Position numbers and translations under genes: made by a program
Notes under the pieces: model-generated
Database searches by the model: none
Told to the model about the DNA's origin: nothing
What the model saw: the letters and a program-made list of their open reading frames with translations, nothing else
Assembly: GCA_905479105.1 (NCBI GenBank)
Contig: CAJQLE010000005.1
Coordinates: forward strand, 1-64,000
Source of the DNA: an uncultured Flavobacteriales bacterium
GTDB lineage: Bacteria > Bacteroidota > Bacteroidia > Flavobacteriales_G > Salibacteraceae
DNA length: 64,000 bases
Reading direction: 5' to 3'
Part shown: positions 1 through 64,000 of the stretch, in pieces
How the letters are laid out: the number at the start of each line of letters is the position of its first letter
Numbering within the stretch: the stretch's first letter is position 1

Positions 1-542
1 ATGATGGATGTATCGCTGAAGATGATATCAATCTTACCCTACTTGAGGCGCCAGTTGTTGATCTTGGCGAAAACTTCAAGTTGTGTATATCATTCAACCA
101 AACACAATTGCTTTCAGCTGGAAATTCGTTTTCATCATACTTATGGAGCACTGGAGCTACTACATCTAACATTGTAGTTGGCAGCGGAGTTACTACAGTA
201 GGATCTCAAAACTATTCAGTAACCGTTACTGCTGACAATGGCTGTGAAGGTGAAGATGCTGTTTCTGTAGAATACTCAATGTGTGTTGGTATCGATGAAG
301 ATATAGCGAACTCTAACGTGAATCTATTCCCTAACCCAGCAAACGATCTTGTGACGTTTACTGCTGAAGGTTCAACTATCGCTGAAGTTCAAATATTTGA
401 TCTTACTGGTAAAATGATTTACGCAAACTATCCATCAAGCAGCCGTTTAGAGGTTAACACTTCAAACTATGCTTCTGGAACGTACATTGTTAAAGTGATT
501 ACTGAAAACGAATCTGCTACGCGTAGATTGATCGTTCAATAA
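1..542 (+). CDS. Glycine-rich T9SS cargo protein, 3' end only (window-edge partial)
   Basis: This is the C-terminal part of a secreted protein; the 5' part lies outside the window. The reading frame is open from the first base, so the ATG at 81 in the ORF track is an internal codon (Leu in the copy at 3198) and not a start. It carries the end of a PKD/Ig-like repeat region (LWSTGA, YSVTVTADNGC) and then a T9SS type A sorting domain with the typical LFPNPAND, VQIFDLTGKMI and YIVKVITENE blocks, ending in RRLIVQ. Bases 1-545 appear identical to 4831-5375, and the similarity runs through the terminator. Likely cell-surface or secreted; substrate unknown. Confidence 0.85.
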   Translation, partial: DGCIAEDDINLTLLEAPVVDLGENFKLCISFNQTQLLSAGNSFSSYLWSTGATTSNIVVGSGVTTVGSQNYSVTVTADNGCEGEDAVSVEYSMCVGIDEDIANSNVNLFPNPANDLVTFTAEGSTIAEVQIFDLTGKMIYANYPSSSRLEVNTSNYASGTYIVKVITENESATRRLIVQ

Positions 543-561
543 TTCATCTATTAATTTCTTT

Positions 562-594
562 AAAAAGCCCCATCGAATGATGGGGCTTTTTTTT
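562..594 (+). terminator. Intrinsic terminator after partial glycine-rich gene
   Basis: Perfect stem AAAGCCCCATC / GATGGGGCTTT with a 4-base loop followed by a T run, 20 bp after the stop codon. The same hairpin recurs at 5393-5426. Confidence 0.9.
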
Positions 595-835
595 AAACTC
601 TTATCACATTAGAAAACAGTCCTTTTTTATGATTTTGTTTTATGACATCTCATCAAAGGATTAACCTTGGCTGAATTCTGATCTGGCTTTTCCTTTAAAA
701 AGCCCAATGAAGAAATAACAGCTAATTCAGTACAAAACATCTTTCCAATTAGACGTAGCTAATTCACTATTTCATCGATAAATACCTATATTTGATCGAT
801 AAATGTTTGGATTTAATCTCAATAACAAATCACCT

Positions 836-3061
836 ATGAAAAAATTATTACTCGGATTATGTGTCTTAATGGCATCTTCATTTTCCTCACCGGTAAGTGC
901 GCAAACTATCTACACATTCACTTCAGCAGGTGCAACGGGCTCAAATGGTCCGACTCAAGTGCAACTTGACGCGCAATATAACGGAACACCCCTTCAGGGT
1001 GCAGTTACCTCATCTAGCGGAATTCAAATTTGGACCGTTCCTTCAAGCGGATTATACAGTATTGAAGCTCTTGGAGCCCAGGGCGGAGGATCGAATGGAG
1101 GTCTTGGCGCACAAATTCAAGGTGAATTTTTCTTAAACGGAGGAGATGTACTACACATAGTTGTAGGGCAGCAAGGGTTGGCAGATCCAGCTTCACCAAA
1201 TGGTGTTGGTGGTGGTGGCGGAAGCTTTGTAGTTAAAGCACCAGCTTTAGCAATTGGAGACATTTTAGCTATTGCCGGAGGTGGTGGTGGTGCAGCTAGC
1301 ACTATTCATCCTGACCGAGACGCTTCAGCAACCAATAATGGTAACGATGGTTTAGTAGACGGAGGAGTAGCCAATCCTAACGGTGCAGGAGGAACTGCAG
1401 GAAGTGGTGGTGAAAAATCAGTAACTGGCTGCTCATTAGATCGCGGTGGCGGAGGTGGTGGTTTCTTGACCGATGGTGGAGATGTTTGCCAGACTCCTGG
1501 AGCTGGTGACGGTGGTGACTCATTTCTGAATGGAGCCGATGGAGGCACATCAAGCGGTGCTGGTTCTACAGGAGGCTTTGGAGGTGGCGGAGCCACGTGG
1601 TCTACGGGTTTCCGTGGAAGTGGTGGCGGTGGCGGCTACTCTGGCGGTGGAGCGGGTCAGATCAATTCAAATACTCCGGGTCACGCTGGTGGTGGTGGTG
1701 GCTCATATAACATTGGTCTAAACCCTACGAATATTGGTGGATTCAATTCTGGTAATGGTGAAGTTGTAATAAGTCCTTTATCAGCACCAGCACCAAACAA
1801 TACGGGAGTTAACTTTTTCATCAACCCAACCTTTGTAAACAACATTGTTTGCGAAGGATTTTCATCCGTAGATGCAGTTATTCAAAATTTTGGTTCGAAT
1901 CAAATAAACAGCCTTAATATTGACTGGACATTCGGTGGTGTTGCACAACCAACTGTGTCTTATAGTTCACTGCTTGACACCTTCGGTGGTGTGGGCAATT
2001 CTGTTGACACCGTTAATCTAGGTACAATTAATATTACTGGAAACTCCGAATTAGTTGCATGGACGAGCATGCCTAATGGTAATATGGATACAATAAACAA
2101 TAATGATACTGCGAGCTTAGTTATAGACTCAGTGATAACCATTGAACTAGACCTTGGTCCAGATGTAGCCGTATGTTCTGGCTCCTTCATTTTACTCGAA
2201 AACTTAGGATCAAACCAAGTTTACAGCAGCTACACTTGGAGCACAGGTGCCAGCACTCCAACAATTATCACTAATACACCAGGCACGTATAGCGTTTCAG
2301 TGACATATGGTCCCCCGCAATGTTTTGCGGCTGATCAAATTATCGTAACATCCGCTCCAACCCCAGTTGTAGATTTAGGACCGGATTCAACCTATTGCGC
2401 CAATGACTTTGTACTTGACGCGGGTGGTGATGGAGTATCCTATGTTTGGTCTGATGGAAGTAGCTCTCAAATCAATACAGTTACCGCATCCGGAAACTAC
2501 AGCGTTACCGTTACGAGTGACGAAGGTTGTATTGTTGAAGATGACATCAATCTCACTTTGCTTGAAACTCCAGTTATTGATCTTGGTGAAGACTTCAAGC
2601 TGTGTATATCATTCAATCAAACACAATTACTTTCAGCTGGAAATTCGTTTTCATCATACTTATGGAGTACTGGAGCTACTACATCTAACATTGTAGTTGG
2701 TAGCGGAGTCACAACCGTAGGATCTCAGAGCTATTCAGTGACTGTTACTGCAAATAATGGTTGTGAAGGTGGTGATGAAGTTGATGTTGAATATTCAATG
2801 TGTGTAGGAATTGATGAAAACATCAATAACTCAAATGTGAGCATCTTCCCTAACCCTGCTAACGATCTCGTAACGTTTACAGCAGAAAGTTCAACTATCG
2901 CTGAAGTTCAAATTTTTGATCTTACTGGTAAAATGATTTACTCCAACCTCCCATCAAGTAGCCGTTTAGAGGTTAACACTTCAAACTATGCTTCTGGAAC
3001 GTACATTGTTAAAGTGATTACTGAAAATGAATCTGCTACGCGTAGATTGATTGTTCAATAA
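836..3061 (+). CDS. Glycine-rich secreted protein with T9SS sorting domain (paralogue 2)
   Basis: Large exported protein of about 741 residues. I place the start at the ATG at 836, because MKKLLLGLCVLMASSFSS is a normal signal peptide; the ORF-track ATG at 803 adds 11 unlikely residues. After the signal comes an all-beta segment (YTFTSAGATG, IWTVPSSGLYSIEA), then about 200 residues packed with GGGGG runs, as in glycine-rich beta domains of surface proteins. An Ig/CARDB-like segment (NFGSNQINSLNIDW) and three repeats with WSTGA/WSDGS plus YSVTVT motifs follow, then a T9SS type A sorting domain (IFPNPAND to RRLIVQ). It is paralogous to the genes on both sides. Function unknown; adhesion or matrix formation is only inference. 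Confidence 0.85.
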   Translation: MKKLLLGLCVLMASSFSSPVSAQTIYTFTSAGATGSNGPTQVQLDAQYNGTPLQGAVTSSSGIQIWTVPSSGLYSIEALGAQGGGSNGGLGAQIQGEFFLNGGDVLHIVVGQQGLADPASPNGVGGGGGSFVVKAPALAIGDILAIAGGGGGAASTIHPDRDASATNNGNDGLVDGGVANPNGAGGTAGSGGEKSVTGCSLDRGGGGGGFLTDGGDVCQTPGAGDGGDSFLNGADGGTSSGAGSTGGFGGGGATWSTGFRGSGGGGGYSGGGAGQINSNTPGHAGGGGGSYNIGLNPTNIGGFNSGNGEVVISPLSAPAPNNTGVNFFINPTFVNNIVCEGFSSVDAVIQNFGSNQINSLNIDWTFGGVAQPTVSYSSLLDTFGGVGNSVDTVNLGTINITGNSELVAWTSMPNGNMDTINNNDTASLVIDSVITIELDLGPDVAVCSGSFILLENLGSNQVYSSYTWSTGASTPTIITNTPGTYSVSVTYGPPQCFAADQIIVTSAPTPVVDLGPDSTYCANDFVLDAGGDGVSYVWSDGSSSQINTVTASGNYSVTVTSDEGCIVEDDINLTLLETPVIDLGEDFKLCISFNQTQLLSAGNSFSSYLWSTGATTSNIVVGSGVTTVGSQSYSVTVTANNGCEGGDEVDVEYSMCVGIDENINNSNVSIFPNPANDLVTFTAESSTIAEVQIFDLTGKMIYSNLPSSSRLEVNTSNYASGTYIVKVITENESATRRLIVQ

Positions 3062-3083
3062 AGTTCACTTTCCATTTTTGAAT

Positions 3084-3115
3084 AAGGCTCTCATTTTGAT
3101 GGGAGCCTTTTTTTT
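3084..3115 (+). terminator. Intrinsic terminator after paralogue 2
   Basis: Stem AAGGCTCTCAT / ATGGGAGCCTT with a short loop and T8 tail, about 25 bp after the stop. Its sequence differs from the hairpins of the flanking paralogues. Confidence 0.88.
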
Positions 3116-3139
3116 ACATCACATATTTTTATCATTGAA

Positions 3140-3170
3140 TTGACATTTTTGTCGATTAAATGCTAATTTT
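3140..3170 (+). promoter_or_regulatory. Possible promoter of paralogue 3
   Basis: TTGACA (3140) is followed after 18 bases by TAATTTT (3164), a resemblance to the Bacteroidota TTG/TAnnTTTG promoter type, 28 bp before the start codon. Visual match only. Confidence 0.3.
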
Positions 3171-3197
3171 ACAAGACAAATAACTAATCTATTTATA

Positions 3198-5372
3198 ATG
3201 AAAAAACTATTACTTCTATTTTCTTCTATTTGTGTAATTGCTCTTTTTTCGCATGTTAATGCGCAAAATGCTTACACATTTACATCTGCCGGGGCTACCG
3301 GCACAGCTGGCCCTTCTCAGGCTCAACTTAACACAGAATACCTAGGAACAAATCTTCAAGGAGCTGTTACCTCTTCAAATGGAATCCAGGTATGGACAGT
3401 TCCATCAGGCGGAGTATATAGTATCGAAGCTTATGGATCTCAAGGTGGCAACGTAGGAGCCTTTACTGGTGGTCTTGGTGCTAACGTATATGGTGAGATA
3501 TTATTAAACGGTGGTGATGTTATCGAAATCGTTGTTGGACAAACTGGAATAGGTTTTGGTGGTTCTGCTGGTGGCGGAGGTGGCACATACGTTGTAAAAC
3601 AATCAGGAAACGTTCCACTTGCAATAGCTGGTGGTGGTTCTGGAGCCACATCAAATGGTCCTAATGGCAATCAAGGCTTAGCAACCAATAATGGTGGCGC
3701 TGGAAACAATTGTTCCGGAAATGGCGGTATCAATGGAAACGGTGGCGGTGACGCTGGTGCATGTAATAATGGCGCTGGTGGTGGCGGTGGTTTCTTGACT
3801 GATGGCTCTTCTGCTAGCAGCTGGGGATCACAGCGCGGATATGGATTTGCAAATGGCTCTGCTGGAGGTATTTCCTCTTCTGGTGGTTGTGTTGGTGGTT
3901 TTGGCGGTGGCGCTGGAACACACCAAAATAATACAGGCGGTGGCGCTGGCGGAGGTTACTCTGGTGGTGGTGCTCCTTACCACGGTAATGGCTACAGTGG
4001 TGGTGGTGGTGGATCATACGTTATTGGAACAAATCCTGTGCTTACTGCAGGCACTAACTCTGGTCCAGGTTCTGTTGTGATAACATCTCTTACTTCACCA
4101 GCGCCTAACAATGCCGGAGCGAATATTTTTGTGACTCCAAACCCTGTTAGTAACATGGTGTGTTCAGGATCTCAAAATGTGAGTGTAATTGTTCAAAACT
4201 ATGGTTCAAACCAAATAAACAACGTTGATATTGAGTGGACATTCGGTGGAGTTGCTCAACCAACTGTCGCTTTTACTTCACTTCTTGATACGTTTGGTGG
4301 TGTAGGTAATTCATTTGACACGGTTAATCTCGGTACAATTAATATTACAGGAAATTCTGAATTGGTTGCTTGGACATCAATGCCAAATGGCGTGAATGAT
4401 ACGGTGAATCTAAACGATACCGCTTCTCTATCTATTGATTCAGTAGTGACTGTTGTACTCGATCTTGGACCAGATAAAGTTAGCTGTGATGGGAATTTCA
4501 TTATTCTTGAAAATGTTGGATCAACTCAGACTTTCAATAGTTACACTTGGAGCACAGGTGCAAGCACTCCTACAATTATCACAAACACAGCAGGTACGTA
4601 TAGCGTATCAGTTACATATGGTCCTCCACAGTGTTTTGCGGCTGATCAAATCGTAGTGACATCTGCCCCTCTTCCAAATGTAGACTTGGGTCCTGATTCA
4701 ACTTATTGTGCAAACGAATTTGTAATTGACGCAGGAGGAGATGGAGCTATCTATGTTTGGTCTGATGGAAATAGCTCTCAGACAAATACAGTTACCAATT
4801 CTGGAAACTATAGCGTTACCGTTACAAGTGATGATGGATGTATCGCTGAAGATGATATCAATCTTACCCTACTTGAGGCGCCAGTTGTTGATCTTGGCGA
4901 AAACTTCAAGTTGTGTATATCATTCAACCAAACACAATTGCTTTCAGCTGGAAATTCGTTTTCATCATACTTATGGAGCACTGGAGCTACTACATCTAAC
5001 ATTGTAGTTGGCAGCGGAGTTACTACAGTAGGATCTCAAAACTATTCAGTAACCGTTACTGCTGACAATGGCTGTGAAGGTGAAGATGCTGTTTCTGTAG
5101 AATACTCAATGTGTGTTGGTATCGATGAAGATATAGCGAACTCTAACGTGAATCTATTCCCTAACCCAGCAAACGATCTTGTGACGTTTACTGCTGAAGG
5201 TTCAACTATCGCTGAAGTTCAAATATTTGATCTTACTGGTAAAATGATTTACGCAAACTATCCATCAAGCAGCCGTTTAGAGGTTAACACTTCAAACTAT
5301 GCTTCTGGAACGTACATTGTTAAAGTGATTACTGAAAACGAATCTGCTACGCGTAGATTGATCGTTCAATAA
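3198..5372 (+). CDS. Glycine-rich secreted protein with T9SS sorting domain (paralogue 3)
   Basis: A 724-residue exported protein with the same order of parts as the gene at 836. It has a signal peptide (MKKLLLLFSSICVIALFSHVNAQ), a beta segment ending in WTVPSGGVYSIEAYG, a long Gly-rich region (residues about 85-285), an Ig/CARDB-like segment, WSTGA/WSDGN repeats with YSVTVT, and a T9SS type A sorting domain. Its last 545 bases appear identical to the partial copy at 1-545 and are more diverged from the middle copy, which suggests recent duplication or gene conversion. Likely secreted or surface-anchored through T9SS; the ligand is unknown. Confidence 0.86.
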   Translation: MKKLLLLFSSICVIALFSHVNAQNAYTFTSAGATGTAGPSQAQLNTEYLGTNLQGAVTSSNGIQVWTVPSGGVYSIEAYGSQGGNVGAFTGGLGANVYGEILLNGGDVIEIVVGQTGIGFGGSAGGGGGTYVVKQSGNVPLAIAGGGSGATSNGPNGNQGLATNNGGAGNNCSGNGGINGNGGGDAGACNNGAGGGGGFLTDGSSASSWGSQRGYGFANGSAGGISSSGGCVGGFGGGAGTHQNNTGGGAGGGYSGGGAPYHGNGYSGGGGGSYVIGTNPVLTAGTNSGPGSVVITSLTSPAPNNAGANIFVTPNPVSNMVCSGSQNVSVIVQNYGSNQINNVDIEWTFGGVAQPTVAFTSLLDTFGGVGNSFDTVNLGTINITGNSELVAWTSMPNGVNDTVNLNDTASLSIDSVVTVVLDLGPDKVSCDGNFIILENVGSTQTFNSYTWSTGASTPTIITNTAGTYSVSVTYGPPQCFAADQIVVTSAPLPNVDLGPDSTYCANEFVIDAGGDGAIYVWSDGNSSQTNTVTNSGNYSVTVTSDDGCIAEDDINLTLLEAPVVDLGENFKLCISFNQTQLLSAGNSFSSYLWSTGATTSNIVVGSGVTTVGSQNYSVTVTADNGCEGEDAVSVEYSMCVGIDEDIANSNVNLFPNPANDLVTFTAEGSTIAEVQIFDLTGKMIYANYPSSSRLEVNTSNYASGTYIVKVITENESATRRLIVQ

Positions 5373-5426
5373 TTCACCTATTATTTTCTTTTAAAAAGCC
5401 CCATCGAATGATGGGGCTTTTTTTTT
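4831..5426 (+). repeat. Direct repeat of 1-594 (gene 3' end plus terminator)
   Basis: Bases 4831-5375 match 1-545 without a difference that I could find. Similarity then continues with a few changes through the same terminator hairpin. Confidence 0.85.
5393..5426 (+). terminator. Intrinsic terminator after paralogue 3
   Basis: Same AGCCCCATCgaatGATGGGGCT hairpin and T tail as at 562-594. Confidence 0.9.
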
Positions 5427-5479
5427 GTTCCGTAACTCCTATCACACAAGCTTAGTACCTTCCTAGATATCTTCGTGAG

Positions 5480-7078
5480 ATGAAACTACCACTGCTCAGC
5501 ATAGTTGTGCTATTGACCGCTCACATAGCATTTACACAACCCTTCAATTATGAGGTTCATCTTGAACCAGTTTCCATCGACAATCTTGATGGCACCCACT
5601 CTTACGCCTTTGGTCAGCACAATGGAAAGTGGCTGATAATAGGTGGAAGAAAAGATGGCATTCATGCAAGACAGCCATTCAATGCATTCCCAGCCACCTT
5701 CAACAACACAGAAATTATGGTGGCAGATCCGGAATCAAAGGAAGTTTGGACAAACGACTTAAACGAACTCGGACAAAATCTTCAAGAGCAATTGCAATCG
5801 ACAAACATGAGTTTTCATCAAATTGAAGACACGCTATACATTGCCGGAGGATATGCATATAGCACAAGTCAAGCAGATCATATTACCTTCCCTTACTTGA
5901 CGACCATCATTGTCAGTCAAACAATAGATGCCGTAATAAACAATCAGAGCAAAGTAAACTTCATTAAGCAAACTCAGGATACGCGAATGGCTGTAACAGG
6001 TGGGCATTTAGCTGAAATGGACAATCAACTAATTCTTGTTGGCGGACACAAATTTAATGGACGCTATAACCCGATGGGACAAAACACCTATGTTCAAACC
6101 TACACGAATGCGGTTCGATATTTCGAAGTTAACAACAGTGGTAACGCACCAGTCATTCAGTCGTATTCTCAAACGATAGATGGAGTTAACCTTCATCGCA
6201 GGGATTACAACTTGATACCACAAATTTTCACAGACGGATCAAAAGGTCATACCATTTCATCTGGTGTTTTTCAAGTTAACGCAGACCTACCCTATTTATA
6301 TCCCGTTGATATTTCACCAAATGGAATTACAGCGCAAACTTCCTTCAACCAATACTTGTCAAATTATCACTCAGCTTCGGCTACTTTATATGACACTGTC
6401 AATAAAGCAAACCACAGTTTGTTTTTTGGTGGAATGAGTCAATACTATTATGACAATGAAACCTTGATGCAAGACGATCAAGTTCCTTTTGTAAAGACTA
6501 TCTCAAGAGTGAGTAGAGACGCGAATAACCAACTCACGGAATACAACCTTCCGATTGAAATGCCAAACCTTCAAGGTGCTGGATCAGAGTTCATCCCAGT
6601 CGAGAGTCTTTTGATGACTGACCACAATATCATAGCTATTGGAGAAACCAGTGATGACTCCATTATGATCGGATATATCTATGGTGGCATCAAATCAACA
6701 AGCACGAATCCTTTTACAAATAATGTCACATCCCAAACCTCATCAGATCAATCTGTTTTCAAGGTTTGGCTTATTCCAACCAACACGGTTGGTGCACAAC
6801 CGATCAACGGACGGCACGGCTTCAATGCTGAGCTGTATCCAAATCCGTCCAATGGAGTGGTAAGCGTACGAATTAATGCACCATCTTCAGGTGAAGGAGC
6901 TATATTGGTTATGGACACACAGGGAAGAATTGTTCAGGACTTAGTGATCAATATGATTAATAAGGGCGAAAACGAACTTCAACTTTTCGAACCAGGTGTG
7001 CTAAGCAAAGGGATTTACCACATCTCATTTTCTCTTGACAATAAGTACTTTGACCAACGCACATTAGTTATAGAATAG
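5480..7078 (+). CDS. Secreted kelch-like protein with T9SS sorting domain
   Basis: A 532-residue exported protein. The N-terminus MKLPLLSIVVLLTAHIAFTQ is a signal peptide. Residues about 25-430 contain several GG-centred strands (LIIGGRKDG, IAGGYAYS, LVGGHKFNG, FFGGMSQYY) spaced as in kelch/galactose-oxidase-type beta-propellers. The last 80 residues form a T9SS type A sorting domain (AELYPNPSNGVVSV, VMDTQGRIV, KGIYHISFSLD, RTLVIE). No catalytic motif was recognised. It is a single gene on the same strand as the glycine-rich cluster but with its own start region, so co-transcription is not certain because a terminator lies between. Confidence 0.8.
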   Translation: MKLPLLSIVVLLTAHIAFTQPFNYEVHLEPVSIDNLDGTHSYAFGQHNGKWLIIGGRKDGIHARQPFNAFPATFNNTEIMVADPESKEVWTNDLNELGQNLQEQLQSTNMSFHQIEDTLYIAGGYAYSTSQADHITFPYLTTIIVSQTIDAVINNQSKVNFIKQTQDTRMAVTGGHLAEMDNQLILVGGHKFNGRYNPMGQNTYVQTYTNAVRYFEVNNSGNAPVIQSYSQTIDGVNLHRRDYNLIPQIFTDGSKGHTISSGVFQVNADLPYLYPVDISPNGITAQTSFNQYLSNYHSASATLYDTVNKANHSLFFGGMSQYYYDNETLMQDDQVPFVKTISRVSRDANNQLTEYNLPIEMPNLQGAGSEFIPVESLLMTDHNIIAIGETSDDSIMIGYIYGGIKSTSTNPFTNNVTSQTSSDQSVFKVWLIPTNTVGAQPINGRHGFNAELYPNPSNGVVSVRINAPSSGEGAILVMDTQGRIVQDLVINMINKGENELQLFEPGVLSKGIYHISFSLDNKYFDQRTLVIE

Positions 7079-7175
7079 ACAACGGCTATCAAATTCCTGA
7101 TTAAACGCGATTGAGCAGAACTATTTATAGAATCGCTTACTCAAATCATGAATTGAGACCTACATTTATCGCATC

Positions 7176-8516
7176 ATGAAAAATGTATTCCTTGTCCTTC
7201 TTGCTGCCATACTCTCTTTTTCAGTCAATGCTCAAGAAGATAGCGGTCCCAAGAAAGTTTATCAGTTTGATATCAAGCAAGAGATTGGAGCTCCAATATG
7301 GCGAACAACAAAAATGGCCATGGAAGAAGCGCATGATATAGGTGCTGATTTAATCTTCATAAATATGAATACGTATGGAGGAGCCGTTGATGCCGCAGAT
7401 TCCATTCGTACAAAGATCCTTCAGTCCAAAATCCCTGTTTACGTTCTTATACAAAACAATGCCGCCTCAGCGGGAGCCCTTATTTCAATAGCCTGCGACA
7501 GCATATTCATGCAACCTGGATCAACCATTGGCGCGGCCACTGTTGTAAATCAAAGTGGAGAACCTGTTCCAGACAAATACCAAAGCTATATGCGTAAGAA
7601 AATGCGCGCCACTGCTGAAGAAAATGGTCGCAATCCTGATATTGCCGAAGGAATGGTGGATCCAGATAAAGAAATTGAAGGTCTCAGTGAAAAGGGGAAA
7701 GTGATTACGCTAACCGTAACCGAAGCCATAGAATATGGTTTCTGCGATGGTGAATTTCAATCCATGGCCGAGGTGCTCGCTCATTCAGGGTTTGGAGAAT
7801 ATGAGGTTATTAAGCAACGCTTAAGTAGTACAGATAAAATCATTGGCTGGTTAATCAACCCAGCCATTAGTGGAGTCTTGATTTTGGTGATTTTTGGAGG
7901 TATTTACTTTGAGTTGCAATCTCCCGGCTTGGGGTTTCCTATTGTAGCTGCTTTAGCAGCAGCGACTCTGTATTTCGCCCCACTGTATTTAGAAGGTCTG
8001 GCTGAAAACTGGGAAATCCTGCTATTCATTTCTGGACTGATATTAATTGCCATAGAACTGTTTGTCATTCCAGGATTTGGTGTTGCCGGAATTGCTGGAA
8101 TCGCTCTTACTGTTGCTGCATTATCTCTAGCTATGGTTGGAAATGTTGGGTTCGATTTCAGCCCTGTAGACACAAGCGTTTTGGTACGTTCATTCCTCAT
8201 TTCAGCTATAGCTTCTACTGTATCCGTTGCAGGATCCATACTATTGGCCGTAAAGCTCTTTCAAACTAATGCTTTTTCAAATTTGGTGCTCAATGCAGTT
8301 CAAAATAAGGCTGACGGATATACAAGCGCAAGCTCAGAAAACGCTGCCCTCATTGGTTCTGAGGGAGTGGCATATACTGATATGATGCCAAGTGGTAAAG
8401 TAGAAGTCAATGACCGAGTGTACGATGCGGCATCTGAAACAGGCTTCATCGAAAAAGGTCAAAAAGTAAAAGTGACCGATTATACTGGATCGAATTTGAA
8501 AGTTAGATTGCTGTGA
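7176..8516 (+). CDS. NfeD-type membrane-bound ClpP-class serine protease
   Basis: A 446-residue long-form NfeD protein. It has a signal peptide to about residue 19 and then a ClpP-like Ser-Lys protease domain, with the nucleophile in NNAASAGALIS (about Ser98) and a candidate Lys in SYMRKKMRA. Four or so hydrophobic segments follow (about 225-350), then a C-terminal OB-fold NfeD domain (GEGVAYTDMMPSGKVEV, VKVTDYTGSNLKV). Family members act at the membrane with SPFH/stomatin-type proteins in membrane quality control; no stomatin gene is adjacent here. The next gene is 28 bp away on the same strand and may be co-transcribed. Confidence 0.9.
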   Translation: MKNVFLVLLAAILSFSVNAQEDSGPKKVYQFDIKQEIGAPIWRTTKMAMEEAHDIGADLIFINMNTYGGAVDAADSIRTKILQSKIPVYVLIQNNAASAGALISIACDSIFMQPGSTIGAATVVNQSGEPVPDKYQSYMRKKMRATAEENGRNPDIAEGMVDPDKEIEGLSEKGKVITLTVTEAIEYGFCDGEFQSMAEVLAHSGFGEYEVIKQRLSSTDKIIGWLINPAISGVLILVIFGGIYFELQSPGLGFPIVAALAAATLYFAPLYLEGLAENWEILLFISGLILIAIELFVIPGFGVAGIAGIALTVAALSLAMVGNVGFDFSPVDTSVLVRSFLISAIASTVSVAGSILLAVKLFQTNAFSNLVLNAVQNKADGYTSASSENAALIGSEGVAYTDMMPSGKVEVNDRVYDAASETGFIEKGQKVKVTDYTGSNLKVRLL

Positions 8517-8544
8517 TGCCAACTATTTTTCTGAATATCGCACT

Positions 8545-9378
8545 ATGATTCGCACCCTACTCTTGATGATCACTTTTCTATTCGTTTTCAACGCACAAAG
8601 TCAAGCGCAGAGCAAGTATGTGCTTAAGGTTGATAAATACCTGACGGCCGGTGATACTTCAAAAGCGATTAAAAAACTCAATCAATACATCACCAAAAGG
8701 CCTGAGCTAGCTGAGCTTTATCTCAAACGAGCAAAACTAAAAATTGATCGTGGCGACTACGACCCGGCCATGGTTGATCTGAATAGTTTTTGCAGTTTGA
8801 ATCGTATTTGCGGTGAAGCTGAATACTTGAAAGGCTTAGTACGGTTTAAGCAGCGCGATTATAATGGAGCCATTACTCACTTAAGTGAGTACACAAAGAT
8901 TAAAGACCACGCAAATGCATGGTTTTACCTGGCGCTATCCCACATGTGGCTGCAGAATTATCCACTGGCAATCAATGGTTTTCAAAAGTCTATTGAGATA
9001 AATAAAAATCAGCCCCTCGCCTATTACAATGCTGGTTTAGCAAGTTTCTACTCTGACAATTTCTCTAATGCAGCCATATTCTTTTCCAATGCGCTAGAAC
9101 TTTCCCCTAACGACACAGATATCAAAATTGCACGCGCAAACGCACTCATGCAGCTTGAAATGTACGCTGAAAGCAACACCTTACTTCGTGAAATAAGCAT
9201 TGGAGATAAAAACTACCCTGCCGCCCTATTTAATATTGGCGTAAACTATTTCAACTTGAACGAAAAGGACTTGGCGTGTGATTATTGGGTACAAGCCAAA
9301 GAAATTGGTCATTTACAGGCCGAAGACGCTACTCAGCGGCATTGCGAGAAGAGATTAGGAAGAGTAAAAAAGTGGTGA
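8545..9378 (+). CDS. Exported TPR-repeat protein
   Basis: A 277-residue protein with a signal peptide (MIRTLLLMITFLFVFNAQSQAQ) followed by about six tetratricopeptide-like helical pairs, for example AWFYLALSHMWLQNYPLAI, AYYNAGLASFYSDNFSNAA and ALFNIGVNYFNLNEKDLA. Such proteins serve as periplasmic or outer-membrane scaffolds; partner unknown. It follows nfeD by 28 bp. Its last 50 bp overlap, tail to tail, the 3' end of the symporter gene on the other strand. Confidence 0.8.
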   Translation: MIRTLLLMITFLFVFNAQSQAQSKYVLKVDKYLTAGDTSKAIKKLNQYITKRPELAELYLKRAKLKIDRGDYDPAMVDLNSFCSLNRICGEAEYLKGLVRFKQRDYNGAITHLSEYTKIKDHANAWFYLALSHMWLQNYPLAINGFQKSIEINKNQPLAYYNAGLASFYSDNFSNAAIFFSNALELSPNDTDIKIARANALMQLEMYAESNTLLREISIGDKNYPAALFNIGVNYFNLNEKDLACDYWVQAKEIGHLQAEDATQRHCEKRLGRVKKW

Positions 9379-10783
9379 TCAATCCGTTGATCAACAACAA
9401 CTCAAACCCAATTTTATATCCACTAAACCAAGCTTCGCTATTGCTTTGCAATACATAACAAATAATTGGCGCAGCTATCGCAACAGTTGGCACCCATTTA
9501 TCCATCACTTGACGTTTTGTGAATAATCCAAATGCATACAGTCCGAGCAAAGGACCGTATGTAAACCCAGCTACTTTAAAGAGTTCAGAAATTACACTGT
9601 CGTCATTGACAGATTTGAAGACCATGATCACAATGAATAAAAGAAAGGAGAATCCGATGTGAACGATTTTCCGCACCTTTTTATCACTTGATTTCTCTGT
9701 TTTATCCATTCCTAAGAAATCAACACAAAAAGACGTTGTTAAGGCTGTGAGCGCGCTATCTGCGCTTGAATATGCTGCTGCGACTAAACCAACTATGAAT
9801 AGTACAGCGGCCAGCATTCCCAGTTCACCTCCCAGTGCCAACGAAGGATAAAGCTTATCGCCCGCAATACTCATATCAAAACCGATATGGGCTGAATACA
9901 AGTAAAGCATAGCTCCTAAGCACAAGAAAAGCAGATTAGCAATGATCAGCACTGCACTGAACCAAAACATGTTTTTCTGTGCTTCACCAATGTTCTTGCA
10001 ACTCAAGTTCTTCTGCATCATGTCTTGATCTAATCCCGTCATGCTTATGGTGATGAACATTCCAGCCAAAAATTGCTTCACAAAGTGTTTGCTATCGTTC
10101 CAATCGTCAAAGAAGAAGACCTGTGAGTAATCTGATTGAGCAATGGCCGAAGTCATTTCTCCAAATCCCCAATCCATTGAATCTTTGATTACGAAAATGG
10201 TCACGATTACTGCCAATAGCATGGAGGCCGTTTGAAGTGTGTCGGTCCAAATGATGGTTTTAATTCCACCGCGAAATGTATACACCCAAATAAGCACCAC
10301 TGCTACTAACACTGCCAACCAAAACGGCAAATTCATCGGCTCAAAAACCGCAATATGCAAGGCTATAGCTACAAGGTACAATCGAAATGAAGCCCCAATA
10401 ACCCTAGAAAGTAAAAAGTAAAAAGCGCCCGTTTTATAACTCCAAAACCCAAAGCGCTGTTCCAAGTAACCGTAGATCGAAGTCAAGTTTAATCGGTAAT
10501 ACAAGGGCATCAGGATCGTTGCAACAACAATATAACCAGCCATATAGCCCATCACCATTTGCATATAGCTAAACTGACTTGTAGCTACCCAACCAGGCAC
10601 AGAAATAAAAGTTACTCCACTTAGCGAAGCACCAATCATTCCGAAGGCCACCACAAACCATGGCGACTGCTTCTTTCCTCTGAAAAATGCAGCGTTGGAA
10701 TCATCCTTACCCGTCAAAAAGGAGATGAGGATGAGTAAGGCGAAGTATCCTCCAATGATCGCAATGACGGTAAGTGCTGACAT
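9329..10783 (-). CDS. Sodium:solute symporter (SSS family)
   Basis: A 484-residue polytopic inner-membrane protein with about 13 hydrophobic segments and the SSS/LeuT-fold signatures GKKQSPWFVVAFGMIGASLSG near the N-terminus and FIVGLVAAAYSSADSALTALTTS in the middle. It couples Na+ entry to solute uptake. The substrate cannot be read from sequence; related Bacteroidota proteins are annotated as sugar, proline or sialic-acid type. The 3' end overlaps the convergent TPR gene by 50 bp, more than usual. Upstream lies the REP-rich spacer. Confidence 0.88.
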   Translation of the reverse strand: MSALTVIAIIGGYFALLILISFLTGKDDSNAAFFRGKKQSPWFVVAFGMIGASLSGVTFISVPGWVATSQFSYMQMVMGYMAGYIVVATILMPLYYRLNLTSIYGYLEQRFGFWSYKTGAFYFLLSRVIGASFRLYLVAIALHIAVFEPMNLPFWLAVLVAVVLIWVYTFRGGIKTIIWTDTLQTASMLLAVIVTIFVIKDSMDWGFGEMTSAIAQSDYSQVFFFDDWNDSKHFVKQFLAGMFITISMTGLDQDMMQKNLSCKNIGEAQKNMFWFSAVLIIANLLFLCLGAMLYLYSAHIGFDMSIAGDKLYPSLALGGELGMLAAVLFIVGLVAAAYSSADSALTALTTSFCVDFLGMDKTEKSSDKKVRKIVHIGFSFLLFIVIMVFKSVNDDSVISELFKVAGFTYGPLLGLYAFGLFTKRQVMDKWVPTVAIAAPIICYVLQSNSEAWFSGYKIGFELLLINGLITTFLLFLISSRNAAE

Positions 10784-10925
10784 GAATACAAATTTGAATC
10801 GCCCAGGCTAAAGTGACAACTGCGCCACAAATAGTTGTTAACATGAGGTTGGCGGTTCATGGTTCGCAGTTCATAGTTGAATCAGGTGATTTATAATTTA
10901 TGCTTAATAACACATGATTCATTGT

Positions 10926-10982
10926 CTGTCACTTCGAGTGATCGCGCGAATAGCGGGATTGTATCGAGAAGCGAATAGACAG
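10926..10982 (+). repeat. REP-like element copy 1
   Basis: Begins CTGTCACTTCGAGTGATCGC and ends GTATCGAGAAGCGAATAGACAG. The ends CTGTC/GACAG and the TTCGAG/CGAGAA cores are near-inverted, so it can fold as an imperfect hairpin. Same orientation as copy 3. Confidence 0.75.
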
Positions 10983-11006
10983 ATCGTGGTTCATAGTTCG
11001 TGGTCG

Positions 11007-11057
11007 CTGTCTTAGTTCTCGATACATCGCGCTCAGGCGCGACACTCGAACTGACAG
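11007..11057 (-). repeat. REP-like element copy 2 (inverted)
   Basis: The reverse complement reads CTGTCAGTTCGAGTGTCGCG through GTATCGAGAACTAAGACAG, the same element as copy 1 in the opposite orientation. It sits 24 bp away, so copies 1 and 2 together form a long inverted repeat. Confidence 0.72.
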
Positions 11058-11192
11058 CTTGTGAGGTTCGGGGTTATTGATTAATAGTTACGCAGAGTGC
11101 TAGCGTCAGTCTGAGGTCGCTGACAGAGGAAGCGAGTCTCGAAGACAAGCGGATTGGGAGAGTTCTTGGTTCAAGGTTACAACTATCGGAGC

Positions 11193-11239
11193 CTGTCATA
11201 CTGAGCGTGGTGCGAAGCAACACTGGTCGAAGAAGGCAG
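11193..11239. repeat. Related REP-like element (divergent)
   Basis: CTGTCATACTGAGCGTGGTG ... GGTCGAAGAAGGCAG has the same CTGTCA start and GnCAG end but a different core. It resembles the 'CTGAGCG..GTCGAAG' intergenic repeats common in this phylum. Confidence 0.5.
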
Positions 11240-11298
11240 GCGGAGGAACAAGGGATACATCATTTAGAATTGATGATGAATAGCTATTGACTCATTGT

Positions 11299-11355
11299 CT
11301 GTCACTTCGAGTGATTCCGCGATTAGCGGGATTGTATCGAGAAGCGACAAGACAG
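11299..11355 (+). repeat. REP-like element copy 3
   Basis: CTGTCACTTCGAGTGATTCC ... GTATCGAGAAGCGACAAGACAG, almost the same as copy 1. Flanking 'TCATTG' on the left and 'TTCGTGG' on the right are also shared with copy 1. Confidence 0.75.
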
Positions 11356-11473
11356 TTCGTGGTTTATGGTTCATAGTTAGTTGGTTCCCCAATAATCAAT
11401 GACAAATCATGATTTTTTAATGCTGCTCCGCTCATTCAAATGAACAAATCATCGAGTTTTTCCTTTAATCTCA

Positions 11474-11782
11474 ATGAAAAAATTCAAAAGCTTTGACAAA
11501 GCCATCGCCTACTTTACCCAAAAAGGCTTTGCACAAGAATTTAGATTGAGCTTTGATACCATTGCGGCAGTCGAGTCAAAAGAGCAATTTGACACGTTTG
11601 ATTTTGATGTTATTTCCATAGAGGAAATCAACGATGAAGAAGACATCATCCACCTTTTTTTACTTAAAACGAGCAAAGGAACAAAAGGCTATATGGTGAA
11701 TGACTACGGTCCTGACTCAGACCCTGTAAGCATCGAGATGATAGACAAGCTTCAGCTGAAGAATGTGAGCAAACTCGATTAG
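11474..11782 (+). CDS. Hypothetical small acidic protein
   Basis: A 102-residue soluble protein without signal peptide or transmembrane segment, rich in Asp/Glu, with mixed alpha/beta content (MKKFKSFDKAIAYFTQKGF, IIHLFLLKTSKGTKGYMVND). I do not recognise the family. It ends 4 bp inside the end of the convergent acyltransferase gene. A plain ATG start follows AT-rich sequence. Confidence 0.6.
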   Translation: MKKFKSFDKAIAYFTQKGFAQEFRLSFDTIAAVESKEQFDTFDFDVISIEEINDEEDIIHLFLLKTSKGTKGYMVNDYGPDSDPVSIEMIDKLQLKNVSKLD

Positions 11783-13155
11783 GACCTTTCCTTCTCGTAG
11801 TCTTTTCGAAGCCCCATCAATTCAGAGATGATGGCCGATCGTTCTGAAAGCAAATGCTCAACCTTAGAAGGATTTTTCCTCTTCAATCTGTTCCATCGCC
11901 ATATTTTCATCAACTTTCTGAACAAACGCACGTAGCGAATGGCATATCGCCCTGTTTGATAACCCACAAACAAAGCCACAGGAATGGAAACCCATGCTAA
12001 GTATAGTTTAGCGGCAACAATTGAAACTAGAATATACCAAACCAAAAACAATGCAAATGCCAGCGCATAGGCTAAGGAACCTGCGAAGGCAGGATGCACT
12101 GCGCCTTGCTTGGTTTCTCCACTTACTTTGATTAGCAAGTACTTCACAAAAGCCCATTTTGAGAAAGAGAAAGGAATGATGTTCATGATGATCCCAACAA
12201 TGAATATTGGAAAACCAAAAAACATGATAAGCAGCGTTCTGATCACAAATGAGCTGGATTTTTCAAACGGATTGAATCTTCTGAACCCCTCACCCTCAAA
12301 GTCTTTGATATAGGAATTTAGTCGTTCTTCCACCTTCATCATCTCTTCAGATTTTTGAGCTTTGAAATACTCAACCGATGAAATGATGTCTTTCTTGACA
12401 TTAAAAGCTCCCTCAACATCGCCTTCAGCTATATTGAGTTCTTTCATCAAAATATCCGATAAAAGCTTCAGTACGTTTTTTATCACCAAAACATCTTCTT
12501 GCTCTTCAATGTGCAACACACGCGCTTTCATCTCTCGCCTAATGACCTCGGTCATTCTATCCGAACGTTCCTTATCATCAATACTTTGATCACCTAAGAT
12601 GTCTCCGAAATCAATCGGATCACCCACATTGACAAGCATATCACTATGAAAGCGATGCGCATTGGTGTAATTCATGCCAATAGGAATAATCTTGGTAACC
12701 TTATCTCCTTTCATATAGTGGTCAGCACCAATCTTTACACGGGCCGCACCAGATTTCAACTCACGTATCCACGGCACAGTCAAACTGCTGGCTTCAGGAT
12801 AAATGATAATACGATTTCCCTCATCAAGGCTGGTGTAACATGCCTCAAACATGTCTTTGTTGCTGACTTTCTCCCCGTTCTTCACCAACCAAGGACGTTG
12901 GACAGGAATCATTTTGAAGTGCTTCTTGAAAATCCAGTCTTTAATTCCACTCCCAAACCACTCGGCTCCAGCTATAAAAGAAAGTTGCTTCTTAGAAAAA
13001 GCCGCAATCACAATGGGATCCATTAAAGCACTAGGATGGTTGGAAACTAAGATGGCCCCGTCATGCTCCAAATTCTCCTTTCCAATAAAGTGAATGTCTT
13101 TGAAGAAGCCTTGAATGGATAGCCTTACGAGAGGCTTAAGCGCTTTATATAACAT
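11779..13155 (-). CDS. PlsC-family acyltransferase (1-acyl-glycerol-phosphate type)
   Basis: A 458-residue membrane protein. Residues about 15-210 form a PlsC/LPLAT domain with the His/Asp motif as SNHPSALMDP (H-x5-D rather than the common H-x4-D) and a variant of the FPEGT block (IYPEASSLTVP). The rest holds a helical region and two pairs of hydrophobic segments (about 285-390), then a basic C-terminus. It probably transfers acyl chains to a lysophospholipid or glycerol-phosphate acceptor at the inner membrane; exact substrate unknown. Long PlsC proteins of this layout are common in Bacteroidota. Confidence 0.82.
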   Translation of the reverse strand: MLYKALKPLVRLSIQGFFKDIHFIGKENLEHDGAILVSNHPSALMDPIVIAAFSKKQLSFIAGAEWFGSGIKDWIFKKHFKMIPVQRPWLVKNGEKVSNKDMFEACYTSLDEGNRIIIYPEASSLTVPWIRELKSGAARVKIGADHYMKGDKVTKIIPIGMNYTNAHRFHSDMLVNVGDPIDFGDILGDQSIDDKERSDRMTEVIRREMKARVLHIEEQEDVLVIKNVLKLLSDILMKELNIAEGDVEGAFNVKKDIISSVEYFKAQKSEEMMKVEERLNSYIKDFEGEGFRRFNPFEKSSSFVIRTLLIMFFGFPIFIVGIIMNIIPFSFSKWAFVKYLLIKVSGETKQGAVHPAFAGSLAYALAFALFLVWYILVSIVAAKLYLAWVSIPVALFVGYQTGRYAIRYVRLFRKLMKIWRWNRLKRKNPSKVEHLLSERSAIISELMGLRKDYEKERS

Positions 13156-13295
13156 GGTTTCGAAAATAACAATTCAACGCAATTGAGCGTTTATTATAAA
13201 ATGCTAGTCCATAAGATTTATACTCCTATGTGATTCAATTTATCAAGTGTACTTTCGCAATTACAGATGTGATTTACCGTGTAAAAGAATAGAAT

Positions 13296-14069
13296 ATGAA
13301 GACAAAAGAAGATATCGTAAATAACTGGCTACCAAGATATACAGGCATTCCACTTGAATCTTTTTCTCAATACATTCTCTTAACCAATTTCGATAACTAT
13401 GTAGAGCGCTTTGCCAAGATTCATAATACGGAAGTACGAGGCTTGGATAAAGCCATGCCCAGCGCCACAGCTGAAGGAATTACGATCATCAACTTTGGAA
13501 TGGGAAGTCCAAACGCTGCTACCGTGATGGATCTGCTGAGTGCCATTAAACCAGAAGCCGTTTTATTCTTAGGTAAGTGTGGTGGACTCAAATCTAAAAG
13601 CCAAGTCGGTGATTTCATTTTGCCTTTAGCAGGCATTCGTGGAGAGGGAACGTCTAACGACTACTTTCCACCTGAAGTCCCCGCCCTACCCGCTTTTACG
13701 TTGCAACGAGCGGTTTCTTCGACCATCCGAGATCATCATAAAGATTACTGGACAGGAACTGTATTCACTACCAACCGTAGGGTTTGGGAATACGATGAGA
13801 AGTTCAAAGAATACCTCAGAACGATACGTGCGATGGCTATTGACATGGAAACTGCCACGTTGTTCTCAGTTGGTTTCGCCAATCACATTCCTGTTGGAGC
13901 CTTGCTATTGGTAACAGACCAGCCCATGATTCCAGAAGGTGTAAAAACGGATGACTCAGACAAGAAAGTAAGCAGAGATTTCGTAGATGATCATATCAAC
14001 ATCGGAATTGATTCATTGAAAGAGATTAGAGAAGAAGGTCGGTCTGTGCGCCATCTGAAATTTGAGTAG
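13296..14069 (+). CDS. amn: AMP nucleosidase (short Bacteroidota form)
   Basis: A 257-residue enzyme of the nucleoside phosphorylase fold that hydrolyses AMP to adenine and ribose 5-phosphate. Its N-terminus MKTKEDIVNNWLPRYTG matches the family closely. The phosphate/ribose-binding GMGSPNAATVMD and FLGKCGGL blocks and the MAIDMETATLFSVGFAN segment near the active site are present. It lacks the N-terminal regulatory domain of the longer enterobacterial enzyme. The following helical-repeat gene starts 8 bp later, so they probably form an operon. Confidence 0.9.
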   Translation: MKTKEDIVNNWLPRYTGIPLESFSQYILLTNFDNYVERFAKIHNTEVRGLDKAMPSATAEGITIINFGMGSPNAATVMDLLSAIKPEAVLFLGKCGGLKSKSQVGDFILPLAGIRGEGTSNDYFPPEVPALPAFTLQRAVSSTIRDHHKDYWTGTVFTTNRRVWEYDEKFKEYLRTIRAMAIDMETATLFSVGFANHIPVGALLLVTDQPMIPEGVKTDDSDKKVSRDFVDDHINIGIDSLKEIREEGRSVRHLKFE

Positions 14070-14077
14070 GATTAACA

Positions 14078-14617
14078 ATGATCAAGGCTACCGAAATAGC
14101 AAAATCGCTTAAAGCAGATCGAAGTAAAGCCAACGTAAACCGTATCGTATTAGAAATGGCCAAGCACGGCTATGACTTTGAAGGTTACTTAGATAAGATT
14201 GAAAACACCGAACTGCCTGTTAAATGGTATCTGATGTGGAACTTAGGACATTACATCCAAGAATATTCACACTTGGGACTTTTGAAGCAGCGCCTATTTT
14301 GGGAGTTCAGTAAATCGATAGATCACCAAGGAATGTTGCGCGATATATGGCGTTCGTGGTCGTTTTTGGTAGTACATGAAGAATTGGAAGGAGACGTATT
14401 TGACAAAGCAGTGCGCATAATACCCTCTCAAATGTATCCTGTAGCAGTGCGTGTTCACGCCATGAAAACAGCTCACAACATCGCCAAAAACTACCATGAA
14501 ATAGCCGAAGAGCTTATGATGATTTTAGAAGACTTGGATCATGATGAGTCTAGCGGAATTCGAGCCCGCTCAAAGAACATCCTTAAAGACTTAAACAAAA
14601 CGATTGACAGTCCTTAA
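14078..14617 (+). CDS. HEAT-like helical-repeat protein, hypothetical
   Basis: A 179-residue all-helical soluble protein. The helices repeat with a pattern like HEAT/armadillo units (WYLMWNLGHYIQEYSHLG, YPVAVRVHAMKTAHNIAKNY, SSGIRARSKNILKDLNK). No catalytic motif. It follows amn by 8 bp, so a linked role is possible but unproven. It ends 4 bp into the convergent FGE-like remnant. Confidence 0.65.
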   Translation: MIKATEIAKSLKADRSKANVNRIVLEMAKHGYDFEGYLDKIENTELPVKWYLMWNLGHYIQEYSHLGLLKQRLFWEFSKSIDHQGMLRDIWRSWSFLVVHEELEGDVFDKAVRIIPSQMYPVAVRVHAMKTAHNIAKNYHEIAEELMMILEDLDHDESSGIRARSKNILKDLNKTIDSP

Positions 14618-15135
14618 GGCGCAGACGCTGCTACTTCGCACACACATCTAAATCCAATCGCAGGAGAAGCTTTGTCCGTCATTAACTTGAGCGACTCGTC
14701 TGCAGCAAATGGTGTTTTCCATGAACCACCAGCATGTGTATTCTCTTCCATCAGCCATTCAGAAACATTTCCTTTGATGTTATACACCTCATGGCTGTTT
14801 GGCCAATAGCTTTTCACCGGGGCTGTTAAATCAGCACTGGCAGAAGACTCATCGGCCACTTCAGCATATTGAGACGGCTCGCGTTTCTGGTTATATCTAA
14901 CCTTACCTCGGTCCTTTCGCTTGCCTTCTTCTCCAATAAAATCAGGTAGCTCAGCAATATCATCGTACATCAACTGAAACTCTTCATAAGTGGGCAAACG
15001 ATATGTGAAGTAGTAAGGCACTTCATCTTTCTTTGCATTCTCTAGCTGCAGGAAGAGTGCTAATTGAACTAACGATTGACGATGATCAAACACATCAACT
15101 GGGGTTGGGCGATCTCGAAACAGGAGATAATTCAA
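14614..15135 (-). pseudogene. 5'-truncated formylglycine-generating-enzyme-like gene
   Basis: The last about 165 residues of an FGE/SUMF1-type domain, the family that includes the gliding/T9SS lipoproteins GldJ and GldK. Visible blocks are YRLPTYEEFQLMYDD, NIKGNVSEWLMEENTHAGGSW and the end SPAIGFRCVCEV. Full domains are over 220 residues and normally carry a signal peptide; here the N-terminal part is missing. The ORF-track start is a TTG codon at 15135, but bases beyond about 15110 are antisense to another gene fragment. The gene therefore seems broken by a rearrangement at about 15110. Confidence 0.7.
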
Positions 15136-15260
15136 TAGAAGAAACAGCTGATTTCGGCAACTACGAAATTCAATTAATAGATGCTTCTTTTGGTGCTGAA
15201 TCTGATTATGGTAAAGAGGAGAAGTATACCGTTAAAATCAAGGTTCTTCCTAAATCGTAA
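15111..15260 (+). pseudogene. 3' remnant of an unknown gene
   Basis: An open frame encodes GDLETGDNSIEETADFGNYE, continues through a beta-rich stretch and ends in VKIKVLPKS and a stop codon. It looks like a true protein C-terminus (alternating beta pattern, acidic linker), but no start lies upstream; the frame instead runs back into antisense of the FGE-like gene. Probably the surviving end of a deleted gene. Family not recognised. Confidence 0.45.
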
Positions 15261-15270
15261 CGCATTACGA

Positions 15271-15378
15271 TTTAATTTGACAGCAATCCCTTCAATTTTA
15301 TCTTTAAGAATTGTAATGTCATTGTCATTCAATGAGATATAGACGTCTTTTACCAACTCATTGAGCATACGAATAACT
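15271..15378 (-). pseudogene. Crp/Fnr-family C-terminal remnant (left copy)
   Basis: On the minus strand it encodes MLNELVKDVYISLNDNDITI, nearly the same as the recognition-helix and wing region of the Crp/Fnr remnant at 18559 (MLNELVKDGYIALNDKDIVI). The similarity stops abruptly on both sides, near 15271 and 15378. It has no start, no cNMP-binding domain and only part of the winged helix. The two pieces lie on either side of the photolyase pair in the same orientation. Confidence 0.7.
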
Positions 15379-15623
15379 TGATCAGGGTTGTTGCGAGATC
15401 ATGTGGGTACGATGATGTCTCTAAATTCAATCATAGCGACCTATCTGTAATGACAGAGATATGCACCATTTGATCGGGATTAATTACGCTGGGGTAAATC
15501 AATCAATACGTTTAAAATAAATTTCAAGGAATTATTCGACCGAACATCAGACGGTGCTCAGCGTTTAAGTCTTGTTCTATGTATTTATAGGACACCCCAA
15601 AGATTTTGCGAATAAGTAGTTCA
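15379..15623. other. Spacer before photolyase operon
   Basis: About 245 bp with no convincing gene. It must hold the promoter for the photolyase pair, but I see no element that I can assign with confidence. Confidence 0.4.
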
Positions 15624-17090
15624 GTGTCGAAACAAAGAATCAATATAGTTTGGTTAAAAAGAGATCTTAGAACCCAAGATCACCTGCCCTTCTTTTATGC
15701 AGAACTTGCCGCAGTAGACTATATTCCAATCTTTGTCTTTGAGCCGAGCATGATGAATAGAATGGATTGCTCTAAAAGACATTTGCAGTTCATTTATCAT
15801 TCCATTCTGGAAATGAATGTTACGCTTCAAGAAATGAAAAGGGAAGTAATAATATTTCATGCCGAGGCAACTGAAGTTTTTTCGTACTTAACAAAAAACT
15901 ACGATATCGATACTGTGTATTCCTACCAAGAATCAGGTGTAAGAGCAACCTGGGAAAGGGATAAAGAAGTAACCAAACTTCTCAATGAGAATGGAAGCAA
16001 ATGGCAGCAATTTCAACGTGATGGTATTGTGCGTGGTATTAAAAATCGAGATGCATGGGATAAGCAATGGTATGCGCATGCTTATGAACCAATCATAGAA
16101 AACAATTTCTCACCACAGCGATTTGATTTTTCGAACCCTTTTCCTCTTCACGAGGAATTAAAGAGTGAATTTTCTAAATACCCAGATGTTTTTCAGAAGC
16201 CAGGAGAATTGCTCGCTTGGAAATACCTCACCTCATTTTGTGAAGAGCGCGGAAAAGACTACAGTTTCAAAATCTCAAAGCCCCTCGAAAGCAGAAGGTC
16301 TTGCAGCAGAATCTCGCCATATTTGGCTTGGGGTAATATAAGTATCAAGCAAGCCTATCAATTTGTCAAGCATCACCCCAATTTCGTCAATCATAAAAGA
16401 AGTTTCAACGGTTTTCTCACCCGGCTCAAATGGCATTGCCACTTCATTCAAAAATTTGAAGTAGAGTGTGATTATGAAACGAGATCCGTAAATCGTGGCT
16501 ATGAATCTATGCCTTACATCAATGACCCTGAAATGATTGAGGCTTGGAAAAATGGAACCACCGGCCTTCCTCTGGTAGATGCCTGCATGCGCTGTCTCAA
16601 GCAAACGGGATGGATTAACTTTAGAATGCGTGCAATGCTGGTATCCGTATTGACTCATCATTTTGACTGCGATTGGAAAGCCGGGGTTACACATTTGGCG
16701 CAGCTTTTTTTAGATTATGAGCCCGGAATACATTACACGCAATTTCAGATGCAAGCGGGCACTACTGGCATCAATACTATCAGAATATATAATCCCATTA
16801 AACAGTCAAAAGACCACGATCCTGATGGCATATTCATCAAGAAATGGGTTGATGAGCTGCGTAATGTTCCGTCCGCATTTATTCACGAACCTTGGATCAT
16901 GACAGAAATAGATAAGTCATTTATAGATCTCAAGACCGACTATCCTCCACCAATTATAGATATTACTCAAAGTGGTAAAACTGCTAGAGAGAAATTATGG
17001 GGGTTTAGAAAAAATAAAGAAGTAAAGACGGATGGGATGCGCATTGTGCAAACTCATACGCGAAACAACCGATCAAAAAGAACAATTTAA
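15624..17090 (+). CDS. Photolyase/cryptochrome-family flavoprotein (FAD-binding)
   Basis: About 488 residues. I prefer the GTG at 15624 (MSKQRINIVWLKRDLRTQDH) over the TTG at 15606 in the ORF track, because the conserved photolyase N-terminus WLKRDLR starts just after it. The N-terminal Rossmann-like antenna domain spans about 1-135. The C-terminal FAD-binding helical domain carries SRISPYLAWGNIS, FLTRLKWHCHF, LPLVDACMRCLKQTGWINFRMRAM and the adenine/flavin-pocket region that follows. It should bind FAD and either repair UV photoproducts or act as a blue-light sensor; sequence alone does not separate these. The second photolyase gene begins 5 bp after its stop, so the two form an operon. Confidence 0.9.
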   Translation: MSKQRINIVWLKRDLRTQDHLPFFYAELAAVDYIPIFVFEPSMMNRMDCSKRHLQFIYHSILEMNVTLQEMKREVIIFHAEATEVFSYLTKNYDIDTVYSYQESGVRATWERDKEVTKLLNENGSKWQQFQRDGIVRGIKNRDAWDKQWYAHAYEPIIENNFSPQRFDFSNPFPLHEELKSEFSKYPDVFQKPGELLAWKYLTSFCEERGKDYSFKISKPLESRRSCSRISPYLAWGNISIKQAYQFVKHHPNFVNHKRSFNGFLTRLKWHCHFIQKFEVECDYETRSVNRGYESMPYINDPEMIEAWKNGTTGLPLVDACMRCLKQTGWINFRMRAMLVSVLTHHFDCDWKAGVTHLAQLFLDYEPGIHYTQFQMQAGTTGINTIRIYNPIKQSKDHDPDGIFIKKWVDELRNVPSAFIHEPWIMTEIDKSFIDLKTDYPPPIIDITQSGKTAREKLWGFRKNKEVKTDGMRIVQTHTRNNRSKRTI

Positions 17091-17095
17091 TTATC

Positions 17096-18574
17096 ATGAG
17101 TAAGGCGATTAACCTCATATTTCCACACCAATTATTTGATGAAAGCCCTTTGCTCTCCAACGGAAACGAGGTTTATCTGATAGAAGAGCATTTATACTTC
17201 AATCACTTTCAATTTCACAAGCAAAAAATCGCTTTTCACAGAGCGAGTATGAAGTATTACGAGCAATTCTTGAAGAATAAGGGCATCACTGTTCATTACA
17301 TCGACTCCTTCAATAAGATGGCAGATATTAGAAATTTTGGTGAAGAATTAATACGCTCTGGCACCACTAAAATTCATGCCATCGAACCGACTGATAATTG
17401 GCTTGAAAAACGATTGAGAGAAACAGCATCAGGTAAAGAATTGATCTTTTATAACAATCCGCAATTCCTTAATTCGAAAGAAGAACTCAGCCCATTTTTC
17501 AGAAAAGACAAAAAATCCTTCTTCCAAACTACCTTTTATAAACAGCAGCGAAAAAAGTATAACATACTGCTCGATAATGAAGGAAATCCAACAGGCGGAA
17601 AGTGGACATATGATGCAGAAAACCGAAAGAAATATCCAAAACATAAAACTCCGCCACCAGTCCTATTTCCATCACCCAACGACTTTTGGATTGAGGCCAA
17701 TAAATATACAAACGAGTATTTCTCTAAAAACCCTGGTAGTTTAGGAGAAGGCCAGTATTATCCAACAACTCATGATGAAGCAAGTAAATGGCTGGATCAA
17801 TTTTTGGTACATCGCTTTTATGATTTTGGAGCGTATGAAGATGCCATCGTAAAAGAGCAGATAATCTTAAATCACAGCGTTCTTTCTCCACTTTTAAATT
17901 CAGGTCTTTTAAAGCCCGATAAAGTTCTAGAAAGAAGTATCCAATTCGCTGAACAAGAAAATATACCCATCAACTCCTTGGAAGGCTTTGTTCGTCAAAT
18001 CATTGGTTGGAGGGAGTTTATCCGTGGGATGTACATCGTGAAAGGAAGCTACTCTAGAACTAAAAATTATTGGGGATTCACTCGAAAGATTCCATCGAGC
18101 TTCTATGATGGAACTTCAGGGATAGAACCTATAGATGTGGCCATAAAAAAAGTGCTTCAAACTGGCTATTGTCATCACATAGAAAGACTGATGATTCTTG
18201 GAAATTTTATGTTGTTGTGCGAATTCGATCCTGACGAAGTTTATGCATGGTTTATGGAACTTTTTATCGATGCGTATGACTGGGTTATGGTGCCCAATGT
18301 GTATGGCATGAGTCAATTTGCAGATGGAGGAACATTTGCTACCAAACCCTACATCAGTGGATCTAACTATATCAAAAAAATGAGTGACTTTGAAAATGGT
18401 GAATGGGAAAAAGTTTGGGTCGGTCTCTTTTGGAGTTTTTTAAATAAACATCAAGATTTCTTTAAATCAAATCCTCGACTGTCAATGCTCGTTCATTCAT
18501 TCAACAGAATGTCAGATGAAAAGAAACAAGAACACACCGAAAATGCAGAGCGTTTTATTCAAACTTTAGTTTGA
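17096..18574 (+). CDS. Photolyase-related protein of the (6-4)/FeS-BCP branch, without Fe-S ligands
   Basis: A 492-residue protein of the deoxyribodipyrimidine photolyase-related family (PhrB/CryB-like). The N-terminal domain (INLIFPHQLF, residues 4-13) and the C-terminal FAD domain are clear: FVRQIIGWREFIRGMY, GYCHHIERLMILGNFMLL, DAYDWVMVPNVYGMSQFADG and KPYISGSNYIKKMSDF. Family members with a [4Fe-4S] cluster have one Cys before the HHI block and three after MSD(Y/F). Here those places read IDVAIKK and ENGEWEKVWVGLFWSF, with no Cys. The cluster is therefore probably absent, as in a known-looking Bacteroidota subgroup. Its 3' end overlaps the Crp/Fnr remnant by 16 bp on the opposite strand. 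Confidence 0.85.
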   Translation: MSKAINLIFPHQLFDESPLLSNGNEVYLIEEHLYFNHFQFHKQKIAFHRASMKYYEQFLKNKGITVHYIDSFNKMADIRNFGEELIRSGTTKIHAIEPTDNWLEKRLRETASGKELIFYNNPQFLNSKEELSPFFRKDKKSFFQTTFYKQQRKKYNILLDNEGNPTGGKWTYDAENRKKYPKHKTPPPVLFPSPNDFWIEANKYTNEYFSKNPGSLGEGQYYPTTHDEASKWLDQFLVHRFYDFGAYEDAIVKEQIILNHSVLSPLLNSGLLKPDKVLERSIQFAEQENIPINSLEGFVRQIIGWREFIRGMYIVKGSYSRTKNYWGFTRKIPSSFYDGTSGIEPIDVAIKKVLQTGYCHHIERLMILGNFMLLCEFDPDEVYAWFMELFIDAYDWVMVPNVYGMSQFADGGTFATKPYISGSNYIKKMSDFENGEWEKVWVGLFWSFLNKHQDFFKSNPRLSMLVHSFNRMSDEKKQEHTENAERFIQTLV

Positions 18575-18936
18575 CAACATTCCCTCAATTCCTGCTCCTT
18601 GAGAATAACAATGTCTTTGTCATTCAGTGCGATGTAGCCGTCTTTTACCAACTCATTGAGCATACGAATGACTGTCTCATAGGTAGTTCCAGCTAGCGCA
18701 GCCATATCCTTTCTAGTCAACCCAAAGCTTAGCTGACCATTTTCTTCAATCCCAAATGCATCCCTGATAATAAGAATAGATTCAGCAACGCGTCCTTTCA
18801 CAGGCATGTGAGCTAAATTCTTCATTCGCCTTTCGGTTCGTTTCAATTCATCAGCGTAAAAAAAAGTTAATTCATAAAGCAATTGTTGATTAGTCTTCAA
18901 CAGGGATTTGAATAGGTCTGTCCTTATGAAGCTTAG
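18559..18936 (-). pseudogene. Crp/Fnr-family regulator, N-terminally truncated (right copy)
   Basis: The ORF encodes the dimerisation helix (LLYELTFFYADELKRTERRM) and winged-helix DNA-binding domain (RVAESILIIRDAFG, LTRKDMAALAGTTYETVIRML) of a Crp/Fnr regulator. It lacks the cNMP-binding beta-barrel, about the first 110 residues. Family-like sequence can be followed upstream of the ATG at 18900 for only about 12 codons (FIRTDLFKSL) and then is lost. A short free DNA-binding form is possible but a remnant is more likely. The 3' end overlaps the photolyase-related gene. Confidence 0.7.
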
Positions 18937-19198
18937 ACAAGTGTTAAACCATAAGAAGTTAGATGATCCACATGATTGTTAATACTGCTATCACAACGTT
19001 TATTGAATATCTTGTAGTTTTAAGTTTGATATAAATCACATAGATGACACATGATTTATAGGTGACGTCAATAAATTGCAGGCGGATTTTAAAACGGAAG
19101 TCATCGACCAAAATAAACTGAGCTATATCAGTCATATTCTGGGCAATGGCTATCCTATTAATCTGTAATATTGGTTAAGTGATTTAACCACGGAAACC
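18937..19198. other. Spacer with a possible gene relic
   Basis: Mostly AT-rich. A short open frame at 19055-19168 (+) encodes QADFKTEVIDQNKLSYISHI and ends NGYPINL-stop. It looks like a protein C-terminus but has no credible start, so I record it as a possible relic only. Confidence 0.35.
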
Positions 19199-19615
19199 AT
19201 GGAATTAAAGCCAGTAGAAGACAAGATTGATGAAGTCAAAAGAATGTTTTCTCATTCCACTGAGAAAGCCGAAGAACTCTATGCCAACTTTGATAAACTT
19301 AAGGTTATCTCGGACGAAGCAATCGTAAAAGCAGAGCGCACTAAAAAGTCGATTTTACCGGCTTGGAAATACATCAAGATATTTTACGAGATGATCAATG
19401 ATTACATGGATGGCAAGTACCTATCCATTTCGAAGAAGGAGATCATTCCAATAATTGCAGCCTTCGTTTATTTCGTGTCTCCGGTTGATGTTTTTCCGGA
19501 CTATATACCAGCCTTCGGTTACCTTGATGATGCCTTCGTTATAGGTTTGGTAGGTTCCATAACGAAAGATACTGTGGACAAATACCAGAAAAGCAAACGG
19601 TTGAAAAAAGCTTAG
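19199..19615 (+). CDS. YkvA/DUF1232-family small membrane protein
   Basis: A 138-residue protein. The N-terminal half is helical and charged. The C-terminal half carries the DUF1232 signature YFVSPVDVFPDYIPAFGYLDDAFVIG (shown in part), a short hydrophobic hairpin rich in Pro and Asp. Function of the family is not settled; it is membrane-associated. Its stop overlaps the convergent SulP gene by 4 bp. Confidence 0.85.
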   Translation: MELKPVEDKIDEVKRMFSHSTEKAEELYANFDKLKVISDEAIVKAERTKKSILPAWKYIKIFYEMINDYMDGKYLSISKKEIIPIIAAFVYFVSPVDVFPDYIPAFGYLDDAFVIGLVGSITKDTVDKYQKSKRLKKA

Positions 19616-21150
19616 GCGTTGGTCAGGACTTTATAGACTGGATCTTCCATGATTTTAACATCAATCAACTGATCGGCATTCGCCAAAAGTCTTCTGCAGT
19701 CTTCACTCAAATGCTTGAGGTGCACCTTCTTTCCCACTTTCAAATATCGTTCGGTTAGCTTATTCAGAGCTTCTATACCTGACATATCCGCAACCCGACT
19801 TTCGGCAAAGTCAATGACCACCTCTTCTGGATCATTTAACACATCGAACTTATCGTTGAATGTAGCAACCGAACCGAAAAACAAGGGTCCATAGATTTCA
19901 TAATGCTTAACCCCATTTTGATCAATGTTCTTTCGTGCTCTAATTCTAGTTGCATTCTCCCAAGCAAAGACCATCGCTGAAATCACCACACCGATCAATA
20001 CCGCTAGTGCTAGGTTATGCAGAAAAACGGTAATTAAGGACACTAAAACCATGACCGCAACATCCATCTTCGGCATTTTACCAAAGGTGCGCAAGCTCGC
20101 CCATTCAAAGGTTCCTATACTCACCATGATCATCAATCCCGTGAGAGCAGCCATAGGCACTTGCTCAATCAAATCTGAACCAAACATGATGAATACTAAT
20201 AGCATAACAGCAGCCACAATTCCTGACAATCGGGCGCGTGCTCCTGAAGAAACGTTGATCAAGCTTTGACCAATCATGGCGCAGCCACCCATTCCAGAAA
20301 AGAATCCAGTAACCGTATTGGCGATTCCCTGAGCCACTGCCTCTTTATTGCCCCATCCCCTCGTTTCGGTGATTTCATCTATAAGATTCAACGTCAATAG
20401 ACTTTCAATCAATCCTACTCCAGCAACAATGAGCGCATATGGAAAGATGATCGTTAAAGTCTCAAAGTTGAATGGAAGATCAGGGATGTGAAAAGGAGGA
20501 AAACCACCCTTAATGCTCGCAATATCACCCACTGTTTTCGTGTCAATATCTAACAGAAGCACTGCCGCAATCACCACTAATATAGCGGTCAATGAAGATG
20601 GAATCTTCTTCGTCAATCGAGGCAATCCCCAAATAATAAGCATGGTCAATGACACCAATCCAAGCATTATAAACAATTGAGATCCCGTCATCCACTCTAA
20701 AACGCCTGTTGCATTCTCCACTTTAAATTGATCAAGCTGAGACATGAAAATCACAATGGCCAAGCCATTTACAAAGCCGAACATCACAGGATGAGGAACC
20801 AATCTGATGAATTTACCAAGCTTTAAAAAGCCAGCGGTCATTTGAATCAAACCAGCCAAAACAACAGTTGCAAAAACGTATTCTACACCATGACTAATGG
20901 CCAGGGCAACAATCACCACCGCTACAGCGCCAGTCGCACCAGATATCATTCCTGGTCGTCCACCTAAAATTGAAGTAATCAACCCCATCGTAAATGCCGC
21001 ATATAAGCCCGTCAAAGGCGACAAACCGGCAATCATAGCAAAGGCAATTGCCTCAGGCACTAAAGCCAAGGCAACGGTCAATCCTGAGAGGATTTCGATC
21101 TTATAATCTACCTTCTGTTTAAAGTCGAAAAGATTGATGTATTTCTTCAT
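19612..21150 (-). CDS. SulP-family anion transporter with STAS domain
   Basis: A 512-residue inner-membrane transporter of the SLC26/SulP family. The N-terminal signature VALALVPEAIAFAMIAGLSP and ISGATGAVAVV, a long hydrophobic core (about 10-14 segments, residues 20-400) and a C-terminal cytoplasmic STAS domain (about 425-512, with VVIDFAESRVADMSGIEAL) are all present. Substrates in the family include sulfate, bicarbonate and other anions; which applies here cannot be read. Single gene, divergent from the DUF1801 pair with a 108-bp gap. Confidence 0.9.
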   Translation of the reverse strand: MKKYINLFDFKQKVDYKIEILSGLTVALALVPEAIAFAMIAGLSPLTGLYAAFTMGLITSILGGRPGMISGATGAVAVVIVALAISHGVEYVFATVVLAGLIQMTAGFLKLGKFIRLVPHPVMFGFVNGLAIVIFMSQLDQFKVENATGVLEWMTGSQLFIMLGLVSLTMLIIWGLPRLTKKIPSSLTAILVVIAAVLLLDIDTKTVGDIASIKGGFPPFHIPDLPFNFETLTIIFPYALIVAGVGLIESLLTLNLIDEITETRGWGNKEAVAQGIANTVTGFFSGMGGCAMIGQSLINVSSGARARLSGIVAAVMLLVFIMFGSDLIEQVPMAALTGLMIMVSIGTFEWASLRTFGKMPKMDVAVMVLVSLITVFLHNLALAVLIGVVISAMVFAWENATRIRARKNIDQNGVKHYEIYGPLFFGSVATFNDKFDVLNDPEEVVIDFAESRVADMSGIEALNKLTERYLKVGKKVHLKHLSEDCRRLLANADQLIDVKIMEDPVYKVLTNA

Positions 21151-21258
21151 AAGTTCCTGGCTAGTAATTCAATTCAAAAAAGGGCGCGAAGGTAAGCTTA
21201 CTATTTGGGTTAATGATTTACCCCACAGTTTTTATAGTTTTGATCAACATCCAACAAA

Positions 21259-21678
21259 ATGGCCAAGAAAAGCGACCTTAAAACGAAAGAAAATGAAGCC
21301 AGCGTCTTAGACTTCATTCAGAACACAGATAGTCCAGCCTCTAAAAGTGACTGCATAGAATTAATCCAATTGATGGAACGCACCACAAACTCAAAACCTA
21401 AAATGTGGGGACCAAGCATTGTAGGCTTTGGTTCTTACCATTACAAATATGCCAGCGGACGTGAGGGAGACTGGTTTGTCTGTGGGTTTTCTCCCAGAAA
21501 GCATGGCTTGTCAGTTTATTTAATGTGCGACTTACAAAAACCTTCCGTATTGCTGAAGAACCTGGGGAAATTTAAAATGGGGAAATCGTGTTTGAATATT
21601 AAAACTCTTGCTGATATTGACCTAAACGTATTAGAGAAGCTCATCATTCACACTCTGCAAAAAACTAAGGAACAATGA
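21259..21678 (+). CDS. DUF1801-domain protein
   Basis: A 139-residue soluble protein with the DUF1801 fold: NSKPKMWGPSIVGFGSYHY, YVCGFSPR-like core FVCGFSPRKHGLSVYLMCDL and the end GKSCLNIKTLADIDLNVLEKL. The family is widespread and its biochemical role is unknown. The next gene, also DUF1801-like, starts with its ATG inside this gene's stop region (4-bp overlap), so the two are translationally coupled. Confidence 0.85.
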   Translation: MAKKSDLKTKENEASVLDFIQNTDSPASKSDCIELIQLMERTTNSKPKMWGPSIVGFGSYHYKYASGREGDWFVCGFSPRKHGLSVYLMCDLQKPSVLLKNLGKFKMGKSCLNIKTLADIDLNVLEKLIIHTLQKTKEQ

Positions 21679-22256
21679 TCAGGGCTGATTCTGTTGAAGG
21701 CTATATCGAGCAAAGTGAATGGAAGGAAGAACTTATTCTGTTGAGGAAACTAATTCTTGAAACTAGTTTAGAGGAAACTATAAAATGGGGTGCACCATGC
21801 TATACTTTGAATGGTAAAAATGTGCTCGGCTTAGCATCCTTTAAGAGTTACGTTGGCCTTTGGTTTCACAACGGAGTGTTTTTAAAAGACTCCGCTGATC
21901 GCCTAATCCAAGCAAGTGATAAAACAAAAGCGTTAAGGCAATGGAGATTTCATAATCTCAAAGAGATAAATCCAGACGAAGTCAGGCTATACATACTTGA
22001 GGCTATCCAAAATCAAGAGCTGGGAAAGGAAATCAAATCCACTTCTACTCCACTTTCCATCCCTCAGGAACTGAACCTAATTCTCAAAAACAATTCTCAG
22101 CTCAAATTTGCTTTCGAGGAACTTTCATCAGGAAAACAAAAGGAATATGCCGAATACATTAGCATTGCTAAACGGCTTGAAACGAAAAACTCACGCTGTG
22201 AGAAGATCATTCCGATGATTCTTTCAGGAATAGGATTGAACGATCAATACCGTTAA
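21675..22256 (+). CDS. DUF1801/YdeI (OmdA)-family protein
   Basis: A 193-residue protein. The N-terminal half is DUF1801-like (LEETIKWGAPCYTLNGKNVL, YVGLWFHNGVFLKD). The C-terminal half is a YdeI/OmdA helical domain (FEELSSGKQKEYAEYISIAK, CEKIIPMILSG). YdeI-type proteins have been linked to peptide or bacteriocin resistance in enterobacteria; that role is not established here. It overlaps the preceding DUF1801 gene by 4 bp. Confidence 0.85.
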   Translation: MIRADSVEGYIEQSEWKEELILLRKLILETSLEETIKWGAPCYTLNGKNVLGLASFKSYVGLWFHNGVFLKDSADRLIQASDKTKALRQWRFHNLKEINPDEVRLYILEAIQNQELGKEIKSTSTPLSIPQELNLILKNNSQLKFAFEELSSGKQKEYAEYISIAKRLETKNSRCEKIIPMILSGIGLNDQYR

Positions 22257-22363
22257 TCAGAAGGCTTCAATTATCTTCTTCACATTCTATCAACAATGCT
22301 TTCGCACTCCAATAAGCGATAGTAACTTTATACGCTCAAGAAAATCCTTTTCTTTTAGCGCTT

Positions 22364-25300
22364 ATGTATTTAATATTCGACACCGAGACCACTGGTAAAA
22401 TTGAAAACTGGAAAGCAGAAGTCTCTGAATTTGAGTCGTTTCCGCGCGTAGTTCAGTTGGCTTGGCAGCTTCACGACTACAAAGGCGAGCTTATCGAGGT
22501 TAAGAACTATGTCATTAAACCTGATGGCTACACGATCCCTTTCAACGCAGAAAAGATCCACGGAATCAGCACAGAACGCGCTGAGAAAATAGGCGTGCCA
22601 CTTGCATTTGTCATGGACGAATTCAAGAAAGCACTGGAGGAAACCGATTTCGCAGTAGGTCACAACATCGAATTCGACATGAAAGTCATGGGCGCTGAAT
22701 ACGCTCGTGCCGATCGTGATGATGGATTGATGAAGAAGAAAACACTTGACACCATGAGGTCAAGTACGAACTTCTGTCAGCTTCCTGGTGGCAGAGGGAA
22801 AAGTTTCAAGTTCCCTACCCTTTCTGAGCTTAACGAGAAACTGTTTAGTGAAAAAATTGATAATGCTCACAATGCATCTGCAGACGTTGAGGCCACCGCG
22901 CGCTGTTTCCTAGAACTTATAAGAATTGGAGTATTCACAGCAAAAGACCTGCACTCTAATGACGAGTACATCAAACTCTTTAAGGAAACCAATAAAAAAC
23001 CATTTCAGCTTATTGGTCTAAACATTAAACCTTATGAGCCTGAAGATCTTCAGGTAAAAACCGAAACGAAAGATGAATCAGCACCTTCTAAGTTTGAGAT
23101 AAAAGAAAATAAAGACCTACTTAAGGATTATCCTTTCGTTCACCTTCACAACCACACCCAATTTTCAATCCTACAATCCACTTCGGATATTAAATCAATT
23201 GTGAGGCAGGCGGCTGCATTTGAAATGCCAGCAATCGCCATAACCGACTTCGGAAACATGATGGGTGTTTTTCACTTTGTGAAAGAATGTGAGATAAATG
23301 GCATCAAGGCCATTGTAGGCTGTGAGTTTTTTGTGGCAGATGAATACAAGAAGCAGCAATTTACAAAAGACGCCCCAGACAAACGCTTCAGACAAGTATT
23401 GATTGCTAAAAATGAAAAAGGCTACCACAATCTTTCTAAACTGTGTTCGGTTGGATTTATTGATGGTTTTTATGCTGGACTTCCACGTGTTGGTCGGGAT
23501 GTTATAGAACAATATAAAGAAGACCTGATTTGTACCACAGGAGGATTAGGTGGAGAGGTGGCCGATTTGATTCTTAACATTGGCGAAAAGCAAGCTGAAG
23601 AAGCATTTGTTTATTGGCATAAACTCTTTGGCGATGACTTCTATGTGGAGCTACTGCGCCATGGACTAGAAGAAGAAAAACGCGTAAACAAAGTGTTGTT
23701 GCGCTTTTGCGAGAAATACAACGTGAAGTACTTTGCAGCGAACGATGTTTTCTACCAAAAGAAAGAAGACGCTAATGCACATGATATTCTTTTATGCGTA
23801 AAAGATGGCGTGCAGCAGGATATGCCTATCGGTTATGGACGTGGATTTCGCTATGGAATGCCGAATCAGGAATTTTATTTCAAGAGTGGCGATGAAATGA
23901 AAGAACTGTTCAAGGATTTGCCTGAGGCGATCATTACAGTTTCTGAAATCGTTGAAAAAATCGAAGAGTTCAAATTGGGCAGAGACATCCTTCTTCCAAA
24001 ATTTGAAATACCTGAAGACTTTGAAGGGGAAAATGAATACTTAGCGCACCTTACTTATGAAGGTGCCAAGAAAAAGTACGGAGAGATCACTCCAGAAATC
24101 AAAGAGCGTATAGACTTTGAGCTGAGTGTGATAAAAGATATGGGCTTTCCTGGCTATTTCTTGATTGTTCAAGATTTCACCACCGAAGCACGTAAAAGAG
24201 ATGTTTGGGTTGGTCCAGGTCGCGGATCTGCAGCGGGTTCTGCTGTGGCATATTCAGTAGGTATTACCAATATCGACCCAATAAAGTACAAACTACTCTT
24301 CGAGCGTTTCTTAAATCCAGAAAGGGTTTCAATGCCCGATATTGATATTGACTTTGATGATGAAGGACGTGATAAAATCATCGACTATGTGGTGAAAAAA
24401 TATGGCCAAACTCAAGTGGCTCAGATCATCACTTATGGCACTATGGCTGCCAAGTCTAGTATACGTGATGTTGCGCGAGTAATGGATCTACCACTTTCAG
24501 ATGCTGACCGCATTTCGAAGTTGGTTCCGGACCTCAAGAAGTTCAAGCACATATTTGGTCGAACAGCTGAAGAACTAAAGAAAGAATTCAATGGTGATGA
24601 CCTTGCCAATGTAAAACAGCTTATAGAAATCAGCGAGCAAGAAAACGAAGAAGGAAGGATTCTAAACCAAGCGCGAAAACTAGAAGGTTCGGTCAGAAAT
24701 ACTGGTATTCATGCTTGCGGGATAATTATTACACCTCAGGATATTCGAGAATTCATTCCTGTAGCCACTGCCAAAGATTCAGATCTGCTCGTAACCCAAT
24801 TTGACAACAGCGTTGTAGAGAGTGCTGGTCTGTTAAAGATGGACTTCCTTGGTCTAAAAACATTGACCATTATGAAGGATGCCATCAAGCTGATCAAACA
24901 GCGACATGGGGTCGATATTAATCCTGATAAAATCCCTCTTGATGACGAAAAGACCTTTGAACTCTATCAAAAGGGTGAAACGAACGGAACATTCCAGTTT
25001 GAATCCGTTGGCATGCAGAAAAACCTGCGCCTGCTAATACCAAACAATATTGAAGATTTGATTGCAATGAACGCCTTGTATCGTCCAGGTCCATTGCAGT
25101 TCATCGATACGTTTATCAAAAGAAAGCAAGGCACAGATGATGTTGAGTATCCTCACGAAAAATTGGAGCCTATTCTGAAGGACACCTATGGTATCATGGT
25201 CTACCAAGAGCAGATCATGCAAACCGCTCAGATTCTAGCGGGATATTCACTTGGTGCTGCGGATATTCTGAGACGTGCCATGGGTAAGAAGAAAATGGAC

Positions 25301-26662
25301 GTGATGGAACAGCAGCGCGTCATTTTCAGAGATGGCTGTAAAGAGCACAATCAAATAGATGCTGAAAAAGCAGACGAGATATTTGATGTGATGATGAAGT
25401 TCGCTGAATACGGCTTCAACAGATCGCACTCTGCTGCCTATTCGTTTGTCGCCTTTCAAACTGCGTACCTAAAAGCCAACTACCCTGCTGAATACATGGC
25501 CTCTGTGCTAACGCACAATATGAATGACATAAAGAAAGTGACCTTCTTTATGGAAGAGTGTAAGCGCATGGGAATGCCTGTTCTTGGTCCAGATGTAAAC
25601 GAAAGTGAATACAAATTCACCGTTAATAGCAAGGAAGAAATTCGATTCGGAATGGGTGCCATCAAGGGAGTTGGTGTAAATGCTGTTGAAGCAATTGTTG
25701 CTGAACGTAAAGAACAAGGAACATTCAATTCGATCTTTCATTTTGCCTCTAGACTAGACCTTAGAACGGTAAGCAAGAAGAACTTTGAGGGATTGGCTGT
25801 TGCCGGTTCATTCGACTCTTTTGAAGGTGTGCATCGCGCGCAGTATTTCCATGAAGATGAGAAAGGACAAACGATCATTGAAAAGGCTATTCGTTATGGA
25901 AATGCCCTTCAAGAAGCCGAGAACAGTGCTCAGGCATCCTTGTTTGGTGAATCCGATGAAGCAGAAATACCAGAACCCCCTATTCCACCAGCTCCAGAAT
26001 GGAGAACACTAGATCAACTCAATCGTGAAAAAGAAGTTGTTGGTGTTTATATTTCTGGTCACCCATTGGACGACTTCAAATTTGAAATCGATCAATTTGC
26101 GAATGCTGACACTTCTATTCTTGAAGATCTAGATGGAATAAGACAACGAAAGGAAACACGCATCGCAGGTATTATAACAAGCGCATCACACCTCACTTCA
26201 AAAACAGGTTCTCCTTATGGACGTTTTGTACTTGAAGATTATAAAGGCTCTCACGAGTTTGTGCTTTTCAAGGATGACTACATTAAATTCAAGAGCTACT
26301 TGACTCAAGACTGGTTTGTGTTGATTCATGTGGTAATAGGTGGATGGTATAGTAAGCGTGATCAAAAAGAAGTGCTGCGTCTAAATGTTAAAAAAATCGA
26401 CCTTTTGTCAGATTTACGCGACAAGCTCGTCAAACAGATAAACATTGATGTTTTACTCAAGAATATCAATGAACCAATGATTTCTAGAATTCGAACTTTA
26501 TGCAAAAAACACAAGGGTAACATTCCAATTCAAGTGAATGTGCATGATGAAGACACGATTCTTGAAATGCCCAGCAGATCTCTAAGAGTCAATATGACGC
26601 GTGAGATGACAGAAGAACTTGAACGGTTAGAAAACCTATCGTGGAGTATAAAAAAGAACTGA
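22364..26662 (+). CDS. dnaE: DNA polymerase III alpha subunit with N-terminal DEDDh exonuclease
   Basis: The replicative polymerase catalytic subunit, 1432 residues. Residues 1-190 form a DEDDh 3'-5' exonuclease domain (FDTETTG at 5-11, VGHNIEFDMKVM, HNASADVEATA), fused as is usual in Flavobacteriia-type DnaE. Then come a PHP domain (HLHNHTQFSILQST, about 255), the palm with catalytic Asp residues in MPDIDIDFDD (M657, so D659/D661/D663), fingers (RSHSAAYSFVAFQTAYLKAN), a tandem HhH region and an OB-fold (TRIAGIITSASHLTS). A C-terminal tail follows. The fused exonuclease may proofread in cis, reducing need for a separate DnaQ. Monocistronic or linked to trxA 88 bp downstream. Confidence 0.97.
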   Translation: MYLIFDTETTGKIENWKAEVSEFESFPRVVQLAWQLHDYKGELIEVKNYVIKPDGYTIPFNAEKIHGISTERAEKIGVPLAFVMDEFKKALEETDFAVGHNIEFDMKVMGAEYARADRDDGLMKKKTLDTMRSSTNFCQLPGGRGKSFKFPTLSELNEKLFSEKIDNAHNASADVEATARCFLELIRIGVFTAKDLHSNDEYIKLFKETNKKPFQLIGLNIKPYEPEDLQVKTETKDESAPSKFEIKENKDLLKDYPFVHLHNHTQFSILQSTSDIKSIVRQAAAFEMPAIAITDFGNMMGVFHFVKECEINGIKAIVGCEFFVADEYKKQQFTKDAPDKRFRQVLIAKNEKGYHNLSKLCSVGFIDGFYAGLPRVGRDVIEQYKEDLICTTGGLGGEVADLILNIGEKQAEEAFVYWHKLFGDDFYVELLRHGLEEEKRVNKVLLRFCEKYNVKYFAANDVFYQKKEDANAHDILLCVKDGVQQDMPIGYGRGFRYGMPNQEFYFKSGDEMKELFKDLPEAIITVSEIVEKIEEFKLGRDILLPKFEIPEDFEGENEYLAHLTYEGAKKKYGEITPEIKERIDFELSVIKDMGFPGYFLIVQDFTTEARKRDVWVGPGRGSAAGSAVAYSVGITNIDPIKYKLLFERFLNPERVSMPDIDIDFDDEGRDKIIDYVVKKYGQTQVAQIITYGTMAAKSSIRDVARVMDLPLSDADRISKLVPDLKKFKHIFGRTAEELKKEFNGDDLANVKQLIEISEQENEEGRILNQARKLEGSVRNTGIHACGIIITPQDIREFIPVATAKDSDLLVTQFDNSVVESAGLLKMDFLGLKTLTIMKDAIKLIKQRHGVDINPDKIPLDDEKTFELYQKGETNGTFQFESVGMQKNLRLLIPNNIEDLIAMNALYRPGPLQFIDTFIKRKQGTDDVEYPHEKLEPILKDTYGIMVYQEQIMQTAQILAGYSLGAADILRRAMGKKKMDVMEQQRVIFRDGCKEHNQIDAEKADEIFDVMMKFAEYGFNRSHSAAYSFVAFQTAYLKANYPAEYMASVLTHNMNDIKKVTFFMEECKRMGMPVLGPDVNESEYKFTVNSKEEIRFGMGAIKGVGVNAVEAIVAERKEQGTFNSIFHFASRLDLRTVSKKNFEGLAVAGSFDSFEGVHRAQYFHEDEKGQTIIEKAIRYGNALQEAENSAQASLFGESDEAEIPEPPIPPAPEWRTLDQLNREKEVVGVYISGHPLDDFKFEIDQFANADTSILEDLDGIRQRKETRIAGIITSASHLTSKTGSPYGRFVLEDYKGSHEFVLFKDDYIKFKSYLTQDWFVLIHVVIGGWYSKRDQKEVLRLNVKKIDLLSDLRDKLVKQINIDVLLKNINEPMISRIRTLCKKHKGNIPIQVNVHDEDTILEMPSRSLRVNMTREMTEELERLENLSWSIKKN

Positions 26663-26750
26663 CAGAATGTCCCAATTGAACAAATGGTGAAACATTTGAT
26701 TTAATAACTTCGTTAAACTAAAGATTAAATAACTCTTATACAATCATAAA

Positions 26751-27068
26751 ATGACAGTAGAATTCACAGACAGCAACTTCGAAGTAGAAGCGCTTAATTC
26801 AGATAAACCAGTAATGGTCGACTTTTGGGCTGAATGGTGTGGCCCTTGCCGCATGGTTGGTCCAATCGTTGAAGAAGTAGCCAAAGAATATGGCGACAAA
26901 GCATTGGTTGGTAAGCTGAATGTAGATAACAACCCAGGAGTTGCACAGAAATACGGCATCAGAAGTATTCCAACGATCCTTTTCTTCAAGAATGGAGAAA
27001 TTGTTGATCGTCAAGTAGGTGCAGTGCCTAAAGCTGCATTGGTAAAGAAGCTGGAAGCGCATATGTAA
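26751..27068 (+). CDS. trxA: Thioredoxin
   Basis: A 105-residue cytoplasmic thioredoxin with the active site WAEWCGPCRM, the cis-Pro segment SIPTILFFKNG and normal length. It reduces protein disulfides, including those of ribonucleotide reductase, using thioredoxin reductase (not in the window). It is followed by its own terminator. Confidence 0.97.
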   Translation: MTVEFTDSNFEVEALNSDKPVMVDFWAEWCGPCRMVGPIVEEVAKEYGDKALVGKLNVDNNPGVAQKYGIRSIPTILFFKNGEIVDRQVGAVPKAALVKKLEAHM

Positions 27069-27098
27069 TTCCGGCAACCTAACTAAACGGTTGAAAAG

Positions 27099-27128
27099 TC
27101 TCTCCGGAAACGCGAGAGGCTTTTTTTT
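27099..27128 (+). terminator. Intrinsic terminator after trxA
   Basis: Stem CTCTC / GAGAG with extra partial pairing around a CGGAAACG loop, then T8. Confidence 0.8.
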
Positions 27129-27177
27129 GCTCCGAATCTTATATAATAATCCATCCGTAAATCCGTAATATCGCACT

Positions 27178-28107
27178 ATGCCCATTGATCATTTCAACGC
27201 ACAGAAATACGGACGATTAGAATTAAGAGCCAAACAAGCTGTTGAAGGGTTCATTACAGGTATGCACAAAAGTCCATATCATGGATTTTCTGTAGAGTTT
27301 GCAGAACACCGAGCATATAACAATGGCGAGAGTACAAGGCATATAGATTGGAAGCTATATGCCAGAACGGATAAAATGTTCGTAAAGCGTTTTGAAGAAG
27401 AGACAAACTTGAGATGTCAGATCTGTTTAGATAGATCAGGGTCTATGTTCTACCCAAAAGCTACGGATGAAATTCACTCGAATAAAATAGGGTTTTCAAT
27501 TCAAGCTTCAGCATCTCTCGTCTACTTAATGAGGTCTCAAAGAGACGCTGTTGGTGTCACACTCTTCGGAAATGGAATAGAATGGTCAACTCCTGCGAAA
27601 AGCAATTCAGCACATCATAATTACTTGTTTCAAGAGTTAGAAAAAGAATTCGACAAGAAAGAAGGTGCTTCTTCCTCCAACATTGTATCCTCTCTCCATA
27701 AGATTGCAGAAATGGTTCACAAGAGATCACTGATTGTGATTTTTAGCGATTTTATCGATAGCGTCTTCATCAATGATGAAAGTCAAACCGAATTATTCGA
27801 AGCACTGCAGCATTTGAGATACAACAAACATGAGGTTGTTCTATTTCACGTTTACGATAAGAAAACAGAATTGAACCTAGACTTGGAAAACCGTCCTTAC
27901 ACCTTTGTTGATTTGGAAACGGGCGAGCAAATCAAGGTGAATCCCAATGAAGTGAGGGAACAATACGAATCTTTGCGTAAAAAGAAAGTAGGCGATGTTA
28001 AACTAAAATGTCGCCAATTCGGCATTGATTGGGTAGAAACCGACATCTCAGAACCTGTAGATAAAGTACTTGAACGCTTTTTAGCGAAGCGCGCAAGAAT
28101 GCGCTAA
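27178..28107 (+). CDS. DUF58-domain protein (VWA-like)
   Basis: A 309-residue soluble protein. The N-terminal DUF58 signature HGFSVEFAEHRAYNNGESTR with HIDWKLYARTDKMFVKRFEEE is clear, followed by a von Willebrand factor A-like fold with a MIDAS-type DRSGSM motif (about residue 83). DUF58 proteins usually sit with MoxR AAA ATPases and VWA membrane proteins of the Bat operon; here no MoxR gene is adjacent, so this is a detached copy. It ends directly against the convergent aroQ gene with no gap. Confidence 0.9.
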   Translation: MPIDHFNAQKYGRLELRAKQAVEGFITGMHKSPYHGFSVEFAEHRAYNNGESTRHIDWKLYARTDKMFVKRFEEETNLRCQICLDRSGSMFYPKATDEIHSNKIGFSIQASASLVYLMRSQRDAVGVTLFGNGIEWSTPAKSNSAHHNYLFQELEKEFDKKEGASSSNIVSSLHKIAEMVHKRSLIVIFSDFIDSVFINDESQTELFEALQHLRYNKHEVVLFHVYDKKTELNLDLENRPYTFVDLETGEQIKVNPNEVREQYESLRKKKVGDVKLKCRQFGIDWVETDISEPVDKVLERFLAKRARMR

Positions 28108-28536
28108 TTAGGATTGATTCATCAATTTTAAGATGCCAAGCAAGTAGCTTTCCATTCCAAATCCTGATATACTTCCAATAGCATGTTTTCCTAAATGCGA
28201 AACGTGTCTAAAATCTTCTCGAGCAAAAATATTACTCATATGAATCTCGATCACTGGCTTATCAATGGCTGCAACAGCATCTCCGATTGCCACTGAAGTA
28301 TGGGTGTAAGCTCCTGCATTCAGTAATATCCCTTTCAGGCTAGCCTCTTTGTCAAGCTCATGAAGGGTGTTGATCAAATCTCCTTCTACGTTTGATTGAT
28401 AATAAGCAAAGTCTATTTGGGGGAAGCCTTGCTTCATGTCTGCTACAAACTCCTCAAAAGACTTTGAGCCATAAATATCCTTTTCTCGCTTACCTGTGAG
28501 ATTTAAGTTTGGACCGTTTACTATCGCAATTTTCAT
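28108..28536 (-). CDS. aroQ: Type II 3-dehydroquinate dehydratase
   Basis: A 142-residue enzyme for the third step of the shikimate pathway (3-dehydroquinate to 3-dehydroshikimate). Motifs: IVNGPNLNLTGKRE near the N-terminus, YYQSNVEGDLIN, LNAGAYTHTSVAIGDA, VIEIHMSNIFAREDFRHVS. Active-site Tyr in REKDIYG and His in IHMSN are present. Length is normal for the family. Divergent from xerD. Confidence 0.95.
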   Translation of the reverse strand: MKIAIVNGPNLNLTGKREKDIYGSKSFEEFVADMKQGFPQIDFAYYQSNVEGDLINTLHELDKEASLKGILLNAGAYTHTSVAIGDAVAAIDKPVIEIHMSNIFAREDFRHVSHLGKHAIGSISGFGMESYLLGILKLMNQS

Positions 28537-28633
28537 AAGGCAATAGTACGAAGTGATGAATGAACAATGAACTATGAAAAATGAATTTTAACGGTTCATT
28601 GCACGATGAAAAAATAGATGACCTTCACATAGA

Positions 28634-29548
28634 ATGTGGGACACGTATAAAAAAGGATTCAAAGCTTATTTGCGACTGGAACGCTCTCTTTCCGAGAACA
28701 GCATAGTTGCCTACTTGGAAGACGTGAATAAGCTCACCTCCTACTTAGAGTCTACAGGAAAGGTTATTTCTCCAGATCAAGTAGTCACAAAAGACCTTGA
28801 AGCTTTCGTTAAATGGATTGTTGAAATAGGTTTAGCCGCTTATACTCAGGCAAGAATAATCAGCGGCATCAAAGCATTCTATAAGTACTTAGAGCTCGAA
28901 GATGTCATCACTGAAGATCCTACGGCATTATTGGAAGCGCCTCGTCTTGGGCGCAAACTTCCAGACACGCTGAACAATTCAGAAATCGAATTAATGCTCG
29001 CAGCAATTGACCGAAGCAAACCTGAAGGAGAGCGGAACCGAGCTATTATTGAAACGCTTTATGCATGCGGACTTCGTGTCAGTGAATTGGTCAACCTAAA
29101 GATCAGCAATCTATTTTTGAAAGAAGGATTCATTCGGGTTATTGGCAAAGGTGATAAAGAGCGCCTCGTCCCGATCCACGAAACGGCCGGAAAAAGTATA
29201 GAGCTGTACATCAACGAAATAAGAGTGCACATCACTCCGAATCCAGGACAAGAAGATTATGTTTTCCTGAGCAAACGAGGCTCCAAATTAAGCCGTGTCA
29301 TGATCTTTTATATCATCCGCGACCTAGCCGCAATAGCTGGTATTCAGAAGACCATCAGTCCGCATACTATGCGTCATAGTTTTGCGACTGAATTGGTTGA
29401 AAATGGTGCCGATCTCAGAGCAGTTCAAGAGATGTTGGGTCATTCTTCTATCACGACCACAGAGATTTACACGCATCTAGATCGAAAGTTCTTGCGCAAA
29501 ACAATCATCGAACATCACCCGATGTATAATGGTAAAATGAAAAGGTAA
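28634..29548 (+). CDS. xerD: Site-specific tyrosine recombinase XerC/XerD
   Basis: A 304-residue tyrosine recombinase of normal Xer length. It has an N-terminal SAM-like core-binding domain (YLRLERSLSENSIVAYLEDV) and a C-terminal catalytic domain with Arg in CGLRVSELVNL, Lys in IGKGDKERLVP, HTMRHSFATELVENG, LGHSSITTTEIYTH and the nucleophile Tyr in EIYTH. It resolves chromosome dimers at dif, with FtsK. It is not associated with mobile genes here; the neighbouring aroQ and the 1-bp overlap with the rhodanese gene fit a housekeeping role. Confidence 0.93.
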   Translation: MWDTYKKGFKAYLRLERSLSENSIVAYLEDVNKLTSYLESTGKVISPDQVVTKDLEAFVKWIVEIGLAAYTQARIISGIKAFYKYLELEDVITEDPTALLEAPRLGRKLPDTLNNSEIELMLAAIDRSKPEGERNRAIIETLYACGLRVSELVNLKISNLFLKEGFIRVIGKGDKERLVPIHETAGKSIELYINEIRVHITPNPGQEDYVFLSKRGSKLSRVMIFYIIRDLAAIAGIQKTISPHTMRHSFATELVENGADLRAVQEMLGHSSITTTEIYTHLDRKFLRKTIIEHHPMYNGKMKR

Positions 29549-30045
29549 TGAAGAAATTCACCCTTACAATTTTAGTCGCAATCCTATTGAATGCTTGCAC
29601 TGATTCACGGGTAGATTCGAGTGCGTATAGCACTATGCTCAGCACTCTATTATCTCACTCCGTAAAAGAAGTTTCCATACTTCAAACAGACGAAAAAGAG
29701 AATGCTATATATCTTGACGCACGATCAAAACGAGAATTCGATGTGTCTCACATTAAAGACGCAAAATTTATTGGCTACGATACGCTGAACTTTAAAGCCT
29801 TAGAAAGTCTCCAAAAAGATGAAGAGATTATCATCTATTGCTCGGTAGGCTATCGAAGTGAAGTAATATGCAAGAAGCTTTCAGAACTAGGATTCACGAA
29901 TGTCAGCAATCTATATGGAGGTTTGTTTGAATGGGTAAATCAAAGTAAGCCGATTGTTGATGGTGAAGGCAATATCACTAACCGAGTTCATGCCTTTGAC
30001 AAAAGCTGGGGAATATGGTTAAATAAAGGTGAAAAGGTATATTGA
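29548..30045 (+). CDS. Rhodanese-domain lipoprotein
   Basis: A 165-residue exported protein. The N-terminus MKKFTLTILVAILLNACTDS has a lipobox with Cys17. The rhodanese domain follows, with the entry motif YLDARSKREFDVSHIKDAKF and the active-site loop YCSVGYRSE, whose Cys could carry a persulfide. It likely acts at the outer face of a membrane in sulfur transfer or as a regulatory domain. The start codon overlaps the xerD stop. Confidence 0.88.
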   Translation: MKKFTLTILVAILLNACTDSRVDSSAYSTMLSTLLSHSVKEVSILQTDEKENAIYLDARSKREFDVSHIKDAKFIGYDTLNFKALESLQKDEEIIIYCSVGYRSEVICKKLSELGFTNVSNLYGGLFEWVNQSKPIVDGEGNITNRVHAFDKSWGIWLNKGEKVY

Positions 30046-30089
30046 GAAGCCTTTGACAAGCAGTATTTTCGGCAAAATGCTATGAATTA

Positions 30090-30758
30090 ATGATTTGGCT
30101 CTTAACATGCGAGCATTATTCGAATGGACTTCCATTGAAATACGCAGAAGTATTCGTGGATGCCGTTGACGTATTGGAAAGTCATAGGGGATATGATCTT
30201 CGCGTAGCACCTATGTTTATAAGACTAGAACCACTCTTTGACGAGTCAATTCACTATCGTTACTCAAGACTTTTAATCGAACCAAATCGGTCACTGAGTC
30301 ATAAGCACCTCTTCTCCCCTTTTACAACTGGATTTTCAGCGTCTGAGAAGGCTGACCTAATAAGCAACTACTACCAACCTTATCGCAAGAGAATTGAGGA
30401 ATTCATTGGGTCCTATATCGATCAAGGAGTATTTCATATCTCAGTACATTCTTTTACACCCAAACATGGCAATCAAAATAGAGAAACACCAGTGGGGTTG
30501 AAATTCGACTCATCCAAATCTCAAGAACGAAATCTGGCTGTTATCTGGAAAAAGATGTTAATGGATATAGATCCGAGTATTAATGTCAGATTCAATTACC
30601 CCTACCGTGGAGCTGCGGATGGTTTCACTACATATTTACGAAAGTGTTTTCCGAAGAATTATATTGGCTTTGAACTAGAAATAAGAAATGATCAAATTCT
30701 TGATTTGCGCTCAAGTATCTACCAAAGCTTGGCTAATTTAAGGGGTGTGTTGGAGTAA
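30090..30758 (+). CDS. N-formylglutamate amidohydrolase-like (FGase) protein
   Basis: A 222-residue cytoplasmic protein of the N-formylglutamate hydrolase fold: LLTCEHYSNGLP near the N-terminus with the metal-site Glu/His, LEPLFDESIHYRYSRLLIEPNRS, FHISVHSFTP and a RFNYPYRG segment. The family removes formyl groups from N-formylglutamate in histidine breakdown, but many members are remote and of unknown substrate. No hut genes are nearby. Convergent with the next gene. Confidence 0.8.
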   Translation: MIWLLTCEHYSNGLPLKYAEVFVDAVDVLESHRGYDLRVAPMFIRLEPLFDESIHYRYSRLLIEPNRSLSHKHLFSPFTTGFSASEKADLISNYYQPYRKRIEEFIGSYIDQGVFHISVHSFTPKHGNQNRETPVGLKFDSSKSQERNLAVIWKKMLMDIDPSINVRFNYPYRGAADGFTTYLRKCFPKNYIGFELEIRNDQILDLRSSIYQSLANLRGVLE

Positions 30759-30764
30759 GAACTC

Positions 30765-31130
30765 TCAGTCTTTTCTATTCAAATTACGCTTTTCAGCAAA
30801 AAAAGGATTTAGAATAGACTTCACGAACGTGAGTATGAAGCTGAAAAGCAATGCCCACCAAAAATTCCGTACCGAGAATCCTAAAACCATCCAATCTGCT
30901 AGCAAGATAATTACAGCATTGATTACCAGCAGAAACAACCCAAGTGTAAATACGGTAACGGGTATTGTGAAAATAACGAGCAACGGCTTCACAAATTGAT
31001 TGAGCAATGCCAATGCTATCGCTACTAAGACTGCGTCAAGAAATCCTCCTATAATCACACCAGGCAGCAAATACGAAGCAACCAATGCAGCGATTGATGT
31101 AATTAATATGTTGATGATTATTCTATTCAT
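30765..31130 (-). CDS. YvlD/phage-holin family 4 membrane protein
   Basis: A 121-residue protein with four hydrophobic segments (IIINILITSIAALVASYLLP, FLDAVLVAIALALLNQFVKP, TVFTLGLFLLVINAVIILLA, WALLFSFILTFVKSILNPFF), the usual form of the YvlD family. Despite the family name there is no sign of a prophage. Function unknown. It lies 11 bp downstream of the DUF4190-like gene on the same strand, so they probably form an operon. Confidence 0.85.
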   Translation of the reverse strand: MNRIIINILITSIAALVASYLLPGVIIGGFLDAVLVAIALALLNQFVKPLLVIFTIPVTVFTLGLFLLVINAVIILLADWMVLGFSVRNFWWALLFSFILTFVKSILNPFFAEKRNLNRKD

Positions 31131-31141
31131 AATTTATGCGG

Positions 31142-31828
31142 CTAAAACCCACCACTAAAAGCAACAAGTAAAGCAATGTAACCTATAAATAATAATGTAA
31201 TCAATACAGATAAAATCGTCAGAACCAAACCAGCAATTGAGCCAATCTTACCCATCATTTGAACATTTTCATTTTCGCTCTTCATTGCCCTGCGACCTAA
31301 TACAAGAGCAAGCACGCCAAATACAATATTGACCAAAGGAACTGTTATGAGCATTAATGATATGCCTGCAAAAACAAGGCTCAAAATAGCGGCAGTCATT
31401 AAAGGATCATTCTCTTCTTTTGATTCTTTTGACTCAAGCAAAACACTCTCAGACATGCCTTGATCATGCATGTAAATCTCACCATCCTTCTTCTTGTTTC
31501 TTTTAAATGCCTTGAGCACTGACTTAAACTCTCGTTTACATTCATTCCTTATTTCAATATACTCCGTTTTCTGTTTTGATTGTGTTTCTTGAGTGATTTC
31601 AAATTCCACTTGATCAACACTGTCATCAAATGGAATTTGCATCTCAATACTTAAATCATTCTTTGTTTTAGCGGCTCTTGATCCTTGAGCATGCGCTAAT
31701 CCATTAATATGAAATCCTGTTCGGTGTTTTCGCTTTTGAAAAAAGCCATTGTTCACCACATCATTAGAGCTGCTGCAGGAGACCATTATCGCAGCCAATA
31801 TTAAAAGTGTTAAAAATTTCTTCATCAA
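31142..31828 (-). CDS. Lipoprotein with C-terminal DUF4190-like membrane domain
   Basis: A 228-residue protein. The N-terminus has a lipobox (AAIMVSCSSSND). A charged central region (about 30-140) follows, then two or three hydrophobic segments (AAILSLVFAGISLMLITVPL, IVFGVLALVLGRRAM, GSIAGLVLTILSVLITLLFI) as in DUF4190 small membrane proteins. The function of this domain is not known. Divergent from the TM2-like gene at 31890. Confidence 0.75.
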   Translation of the reverse strand: MMKKFLTLLILAAIMVSCSSSNDVVNNGFFQKRKHRTGFHINGLAHAQGSRAAKTKNDLSIEMQIPFDDSVDQVEFEITQETQSKQKTEYIEIRNECKREFKSVLKAFKRNKKKDGEIYMHDQGMSESVLLESKESKEENDPLMTAAILSLVFAGISLMLITVPLVNIVFGVLALVLGRRAMKSENENVQMMGKIGSIAGLVLTILSVLITLLFIGYIALLVAFSGGF

Positions 31829-31889
31829 TATTTATTTGTGAATCAAATAAAGTGATTAATTTAAATGATAAACCATTAATCCTTATAAA

Positions 31890-32330
31890 ATGAAATCACT
31901 TTTTTTAGCGGCATTATTTACAATGTCAATCGTTTCTGCATCCTGGGCTGATAATTATCATCTGAATGAATCTAAGCTAGATCAGGCTTTTGAATCAAGT
32001 GTAGATGTTTCCAATGATTTGAGCGTCACTTCATTTTTCGAAAGTTCATCTGGTAATGCTAATGCTATGTTAGCTGATGGTGGGATGGACAAACATACAC
32101 TTGGCGCAATTATTTGTTTTGCTGAATGGTTTTTAGGTGTCGGTATTTTAATTCCAATCCATAGACTCTATCTTGGGTGTGGAGACAAAACCATAAAGGT
32201 TGTGGCACTTTATTGCGTGACACTAGGTGGTTGTGGTCTTCTGCCTATTATCGATGGGATAATGCTGATAATGAACCAAGGTGGGACAAAGTATATAGAT
32301 AATCCTAAATTCCTAATGTGGACGAAATAA
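31890..32330 (+). CDS. Exported TM2-like small membrane protein
   Basis: A 146-residue protein with a signal peptide (MKSLFLAALFTMSIVSASWA), a short linker (NYHLNESKLDQAFESSVDVS) and two hydrophobic segments of a TM2-like hairpin (LGVGILIPIHRLYLG, CGLLPIIDGIMLIM). It ends in YIDNPKFLMWTK. The linker and the end (NYxLNxxxxxxAF, DNPKFxxW) recur in the paralogues at 36691 and 37651, so this is a more distant member of the same local family. Confidence 0.75.
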   Translation: MKSLFLAALFTMSIVSASWADNYHLNESKLDQAFESSVDVSNDLSVTSFFESSSGNANAMLADGGMDKHTLGAIICFAEWFLGVGILIPIHRLYLGCGDKTIKVVALYCVTLGGCGLLPIIDGIMLIMNQGGTKYIDNPKFLMWTK

Positions 32331-32352
32331 TTCATCCAACATTCATTTTAAT

Positions 32353-32385
32353 AAAAGCCTCCAATTTAATTGGGGGCTTTTTTTT
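32353..32385. terminator. Bidirectional terminator between convergent genes
   Basis: Stem AAAGCCTCCAATT / AATTGGGGGCTTT with a 1-base loop, T8 on the plus side and A4 on the minus side. It overlaps the stop codon of the minus-strand gene. Confidence 0.85.
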
Positions 32386-33286
32386 CGTCTTCTAGAAGTT
32401 TGAAAAAGTATTTCTTTTGATTCAAAGTAAGTTCTGGGTTTCCACTTACTGAAGCTCTGTAGGACTTCTCACTGAAATTGATTTCCTTCTCTTGGTTTAG
32501 GCTGTGCAAGGCTTTTATTTCAAATAACCTGAAGATTATGTTGTCAGGATATCGCGTCAAAAGACTACCCACATAACCCAATGCTTGTTTCGGATCTTTA
32601 TCCAAGTCAAAAGCGATTCTCATTAAAAAATAAGTTGATTCTTCTCGAAGTAATATGTCATCACTTGAAGAACATTTCAAAAGGAAATCTATGCCTTTTT
32701 TCTTGTCCCCGTCAGGAAAAAAGAAAAGGTATGGCCGCATGATAGAATAGTCTTCATGGGCTTTTTGCATGAAATAGTAATAGAGTCCCGATGTCAAATA
32801 GAAGGGTTCATATTCTTCCTCCCGACCAAATGAATCTGAAATGTCATCAATACATGCATTTAAGTAACTGGCTGCCGTGAGATAGTTGTTATCCAACAGA
32901 TCAAATCTGGTTCTAAAGGCATTTACAATGATCAATGAAAATGCAGCCTCATCTTCATCTTCAAGGAAGTTTTTGGCTTTATCTTTTGATTCATTTAGAT
33001 GATAAACGAACTTCTTCTTCAGTTTGTCATCTTCAATACCTCCAGAAAGTATCTGCCACCAAATCAAATTGGCCCGTAACAGAGACCACACAGGATGGTT
33101 TGGTTGCTCTGCTTCGAAAACAGAAATACTAGAATCAGCAGACAACAAATGATAATCATAGATCTGCTTGAATGCAATACCCACATTCTTTTTCAACTGT
33201 TCTTGACCATAAGAATCAGATACATTAAATGCAGTAATTACAAGTAAAACAACTACTGAACGAAAGACAGAGATTAGTCGTGTCAT
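32366..33286 (-). CDS. Exported TPR-like helical protein, hypothetical
   Basis: A 306-residue protein with a signal peptide (about 1-27, ...FNVSDSYGQ). The rest is helical with loosely spaced TPR-like pairs (ESTYFLMRIAFDLDKDPKQA, YLNACIDDISDSFGREEEYE, IFRLFEIKALHSLNQEKEIN). No catalytic motif. Divergent from the operon starting at 33360. Function unknown. Confidence 0.6.
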   Translation of the reverse strand: MTRLISVFRSVVVLLVITAFNVSDSYGQEQLKKNVGIAFKQIYDYHLLSADSSISVFEAEQPNHPVWSLLRANLIWWQILSGGIEDDKLKKKFVYHLNESKDKAKNFLEDEDEAAFSLIIVNAFRTRFDLLDNNYLTAASYLNACIDDISDSFGREEEYEPFYLTSGLYYYFMQKAHEDYSIMRPYLFFFPDGDKKKGIDFLLKCSSSDDILLREESTYFLMRIAFDLDKDPKQALGYVGSLLTRYPDNIIFRLFEIKALHSLNQEKEINFSEKSYRASVSGNPELTLNQKKYFFKLLEDEKKAPN

Positions 33287-33359
33287 TATTAATCAAAAAC
33301 AAGATTTTTAACCTCTGATTTTATGGTAGTTTTGAGGCTCAAGGGCAAAGGCGAAACTA

Positions 33360-34103
33360 ATGAAATTCAGATTCTACAAGTGGTTACTTTTTGGCTTGGT
33401 TATTCTATCAAGTTCATTCACACCTAGAGCAGGTATAGAGTTGATAAGCATGGACTTAACTGCCAGGACATTGTTTCAAGGGAAATCAGTCACTGGTATC
33501 GGAACATTGTATTACAAAGTTCAAGGAAGTGAACTTGTCACGAAGATGAACACTCCAGTTGATCAAGTAGTATTTACCAATGCTATTGGTGAGTATAAGA
33601 GCTATGACATTAAGGAGAATAAAGTAATTCTGCTCGAAGGAGAGGATTTGAGTAGTAAAAAAAGCTTCATTTATCAGTTTTTAAATGGCCAAACGAATGA
33701 CTTAGGATTGCGTGATCTTGGTTTTAAAATGATCAATACTCGTTTTGAGGATGACATCATGATCAACGAATGGCAAGCACCAAGTAACAAGCAAGTATCC
33801 TCTCAAAAAGTGGAAATTGCTTTTGAAAACTACCTCCCTATTTATGTCGGATTTTTTGACGCAGATGGCGGTATCATTCAAAAGACCTATTACACTAATT
33901 ATCAAGATGTACTCTACACTAAAATGCCTTTTACAATTACCGAAATCAACTATCGCGCAGAAGGTGATTCTTCTATCAGTAGAAAAACATATTCAAACCT
34001 TAAGCTGAATGGAAATGTCACAGATTATTGGTTGAATTATAAAATTCCTGAAAACGCAGAGGTAATCGTTCAGTCTAATGGCAATTCAACTTTTCAGGAT
34101 TGA
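33360..34103 (+). CDS. Exported hypothetical protein (LolA-like pattern)
   Basis: A 247-residue protein with an N-terminal signal (MKFRFYKWLLFGLVILSSSF). The mature part is beta-rich: LFQGKSVTGIGTLYYKVQGS, FEDDIMINEWQAPSNKQVSS and MPFTITEINYRAEGDSSISR give the look of a LolA/LppX half-barrel, the fold of outer-membrane lipoprotein carriers. That assignment rests on pattern only. It opens a four-gene operon with YidD and two TPR/membrane proteins; its stop overlaps the next start by 4 bp. Confidence 0.6.
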   Translation: MKFRFYKWLLFGLVILSSSFTPRAGIELISMDLTARTLFQGKSVTGIGTLYYKVQGSELVTKMNTPVDQVVFTNAIGEYKSYDIKENKVILLEGEDLSSKKSFIYQFLNGQTNDLGLRDLGFKMINTRFEDDIMINEWQAPSNKQVSSQKVEIAFENYLPIYVGFFDADGGIIQKTYYTNYQDVLYTKMPFTITEINYRAEGDSSISRKTYSNLKLNGNVTDYWLNYKIPENAEVIVQSNGNSTFQD

Positions 34104-34570
34104 TGAAAAACAGTTTTTACATTATTTTTCTTCTGGCGTTTATCGTTTTCACAATGGGTTTTTCCGCGTATAGTCAATTGAGCTATTCTGATATTGAGTT
34201 GATCGAGAATGTGAACATGGAAGATCATGCTTTTGATGCGAGAAGGCCTCAATTTATGAAGATTGGAAATAATGTACTAACACGTTACAACCCCATTTCA
34301 TTGTTATTCAGTGGGTCACTTTTCTTCTACCAAAAAGTGATTTCACCGCAATTGCAATCAAGGTGTCCCTATGAAATAAGTTGTTCTGCTTTTAGCAAAG
34401 CTAGTATTGAAGAGTTTGGCATCATCAAAGGAATTCCAATGTCCGCGGATAGGTTAACAAGGTGCACACAATTCAGCGTTATTGATATTCTTCCAAGTCA
34501 AGTAAATCCGCGCACAGGTCAAATTATAGACCATCCCAGTAAATATCGCACACATAAGCATCACCACTGA
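34100..34570 (+). CDS. YidD-domain protein with exported N-terminus
   Basis: A 156-residue protein. YidD (membrane protein insertion efficiency factor) is normally 70-90 residues and cytoplasmic beside YidC. Here the YidD core (ISLLFSGSLFFYQKVISPQL, RCPYEISCSAFSKASIEEFG with its paired Cys, RLTRC) is preceded by about 60 residues that include a signal-like segment (IIFLLAFIVFTMGFSAYSQ). It sits in an operon with two TPR/membrane genes rather than rpmH-rnpA-yidC. It overlaps the previous gene by 4 bp, and the next starts 3 bp after it. Confidence 0.8.
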   Translation: MMKNSFYIIFLLAFIVFTMGFSAYSQLSYSDIELIENVNMEDHAFDARRPQFMKIGNNVLTRYNPISLLFSGSLFFYQKVISPQLQSRCPYEISCSAFSKASIEEFGIIKGIPMSADRLTRCTQFSVIDILPSQVNPRTGQIIDHPSKYRTHKHHH

Positions 34571-34573
34571 TAG

Positions 34574-35545
34574 ATGAGCTTCCTTCGAACTTTACACATT
34601 CTTTGTTTTCTCTTCTGTGTTGGTTGCAATCTCCAATCAAATGCGCAAGACACTGCTCATAATACGGTTGATACCAACATTATTGATTCAGTGCATGCAG
34701 ATAGTTCTCAAACAACTTTTGATGTAAAGCCCACGAGGTATCAGCTTCAAAAAGAGGAGTTCACCTTTGTTCTTTATCTGATTTCATCAGAACTTTATGA
34801 CGATGCTCTTTATACACTGAATCGATTAAATACTGACAGCATTGCGAATCCGAACATGCAAGACAGTGTCAACTACTATATTGGTTGGATAAAGTATTTT
34901 AAGCAGGACTTTCACGGTGCTATCGCCTCTTTCTCGGCTGTTGAATCCTCTAGTATAGTAATAGCTTCCAGCTTCTATAATTCTATCTGTTACATTCAAA
35001 TAGATAGCCTAGCAAAAGCCAGACATGTACTGCAAAATTTAGATGTATCATCTGATGCCAAACTTGACAACTTAAAAATCCTACAACTCCGCGGGATATC
35101 GCTTCTTGAAAGAGATTTTACCTCCTATGATAGTTTATCATTGCTCAGCGTTGAGCGTTCGTTTGTTACTGAATCAGAAATGAATGAAATGACCAATTAC
35201 GCTGACTTGATGAGATCATACAAAAGAAAATCACCCTGGATTGCTGGATTGCTTTCAGCAATAGTTCCTGGATTAGGTAAGTTTTATGCGGGATATCGCG
35301 GAACTCCTTTTGGAGCGATGTATATGACAATACCGCTTGGAGCAATTGCCGCTGAAAGCCTCATTATTGCTGGAGTTGCGAGTTTACAATTTATTGCTCT
35401 AGGAGCCCTATTTGGAGTTTTCTATGTAGGAAATGTTTGGGGAAGTGTATTAAGTGTTTATGCTAAAGAACAAGAATTTTATGAAGAACTTGATCACAAT
35501 ATTGAGTTTGATCTGCATACTCCCGTTCGCAGGGCTTTCCGCTAG
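34574..35545 (+). CDS. Exported TPR plus membrane-hairpin protein (a)
   Basis: A 323-residue protein. It has a signal peptide with a possible lipobox (LFCVGCNLQSNAQ), then TPR-like helices (about 60-210) and a C-terminal membrane region: SPWIAGLLSAIVPGLGKFYA, then two or more hydrophobic segments (MYMTIPLGAIAAESLIIAGV, ALGALFGVFYVGNVWGSVLS). The motif SAIVPGLGKFYAG is shared with the next gene (LLPGTGQLYSGYF) and resembles DUF5683/TM2-like membrane hairpins. Its last 65 bp also encode the signal peptide of the next gene. Confidence 0.7.
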   Translation: MSFLRTLHILCFLFCVGCNLQSNAQDTAHNTVDTNIIDSVHADSSQTTFDVKPTRYQLQKEEFTFVLYLISSELYDDALYTLNRLNTDSIANPNMQDSVNYYIGWIKYFKQDFHGAIASFSAVESSSIVIASSFYNSICYIQIDSLAKARHVLQNLDVSSDAKLDNLKILQLRGISLLERDFTSYDSLSLLSVERSFVTESEMNEMTNYADLMRSYKRKSPWIAGLLSAIVPGLGKFYAGYRGTPFGAMYMTIPLGAIAAESLIIAGVASLQFIALGALFGVFYVGNVWGSVLSVYAKEQEFYEELDHNIEFDLHTPVRRAFR

Positions 35546-36380
35546 TCCAACCGAACTGGTTTTTTTCAGATCAGCAGATAGTTTAAGGGCCGCTGGATTA
35601 ATCGATGATGCAATTATTGCATATGAATATGCAGCATATACGGCTATCAATAATTTGACACGCACTAAAGCATTGGTGAATAAAGCCGACTGTCTATTGG
35701 AAAAAGATAGAATAGGACAAAGTGAATTAACTCTTTCACGACTCAACTATTTTGGATTGAATGATTCTCTGCAATATGAGGCTCGGTATAAGTCAGCACT
35801 CTATTCCTATCTCAATAAGAATTTTGAAGAAAGCATCGCTCAGTTCAAGATGATTCAGCAATTCCTTCCAATAGAATATTCCATCAATTCCAAACCGTTG
35901 TATGCACTTGCATTGAATGAAACACGGGAATGGACAGAAGCCAAAGAGCAGTTGCATACTTGGGGCAAGTACCATTTTTCAGAAGACACTGCTGTCATGA
36001 ATGATTTTAACGCCCGGATCAATGAAACGTATCAGGTGAAAAATCACCCTAAGCTAAAAGATCTTGATAAAGCTCAGGTTTGGGCTCAACTCTTGCCTGG
36101 GACTGGTCAGTTATATTCCGGTTATTTCTTTGACGCTGCTTTCACTTCAGTAATGGTGCTTTCGGGTATTGGAATAGCAGCTTATGGTGTGCTTGTCGCA
36201 AAGTATTATGTGACAGGAATACTTTTAGGCTATGGGGTGTTTCAACAATTCTATTTAGGGGGTCAGAAAAGATCAGAGTTTTTGGCCAACGAAAGAAACT
36301 ATAAAAAAGAACGAGCATATAATGATCTATTGAAGGAAGTGATTATCAAATACTCAAAAACAAAAAAGGCCCAATTTTAA
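35481..36380 (+). CDS. Exported TPR plus membrane-hairpin protein (b)
   Basis: About 299 residues. I choose ATG 35481 because MKNLITILSLICILPFAGLS is a clear signal peptide; the ORF-track start at 35454 adds nine residues. TPR-like helices fill residues 20-190, then QVWAQLLPGTGQLYSGYFFD opens the membrane region. The tail is basic (RNYKKERAYNDLLKEV). It is a distant paralogue of the preceding gene. The start lies 65 bp inside that gene in another frame, implying coupled translation. Its 3' end is partly duplicated at 37461-37616. Confidence 0.72.
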   Translation: MKNLITILSLICILPFAGLSASPTELVFFRSADSLRAAGLIDDAIIAYEYAAYTAINNLTRTKALVNKADCLLEKDRIGQSELTLSRLNYFGLNDSLQYEARYKSALYSYLNKNFEESIAQFKMIQQFLPIEYSINSKPLYALALNETREWTEAKEQLHTWGKYHFSEDTAVMNDFNARINETYQVKNHPKLKDLDKAQVWAQLLPGTGQLYSGYFFDAAFTSVMVLSGIGIAAYGVLVAKYYVTGILLGYGVFQQFYLGGQKRSEFLANERNYKKERAYNDLLKEVIIKYSKTKKAQF

Positions 36381-36392
36381 CGACTGAGCCTA
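36362..36392. terminator. Likely bidirectional terminator (copy 1)
   Basis: AAAAAAGGCCCA...TGAGCCTATT, weaker copy of the hairpin at 37600-37632; placed between the TPR gene and the minus-strand TM2-like genes. Confidence 0.45.
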
Positions 36393-36412
36393 TTCAAAAG
36401 TTTTAACTAAAA

Positions 36413-36652
36413 TTAGTTACCCCAAACTCTAAATTTAGGATTGTCTTTGTACTTGTTAAATTGCTCGTCTCTTTTGAATATTACACCCCAAAAGTGAACA
36501 AGAGCCACAACATTACCATAAACTGGAATACACAACTCTTGTATCACATTGTCTCTCCGCCGTTTCCCATGTAGCTTCTGTGTAAGCCAATAGATCCGAA
36601 AGAAATCAGCACGATTAAAATAACCAGTTTTGATAGGCTCATCGATATACAA
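36413..36652 (-). pseudogene. Degenerate TM2-like gene copy
   Basis: A decayed copy of the genes at 36691 and 37651. The 3' part matches well (CIPVYGNVVALVHFWGVIFK, YKDNPKFRVWGN). The middle is frameshifted relative to the intact copies: GLHRSYMGNGGEKMWYKYL is replaced by out-of-frame YWLTQKLHGKRRRDNVIQEL. The signal peptide and the linker are missing. It is the first of three tandem copies. Confidence 0.8.
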
Positions 36653-36690
36653 TATTGAGGTTGCTAACTTACGAATTGATAAATATCATA

Positions 36691-37203
36691 TTAATGATGT
36701 TTCAACCACTTTTCTGATTGATAGCGATAATCCGATTGACCATCCAATTGACCATCCAATTGACCATCCAATTGACCATCCAATTGATCATCCAATTGAT
36801 CATCTAATTTACCCCAAACTCTAAATTTAGGATTGTCTTTGTACTTGTTAAATTGCTCGTCTCCTTTGAATACTACACCCCAAAAGTCAACAAGAGCGAC
36901 AACGTTACCATAAACTGGAATACACAAGTATTTGTACCACATTTTCTCACCACCATTGCCCATATAGCTTCTGTGTAAGCCAATAGATCCACAGAAATAA
37001 GCGCGAATAAGATAACCCATTTTAGTCGGCTCATCGTCATTGAACATAGAAGAAACGAGTGGTGACGCAGTCTCTGAAAGAGTAATGTCTTCTGCAGCAG
37101 CAAAAGCACTTTCAATATTATTGTCATTTAATTTATAGTTTCCCGCAAATGATGCACTTGCAGCAAAACCAGTTAGAAGAATGGAAAGAAGAAGTTTTTT
37201 CAT
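36691..37203 (-). CDS. Exported TM2-like protein with repeat-extended C-terminus
   Basis: A 170-residue protein. Residues 1-131 are nearly the same as the 132-residue protein at 37651: signal peptide (MKKLLLSILLTGFAASASFA), linker NYKLNDNNIESAF, and a TM2-like region (YLIRAYFCGSIGLHRSYMGN, CIPVYGNVVALVDFWGVVFK). Where the paralogue ends FRVWGN-stop, this one reads FRVWGK and continues through six 4-residue units (LDDQ or LDGQ) and a random-looking tail. The change looks like stop-codon loss with expansion of a 12-bp repeat. Function unknown; it may still be expressed. Confidence 0.72.
   Translation of the reverse strand: MKKLLLSILLTGFAASASFAGNYKLNDNNIESAFAAAEDITLSETASPLVSSMFNDDEPTKMGYLIRAYFCGSIGLHRSYMGNGGEKMWYKYLCIPVYGNVVALVDFWGVVFKGDEQFNKYKDNPKFRVWGKLDDQLDDQLDGQLDGQLDGQLDGQSDYRYQSEKWLKHH
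36731..36802 (+). repeat. 12-bp tandem repeat (minisatellite), about 6 units
   Basis: Units TCCAATTGACCA / TCCAATTGATCA, six in a row with one or two base changes, then a partial seventh (TCTAATTTA). It lies in frame in the 3' extension of the TM2-like gene on the minus strand. Confidence 0.92.
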
Positions 37204-37334
37204 TTTTTTTTAGATTTAATAAAGTGAATATAGTTTAAATTTTTTATCGCGAAGTCATCTACGAATTAGTTCTTATTCATCTTGAAAGATGAATCTCTCA
37301 TATCTATCCTGAATAAAAAGAATTTGTCGGAACG

Positions 37335-37460
37335 GTCAAATTTATTTTTTATATATCCTTCTCAGAAGGACCGGCAGTAAGATTAAATCTACCACGACAG
37401 CGACTGCCAGTGTGATGCCGATGAGTAGCCCTAGATAATGCGTACTTCTAAAACTTGAAC
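37335..37460 (-). pseudogene. 3' remnant of RND/MMPL transporter gene
   Basis: Sequence such as GGCAGTAAGATTAAATCTAC and GTGATGCCGATGAGTAGCCC closely matches 38220-38290 inside the transporter gene, with scattered changes. The match ends at TTGAAC (37460). Confidence 0.82.
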
Positions 37461-37616
37461 AGGAATACTATTCGGCTATGGGGTGATTCAACAGTTCCAT
37501 TTAGGGGCTCAGAAAAGATCACAGTTTTTGGTGAACAAAAGAAACTATAAAAGAAAACGAGCATATAATGATCTATTAAAAGAAGTGATTATCAAAAACA
37601 AAAAAGGCCCAATCTA
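37461..37616 (+). pseudogene. 3' remnant of TPR/membrane gene (b)
   Basis: Matches 36215-36380 (GGCTATGGGGTG, GAAACTATAAAAGAAAACGA, GCATATAATGATCTATTAAA) with point changes and a small deletion near the stop. It starts abruptly at the junction 37460/37461 next to the RND remnant. Confidence 0.82.
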
Positions 37617-37632
37617 AACGACTGAGCCTTTT
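37600..37632. terminator. Likely bidirectional terminator (copy 2)
   Basis: On the minus strand: AAAAGGCTCA ... TTGGGCCTTTTTT forms about a 10-bp stem with a mismatch and a T run, downstream of the TM2-like gene at 37651. Confidence 0.6.
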
Positions 37633-37650
37633 CAAAAGTTTTAACTAAAA

Positions 37651-38049
37651 TTAGTTACCCCAAACTCTAAATTTAGGATTGTCTTTGTACTTGTTAAATT
37701 GCTCGTCTCCTTTGAATACTACACCCCAAAAGTCAACAAGAGCGACAACGTTACCATAAACTGGAATACACAAGTATTTGTACCACATTTTCTCACCACC
37801 ATTGCCCATATAGCTTCTGTGTAAGCCAATAGATCCACAGAAATAAGCGCGAATAAGATACCCCGTTTTGGTAGGCTCATCGTCACTCAACATAGAAGAA
37901 ACGAATGGTGACGCAGTCTCTGAAAAAGTAATGTCTTCTGCAGCAGCAAAAGCACTTTCAACAGCATTGTCACTTAATTTATAGTTTCCTGCAAAAGATA
38001 CACTTGCAGCAAAACCAGTTAGAAGTACGAAAAGGAAAAGTTTTTTCAT
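37651..38049 (-). CDS. Exported TM2-like small membrane protein (intact copy)
   Basis: A 132-residue protein, probably the ancestral form of the local family: signal peptide MKKLFLFVLLTGFAASVSFA, linker NYKLSDNAVESAFAAAEDIT, then a TM2-like membrane hairpin region with GSIGLHRSYMGNGGEKMWYK and IPVYGNVVALVDFWGVVFKG, ending in DNPKFRVWGN. The pattern 'G..G.HR.Y.G' is that of TM2 domains, whose function is not well known. Downstream hairpin at 37600. Flanked by duplicated pieces of both neighbours. Confidence 0.8.
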   Translation of the reverse strand: MKKLFLFVLLTGFAASVSFAGNYKLSDNAVESAFAAAEDITFSETASPFVSSMLSDDEPTKTGYLIRAYFCGSIGLHRSYMGNGGEKMWYKYLCIPVYGNVVALVDFWGVVFKGDEQFNKYKDNPKFRVWGN

Positions 38050-38191
38050 GTTTATTTTGATTTGATTGGAACAAACATAGCGTAAATCATTTTATCTCGA
38101 AGTGATTTACGAATTAGTTCTTGTTTATTTTGTCAAGATGAATCTCTTAATATCTATTCTAAATAAAAAGAATTTGCCTAAACGGTCAAAT

Positions 38192-40435
38192 TTACTTTTT
38201 ATATATCTTTCTTAATAGAACTGGCAGTAAGATCAAATCTGCCACGACAGCCACTGCCAGTGTGATGCTGATGAGTAGCCCTACATAATGCGTACTTGTG
38301 AAACTTGAACTCGAAAGTGTCAAGAATCCAGAACAAAGAATCAGACTTGTGAGCAAAATAGCTTTACCTGTTGAAATAGAAGTTCGCCTCAGTGCCCAAA
38401 TCACAGATCGCCCTTTGGAAAGCTCCAACTTGAACTTACTCAGATAATGTATGGAGTCATCAACAGCTATTCCGAAAGCGATGCCGAAGATTATTGATGT
38501 GGATACTTTAAGGTCAATGCCTGTCAGCCCCATAAAACCTCCAATAACCATAAGAGGCAAAACGTTAGGAGTCAAGGTAATCAATGCCATCCTCAACGAC
38601 TTGAATAATACACCCATAATGATAGCCACAACAAGCAACGCAAAGATGAGTCCACTCATCATATTCATTGAAAGGGTTTCATTGTTCTTATCGATTAACA
38701 ATGCCATTCCAGTGAGCCTGAAATCAATCGTTTCCAATGGGAATTTGTCAAAATGAGCAACCAATTCCTCATTCATTTTTTTTGTTTGCAAACCTCCCAA
38801 GTCGCTCATCTTTCCCGTAAACCGGCCCTCTCTAAATTCATTGGCCAATAGAGCATTAAACTCTGGGCGCTTTTGAATTCTTGAAACTAACCTTAACACT
38901 GAATTATATCTAGATTCACTTGTTGGCACAACATAAGCAGTATCGTGACCACCGGAAAGAGCCTGGTTTGCAGTGCGCAATACATTCAGAGGTGAAAGAA
39001 GAAACCCTACTTCATACTCATCCTTGAGGTAAGAATCTATGCGCTGTAAATCTTTGACAACAGCCCTATCAAACATATTTGATGAGGAATCCTTAACAGA
39101 AACAAAGAGCTCAAAAGGACGCGCTCCAGCAAAGTTTTCTTCAAAGTACATGAAGCTTTTTCGCATTGGATCATCTGGTCCAACGTCCTCTAATAAGTAA
39201 TTATCTACCTTAATATTAGAAATACCGATTGCAGATACGATTACAACAATTAATGACACAACTAATACGGTCGTTTGATTGCGCATTGAAAAAAGAAACA
39301 TTTTCCTTACCAGTTTATTCCAGAACAGACTAGATGGTTCCTTGTACGCCAATTTTGGAACAGGATTCAACGCCAATATCGCTGGGAGTAAACTAAAGGC
39401 CAAAATGAACGCTATGAAAACTCCAATGGCAGCATATATTCCTAACTCCCTCACAGGCCTTATACCACTTGTAAGCAACGTAAGAAACCCCAAAGCAGTA
39501 GTCAAAGATGTAAGAAATGTTGCCATTCCAACTTGCTTGTAAGATATTCTTATGGCTGAATCCTTAGATAATCCATTACGGATTTCTTCGAAATACCTGC
39601 TTAACAAATGAATGACATCACTAATACCGACCACAAAAAGAATTAAAGGAAGAAGTGCGGTCATGATGTCGATCGGTTTGCCAATCAATCCCATAAGGCC
39701 TAAGGACCAAATCACTGATAAAACCACAATAAGCAACGGCACGACAACCCCCCAAATTGATCGATAAACAAGACTTAGAATGAGCACTACCAAAAGCACC
39801 GCAAGTATGAAGAACAGAGTGAACTCATACTTTATTTGATCAATGTAGTATGCTTGTCCAATGACTTTTCCTGCTGTGTGCATCTGATCAAACTCATATC
39901 GATCTAGCACCTCTTTCAACTTGAAATAAACCGTGTCTGTTTCAACCTTTGAAAGATTTGGTTCAATTTCTATCACCATGGATATGCTCTTAGCATCCTC
40001 AGAAAACAAACTACCTACTTCTTTTTGAAATTTATAAATCCTAGTGCTATCAGCGTTATACCTTGATTCATCTTCAGGGTGTAAGAGGCTAATTGCTATG
40101 GGTCCAAATGGGCCAATGGCGTAATCTTTGGCGTCAAATGGAGAAATGATGCGCTTTACCTCATCTACCGTCAAAAGTTCTTCACGAAGAGACTTCGCCT
40201 TTAATAAAAACTCTTTATCAAAGATTCCATCGTCATTTTTAAGCGCCAATAAAACAAAGTCTACGTCAGTGGCAAACTTTTCATTGTATTCTAAATAGAA
40301 ATCAAGGGATGTGTCTTCTGAAGGAAAAAAATGTTCGAATTCGTAATCAAACTCTAAAGTGGTGATTTGGTAACCTGCAATTCCTGTAAATACAATTACC
40401 AGTAATACAATAAATCTCGCTAGTGCTTTGCTCAT
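38192..40435 (-). CDS. RND/MMPL-family transporter
   Basis: A 747-residue inner-membrane protein with the MMPL/RND two-fold layout: one N-terminal transmembrane segment, a periplasmic loop (about 30-200), five segments (about 205-355, with LLPLILFVVGISDVIHLLSR), a second lone segment, a second loop (about 405-590) and five more (with IIFGIAFGIAVDDSIHYLSK, the typical GxxxDD/H proton-relay block). Such Bacteroidota proteins are thought to move lipids, hopanoids or hydrophobic compounds; substrate unknown. No membrane-fusion or outer-membrane partner is adjacent. Its 3' end is duplicated at 37335-37460. Confidence 0.9.
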   Translation of the reverse strand: MSKALARFIVLLVIVFTGIAGYQITTLEFDYEFEHFFPSEDTSLDFYLEYNEKFATDVDFVLLALKNDDGIFDKEFLLKAKSLREELLTVDEVKRIISPFDAKDYAIGPFGPIAISLLHPEDESRYNADSTRIYKFQKEVGSLFSEDAKSISMVIEIEPNLSKVETDTVYFKLKEVLDRYEFDQMHTAGKVIGQAYYIDQIKYEFTLFFILAVLLVVLILSLVYRSIWGVVVPLLIVVLSVIWSLGLMGLIGKPIDIMTALLPLILFVVGISDVIHLLSRYFEEIRNGLSKDSAIRISYKQVGMATFLTSLTTALGFLTLLTSGIRPVRELGIYAAIGVFIAFILAFSLLPAILALNPVPKLAYKEPSSLFWNKLVRKMFLFSMRNQTTVLVVSLIVVIVSAIGISNIKVDNYLLEDVGPDDPMRKSFMYFEENFAGARPFELFVSVKDSSSNMFDRAVVKDLQRIDSYLKDEYEVGFLLSPLNVLRTANQALSGGHDTAYVVPTSESRYNSVLRLVSRIQKRPEFNALLANEFREGRFTGKMSDLGGLQTKKMNEELVAHFDKFPLETIDFRLTGMALLIDKNNETLSMNMMSGLIFALLVVAIIMGVLFKSLRMALITLTPNVLPLMVIGGFMGLTGIDLKVSTSIIFGIAFGIAVDDSIHYLSKFKLELSKGRSVIWALRRTSISTGKAILLTSLILCSGFLTLSSSSFTSTHYVGLLISITLAVAVVADLILLPVLLRKIYKK

Positions 40436-40496
40436 ATAATAAGTAGAAATCTCTGCTACTTCTAACAGCGAACTTAGCAGTTTGATCTAATGTTAT

Positions 40497-40532
40497 AAAA
40501 AAAAAGAAGAGGACCGATTGCTCGACCCTCTC
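40497..40532 (-). terminator. Terminator after dnaK
   Basis: Read on the minus strand: GAGAGGGTCGAGCAATCGGTCCTCTTCTTTTTTTT, an interrupted stem GAG-GG-CGA / TCG-CC-CTC followed by a long T run. Confidence 0.7.
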
Positions 40533-40576
40533 CTTAATGCACGCAAATGCGCACTAACCTACCCTACTACCTATTC

Positions 40577-42478
40577 TTACTTTTCTTCTTTCACCTCTTC
40601 GAAGTCAACATCAGTGACTTCTTCATCATTGCTTTCACCTTCTTGACCTGCGTCTGCAGTTCCTTCAGCTTGAGCTCCTTGATCAGCATACATTTCTTGT
40701 GAAGCTGCTTGAAAAACAGTGTTTAGCTTTTCCATTGAAGCATCAATTGCGTCAAGATCTTTCGCTTCATGAGCCTTTTTCAACTCTGCTAAAGCCTCTT
40801 CAATTGGTCCTTTTTTATCTTCAGGCAACTTATCACCAAACTCTTTCATTTGCTTTTCTGTCTGGAAAATCAAATTGTCAGCTCCATTCAATTTATCAAT
40901 GGTCTCTTTTGCTTTTGCATCAGAATCAGCATTTGCTTCTGCTTCTTGCTTCATCTTATCGATTTCCTCTTGGCTTAATCCAGAAGAAGCTTCGATTCGA
41001 ATGCTTTGCTCTTTCCCTGTTGCTTTATCCTTAGCTGATACATTTAGTATACCATTAGCGTCAATATCAAATGTTACTTCGACTTGAGGCACACCTCTTG
41101 GTGATGGTGGAATACCATCTAAATGAAATCTTCCAATTGTTCTGTTGTCTTTCGCCATTGGACGTTCTCCTTGAAGCACATGAATCTCAACAGAAGGCTG
41201 ATTATCACTCGCGGTAGAGAATGTCTCCGACTTTTTAGTAGGAATGGTTGTATTCGATTCAATAAGCTTAGTCGTAACACCACCCATTGTTTCGATTCCT
41301 AATGATAGTGGAGTCACATCAAGCAGAAGAACGTCTTTCACATCACCGCTCAATACACCACCTTGAATAGAAGCACCAACGGCTACTACTTCATCAGGGT
41401 TTACACCTTTACTTGGATCTTTTCCAAAGAATTTCTTCACTGCATCTTGCACGGCAGGAATTCTTGTAGAACCACCAACCAAAATAACTTCATCAATCTC
41501 ATCAGTGGTAAAGCCACTTTGCTTCATTGCGCTCTTACATGGCTCAATAGTTCTTTGAACAAGACTTTCAGTAAGCTGCTCAAATTTTGATCTTGATAAT
41601 GATCTCACTAAGTGCTTTGGCACACCATCAACTGGCATGATGTATGGCAAGTTTATCTCTGATGTGGTTGTGCTAGACAATTCAATCTTAGCCTTTTCAG
41701 CAGCTTCCTTCAAACGTTGCAAAGCCATTGGGTCTTTGCTCAAGTCAGCTCCTTCATCACTTTTAAATTCTGCTACTAACCAATCAATAATTGCTTGGTC
41801 GAAGTCATCTCCACCAAGGTGAGTATCACCATCTGTAGACTTCACTTCAAAAACACCATCTCCTAATTCAAGAATAGAAACGTCATGCGTTCCTCCACCG
41901 CAGTCAAATACAACAATCTTCATGTCTTGACCTTTCTTGTCAAGTCCATAAGCCAATGCCGCAGCAGTTGGTTCGTTGATGATTCTTCTAACTTTCAAAC
42001 CAGCAATTTCACCAGCTTCCTTTGTTGCTTGACGCTGCGAATCATTAAAGTATGCAGGAACTGTAATAACAGCTTCCGTAACTTCTTGACCCAAGTAATC
42101 TTCAGCAGTTTTCTTCATTTTTTGAAGAACCATCGCTGAAATTTCTTGTGGCGTATACAGTCTATCGTCAATCTTGACTCTAGGCGTGTTGTTATCCCCT
42201 TTAACCAATTCATAAGGAACACGACTGCCTTCATCTTTGGCCTCGTCATGGCTCACTCCCATGAATCGCTTTATGCTATAAATTGTTTTGGTTGGATTGG
42301 TTATCGCTTGACGCTTTGCTGGATCACCAACTTTTCTCTCACCTCCATCCGTGAAACCAATCACGGAAGGCGTGGTTCTTTTTCCTTCGCTATTTGGTAT
42401 AACAACAGGCTCATTACCCTCCATTACAGCAACGCAGCTGTTTGTTGTTCCCAAATCTATTCCTATGATCTTTCCCAT
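40577..42478 (-). CDS. dnaK: Molecular chaperone DnaK (Hsp70)
   Basis: A 633-residue Hsp70. ATPase domain motifs [51 protein letters not shown] (Cys and His variants usual in Bacteroidota) and [15 protein letters not shown]. The linker region [20 protein letters not shown] leads into the substrate domain, and the helical lid ends in an acidic tail ([15 protein letters not shown]). It folds and protects proteins with DnaJ and GrpE, which are not in the window, so dnaK stands alone here. A double palindrome lies about 120 bp upstream. Confidence 0.98.
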
Positions 42479-42598
42479 CTTATTTTGATTTTCTATTATT
42501 CAGATTTTCTCAGCATATGTCAAAGCCTATGCCACTGAAAACATCTTTAGAAATAATGCAGGAATGTCAGATTTTCAAGATAAGAGCTACAAAAAATG

Positions 42599-42624
42599 TG
42601 TCACATGGCGTGACATCATGTCAC
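42599..42624. promoter_or_regulatory. Double palindrome upstream of dnaK (operator or terminator)
   Basis: TGTCAC-ATGGC-GTGACA overlaps GTGACAT-C-ATGTCAC; both have perfect arms. It directly abuts the stop of the upstream lipoprotein gene. Read on the minus strand it is followed by CATTTTTT, so it may instead be that gene's terminator. Confidence 0.5.
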
Positions 42625-43827
42625 TTATCTGCAAGTTTTGGTTAGATCGTTGCACCTTCCACCAGCGACTTTAAATCCCTTTCTGGAGGTTAACTGACTG
42701 TCTGGAACTTCTTCGCCATTATCCAAAACAGTCACACTGTTCACTTGATTTGAATAGAGTAATTCTTCTAATGAAGCGGAATTAAAAACCCTTCCAGACT
42801 TAACATTTTCAGGTGATTCTTTAATTCGTGTAGAAGCTAAATATCTACTCGCAAATATCCCGATGCCATTATTGACATTCGTATAATCAGGACTCTCCTG
42901 GGCAATTTCAGTAGACGGCTGATTCACTTCTATATACGTAGCTAAAGTATTGTCAGCCACCTCCATAAAAAACTCTATTGTATCACTCGCAATTCTATCA
43001 AAAGTGGGGTTCGTAAAATTATAATCATCAAATGCTGTGTTCATTCTAATATAAAACTCTTCAGGGTTCATTGTGAAATCAATTGACCCAGTGTTGTCGG
43101 CATCAGATGTAGATATCCGTTTCGTGCCAATGGTGTACAATAAACTATCCCTAGATCTAACTTGAGTTGCCAAATCCACCTCGGTATAGTAGAACCTATA
43201 ATAGGCGGTAAAACTTATTCCACCTGCAGGTCTTTGCCAAGTGATCTCATATGTGTTTCTATATTCTCCATTGGACACGAAATCCAACTCAGCGCGATCT
43301 TCTGAAGTTGTATTAGCTAATCTAGGTTTTACTAGAGTTACAGGTGCCACTCCATTGCCAATCAGCGATGTTTCAGCTGAAACAATTTTTGTGTTTTCGC
43401 CTTCAACATTTACCGTGCATTCTATTCGATAAAGACTATTTAAGTTAAGATTAGCATTGAAAGAATACACCTTATTACTATCGCTAAAAAAAACACCCTC
43501 TTCTTTGTCTGTCGAATACGTTGATTGTAATACCCAACGATTTGTCTCTTGCCCTGTTTGTTTATTGAGCTCTATAACAACCGCTTGAAGTTCTTCTTCT
43601 GAATATTCGTTTACACCTGATGTAGCTGCTAAAACATTGGCAGACTCTTCCCCAATAAAAGCTTTATTGATTCGAATAAAGTGTTGCGTTTTTGCTTCTT
43701 CAAGCAAACCATAAATGACCGTTACGTCTTTTTGAGGAGCAATAATGTCAATATCAGTTTCACAACCTATTAATGAAAAAAGGGATATAGAAAGAAACAG
43801 AAAAGATAATGAGCGAACCTTGGACAT
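42625..43827 (-). CDS. Exported lipoprotein, possibly DUF4249-like
   Basis: A 400-residue protein with a lipoprotein signal (FLFLSISLFSLIGCETDIDI, Cys22). The mature part is beta-rich with Ig-like spacing: DVTVIYGLLEEAKTQHFIRI near the N-terminus is like the first strand pair of DUF4249 surface lipoproteins of Bacteroidota, but the match is only by pattern. It ends with two Cys (GGRCNDLTKTCR), which may pair. No TonB receptor is adjacent. Function unknown. Confidence 0.6.
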   Translation of the reverse strand: MSKVRSLSFLFLSISLFSLIGCETDIDIIAPQKDVTVIYGLLEEAKTQHFIRINKAFIGEESANVLAATSGVNEYSEEELQAVVIELNKQTGQETNRWVLQSTYSTDKEEGVFFSDSNKVYSFNANLNLNSLYRIECTVNVEGENTKIVSAETSLIGNGVAPVTLVKPRLANTTSEDRAELDFVSNGEYRNTYEITWQRPAGGISFTAYYRFYYTEVDLATQVRSRDSLLYTIGTKRISTSDADNTGSIDFTMNPEEFYIRMNTAFDDYNFTNPTFDRIASDTIEFFMEVADNTLATYIEVNQPSTEIAQESPDYTNVNNGIGIFASRYLASTRIKESPENVKSGRVFNSASLEELLYSNQVNSVTVLDNGEEVPDSQLTSRKGFKVAGGRCNDLTKTCR

Positions 43828-43935
43828 AAAATTCTTTTACGTTTGCGTTTGAAAGGTTCAAAAATACATTCCAAATCAACTTCTGACATCTTAAATATAT
43901 TTTCGGTCGGAAATTGATGGTCAACGTTAAGCAAT

Positions 43936-44775
43936 ATGAAAAAGATAGACGATAAGTTATCCCCAGTGGGCAACAGTGTTAAAAAAATCACCACGAGTGT
44001 CTTGCAGCAAATGAAGCAAAATGGTGAGAAAATAACCATGCTCACTGCTTACGACTTCAGCTTAGGCAGTCTAGTTGATCACGCAGGTATAGACGTTATT
44101 TTAGTTGGCGACTCTGCATCTAATGTAATGGCAGGTCATGAAACGACACTTCCTATTACATTGGATCAAATGATCTATCATGCTTCTTCTGTTATTCGGG
44201 CAACAAAAAGGGCTTTAGTTGTAGTTGATTTACCCTTTGGCAGTTACCAAGGGAACTCAAAAGAAGCACTCACTTCTTCCATCCGAATTATGAAAGAAGC
44301 CGGAGCACATTCCGTAAAACTTGAGGGCGGACGAGAAGTGAAAGAATCGATAGACCGAATCTTAACTGCAGGAATTCCAGTTATGGGGCATCTTGGTCTA
44401 ACCCCGCAATCGATATATAAATTCGGAACCTACGCTGTTAGAGCCAAAGAAGAGGACGAAAGAAACCTTTTACTTGAAGACGCTAAAATTTTGGAAGAAA
44501 CTGGGGTTTTCGCGATTGTATTAGAGAAGATACCTGCAAAATTGGCTGGAGAGGTTGCCAGATCGGTTTCAATTCCTGTTATCGGAATTGGAGCGGGAAA
44601 CGAAGTTGATGGTCAGGTTTTGGTTTTACATGATATGCTTGGCATCAATAAAGAGTTTTCTCCAAGGTTCTTAAGGCGCTACAGTAATCTTCATGACACC
44701 ATAACTGAGGCAATTGGCGATTACATTTACGATGTAAAAAGCAAGGATTTTCCAAATGAAAACGAGCAATATTAA
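43936..44775 (+). CDS. panB: 3-methyl-2-oxobutanoate hydroxymethyltransferase
   Basis: A 279-residue enzyme for the first committed step of pantothenate synthesis, adding a hydroxymethyl group from 5,10-methylenetetrahydrofolate to 2-oxoisovalerate. Motifs: [37 protein letters not shown] (metal-site Asp), [24 protein letters not shown] and [18 protein letters not shown]. Length and order match the family, with an N-terminal extension of about 12 residues. No panC/panD in the window. The pseudouridine synthase gene starts 8 bp later, suggesting an operon. Confidence 0.96.
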
Positions 44776-44783
44776 TTGCCGAA

Positions 44784-45476
44784 ATGTCGGATCTAGAACA
44801 TCGAATAATCTATGAAGACAATCATCTGATTGTAATCAATAAAAGGTCGGGTGAGCTTGTTCAAGGCGATAAAACAGGTGACACACCACTATTAGAGAGC
44901 CTTAAAGATCTCATTAAAGCGAGAGATAAAAAACCAGGAGCTGTATTCCTTGGAGCACCTCATCGAATAGACAGACCGGTAAGTGGAATTGTAATATTTG
45001 CTAAAACAAGTAAAGCTCTCTCAAGGATGAGTGATATTTTCAGACGTAAGGCCATTCAAAAAACTTATTGGGCAATAACGGAAAAAGCTCCGACTAAACC
45101 CCAAGGAAGACTTATTGGATGGATGAAAAAGAACGAAAAGCAAAACAAATCTTACGTCAAACAAGAAGAGACTTCTGGCTATAAAGAGGCGGTGTTAAAT
45201 TACAGTCTTAAAGTCAGCAGCGAGCGTTATCATTTAATAGAAGTAAACCTCGAAACTGGCAGGCATCACCAAATAAGAGCTCAACTGGCGGATATGGGCT
45301 GCATTATTAAAGGTGATCTAAAATACGGTGCATCCAGATCAAACCCTGACGCAAGTATTAGTCTTCATGCAAGGCTATCAAAATTTGAACATCCTGTAAA
45401 AAAGGAATTACTCGAATTGACTGCTCCTTGTCCTGATGACAAACTTTGGTCTTTTTTTGAAGAACAATTAGCCTAA
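44784..45476 (+). CDS. RluA-family pseudouridine synthase
   Basis: A 230-residue RNA-modifying enzyme. The catalytic Asp lies in the RluA motif PHRIDRPVSGIVIFAKTSKA (HR-x-DR-x-(S/T)-G), with ETGRHHQIRAQLADMGCIIK and GDLKYGA in the C-terminal half. It lacks an N-terminal S4 domain and has a short N-terminus. It converts uridine to pseudouridine in rRNA or tRNA; the target cannot be told from sequence. Operon with panB is likely; 4-bp convergent overlap with priA. Confidence 0.92.
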   Translation: MSDLEHRIIYEDNHLIVINKRSGELVQGDKTGDTPLLESLKDLIKARDKKPGAVFLGAPHRIDRPVSGIVIFAKTSKALSRMSDIFRRKAIQKTYWAITEKAPTKPQGRLIGWMKKNEKQNKSYVKQEETSGYKEAVLNYSLKVSSERYHLIEVNLETGRHHQIRAQLADMGCIIKGDLKYGASRSNPDASISLHARLSKFEHPVKKELLELTAPCPDDKLWSFFEEQLA

Positions 45477-47914
45477 TAAGGATCTACATCAATTCTGACC
45501 TTGATCTTCCGATATTCAGGGTGCCCTTCCATTTCATCGATACAACTCCAAATAATCCTTCGGCTTTCTTGAATCGAAAATTGAACATCTAACTTGAGAT
45601 AGATTTGTCGTAAATAATTATTGCGAACCCTAGGTATCACTGGTTCTTCTGGACCTAGAACTTTCGTTGAAAAGTGCTTACGCAGCAATAATCCGAAATG
45701 AACTGCTCCTTCTCTTACGAGTTTCGCGTCAGGATGTGCCATTTGGAACATTATCATTCTGACATAAGGCGGATAAGAGAATTGCTGGCGTTCAGACAAT
45801 TGATGTTGATACATTGCTTCATAGTTATTATCAACTACCAATTGCAACACAGGATGCTCAGGTCGGAATGTTTGAATCAATACTTTCCCTCGCTTATGCT
45901 TTCGCCCTGCTCTTCCCGATACTTGCGTCAATAACTGAAATGCGCGTTCAAAAGCGCGAAAATCTGGTCTATTCCATAGACTATCTGCGCTTAAAACACC
46001 CACTAAACCCACATTAGTGAAATCAAGTCCTTTGGTTACCATTTGTGTTCCCACTAAAATATCTATAGAGCCTTCTTCAAAGACAGTGATGATGTTTTGA
46101 AATGCATTCTTCTTCCTGGTGGTATCTAAATCCATTCTACCCATTCGGGCATTTGGGAAGATAATTTCCAGTTCATCTTCTATTTTTTCCGTTCCAAAAC
46201 CTTTCACAGTCATTTTAGCAGAATGACAGTTAGGGCAATGCTTTGGAAGCTTAATGTTATAGCCACAATAATGGCAAAGCATTTTTTCAAAAAACTTGTG
46301 GTAAGTCAGATTAACATCACAATTGACACACTCGGCACTCCATCCGCAAGCCTCACACAATAAAAATGGAGCATAACCTCTTCTATTCTGAAATAGAATC
46401 ACCTGTTGCTTCATAGCCAAAGTGGCTTTAATTGTCTCAATTAGCTCACCACTAAAACTTGCGTTTTGAACATCAGCCTTCTTGCTCTTTGTCATATCAA
46501 CAAGGTGAATGAGGGGCATTTGAATATCCGTGTACCGTTTATCCAATTGCACCAACGCTGATTTACCATGCCTTGCATTGTATATGGACTCAATGGCTGG
46601 AGTGGCAGAACCTAAAAGCACCTTTGCTCCAGTTTTATGAGCTAACCATATAGAAGCATCTCTGGCATTATAATGAGGTGACGATTCATGCTGTTTAAAA
46701 GAGCTTTCATGTTCTTCATCAACTATTATTAAACCTACATTATTTAAAGGAAGAAAAAGTGAAGACCTCGCACCGATAATAATTTCATTGTTAGCTGAAT
46801 CAAGCAGCCTCATCCAAGTGGTGAGTCTCTCCCGATTAGAAAAGCGAGAATGATAGACAAACAATTCTTCTCCAATCATCACTTTCAGCCGTTCAACCAA
46901 TTGGGTAGTAAGAGCTATCTCAGGAACCAAGTAAAGGACTTGTCTTCCCTCAGCAATTGTTTCTTTTATAAGTTGGGTGTAGATCAGTGTTTTACCAGAA
47001 CCCGTTACCCCATGGAGCAATGCAGTGGTATTGGTTTCAAATGCTTCTTTGATTTGTGATAATGCCTTTTCTTGATATTCATTTAAGGCAAAGTCTTGAC
47101 CTTCAGAAATATCCATTCCATATTTCAAGACTTCTTCGATTTCAAAAACCCCTCTCTCGATTAAAGATTTGAAAGACGCTGGAGATGCTTCTGCCCTTTT
47201 GATTAGATTCTGTTTCACCACAGATTGTCCATCGCCACGCATTTCAAGAAACCGCATAACTATTTGAAACTGCTTCGGAGCATTTGACAGTTTATCTAGT
47301 AGCGAAGAGATTTCGGCATCCTTTTTAAAAGCGTCAGAAAACAAAACATGCTCCACCATTTGTGGCTTTGATTCAGTTTTCATTTCTTCAGAAATCAGAA
47401 TCACCCCTTGTTTCATCAAAGAGTCAATCGCCTTCTGAATTGCTTTTTTTGGTAGTAATAATTCCAACTGATTCACAGTCATACTTTCATTTGTTGAAAG
47501 CTGAGCAACAATCATTCGTTCATCTTCCGAAAACTCCAAATACTCTTCGAACTCAGGATTCAACGAAACGGCAGTTTGAGAACTAATTTTCATTGCATTA
47601 GGCAATGCCGTGTTCATTACCGAACCCAATCCTGACATATAATAATGAGCCATCCACTCCCAAAAACGTAATTGCTCATCAGTCACAACAGGAACATCAT
47701 CCATCACATAAGCGATGTCTTTAGCCTTAGTTCCTTGGGGCAATTGCACATTCATTCGGTAAATTAAAGCAGCGTAATACCTGCGTTTCCCGAATGGAAC
47801 AACCGCTCTTCTCCCTGTTTCAAGCTCATCAATCAAATGCTCAGGAACACGATAAGTAAAGGTTCCTCGCAATGCGAGCGGGAGAATAACTTGTATGTAA
47901 TAGGGTTTAGTCAA
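45473..47914 (-). CDS. priA: Primosomal protein N' (replication restart helicase)
   Basis: An 813-residue superfamily 2 helicase. N-terminal DNA-binding domain (VILPLALRGTFTYRVPEHL), Walker A LLHGVTGSGKTLIY, DEEH box VDEEHESSFKQHES, the zinc-binding Cys cluster (CEACGWSAECVNCDV ... CHYCGYNIKLPKHCPNCHS) and helicase motifs V-VI (LVGTQMVTKGLDFTNVGLVG, FERAFQLLTQVSGRAGRKHK). It reloads the replisome at stalled forks. Length is normal. Divergent from the symporter gene at 48022 across a 107-bp spacer. Confidence 0.97.
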   Translation of the reverse strand: MTKPYYIQVILPLALRGTFTYRVPEHLIDELETGRRAVVPFGKRRYYAALIYRMNVQLPQGTKAKDIAYVMDDVPVVTDEQLRFWEWMAHYYMSGLGSVMNTALPNAMKISSQTAVSLNPEFEEYLEFSEDERMIVAQLSTNESMTVNQLELLLPKKAIQKAIDSLMKQGVILISEEMKTESKPQMVEHVLFSDAFKKDAEISSLLDKLSNAPKQFQIVMRFLEMRGDGQSVVKQNLIKRAEASPASFKSLIERGVFEIEEVLKYGMDISEGQDFALNEYQEKALSQIKEAFETNTTALLHGVTGSGKTLIYTQLIKETIAEGRQVLYLVPEIALTTQLVERLKVMIGEELFVYHSRFSNRERLTTWMRLLDSANNEIIIGARSSLFLPLNNVGLIIVDEEHESSFKQHESSPHYNARDASIWLAHKTGAKVLLGSATPAIESIYNARHGKSALVQLDKRYTDIQMPLIHLVDMTKSKKADVQNASFSGELIETIKATLAMKQQVILFQNRRGYAPFLLCEACGWSAECVNCDVNLTYHKFFEKMLCHYCGYNIKLPKHCPNCHSAKMTVKGFGTEKIEDELEIIFPNARMGRMDLDTTRKKNAFQNIITVFEEGSIDILVGTQMVTKGLDFTNVGLVGVLSADSLWNRPDFRAFERAFQLLTQVSGRAGRKHKRGKVLIQTFRPEHPVLQLVVDNNYEAMYQHQLSERQQFSYPPYVRMIMFQMAHPDAKLVREGAVHFGLLLRKHFSTKVLGPEEPVIPRVRNNYLRQIYLKLDVQFSIQESRRIIWSCIDEMEGHPEYRKIKVRIDVDPY

Positions 47915-48021
47915 CCATGCGAATGTAAAAGCATCATGTTAGTCATTGATAAGGTGTTAAAAACTAACCGTGTTTTCACTCCAAAAAAGGTCATCACATC
48001 TTTACTATTGTATCTGCTGCT

Positions 48022-49983
48022 ATGCTCACAATTCTAGATTGGTCAATTATTATTGGATTTCTTCTGCTCTCATTGGGCATAGGGCTGCATTATAGAAAAA
48101 ATGCAGGAAAGAGCATGTCTGATTTCTTCTTAGGCGGAAGAAATTTACCGTGGTATATAGCGGGTTTATCAATGGTTGCAACAACTTTCGCAGCTGACAC
48201 TCCCCTAGCCGTCTCTGAATTAGTTTCACAAGGTGGTATTGCGAAAAACTGGCTGTGGTGGTCGTTTATTTTTGGTGGTGCTCTTACAACTTTCTTTTTC
48301 GCAATGCTTTGGCGCAGGTCAAACATCCTAACAGAATTAGAATTCATTCAATTGCGGTATGAAGGCAAGCCAGCTTTCTATTTACGCCTATTCAAATCGG
48401 CCTATTTAGGCTTATTTATCAATGCCATTATCATTGCCTGGGTCAATTTGGCGATGATGTCTCTTATTGAAGTGTTCTTTGATGTTAATCGAGATACGGC
48501 TTACATGGTGACTCTTGGATTAATGGTTTTGGCCGTTTCTTATTCCGCTTTATCAGGATTAAAAGGTGTTGCTATTACGGATACTATTCAGTTCACTATT
48601 GCCATGATTGGTTGCATCATTTTGGCAATACTAGTTGTGAATAGTGATCAAGTTGGTGGTATTGATGTACTGAAGTCGAGACTTCCAGCCTCAAGCCTTG
48701 ATTTCGTGCCTCAGATTTCTAGTACTTCTGAGGATATTTCTTTGACTTCTGGACTGCACGGCTTTGGACTAACTCTTGGAGCTTTTTTCTCTTTTATTGC
48801 AATCCAATGGTGGGCAAGTTGGTATCCAGGCGCTGAACCAGGTGGTGGCGGTTATATAGCTCAACGTATGATGAGCACCAAAACAGAAAAAGATGCTATT
48901 TGGGCGACACTCCTCTTCCAAGTTGGTCATTACTGCATTCGTCCTTGGCCATGGATTATTGTTGGCCTTTGTGCAATTGTACTTTATACTCCACAAGACG
49001 AAACCCTCATAAAGAATATCAGCTATTTTTCAGAAGGACATTCAGAACTCGCCATCCAGCCTGAGGTTGAAAACTCAGCAATTACTGAAATTGGTGCAAA
49101 GTCCTCAGAGGATTATTTAATCTTATTTCCATCGCTCATTGATACCGATCAAGAACGTGAAGTGAAATATCATTTTGAACCTCGTTTAGGATTTGTATTC
49201 GCAATGCGGCAATTCCTGCCCAGTGGATTGGTGGGTCTTTTGCTGGTCGCTTTTATTGCGGCTTACTTAAGCACCATCTCAACCCAAGTAAATTGGGGTG
49301 CTAGCTATGTAGTAAACGACCTCATCCTTCCCCTTCAACAAAATAGTTCTCAATCATCACTCATAAAGTATAGTCGACTGGCCTCTGTTGGTATTATGAT
49401 ACTTGGTGCTATTGTAACTCCATTTGTCACAAGCATAAGTGGTGTTTGGGAGTTCATTATGCAATGTGGCGCGGGGTTAGGATTGGTACTCATTCTTAGA
49501 TGGTATTGGTGGCGCGTTAATGCTTGGAGCGAAATTGCTGCGACCGTTGCACCTCTTTTGGCCTTTTCATTTTGCCAATTCTATTTAAATGATGCTCTCG
49601 GAGAAAATTTTATTTCACAATATGGACCATATTATTTTACTGTCGGATTCACCACTTTGGTGTGGATTTCTGTGACCTTTTTGACACCTAAACCCAGTGA
49701 AAAACATATTAAATCATTTGACTCACGTGTGCAACCGATGGGCGTATGGCCGTCTTATATAGAGGGCGTTAGCCATAGAAACAAACAACTAAAATGGCTG
49801 GCAGGAAATACTCTTTCAATGATTCTATTTATTATTTCGTTCCTGTTTGCGATTGGTAGTTTAATTTTGATGGAATTCCAAAATGCAGTTATCTACGTTT
49901 CATTGTCAATTATATCCGTATTCAGTTTGAAGATATTTCTCAAAAAAACCAATATCTTCAGACGCAATTCAGAATCTAAATGA
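48022..49983 (+). CDS. Sodium:solute symporter, long form (SSS family)
   Basis: A 653-residue inner-membrane symporter with about 14 hydrophobic segments. SSS signatures: FFLGGRNLPWYIAGLSMVAT near the N-terminus and LVAFIAAYLSTISTQVNWGA in the middle. It has a long soluble insert (about 325-390, SYFSEGHSELAIQPEVENSA) and extra C-terminal segments. This large form occurs in Bacteroidota next to diverse genes; substrate not known. The lipoprotein gene that follows overlaps its stop by 4 bp. Confidence 0.88.
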   Translation: MLTILDWSIIIGFLLLSLGIGLHYRKNAGKSMSDFFLGGRNLPWYIAGLSMVATTFAADTPLAVSELVSQGGIAKNWLWWSFIFGGALTTFFFAMLWRRSNILTELEFIQLRYEGKPAFYLRLFKSAYLGLFINAIIIAWVNLAMMSLIEVFFDVNRDTAYMVTLGLMVLAVSYSALSGLKGVAITDTIQFTIAMIGCIILAILVVNSDQVGGIDVLKSRLPASSLDFVPQISSTSEDISLTSGLHGFGLTLGAFFSFIAIQWWASWYPGAEPGGGGYIAQRMMSTKTEKDAIWATLLFQVGHYCIRPWPWIIVGLCAIVLYTPQDETLIKNISYFSEGHSELAIQPEVENSAITEIGAKSSEDYLILFPSLIDTDQEREVKYHFEPRLGFVFAMRQFLPSGLVGLLLVAFIAAYLSTISTQVNWGASYVVNDLILPLQQNSSQSSLIKYSRLASVGIMILGAIVTPFVTSISGVWEFIMQCGAGLGLVLILRWYWWRVNAWSEIAATVAPLLAFSFCQFYLNDALGENFISQYGPYYFTVGFTTLVWISVTFLTPKPSEKHIKSFDSRVQPMGVWPSYIEGVSHRNKQLKWLAGNTLSMILFIISFLFAIGSLILMEFQNAVIYVSLSIISVFSLKIFLKKTNIFRRNSESK

Positions 49984-50900
49984 AATCATCTTTATACTTC
50001 CTTCTATCAATAGCCATCATTTCTGTTTTGACTTTATCATCCTGTGGTGGTGAAGACCCAAAGAACATGGATAATGGACCTTCTTCAGAATCCTCAAAAC
50101 CAAAGGCTAAAGCTTCAGGTTCATCGGTATTGAAAGTGGGTGATAAATTATTCAACCTGCCCTCACCTCTTGAAACAGCAATGCTTATAGAGGAAGTTGG
50201 AGGTCATTTTAATGAGTCAATGTTGAATCCAATTGTAGATGCTGGTCAATATTCTGTAAAAACTAAGCAAGCTATGAATCTTGGGGTTTATGGAGCTGAC
50301 TTGGGTTACTGCTTGATTTACAATCAATCTCAAAAGGCCTTTACGCTTTTAGCTACTACCAAGAAGTTAGGCACAGAACTCGTTATTTCTCCTGCCTTAT
50401 ATAAAGGTCTAATGAAGCGTTTTGAGGGAAACATGGAAAATAAAGACTCTTTATTAATTTTCGTTTCTGAACTTAATCGCCTTAGTGATGAATATTTAAA
50501 AGAGAATGAAAGTGAAGATTTAAGCGCCATGATTCTTTATGGCGGATGGGTTGAATCTTTATACTTTGTCTCTGAATTGAGTAAGAGCCTTGACAATGAT
50601 GCGCTTAGAGCGCGCGTAGGAGAGCAGAAAAATACACTTGTCAATCTTATTGGATTAATAACCCAGCAAAATAGTGATGGTCGTTTTGATGATATTTTGG
50701 CCTCGCTGAATGATCTGAAAGCATCATTTGCTAAGGTGAACAGTACATATTCTTATTTCGAGCCTGAAACAAAACCAGACCAGAAACTCACGATTATTAA
50801 GAGTAAAAGCTCTGTGGAGTTGGACAATGCTCTTATGGAAGAGATATCAAATAAAATAACTGCGTTACGCAAAAATATAATTACAACTTCAGCCTCATGA
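49980..50900 (+). CDS. Lipoprotein, hypothetical
   Basis: A 306-residue protein with a lipobox signal (SIAIISVLTLSSCGGEDPKN), a Ser/Lys-rich linker (about 25-45) and a helical mature domain (SPLETAMLIEEVGGHFNESM, YGGWVESLYFVSELSKSLDN). I do not recognise the family. The tight overlaps with the symporter upstream and the small exported protein downstream (4 bp each) show one operon. Confidence 0.7.
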   Translation: MKSSLYFLLSIAIISVLTLSSCGGEDPKNMDNGPSSESSKPKAKASGSSVLKVGDKLFNLPSPLETAMLIEEVGGHFNESMLNPIVDAGQYSVKTKQAMNLGVYGADLGYCLIYNQSQKAFTLLATTKKLGTELVISPALYKGLMKRFEGNMENKDSLLIFVSELNRLSDEYLKENESEDLSAMILYGGWVESLYFVSELSKSLDNDALRARVGEQKNTLVNLIGLITQQNSDGRFDDILASLNDLKASFAKVNSTYSYFEPETKPDQKLTIIKSKSSVELDNALMEEISNKITALRKNIITTSAS

Positions 50901-51307
50901 GAAATTTGATCCTGATTTGTGTCCTTTTTCTAGCGTCTATAGGCGCTAAAGCTCAATGTGAAATTACAGCTGATGTTTGTCAAACTCATATTAGTAGTCA
51001 ATATCTTTCAGATGGTCAGCACTATCGTGCATTACTTTTAAGTGACCAAGTAGCTGAGTTTAATGCAACGCTATATGGAGGAACTACTTATCGATTAGCC
51101 GGATGCAGTGGAACTCAAGATGGAAATCTTCAATACAGAGTATTTGATTCTCAAAGAAATCTTCTTTTTAAGAATGATGAATTTCAAAACGCCCCTCATT
51201 GGGATTTCCAAGTAGAAGCTACGCTTGATGTAATCATTGAAGCACAGCTTGATCCTATTGCTGGAGCAAGCGGCTGTGCTGTTATGTTGATGGGCTTCAG
51301 ACGATAG
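50897..51307 (+). CDS. Small secreted beta-rich protein, hypothetical
   Basis: A 136-residue exported protein with a signal peptide (MRNLILICVLFLASIGAKAQ). The mature part is a compact beta domain with four or more Cys (CEITADVCQT, AGCSGTQD, GCAVMLMGF), likely disulfide-bonded in the periplasm. The pattern (LYGGTTYRLAGCSG, YRVFDSQRNLLF) resembles small jelly-roll-like stress or carbohydrate-binding domains, but this is a guess. Last gene of the symporter operon. Confidence 0.65.
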   Translation: MRNLILICVLFLASIGAKAQCEITADVCQTHISSQYLSDGQHYRALLLSDQVAEFNATLYGGTTYRLAGCSGTQDGNLQYRVFDSQRNLLFKNDEFQNAPHWDFQVEATLDVIIEAQLDPIAGASGCAVMLMGFRR

Positions 51308-51381
51308 TCAATTCCATTTCTTTGTCTTGAGTTTTTTGTGGCAACTAGATGATAGGTTTTATCCTCTCTAATAACTAATCA

Positions 51382-52332
51382 ATGGCAATAGACACTCACA
51401 AAAGTCTTTTTGAAGCTGATTACCCTGTAATCATGGCTCCTATGTTTTTAGTTTCAAATGCAGCGATGGTAATAGCTGCTTCAGATAATGGCATTTCGGG
51501 CACATTCCCTGCATTAAACTACCGAACTGATAAAGAGTTTAGGGCAGCAATTGATGATATTAGAGCTCATTCTTCAAAGCCTTTTGGTGTAAACCTTATC
51601 GTGAATAAATCAAACGTTAAGTACAAAGCACAGTTAGATACGTGCATTGAAAAAAAGATTGATTACATCATCACCTCTCTCGGAAACCCAAAAGAATGCA
51701 TCGATCGATGTAAGCCTCTAGGGATAAAAGTATTCTGCGATGTAATTGACTTAAAATATGCCCTTAAGGTTCAGGAACTTGGTGCAGATGCTGTAATTGC
51801 TGTTAATTCAGTAGCTGGAGGGCATGCAGGAAATATTACTCCTGAAGAGCTGATACCAATGCTGAAAAAAGAGTTAAGTATCCCGATAATATCCGCTGGC
51901 GGAGTGAGTAATTCAGATGATATTAAAAGAATGATTGATTTGGGAGCAAGCGCTGTATCGGTAGGGACAGTTTTTATTGCCAGTGAAGAAGCCGGAGTCT
52001 CTGATGATTATAAAAATGCATTGGTTCAATATGGCGAGAAAGACATTGTGAGAACAACTAAAATGTCCGGCAGTGCCCTAACTGTTATCAATACTCCCTA
52101 TGTGCAAACAATAGGAACTGAAGCTAGTTTTTTGGAGAAGTTAATGCATCGAAACAAATGGCTTAAGAAGTATATCAAGATGTTCATTGCTGTGAGAGGA
52201 TTAAATAAAATCTCTAATGCCGCCAATAAGGCCACATACAAAACTGTATGGGTTGCCGGCCCTACTATTGAAAGCATCAAGGCAGTTGAACCGCTATCAG
52301 TAATCATCAAACGACTGGTGAGCGGGCTTTAA
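51382..52332 (+). CDS. Nitronate monooxygenase-family FMN enzyme
   Basis: A 316-residue TIM-barrel flavoenzyme of the 2-nitropropane dioxygenase / enoyl-reductase-like family. PVIMAPMFLVSNAAMVIAAS opens the barrel; AVNSVAGGHAGNITPEEL holds the active-site His; AGGVSNSDDIKRMIDLGASA and VSVGTVFIASEEAG bind the FMN phosphate. It oxidises nitronates, or related compounds, using O2. Physiological substrate unknown. Gene alone, same strand as the SDR gene 65 bp on. Confidence 0.88.
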   Translation: MAIDTHKSLFEADYPVIMAPMFLVSNAAMVIAASDNGISGTFPALNYRTDKEFRAAIDDIRAHSSKPFGVNLIVNKSNVKYKAQLDTCIEKKIDYIITSLGNPKECIDRCKPLGIKVFCDVIDLKYALKVQELGADAVIAVNSVAGGHAGNITPEELIPMLKKELSIPIISAGGVSNSDDIKRMIDLGASAVSVGTVFIASEEAGVSDDYKNALVQYGEKDIVRTTKMSGSALTVINTPYVQTIGTEASFLEKLMHRNKWLKKYIKMFIAVRGLNKISNAANKATYKTVWVAGPTIESIKAVEPLSVIIKRLVSGL

Positions 52333-52397
52333 CGTTTTTACAATTCTCTCTCCCCTTTTTTCATCTGAATCCAATAATCAAGTGTTAGATTTGAGCC

Positions 52398-53159
52398 ATG
52401 AATAAAATCGCATTGATCACTGGTGCTACAGCTGGATTCGGTGAGGCCATCGCAAACATATTTGCCAAAAATAATTTCGACCTTATCATTACCGGAAGAA
52501 GAACCGAACGTCTTGAAAAATTAAAAACATCTCTCGAATCTGAATTTCAAGTCAAGGTATTGACGCTCTCTTTTGATGTACGCGATCAATCGGCAGTTAA
52601 AAGCAATCTTAATAGTTTACCAAAAGAATGGAAATCCATCGATGCACTCATCAATAATGCTGGCTTAGCAAGTGGATTAAATCATATTCAGGATGGTGAT
52701 ATTGAAGATTGGGATAGAATGATTGATACCAATGTGAAAGGTCTTCTCTATGTCTCTAAATCAATCATTCCGTTAATGATTGAAAGAAAGAAAGGACACA
52801 TCATCAATATAGGATCAACAGCGGGTAAAGAAGTCTATGAAAATGGCAATGTGTACTGCGCTTCAAAGCACGCGGTGGATGCCATTTCTAAAGGAATGCG
52901 GATTGACCTTTTAGGCACGGGAATCAAAGTCACTCAGATTGCACCTGGTGCAGCAGAAACAGAATTCAGTCTTGTGCGCTTTCATGGAGATGAAGCACGC
53001 GCAAAAGCTGCTTATAATGGCTATCAACCTATGACACCAAACGATATTGCAGAACAAGTTTATTACGTAACAACTCTTCCTGAAAACTTGTGTATCAATG
53101 ATATGGTTATTACTAGTTTGGCCCAAGCAAATAGCTACTACATTAATAGAGAAAACTAA
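52398..53159 (+). CDS. Short-chain dehydrogenase/reductase (YdfG-like)
   Basis: A 253-residue classical SDR. Cofactor loop TGATAGFGEAIA at residues 7-18, R-rich NADP-preferring turn ITGRRTERLEKL, NNAGLASG, and catalytic Ser-Tyr-Lys in NIGSTAG and VYCASKHAVD. The C-terminal part (TPNDIAEQVYYVTTLPENLC) is like the 3-hydroxy acid dehydrogenase YdfG. It likely reduces or oxidises small hydroxy/keto acids with NADP(H). The purine nucleoside phosphorylase gene begins 7 bp later. Confidence 0.92.
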   Translation: MNKIALITGATAGFGEAIANIFAKNNFDLIITGRRTERLEKLKTSLESEFQVKVLTLSFDVRDQSAVKSNLNSLPKEWKSIDALINNAGLASGLNHIQDGDIEDWDRMIDTNVKGLLYVSKSIIPLMIERKKGHIINIGSTAGKEVYENGNVYCASKHAVDAISKGMRIDLLGTGIKVTQIAPGAAETEFSLVRFHGDEARAKAAYNGYQPMTPNDIAEQVYYVTTLPENLCINDMVITSLAQANSYYINREN

Positions 53160-53166
53160 TCATTGA

Positions 53167-53985
53167 ATGGATCTGTTCTCAAAAATTCAAGAAGCAACCC
53201 AGTTCTTAGCCTCTAAAGGAATAAAAGATGTAGAAGTTGGTATTGTGCTAGGAACCGGACTTGGGAAATTAGCTGACCTAATTCAGGACTCCATTTCAAT
53301 CGACTACACCGACATACCGTATTTCTCAGCATCCACAGTTGAGTCGCATAAGGGCAAACTCATTTATGGAACTTTAGGCAACAAAAAAGTTTTAGCCATG
53401 CAAGGTCGACTTCATTACTATGAAGGATACGATATGAAAGCTATTTCATTTCCGATTAGAGTTATCAAATTTTTAGGTGCTAGCACTCTCCTTCTATCCG
53501 GAGCTGCAGGTGCAATGAATCTTGAGTTCAAGAAAGGCGACTTGATTATGATCACAGACCAAATCAACCTTTTACCAACCAATCCTTTGATTGGTGCTAA
53601 TGACGAACGTCTCGGCCCACGCTTTCCTGACATGAGTGAAACCTATTCAAAGAATTTGCAGGAAAAGATTTTGTCTATAGCAGGCTCCAAAAAGTTTAAC
53701 CTTCGTCAAGGCGTTTATGTTGCAGTTCAAGGCCCAATGCTTGAATCAGCAGCCGAGTATCGGTTTCTAAGAACTATTGGGGCTGATGCTGTCGGAATGA
53801 GCACAGCTCCTGAGGTTATTGTTGCTAAGCACAGTGGAATGAACGTGGCAGCGGTAATTGTTCTTACTGATGAGTGCGATCCTGATAATCTGAAGCCTAT
53901 TGAAATCGATGAAATCATGGAAATTGCAGGCAAGGCAGAAGAAAAGCTTATCGAACTTTTTTCTCAAGTAATTGACGCTTTGTAA
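53167..53985 (+). CDS. punA: Purine nucleoside phosphorylase (trimeric type I)
   Basis: A 272-residue PNP for purine salvage: it cleaves inosine or guanosine with phosphate to base and ribose 1-phosphate. Motifs: VLGTGLGKLAD, VESHKGKLIYG, MQGRLHYYEGYDM, LSGAAGAMNLEFKKGDL, VAVQGPMLESAAEYRFLRTI, ADAVGMSTAPEVIVAKH and LTDECDPDNLKP. Length matches the trimeric family. It abuts trmN6 with no gap (stop TAA, then ATG). Confidence 0.95.
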   Translation: MDLFSKIQEATQFLASKGIKDVEVGIVLGTGLGKLADLIQDSISIDYTDIPYFSASTVESHKGKLIYGTLGNKKVLAMQGRLHYYEGYDMKAISFPIRVIKFLGASTLLLSGAAGAMNLEFKKGDLIMITDQINLLPTNPLIGANDERLGPRFPDMSETYSKNLQEKILSIAGSKKFNLRQGVYVAVQGPMLESAAEYRFLRTIGADAVGMSTAPEVIVAKHSGMNVAAVIVLTDECDPDNLKPIEIDEIMEIAGKAEEKLIELFSQVIDAL

Positions 53986-54699
53986 ATGGCTAATTCATGG
54001 TTCGACTTCAAGCAGTTTCGAGTTGAGCAGGAAAATGCAGCCTTTAAAGTAGGCACAGATGCTTGTCTTCTTGGAGCATGGCTCAAACCTAAAAACGCAC
54101 AACATATTCTGGACATTGGAACTGGCTCTGGAGTTATAGCTCTCATGCTAGCACAAAAGAGTACAGCATTAATTGAAGCTATTGAACTAGACCAATTAAG
54201 TAGTGATCAAGCCGAGGATAATTTCGTAAAATCTCCATGGACGGAGAGATTGCGGGTAAGTCATATAGACTTGAATGACTTCGTTAGTAAAACAAATACC
54301 AAGTATGATCTTATAGTATGCAATCCTCCTTTCTTCGTAGGATCAACTAAAAACAAAGAGAGTCGCGTGAGTGCAGCGCGCCATGAAGAACATCTTAGTT
54401 TAGAATCTCTTCTTATTCATTCTTATTCCTTAACCAATGAGACAGGACAACTAGCTCTAGTAATGCCATATGAGCGACTCATTCAAATAGAAAAGGAATG
54501 CAAGAAAGGGAAATGGTTTATTGAGCGCAAATTAAGTGTCCGTCCAAAAAAAGACCGAGCATTTAATCGAGTAATCGTTCTTCTCTCAAAAGATGAAAAC
54601 ACAAAGATAGATTGCGAAGAACTCACTTTATATACTGATAATCATACCTATACCCAAGAGGCTACACAACGATTAAAGCCTTATTATTTGAACTTATAA
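53986..54699 (+). CDS. trmN6: tRNA1(Val) (adenine37-N6)-methyltransferase
   Basis: A 237-residue SAM-dependent N6-adenine methyltransferase of the YfiC/TrmN6 type. N-terminal FKQFRVEQENAAFKVGTDACLLG is typical, then SAM motif I LDIGTGSGVIALML and the catalytic NPPFF in IVCNPPFFVGSTKNKES. It methylates A37 of tRNA(Val). Starts one base after the PNP stop, so likely co-transcribed. Confidence 0.93.
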   Translation: MANSWFDFKQFRVEQENAAFKVGTDACLLGAWLKPKNAQHILDIGTGSGVIALMLAQKSTALIEAIELDQLSSDQAEDNFVKSPWTERLRVSHIDLNDFVSKTNTKYDLIVCNPPFFVGSTKNKESRVSAARHEEHLSLESLLIHSYSLTNETGQLALVMPYERLIQIEKECKKGKWFIERKLSVRPKKDRAFNRVIVLLSKDENTKIDCEELTLYTDNHTYTQEATQRLKPYYLNL

Positions 54700-54750
54700 T
54701 ATTTTGGCCCTTATATTGATTTAGCTTTACAAATTCTAATAAAAACAACA

Positions 54751-55137
54751 ATGAAAAAGCATATAGCAACATTAGCCCTCAGCATTATTATCGTTTCAGT
54801 AACTATCGCTCAGAGACCCTTTCATCCTAAAAACATGAGGCATGAAAGTATCGAGTCTTACCAAACTGAACTTAACCTGACGGAAACGCAAATAGATCAG
54901 ATTAATACTGTGCGAGCAGAATACAGAGAAGAAGCACCGTCTCAAAATCGTGGAGAAATGACACCTGAAAAAAGGGAAGAAATGAAAGCTAAGCGAAATG
55001 AGGAAAGAGAAAAGATTCATGCAATTCTCACAGATGAACAAAAAACTAAATTTCAAGAAATCAAAAAAGCGGAACGACAACAACGTGCTGCAGAAAGAAG
55101 CAAAGCAGCCCCAGATACTGAGTCTATTGCTGATTAA
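54751..55137 (+). CDS. Spy/CpxP-like periplasmic protein
   Basis: A 128-residue exported protein: signal peptide MKKHIATLALSIIIVSVTIAQ followed by a highly charged helical domain with the LTxxQ-type motifs LNLTETQIDQINTV and ILTDEQKTKFQEIK that mark the Spy/CpxP family of periplasmic chaperone or stress proteins. A low-complexity, Lys/Arg/Glu-rich middle (TPEKREEMKAKRNEEREK) is also typical. Monocistronic, with a strong terminator. Confidence 0.82.
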   Translation: MKKHIATLALSIIIVSVTIAQRPFHPKNMRHESIESYQTELNLTETQIDQINTVRAEYREEAPSQNRGEMTPEKREEMKAKRNEEREKIHAILTDEQKTKFQEIKKAERQQRAAERSKAAPDTESIAD

Positions 55138-55155
55138 GAATCCAAATGCTAAAAA

Positions 55156-55184
55156 GAAAGGCGCCCAGTGGGCGCCTTTCTTCG
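55156..55184. terminator. Bidirectional terminator
   Basis: Perfect stem GAAAGGCGCCC / GGGCGCCTTTC with an AGT loop, between the convergent Spy-like and lipoprotein genes. Confidence 0.85.
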
Positions 55185-55193
55185 TTTAAAAGA

Positions 55194-55757
55194 TTAATTA
55201 ATCACTACTGGAAATTCAATTTCAACATCAGTTTCTCCAACATCACAACTACCATTTTTCAATCCGTCAGGCTGATGCTTTAATGAAATGGTCATTGTTC
55301 CATTGGCTTTACTATTCACTATCCACTCAGACTGAATACCAATTGGATATGTTCCATCTGAATCAGTAATTGTATTGCTTAGGGCTGTTCCCAAAAGACC
55401 ACTTTCGAAACATACCAAATGCTCATCAGATTCATTCTGAATTTCGAACGTTAAATCTTCTTCAGAATTACCCGAGCCATCAATAAATGAGATGTCAAGA
55501 TCATACGTCTGACCGCTGTCTAACCTAATGGTGTCAATAGACGCAGCATTCCCGCCTACTCCATCAGAATCACTCCATTCCGCAGCAAAACTATTCCCCG
55601 TTGGGTTTGTGCTTTCGAAGGACAATCTAACCTTAGTGATGCTCTCAGGTTCATTTTCTAGTACCTGTGGAAGCTCAGGATCATCGTCATCCTTTTTACA
55701 TGATTCAAGTGAAATAAAAAATGACATTGTCGATAAAATTAAAATGTGCTTATTCAT
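55194..55757 (-). CDS. Lipoprotein linked to a metal TonB receptor
   Basis: A 187-residue lipoprotein: signal with lipobox MSFFISLESCKKDDDDPELP (Cys20), acidic linker, and a beta-rich domain (ITKVRLSFESTNPTGNSFAA, TYDLDISFIDGSGNSEEDLT, DEHLVCFESG, NGTMTISLKHQPDGLKNGSC). Small lipoproteins of this kind follow zinc or copper TonB receptors in Bacteroidota and are sometimes named after the type 1 periplasmic-binding fold. It lies 12 bp after the receptor gene, so it probably helps the same uptake step. Confidence 0.75.
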   Translation of the reverse strand: MNKHILILSTMSFFISLESCKKDDDDPELPQVLENEPESITKVRLSFESTNPTGNSFAAEWSDSDGVGGNAASIDTIRLDSGQTYDLDISFIDGSGNSEEDLTFEIQNESDEHLVCFESGLLGTALSNTITDSDGTYPIGIQSEWIVNSKANGTMTISLKHQPDGLKNGSCDVGETDVEIEFPVVIN

Positions 55758-55769
55758 TTTTAAAACTGT

Positions 55770-58064
55770 TTAAAATTTAAATTGAAGAGTTAAAATAAAA
55801 TTGATTCCAGGCTCATCTGCATAATACCTGAGCCTGTTTAAATAGGATCTATAGTCTTGATTATTAGCGCTTTCCACACCAAAACTGTACTGTAATTGAT
55901 TAGTGGCGATTGGTAAAGCGCCTGATAAGCTTCCTCCTAACAAAACATAGCCAGCAGGTGGATTGGTGTAATCAACACCTAATGGGAAACGCGTTTGTTG
56001 GCGTGTGAAAGAAGAATGAAAAGATACCTTATGAGACCACTTTCGCTCCCAAAGTGAATATTTTACTGATGCATCAACCCGATCGGCAGGAATATTAATA
56101 ATGTATTCGCCATTATTAATCTCATTTGCACGAATTGATTCAACGCCTAAAAAAATATTCAGTTTTGATGTTAGGTGAAATTTAATAGATGCATCAACAC
56201 CTCTAAACCAAGCATCAACGCCAGAATAATAGAACGTTGGAAATGCACCTCGAATTGTCAACGTTGGAGGCTGAGCAGGGCGTAAATAGATATAATTATC
56301 AAATAGGTATGCGAATACCGAAGCATTTACTTCCGTGCGGATATTGAAAATTGAGAGTTTATTTGTGCTCAGAGAAACACTTCCAGAGTGCACAACTTCA
56401 GAGTCAATTGATTCATCTCCAAATTCAATAGCAGCTGCTCCGTGATGTAATCCGGAACTATATAACTCATTAATGGATGGAGCTCTCCATGCCCTTCCAA
56501 AACTCATCATTAGAGTAATTTTCTCGATTTCCTTCGAGACACCTACGTTCCATGAAAGGCCATCAAAAGTCCGCACAGGCGAATACAAGTCATCATCCTG
56601 ATACATAAACGCTTGCTGCCATCTATAATCATAACGTGCTCCACCTTGAAATTCCCATGAACCGATATTGAGGTGATGAATGGTATAAACACCGCCTTGA
56701 TAGTTCCTGAAATTAGGAATGAAGAAACGGCCTTCATACGTATTAGCCTGATTTTCAGAAGCAATTCCGAATTCAAGCTTGTAATTACCGCTCATTCTAT
56801 GTTCATAATGAAGATCAGCTTGATGGGTCGTGATTTCATATTGTAAATCAGCAATAGATGGATCACTAAATGTGCTGACATCAAACTCTTGACGAAGATT
56901 ATATTGCCTTGATATATTGAATTCAACCTTACTCTCCAGCTTTGGCTTCCAGAAGAATCTCGCTGAGGTTATCTCATGGATAACTGACTGATTCGGTGCA
57001 GAAATAGAATAACTAAAAGAATCAGAAAGATTTTGTGGTACTCCCGATTCAATGACCTGTTCTAAGTCAGACAGGTTGCCAATATGCGCGTATGACAAAA
57101 TTCCAAGCTGTGTTTGAATTTGGCTATACTGAATGTCAACCCCATACTTTTCCTTGATCCAAGACAACTGGCCAGATCCGCTAAACTCCTCTTTACCAGT
57201 ATTTTTCAAGTAATAATCTGGTGCTTTGAGATCACCAGCCTTTGTCCCAGAAAGTTGCGCTCTAAAGAATAATGGAAGCTTCTTGGTCAAAGCACCTTGC
57301 AATTCACCTGAAAGCATTCCTTGTCGTCCGTTAGATGAAATACTTGATTTTAGCTTTCCATTTAGCTTTCTGATCTTTCCTAACTCACTCTTCTTGGCAA
57401 TAACCACCCCACCAATAGCTTCAGGGCCATATCTTAAACCACTTGCACCTTGAATAACCTCTAAAGAAGCCACCGAAAGAGGGTCAATTTCAGGGGCATG
57501 TTCACTGCCCCATTGCTGTCCTTGCAATTTAGTATTATCGCTCATGATCACAACCCGATTGCTATGCATACCGTGAATCACGGGTTTAGAGATATTTCCT
57601 CCCGTATTCAAAGACTGAACACCCTGAGATTCATCCAAAAGGCTTGCGAGCGAAACGCCACGATTCAAATCAAGCTTTTCTTTATCGACCTCGACCCTTT
57701 GAGCGATATCTTTATGAGGACGCTTAGCCTCAACAGTCAGTATCTCGAGCATTTCTGAATGATGCTCTAAAAGGAACTCCATTTCCAAATCCGAAAACAA
57801 CTCAATATGAAGAGTATCAGGTTCGCAACCAATATGATTAATCACTAAATCGAGCGTTCCTGAGCATAGCTTATCAAACTTAAAAGTGCCATCCTGATCA
57901 GCTACTGTTGCCCTTTGATCATTGAGAAGTCTAATTTCTGAAAAGGACAAGACAGCCCCATCATGCTCGTCAATTACATGACCAGTCAGGGTTAAATTGC
58001 AAATCTCTTGCGTAAATATGGGAGATGCCACTGCACTAAGCAATAGCATTAAAAAATATTTCAT
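55770..58064 (-). CDS. TonB-dependent outer-membrane receptor, probable metal uptake
   Basis: A 764-residue receptor: signal peptide (to about residue 18), a carboxypeptidase-regulatory-like domain (LTGHVIDEHDGAVLSFSEIR, about 26-105), plug domain (SKPVIHGMHSNRVVIMSDNT, VASLEVIQGASGLRYGPEAI) and a 22-strand barrel ending in FILTLQFKF, with the terminal aromatic. The GMHSNRV and GSEHAPEIDP blocks are those of zinc/copper-type receptors. The small Cys/His protein 32 bp upstream and the downstream lipoprotein support metal transport; which metal is open. Confidence 0.88.
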   Translation of the reverse strand: MKYFLMLLLSAVASPIFTQEICNLTLTGHVIDEHDGAVLSFSEIRLLNDQRATVADQDGTFKFDKLCSGTLDLVINHIGCEPDTLHIELFSDLEMEFLLEHHSEMLEILTVEAKRPHKDIAQRVEVDKEKLDLNRGVSLASLLDESQGVQSLNTGGNISKPVIHGMHSNRVVIMSDNTKLQGQQWGSEHAPEIDPLSVASLEVIQGASGLRYGPEAIGGVVIAKKSELGKIRKLNGKLKSSISSNGRQGMLSGELQGALTKKLPLFFRAQLSGTKAGDLKAPDYYLKNTGKEEFSGSGQLSWIKEKYGVDIQYSQIQTQLGILSYAHIGNLSDLEQVIESGVPQNLSDSFSYSISAPNQSVIHEITSARFFWKPKLESKVEFNISRQYNLRQEFDVSTFSDPSIADLQYEITTHQADLHYEHRMSGNYKLEFGIASENQANTYEGRFFIPNFRNYQGGVYTIHHLNIGSWEFQGGARYDYRWQQAFMYQDDDLYSPVRTFDGLSWNVGVSKEIEKITLMMSFGRAWRAPSINELYSSGLHHGAAAIEFGDESIDSEVVHSGSVSLSTNKLSIFNIRTEVNASVFAYLFDNYIYLRPAQPPTLTIRGAFPTFYYSGVDAWFRGVDASIKFHLTSKLNIFLGVESIRANEINNGEYIINIPADRVDASVKYSLWERKWSHKVSFHSSFTRQQTRFPLGVDYTNPPAGYVLLGGSLSGALPIATNQLQYSFGVESANNQDYRSYLNRLRYYADEPGINFILTLQFKF

Positions 58065-58096
58065 TCAGGGTTGTTTTAGCTAAAATCCAATACCGA

Positions 58097-58408
58097 TTAA
58101 GCTAAAACAGGGGGCGCTCTCCCTTGAGAATAGGATATAGAGACATGCTCAGGATCAATAATTGAAGATGTCTCAAATTGAAAAAACAGAATTAGAAATA
58201 CAAACTCGGCAACTTCAGTCTGATCTACAACAGGCGCATATGAAAAGTCACAAATAGTGCAATCTTCTTGTATGTGTTGTGTTTGAAAACCACTGGTATC
58301 ATGAGAAAAATCCTGATCACATTCGTGAATAAATTCACGAGGCACATTGATAAATGCCAATAGGATTAACAGAAAAAAACTTAAGAATCGTCTCACACTG
58401 CAAATCAA
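58097..58408 (-). CDS. Small Cys/His-rich membrane-anchored protein
   Basis: A 103-residue protein with an N-terminal hydrophobic segment (FLSFFLLILLAFINVPREF), then a Cys/His-rich stretch FIHECDQDFSHDTSGFQTQH followed by EDCTICDFSY, and a second hydrophobic segment (FVFLILFFQF). Small proteins with HxC...CxxC patterns often stand first in metal TonB-receptor operons and may bind the metal in the periplasm. Here it is first of three genes and divergent from the sigma-factor operon. Function inferred from context only. Confidence 0.6.
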   Translation of the reverse strand: MICSVRRFLSFFLLILLAFINVPREFIHECDQDFSHDTSGFQTQHIQEDCTICDFSYAPVVDQTEVAEFVFLILFFQFETSSIIDPEHVSISYSQGRAPPVLA

Positions 58409-58531
58409 CTAAGAAATTAGATACTCCAAAATAACAAATAGCAAATTTAACATGAACTCTTAACTTCAACCTTCATATTTGACCACCTTGCGTGAATCAA
58501 TTCTCAGATAAGTATTACATTGGATTTATGA
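58409..58531. promoter_or_regulatory. Divergent promoter region, metal-uptake and sigma operons
   Basis: A 123-bp intergenic stretch between two divergent operons. It must carry both promoters. I see no clear repeat or known operator; an ECF-type autoregulatory promoter for the sigma gene is expected but not identified. Confidence 0.4.
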
Positions 58532-59089
58532 ATGACTAAACACCAACTCAACCCTGACACTTGGATCAACCTTTATGCTGATCAACTTTTAAGCTACGCC
58601 CTTGTTAGAGTGCCAGAGCGAGATGTAGCTAAAGACCTTGTTCAAGACACGTTTTTTTCCGCGCTTAAATCCAAAGAGAACTTTAGAGGCGAGATTTCTG
58701 AAAAAAATTGGCTTTACCTCGTACTCCGAAGTCGAATCTTAGATTATTACAAAAAGCGAAAAGAAGTGCTGGAATCTGATTTCGGAACCGATGATGACGA
58801 TGACGATTCATTCGATAATAAAGGCCATTGGATGGATGGTAAACTCCCCAAAGAATGGTCAACAGACAACATAATTCAGAATAAAGAATTCATGCAAATA
58901 TTTCTACAATGCAAGTCTGCGTTGAAAGAGGTTCAGGCTCAAGTATTCACTATGAAGTATATAGATGGAGAAGAATCTGAAACCATTTGTAAGGAACTTG
59001 AAATATTATCTTCTAACTATTGGGTATTAATCCATAGGGCAAAACTGCAATTGCGTTCTTGCATCGAGAAAAACTGGTTCGATAAATGA
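58532..59089 (+). CDS. ECF-type RNA polymerase sigma factor
   Basis: A 185-residue extracytoplasmic-function sigma factor. Region 2 (YALVRVPERDVAKDLVQDTF, WLYLVLRSRILDYYKKRKEV) and region 4 (EVQAQVFTMKYIDGEESETI followed by ELEILSSNYWVLIHRAKLQL) are both present, joined by an acidic linker (FGTDDDDDDSFD). It heads an operon: the anti-sigma gene overlaps its stop by 4 bp and the Cys-motif precursor, DUF692 and DUF2063 genes follow. It likely directs transcription of this locus and maybe of the divergent metal-uptake operon. Confidence 0.92.
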   Translation: MTKHQLNPDTWINLYADQLLSYALVRVPERDVAKDLVQDTFFSALKSKENFRGEISEKNWLYLVLRSRILDYYKKRKEVLESDFGTDDDDDDSFDNKGHWMDGKLPKEWSTDNIIQNKEFMQIFLQCKSALKEVQAQVFTMKYIDGEESETICKELEILSSNYWVLIHRAKLQLRSCIEKNWFDK

Positions 59090-59319
59090 TAAACTGTAAA
59101 GAGTCAACGCGACTAACAATTAAGAAAGAAGAGAATAAAATAACTCTAAGAGAAAGAATAGAGCTATCTTTTCACTTAATGATGTGCAAATTTTGCAGTG
59201 CTTTTAATGTTCAAAACTCATGGATAAATGGAGTCTCAAAACATGCAGAGGCTCATGATTCTTTTTCTGAATCTGAAAAGCAAGATCTTGAAGTACGTAT
59301 GAAGGATTCGACTAAATAA
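59086..59319 (+). CDS. Miniature zinc-binding (ZAS-type) anti-sigma factor
   Basis: A 77-residue soluble protein with C4 ... H30-x3-C34-x2-C37 (INCKEST, SFHLMMCKFC), the zinc anti-sigma (ZAS) pattern. It overlaps the sigma gene by 4 bp, as co-translated sigma/anti-sigma pairs do. There is no transmembrane segment and no sensor domain, so the zinc site itself, or another metal or thiol oxidant at it, is the plausible sensor. Release of the sigma factor would then turn on the downstream genes. Confidence 0.78.
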   Translation: MINCKESTRLTIKKEENKITLRERIELSFHLMMCKFCSAFNVQNSWINGVSKHAEAHDSFSESEKQDLEVRMKDSTK

Positions 59320-59345
59320 TTCGCAACAATTAAAACCATAATAAT

Positions 59346-59750
59346 ATGAAAAACACAAACAAAGGTTTAGGTGCATTAATCACCGGGACATTAATGGCTG
59401 GAGCTCTTTTAGGGACTTCTAATGCTAATGAGTTATTCTCTTATAGTGATCTGGGTTCTGGTTCTGAGCTTAGAGCTGATCTATTGGACGCTTCTAATAC
59501 AGGATTTAAATCTCCAGAAGGTAAATGCGGTGAAGCAAAGGCTGATGAAAAATCAGAATCAAAAGCTGATGATTCTAAAGCTGCTGAGCATAAGTGTGGA
59601 GAAGGAAAGTGTGGCGAAGCGAAAGCTGACATGAAGCCAGCTGATTCTAAGGCTGCTGAACACAAATGCGGTGAAGGTAAAGCTGAAATGAAAATGGAAG
59701 AGAAAGACGCGAAGTCTGACAAAAAAGCGAAGGCAGTAAAGCCTAACTAA
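59346..59750 (+). CDS. HvfA-like RiPP precursor with EGKCG/EHKCG motifs
   Basis: A 134-residue exported low-complexity peptide. Residues 1-27 look like a signal peptide (GALITGTLMAGALLGTSNAN), 28-55 are a leader-like segment, and the rest is Lys/Glu/Ala-rich with four Cys (61, 84, 89, 108), all in KCG: EGKCG at 58-62 and 86-90, EHKCG at 81-85 and 105-109. A DSKAAEHKCGEGK unit is repeated. EGKCG Cys motifs are those changed by DUF692 enzymes in HvfA/bufferin-type RiPPs, giving Cu-binding heterocycles. The DUF692 gene follows at once. Metal and modification here are inference. Confidence 0.85.
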   Translation: MKNTNKGLGALITGTLMAGALLGTSNANELFSYSDLGSGSELRADLLDASNTGFKSPEGKCGEAKADEKSESKADDSKAAEHKCGEGKCGEAKADMKPADSKAAEHKCGEGKAEMKMEEKDAKSDKKAKAVKPN

Positions 59751-59763
59751 ATAAATATCGATT

Positions 59764-59799
59764 AAGCCTGACCTAAGCCTAGGTCAGGCTTTTCTTTTT
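59764..59799 (+). terminator. Intrinsic terminator/attenuator between precursor and DUF692 gene
   Basis: Stem AGCCTGACCT / AGGTCAGGCT with an AAGCCT loop, then TTTCTTTTT. The T tract ends one base before the ATG of the DUF692 gene. It should cut read-through, so that more precursor than enzyme is made. Confidence 0.85.
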
Positions 59800-59800
59800 A

Positions 59801-60640
59801 ATGTCAAAACACGTAGGAATAGGATACCGCAAGGATTTTGGATCAGCTTTTTTAGAAAGTGATGTTCTCGATCCTGCATTTGTGGAAGTAGCGCCAGAAA
59901 ATTGGATAGATATTGGTGGTTATTGGAAAAAAGAGTTTTCTAAAGTAGCTGACAAATATCCAATCTACACACACGGACTTTCGCTTTCGATTGGAAGCCC
60001 AGATCCCATTGATTGGGATTTTCTCAAAAAAATTAAATCCTTCATGCAAGAATGGGACGTCAAAGTCTATTCTGAGCATTTAAGCTACAGCAAGTGCGAC
60101 AACGCGCATATTTACGACCTTCTTCCCATACCATTCCGAGAGGATGCTGTTAAGCATATTTCTAAGCGAATAAAAGAAGTTCAAGACTTTTTAGGGCGTA
60201 AGCTGGTTATTGAAATCGTTTCCTACTACACCCCTGTCGCAGCTGAAATGAGTGAAGTTGAATTCATTAACTCCATACTCAAAGAATCCGATTGTGAATT
60301 GCTCTTTGATATCAACAATGTTTATGTCAATGCATTTAATCACAACTACGATCCAAAACAATTTATTGAGCAACTCGATCTTTCAAGCGTAAAGTACATT
60401 CACATGGCAGGCCATGAAAAAGTGAGTGATGATCTCATCATCGACACTCACGGTCAAGCCATAATTGATCCCGTATATGATTTATTTGAATTCGCTATTT
60501 CAAAATTGGATCAACCAGTTCCAGTTTTGTTAGAGCGCGATTTCAATATTCCTGAGATGGAAGAATTGGCAGCAGAAATGAATCAATTGGAATCAATCTG
60601 TCAAAAACAATGGAACCATGAGCCAATCATTGCACACTGA
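59801..60640 (+). CDS. MNIO-family (DUF692) peptide-modifying oxidase, HvfB/MbnB-like
   Basis: A 279-residue TIM-barrel enzyme of the multinuclear non-heme iron oxidase family. Metal-site and core motifs: VEVAPENWI (E29-E33), THGLSLSIGS (H58), YSEHLSYS (E92/H93), IEIVSYYTP (E138), FDINNVYVNAFNH (D170, N173, H181), IHMAGHE (H201, H205), DTHG (D215, H217) and LLERDFNIP (E245). The usual ENVSSY appears as EIVSYY. It should oxidise Cys of the adjacent precursor with O2. It starts one base after the terminator T tract, and its 3' end overlaps the DUF2063 gene by 23 bp. Confidence 0.92.
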   Translation: MSKHVGIGYRKDFGSAFLESDVLDPAFVEVAPENWIDIGGYWKKEFSKVADKYPIYTHGLSLSIGSPDPIDWDFLKKIKSFMQEWDVKVYSEHLSYSKCDNAHIYDLLPIPFREDAVKHISKRIKEVQDFLGRKLVIEIVSYYTPVAAEMSEVEFINSILKESDCELLFDINNVYVNAFNHNYDPKQFIEQLDLSSVKYIHMAGHEKVSDDLIIDTHGQAIIDPVYDLFEFAISKLDQPVPVLLERDFNIPEMEELAAEMNQLESICQKQWNHEPIIAH

Positions 60641-61370
60641 TACCATTGAGCAGCAAAGTTTGTTGGCAAAGTTTTGTCGAGATGGAGTTGAACCTTCACT
60701 AGAAGGAGTTACTGATGGTCGTCTGCACAATTACAGAAGACTAGTGTTTGGAGTAGTTAGAGAGGCTTTGAGCAGCACCTACCCGCTTACTGTAAACCTT
60801 CTCACCAATAAAGAGTGGAGTGTTTTAATCCAAGAATTCTTCGAAAATCATAATTGCCAAGACCCACAAGTTTGGAAAATGCCTCTTGAATTGATCGAAT
60901 TCACAGAAAAGCACCAATCATCATTAACGAAGAAATATCCTCTCTTAATAGAACTTTTAAACTTTGAATGGAAAGAAGTTGAATATTACATGATGCCTGA
61001 TGAGAAGTTCCCCGAAGAAAGAACCTCAGATTTCTTCAGCGATCTTTGGGTTTTTAATCCCGAATCAGAGATTTTAACGCTTTCGTATCCGCTCCATTTA
61101 AAAAACGCACGATTCATTTCTATCAGTGATGAAGGACAATACTTCTGTCTAATTTTCAGGCAACCTAAAACTTTCAAAGTGAAGTTTTTAAACCTCTCAC
61201 CTTTCTTCGCTTGGTTAATTGCTACCATGCAAACTGAGCCCATTTCAGTTGATGAACTTTCACCTGTTATTAAGAAGGAATTTGGCATTACCGATGTCCA
61301 GCAATTCAAACAAAACATTGAGCCTTTCTACAAAAAGCTCTGTCTTGATGGAATGATCCTCTCCAGTTAA
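60618..61370 (+). CDS. DUF2063 partner protein (HvfC/MbnC-like)
   Basis: A 250-residue protein. The N-terminal DUF2063 domain (LAKFCRDGVEPSLEGVTDGR, YRRLVFGVVREALSSTYPLT, about 14-95) is typical of the partner that recruits the precursor to the DUF692 enzyme. The C-terminal half (about 130-250, FAWLIATMQTEPISVDELSP) resembles the winged PqqD-like/second domain of HvfC proteins. The 23-bp overlap with the DUF692 gene implies coupled translation and a complex of the two. Spacing to DUF962 is 25 bp. Confidence 0.88.
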   Translation: MSQSLHTDTIEQQSLLAKFCRDGVEPSLEGVTDGRLHNYRRLVFGVVREALSSTYPLTVNLLTNKEWSVLIQEFFENHNCQDPQVWKMPLELIEFTEKHQSSLTKKYPLLIELLNFEWKEVEYYMMPDEKFPEERTSDFFSDLWVFNPESEILTLSYPLHLKNARFISISDEGQYFCLIFRQPKTFKVKFLNLSPFFAWLIATMQTEPISVDELSPVIKKEFGITDVQQFKQNIEPFYKKLCLDGMILSS

Positions 61371-61395
61371 TTGGTTCATTCGTTACATTTAGTGA

Positions 61396-61878
61396 ATGAA
61401 AACAGCCCAAGAATGGTTTAATGAGTATGGTGAAAGCCATCAAAACTCTACAAATAAATTGATCCATTGGATTTGCGTTCCGACCATATTTTTCAGCATT
61501 GCTGGTCTTCTGGTTTCAATACCTAGTCATTCTTTAGCCTCATTATTCCCTCCTGCCTTGTCTGCGTATGCCAATTACGGCACAATCGCTATTCTGTTGA
61601 CTTGCATCTTCTATTTCAGTATTTCTTCCAGAATATTAATTGGGATGCTATTATTCTCCGTATTTACCGTGTGGATGAATGTGAAAATCATGGAAACCGC
61701 AGAGACTCCTTTATGGGCCATTTCGCTTACTTTATTTGTATTGGCTTGGATAGGGCAATTCATTGGTCATAAAATCGAAGGAAAGAAACCTTCCTTTTTC
61801 AAGGATATTCAATTCCTGTTGGTAGGACCTGCTTGGCTTATGGGGTTTATCTATAAGCGATTAGGAATTAACTATTAA
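61396..61878 (+). CDS. DUF962/Mpo1-like membrane protein
   Basis: A 160-residue protein with the DUF962 start EWFNEYGESHQNSTNKLIHW containing the conserved His (the His-rich iron site of yeast Mpo1), WICVPTIFFSIAGLLVSIPS and further hydrophobic segments, and a second conserved GQFIGHKIEGKKPSFFKDIQ block. Yeast Mpo1 is an Fe(II)-dependent dioxygenase acting on 2-hydroxy fatty acids; the bacterial function is inferred. Probably a separate gene, 25 bp after the DUF2063 gene and on the same strand. Confidence 0.9.
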   Translation: MKTAQEWFNEYGESHQNSTNKLIHWICVPTIFFSIAGLLVSIPSHSLASLFPPALSAYANYGTIAILLTCIFYFSISSRILIGMLLFSVFTVWMNVKIMETAETPLWAISLTLFVLAWIGQFIGHKIEGKKPSFFKDIQFLLVGPAWLMGFIYKRLGINY

Positions 61879-61939
61879 ACTTCACATTTTAAGAAGTTGT
61901 TTACACGATTGAATCTAGATTTGCAGCTTTTACGTAAAA

Positions 61940-62404
61940 ATGCAGAAGAACTTAGAATCAATACGTACCAGTATATCTCCACTCAAAAAGCAACTGATCA
62001 AGTTCACTTTGATCGGTGTTTTGGCTGTGATGGTGGACCTAACATGCTACTACATATTACTGAACATATTCCCAGAAAACTGGACCTTTGGATTTCACAT
62101 CGAAGACTTTGCTAAAGCGATTTCCTTTTTATGTGGAATGAGCGTAACCTATACGTTCAATAAGCTTTGGACCTGGAAGAGTAAAAATCGCTCAAATAAG
62201 AGGGTTCTAAATTTCACAATCCTTTACTCGATTTCTCTATTTGTCAATGTTTTTAGCAACTCAATGATGCTTGATGTCTTACATAATGTTGAGTTATTTA
62301 AAATATTGGATTTTAAGTATTTAATAGCATTTATTACCGCTACAGGAATCAGTGCATCGCTCAACTTTATCGGTCAAAAGTTCTGGGTTTTCAAAACTGC
62401 TTGA
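61940..62404 (+). CDS. GtrA-family membrane protein
   Basis: A 154-residue protein with four hydrophobic segments and the GtrA pattern: LIKFTLIGVLAVMVDLTCYY, FAKAISFLCGMSVTYTFNKLWTW (in part), LYSISLFVNVFSNSMMLDVL and ITATGISASLNFIGQKFWVF. The family helps move undecaprenyl-linked sugars across the membrane in polysaccharide or O-antigen decoration. No glycosyltransferase is adjacent. It ends 2 bp before the convergent radical SAM gene. Confidence 0.9.
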   Translation: MQKNLESIRTSISPLKKQLIKFTLIGVLAVMVDLTCYYILLNIFPENWTFGFHIEDFAKAISFLCGMSVTYTFNKLWTWKSKNRSNKRVLNFTILYSISLFVNVFSNSMMLDVLHNVELFKILDFKYLIAFITATGISASLNFIGQKFWVFKTA

Positions 62405-62406
62405 TC

Positions 62407-63459
62407 CTAGAATAACTTCAGTTGAGGCTTTTTCGTTTGATCGTACAATTCAAGGTTATAATCCAGTTTCCCAGGATTCCCAAAACACTTCTTTCGCGCC
62501 ATTTTGAATGTCTGCTTAATTGCATCCGCTTCATTTCCACTTCCGCGCATTCTTCTACCAAACTCATTGTCTTTTAGAGACCCTTGATGTGTCGCTTTAA
62601 TTTGATTCAACACCTTTTCTGCTTTATCAGGGTACACTTCTGTAATCCACGTTGAGAATATATCGGCTATTTGACCATTGAGTCGAACCATGGTAAAACC
62701 TGCATCCCTTGCGCCAGCCTCTTTCGCTGCTTTGAGTAAATCAAACACCTCATGGCTATTCAACCCCGGAACTATGGGCGCCATCAGCACTGAAACTGGA
62801 ATACCAGCATTTGAAAGTGCCTCAACCGTTTCTAAACGCTTTTTCGCTGAAGCTGTTCTTGGCTCCATCTTTTGCCGAAGATCTTCATCCAAAGTAGTGA
62901 TCGAAACGACTATCTGAACCAACTGTTTCTGGGCGAGCTGCTTGAGCAAATCAATATCGCGTTGCACAAGTGCATTCTTGGTTATTATCCCTATGGGGTG
63001 CTGATGCTTAAGCATCACCTCTAGGCATGCCCTGGTGATTTTTAGCTTTCGCTCAATTGGCTGATAACAATCTGTATTGCCGGAAAGAACGATGGGCGAA
63101 GCTTTCCAGGACTTTTTCTGCAGTGTTTGATCAAGAAGTAACGGTGCATTCTTCTTTACCAATATTATGCGCTCAAAGTCAATTCCAGCGCTATAACCCC
63201 AATATTCATGGCTATTCCTAGCATAACAATACGTGCATCCATGCTCGCAGCCTTGGTATGGATTTAATGACCACTCCATGGGCACATCGGGACTCGTTAC
63301 TTTATTCACGATGCTCTTAGGATACACTTCAATCACCTTGGTTTTGGAAGCCACCTCTTCACCTTCAGCTACTAAATAGTTGAGGTATGAATCATCCACC
63401 TCGCTTGTATGCTGTGCAAATCGATTATTCGGGTTTGTTTGTGATCCTTGTCCTTTCAT
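62407..63459 (-). CDS. PA0069-family radical SAM protein
   Basis: A 350-residue radical SAM enzyme related to the spore photoproduct lyase branch. The iron-sulfur Cys lie in YQGCEHGCTYCYARNSHEYW (C-x3-C-x2-C), with VLSGNTDCYQPIERKLKITR and MAPIVPGLNSHEV for SAM binding and barrel strands. Target unknown. It overlaps the DnaE-like gene upstream by 4 bp, so they form one operon; such pairing with a second DnaE is seen in Bacteroidota DNA-damage loci. Confidence 0.9.
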   Translation of the reverse strand: MKGQGSQTNPNNRFAQHTSEVDDSYLNYLVAEGEEVASKTKVIEVYPKSIVNKVTSPDVPMEWSLNPYQGCEHGCTYCYARNSHEYWGYSAGIDFERIILVKKNAPLLLDQTLQKKSWKASPIVLSGNTDCYQPIERKLKITRACLEVMLKHQHPIGIITKNALVQRDIDLLKQLAQKQLVQIVVSITTLDEDLRQKMEPRTASAKKRLETVEALSNAGIPVSVLMAPIVPGLNSHEVFDLLKAAKEAGARDAGFTMVRLNGQIADIFSTWITEVYPDKAEKVLNQIKATHQGSLKDNEFGRRMRGSGNEADAIKQTFKMARKKCFGNPGKLDYNLELYDQTKKPQLKLF

Positions 63460-64000
63460 TCGCTAGCTAACCTTTTATCCTTCTTCTCAAAATACCGTGC
63501 ATTCATATTGTCATTAACCGTTGAAATTTCAGCTTTTGCTGCGTCTCGATAATTCTTCCTTTCAGGCTTCTTTGTATTCTTCTCTTCGCTGTATCTCGGA
63601 TCTTCGATCATATCTTCCTTGTAGCACTCACTCACCTCAATGCAATGAAAGCCAAACTCCTCCATCACCTTACCAATGATGCGATAAACTCCTCTTCCAC
63701 GAAAAGGATATTTTGCCGCAACGGGAGGAAAATGAACGGTATCTAAGAAAAACCCTTTACGGTCTAAAAATGTTCCGAATTGCATGCGCTTACCATTTGC
63801 AGTTTTGGTGTCCTTAACCGTCACTAGATAACCATAAGCCACCACAGTTTGATCGATAAAGTCACTCATATCTGCAGATAATATCCCGCCCTTAGGTGAG
63901 CGTTTGAGGAGTAAAAACGGATCGCATAGCGGATAACCTAGCAACTCAATTTGATCATACGCCTCTTCCAACGGGGCCGTGTAAAATGCAGGAAACTCAA
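63456..64000 (-). CDS. Second DnaE-type DNA polymerase, C-terminal part (window-edge partial)
   Basis: The frame is open to the window edge (FPAFYTAPLEEAYDQIELLG), so the ORF-track TTG start at 63971 is internal. The visible about 180 residues match the C-terminal part of DnaE: LLGYPLCDPFLLLKR, then an OB-fold (VVAYGYLVTVKDTKTANGKR, MQFGTFLDRKGFFLDTVHFP) and a basic tail. It is much smaller in this region than the replicative dnaE at 22364 and is probably the damage-related DnaE2/ImuC-like paralogue. The PA0069-type gene follows with a 4-bp overlap. Confidence 0.75.
   Translation of the reverse strand, partial: EFPAFYTAPLEEAYDQIELLGYPLCDPFLLLKRSPKGGILSADMSDFIDQTVVAYGYLVTVKDTKTANGKRMQFGTFLDRKGFFLDTVHFPPVAAKYPFRGRGVYRIIGKVMEEFGFHCIEVSECYKEDMIEDPRYSEEKNTKKPERKNYRDAAKAEISTVNDNMNARYFEKKDKRLASE

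Follow-up and report, generated by a model that had tools for sequence, protein, structure and literature searches.

The open reading frame at positions 59346 to 59750 (+) of the window, by which we mean the entire 64,000-nucleotide stretch analysed, taken from an uncultured Flavobacteriales bacterium, is probably the gene for a precursor peptide of the HvfA (oxazolin/captophorin) kind, from which a thiooxazole-bearing copper buffer of the periplasm would be made, a reading to which we assign a likelihood of roughly three in four. The precursor mixes EGKCG with EHKCG, and by the sequences compared here EHKCG is no local oddity; it is a lineage-wide variant confined to the first KCG of a run or to an isolated KCG. 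The class, its chemistry and the gene trio are already known, and the first-site histidine rule is a lineage-specific variant of them. We found neither this rule nor any paper with EHKCG in the literature searched.

The variant bears on a question about a young class of RiPPs, namely which residues around a thiooxazole set how tightly metal is bound and how the enzyme processes its substrate. The histidine of Bacteroidota, present at first sites, never at second ones, and absent from a Gammaproteobacterial sample chosen in like manner, is a natural and strongly conserved variant, with which it can be tested if the side chains next to a thiooxazole take part in metal binding or serve to guide the enzyme.

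The precursor and its enzymes

The precursor has 134 residues and begins with ATG. Translation confirms the original prediction that it contains four cysteines only (residues 61, 84, 89 and 108), every one of them within KCG, in two EGKCG and two EHKCG motifs (E58-GKCG, E81-HKCG, E86-GKCG, E105-HKCG), and that the arrays EHKCGEGKCG (residues 81-90) and EHKCGEGKAE (105-114) are both present. The first cassette is a lone EGKCG with Cys61 (59517..59531, +). The second joins EHKCG, with His82 and Cys84 (59586..59600, +), to EGKCG, with Cys89 (59601..59615, +), and the third joins EHKCG, with His106 and Cys108 (59658..59672, +), to EGKAE, a Cys-less remnant of its second site (59673..59687, +); both EHKCG sites follow the position rule described below. 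A chance origin of the four KCG motifs was rejected, as none of 200,000 shuffles of residues 31-134 reached four and the maximum of three arose in two shuffles.

Residues 1 to about 29 (MKNTNKGLGALITGTLMAGALLGTSNAN; 59346..59432, +) probably form a Sec-type leader. The n-, h- and c-regions are clear by eye, the approximate boundary was likewise placed by eye, and the low-confidence structure model places a helix at 8-18; in HvfA the Sec signal doubles as the leader (PMC13419390). On the leader side of the core lies DLGSGSELRADLLD (59448..59489, +), a conserved stretch with a predicted helix at 39-51 (pLDDT about 69) that is a candidate recognition element for HvfC; Gly37 and Arg43 are invariant across 25 Bacteroidota precursors. 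The precursor model is of low confidence overall (pLDDT 52) with a core predicted to be disordered, and the beta-helix fold proposed for long members of the family (PMC12452194) is absent from it.

Against NF050137, the KCGExKCG domain of the HvfA family, the precursor scores 37.4 bits (cut-off 19.5), while against the HvfA equivalog NF050188 it scores 41.4 bits, under the cut-off of 95; by these thresholds it falls in the HvfA-type (Buf_EGKCG, captophorin) family and outside HvfA sensu stricto. Adjoining it is a gene for an HvfB-type multinuclear non-haem iron oxidase (MNIO) of 279 residues that carries the Lys-Cys group residues (59801..60640, +; PF05114 323 bits; NF003818 380.6, cut-off 360; nearest PDB entry 3BWW). 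The MNIO gene is overlapped by that of an HvfC-like (HvfC/PME1) partner with DUF2063 and NGO1945_C domains (60618..61370, +), which matches PF09836 (53.4 bits) and PF22106 (40 bits) above their cut-offs and the stricter NF050145 at 124.5, under its cut-off of 142. The NF050137 match and these two genes directly downstream support the prediction that the KCG cysteines would be modified by the neighbouring enzyme. The precursor has no Pfam match up to E = 10, hence no DUF2282, and so is not a bufferin of the Buf1 type; nor was a methanobactin MbnB-type enzyme found, TIGR04159 giving 55.4 bits against a cut-off of 325.

Among the known systems closest to it is that of oxazolin/HvfA from Haemophilus influenzae (HvfABC, HvfX), with which it shares repeated KCG cassettes, HvfB-type MNIO and HvfC partner and probably the Sec-type leader, and in which six cysteines of HvfA become 5-thiooxazoles (PMC13419390). 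However, HvfA contains AEGKCGEGKCG only, whereas the later cassettes of the window precursor start with EHKCG, and the latter has one single-site cassette and one cassette without its second Cys. The window also differs from HvfABC in having sigma and anti-sigma genes upstream and no adjacent DoxX (HvfX). The captophorins fontiphorin (FonABC) and gonophorin (NgoABC) share the Lys-Cys group signature of the MNIO (Arg-Arg/Lys, Asp-Phe), the DUF2063 partner (PME1) and EGKCG-like 5-mers, but have been described mainly from Pseudomonadota, and the part of the captophorin text available to us contains no EHKCG (PMC12668002). Bulbicupramide/MmrA of Microbulbifer likewise has two-KCG cassettes, which carry thiooxazoles and bind Cu(I) (PMC12538549), although MmrA has EGKCG only and differs in lineage and regulation. 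Finally, the bufferins Buf1 (DUF2282) and Buf2 also combine an MNIO with a DUF2063 partner, and Buf1 clusters carry sigma/anti-sigma genes (PMC12452194), but both precursor families are unrelated to the window precursor.

Gene neighbourhood and regulation

The order precursor-MNIO-DUF2063 is repeated in relatives of the window locus. In the closest of these, a Salibacteraceae MAG (L003) and Flavobacteriales UBA4422 (L004), the entire block is kept, extending to the Mpo1-like and GtrA genes downstream and to the divergent TonB receptor and its accompanying small His/Cys protein. Upstream of the precursor are a TIGR02943-like ECF sigma factor (58532..59089, +), assigned by its profile match and by an order shared with related loci, and a 77-residue zinc-type (ZAS) anti-sigma factor (59086..59319, +; NF052368 52.9 bits, cut-off 50) with the motif H30-x3-C34-x2-C37 in its sequence. 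Of the 27 Bacteroidota loci located through their precursor, 12 have a sigma gene upstream and 11 of those 12 an anti-sigma gene as well; both genes occur in 6 of 12 further loci fetched. In the cultured relative Salibacter halophilus (L014), the precursor has no sigma gene detected next to it. Such a pair (58532-59319 in the window) thus directly precedes the EGKCG-type cluster in many, not all, Bacteroidota loci. In the literature searched, this linkage is described for Buf1 clusters only and not for EGKCG clusters, and Bacteroidota clusters of the HvfA-type class with ECF sigma and ZAS anti-sigma factors are little described. Alignment of the regions upstream of the sigma genes gave no promoter motif worth claiming, and the two DoxX matches that lie elsewhere in the genome are unlinked to the cluster.

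The region at 55770-58408 (-) holds the divergent TonB-dependent receptor, which has a weak likeness to heme/ZnuD receptors, and a 103-residue His/Cys-containing membrane protein. Both adjoin the cluster in L003, L004 and L015 as well, and the receptor is kept in L007, an adjacency suggesting a link to metal. An LTXXQ/Spy-like periplasmic protein with a weak Metal_resist match (54751-55137, +) has counterparts close to the clusters of L003 and L007. At another locus (L148:5599-6423) an MNIO about 60% identical to that of the window has its partner and no KCG precursor upstream.

Position of histidine in the KCG motifs

Because EHKCGEGK was among the seeds of our initial precursor search, which was thus biased towards His, counts were redone on loci chosen by their MNIO (family, phylum and Gammaproteobacterial sample). 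The family set comprises 20 loci of the window's family picked by MNIO alone, in all 20 of which a precursor was found. Each KCG was assigned as first-of-run, isolated or later by the presence of another KC five residues before it. The original prediction was open to refutation by an absence of EHKCG from close homologues; clearly the opposite was found, with EHKCG or DHKCG conserved across the window's family and [E/D]HKC present in 17 of the 20 precursors. Within this set His occupies 24/43 first-of-run sites, 4/13 isolated sites and 0/58 later sites, and among all 93 distinct precursors it occupies 57/247 first sites vs 0/281 later ones. His makes up 50% of the residues at first or isolated sites as against 0.9% in the linkers, while Lys, the commonest linker residue (26%), is nearly absent from the position before the motif's own Lys at those sites. 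The P values for these contrasts (8e-12 by Fisher's test for first vs later sites in the family set, 3e-31 for the enrichment over linkers) treat sites as independent and overstate the evidence, because relatedness links the sites of one precursor and the precursors of one clade, but the contrast of 0 with 24 stands without them.

The motif lies in the context K-x-x-[E/D]-H-K-C-G-E-G-K-C-G. Most first cassettes of Bacteroidota have Ala or Leu at this position, His being placed in middle and last cassettes; the first site of a run also takes Gln, Met, Ser and Gly. His is therefore not essential to the class.

As a control, 90 Gammaproteobacterial loci chosen by HvfB yielded 61 distinct precursors, none of which contains HKC; Gly stands at 129 of their 132 first sites. 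The seeded search returned sporadic EHKCG cases outside Bacteroidota, nine precursors from Pseudomonadota (Cellvibrio, Nevskiaceae and others) in which His is again limited to sites that are first or isolated, and since they were found with the EHKCGEGK seed they speak for the existence of such cases and not for their frequency. On a quick MNIO tree with many weak forks, Bacteroidota and Pseudomonadota separate, the combined phylum/His labels take 10 changes, and the Gammaproteobacterial His clusters take three.

Three precursors deserve separate mention. One (L061:4932-5342) has an extra Cys-rich stretch, KKCSDPNCKNKNCKEGE, between KCG cassettes. Two from Flavobacteriales (L038:2129-2482 and L068:630-977) have EHKC motifs with no MNIO in the flank fetched, and that of L038 also has EHKCSGEKCSKCHH.

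Processing of the cysteines

We propose that the sigma/anti-sigma pair would turn the operon on, that the HvfC-like protein would hold the Sec-type leader, and that the MNIO, a di-iron enzyme using O2, would convert the Cys of each KCG, in EGKCG and EHKCG alike, to a 5-thiooxazole. In studied relatives each Cys loses four hydrogens in this reaction; the mass change expected here would be -4 Da per Cys and -16 Da in total. The precursor chain would be exported, and its thiooxazole thiols would chelate Cu(I). Copper binding by the window peptide is presumed by analogy with the two-thiooxazole cassette, which binds Cu(I); against the copper-buffer reading, the Microbulbifer mmr genes are not induced by copper and the protection of E. 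coli is slight (PMC12538549).

The enzyme signatures are intact. In FonB the motif-reading residues are reported to be Arg15/Arg16, the catalytic base Asp249 and Phe250 (PMC12668002), to which R10-K11 and D247-F248 of the window MNIO correspond when matched by motif and not by structure, the second Arg being Lys. R10-K/R11 and D247-F248 are kept in all clusters with a KCG precursor, whether or not it has His, bar conservative swaps, and the pattern is mostly missing from MNIOs without one. The window MNIO also has the Asn, Asp and His counterparts of HvfB N175, D242 and H244, site-3 residues that are reported to be essential (PMC13419390). FonBC processed every non-Pro change tried at motif position 2, the text being silent on whether these included His, and likewise non-Pro changes at position 1, except Arg (PMC12668002). 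Given this tolerance and the intact motif-reading residues, modification of all four KCG cysteines would be expected.

Near the iron site, the MNIOs have an almost universal E-N-[V/T/P]-S at residues 137-141, beside a likely iron-ligand Glu. The window clade, L010 and L112 have E-I-V-S instead, a change of Asn to Ile seen in 10 of the 33 Bacteroidota MNIOs that accompany a KCG precursor.

Role of the histidine

The position rule suggests a clip in which an inner Gly or Ala separates two thiooxazoles and the outer residue, His in Bacteroidota, may be a donor. The inner spacer CG-E-[G/A]-KC is small, so that both thiols could reach one metal, leaving the outer position free for a donor. We tentatively favour, at somewhat short of even odds, the hypothesis that His, standing at the outer rim of each clip of two thiooxazoles, acts as an auxiliary ligand for soft metals or as a tuning residue. 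The original proposal of His as an added metal ligand fits both the position rule and the enrichment, which are compatible with it and do not prove it. More tentatively still, the built-in imidazole may provide Bacteroidota HvfA-type peptides with a copper site of mixed N and S donors, or with release that depends on pH, neither of which is present in oxazolin, fontiphorin, gonophorin and bulbicupramide as characterised.

The main rival to a metal-ligand role, to which we give somewhat lower odds, is that His is a feature of the substrate. It would position the first site of each cassette within the MNIO/HvfC complex of Bacteroidota, for instance against the aromatic Phe/Tyr that replaces Leu before a conserved Arg of the MNIO, or would determine in which order or direction the sites are processed. 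That Arg reads Glu1 of the motif in FonB (PMC12668002), and the residue next to it, MNIO position 9, is F/Y in Bacteroidota vs L in Pseudomonadota; a His confined to the sites that open a run would also suit such a role. However, the aromatic is common to Bacteroidota clusters without His and Leu is kept in Gammaproteobacterial clusters with it, so His and the position-9 aromatic do not co-vary beyond phylum. Co-variation of His with other MNIO residues was also rejected, as only alignment column 86 split the seven Gammaproteobacterial His clusters that have an MNIO from the rest, with no match to Bacteroidota.

It is considerably less probable that the residue before Lys is simply unconstrained at first sites and that His reflects drift or inherited composition. 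Seven different residues do occur there, and the changes that FonBC tolerates (PMC12668002) would allow it, but His has a 50% share there against its rarity in linkers, and Lys, the commonest residue of the linkers, is nearly absent. Moreover, His is retained through synonymous change and occurs at the same position only, in both phyla.

The departure of EHKCG from canonical EGKCG had raised the possibility that the enzyme skips these sites, giving a mature peptide of alternating modified and free Cys. We consider this improbable: the non-Pro changes tried at position 2 in FonBC were all tolerated, the MNIO residues that read the motif are unaltered, the Cys that follows His is conserved throughout the window's family and the flanking Lys and Gly are intact. 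On account of this tolerance and these unaltered residues, a mixture of modified and free Cys has no positive support. Least probable of all is an unmodified metallothionein-like protein binding metal through free thiols and imidazoles, which would explain Cys and His within short repeats but not the operon with MNIO and partner, the NF050137 match and the repetition of the trio across the window's family.

Repeat history and the Cys-less third EGK

The two copies of SKAAEHKCGEGK in the precursor have the same amino acids, yet 8 of their 12 codons show synonymous differences, among them CAT vs CAC for His. This divergence excludes a recent DNA duplication and indicates that the repeat has been kept by selection.

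The third EGK lacks its Cys, as was originally noted, and comparison with the sister locus L004 points to a loss by deletion and not by substitution. The codons of L004 run CAC AAA TGC GGT GAA GGT AAA (TGT GGC GAA GCA AAA) GCT GAA ATG. The window has the identical first seven and passes straight to GCT GAA ATG, the 15 nt in brackets (TGTGGCGAAGCAAAA, encoding CGEAK) being missing. Since the codons match around the gap, the likeliest cause of the missing Cys is that these 15 nt, and with them CGEAK, were deleted in frame between AAA codons. The same Cys-less state of the third EGK is found in L003.
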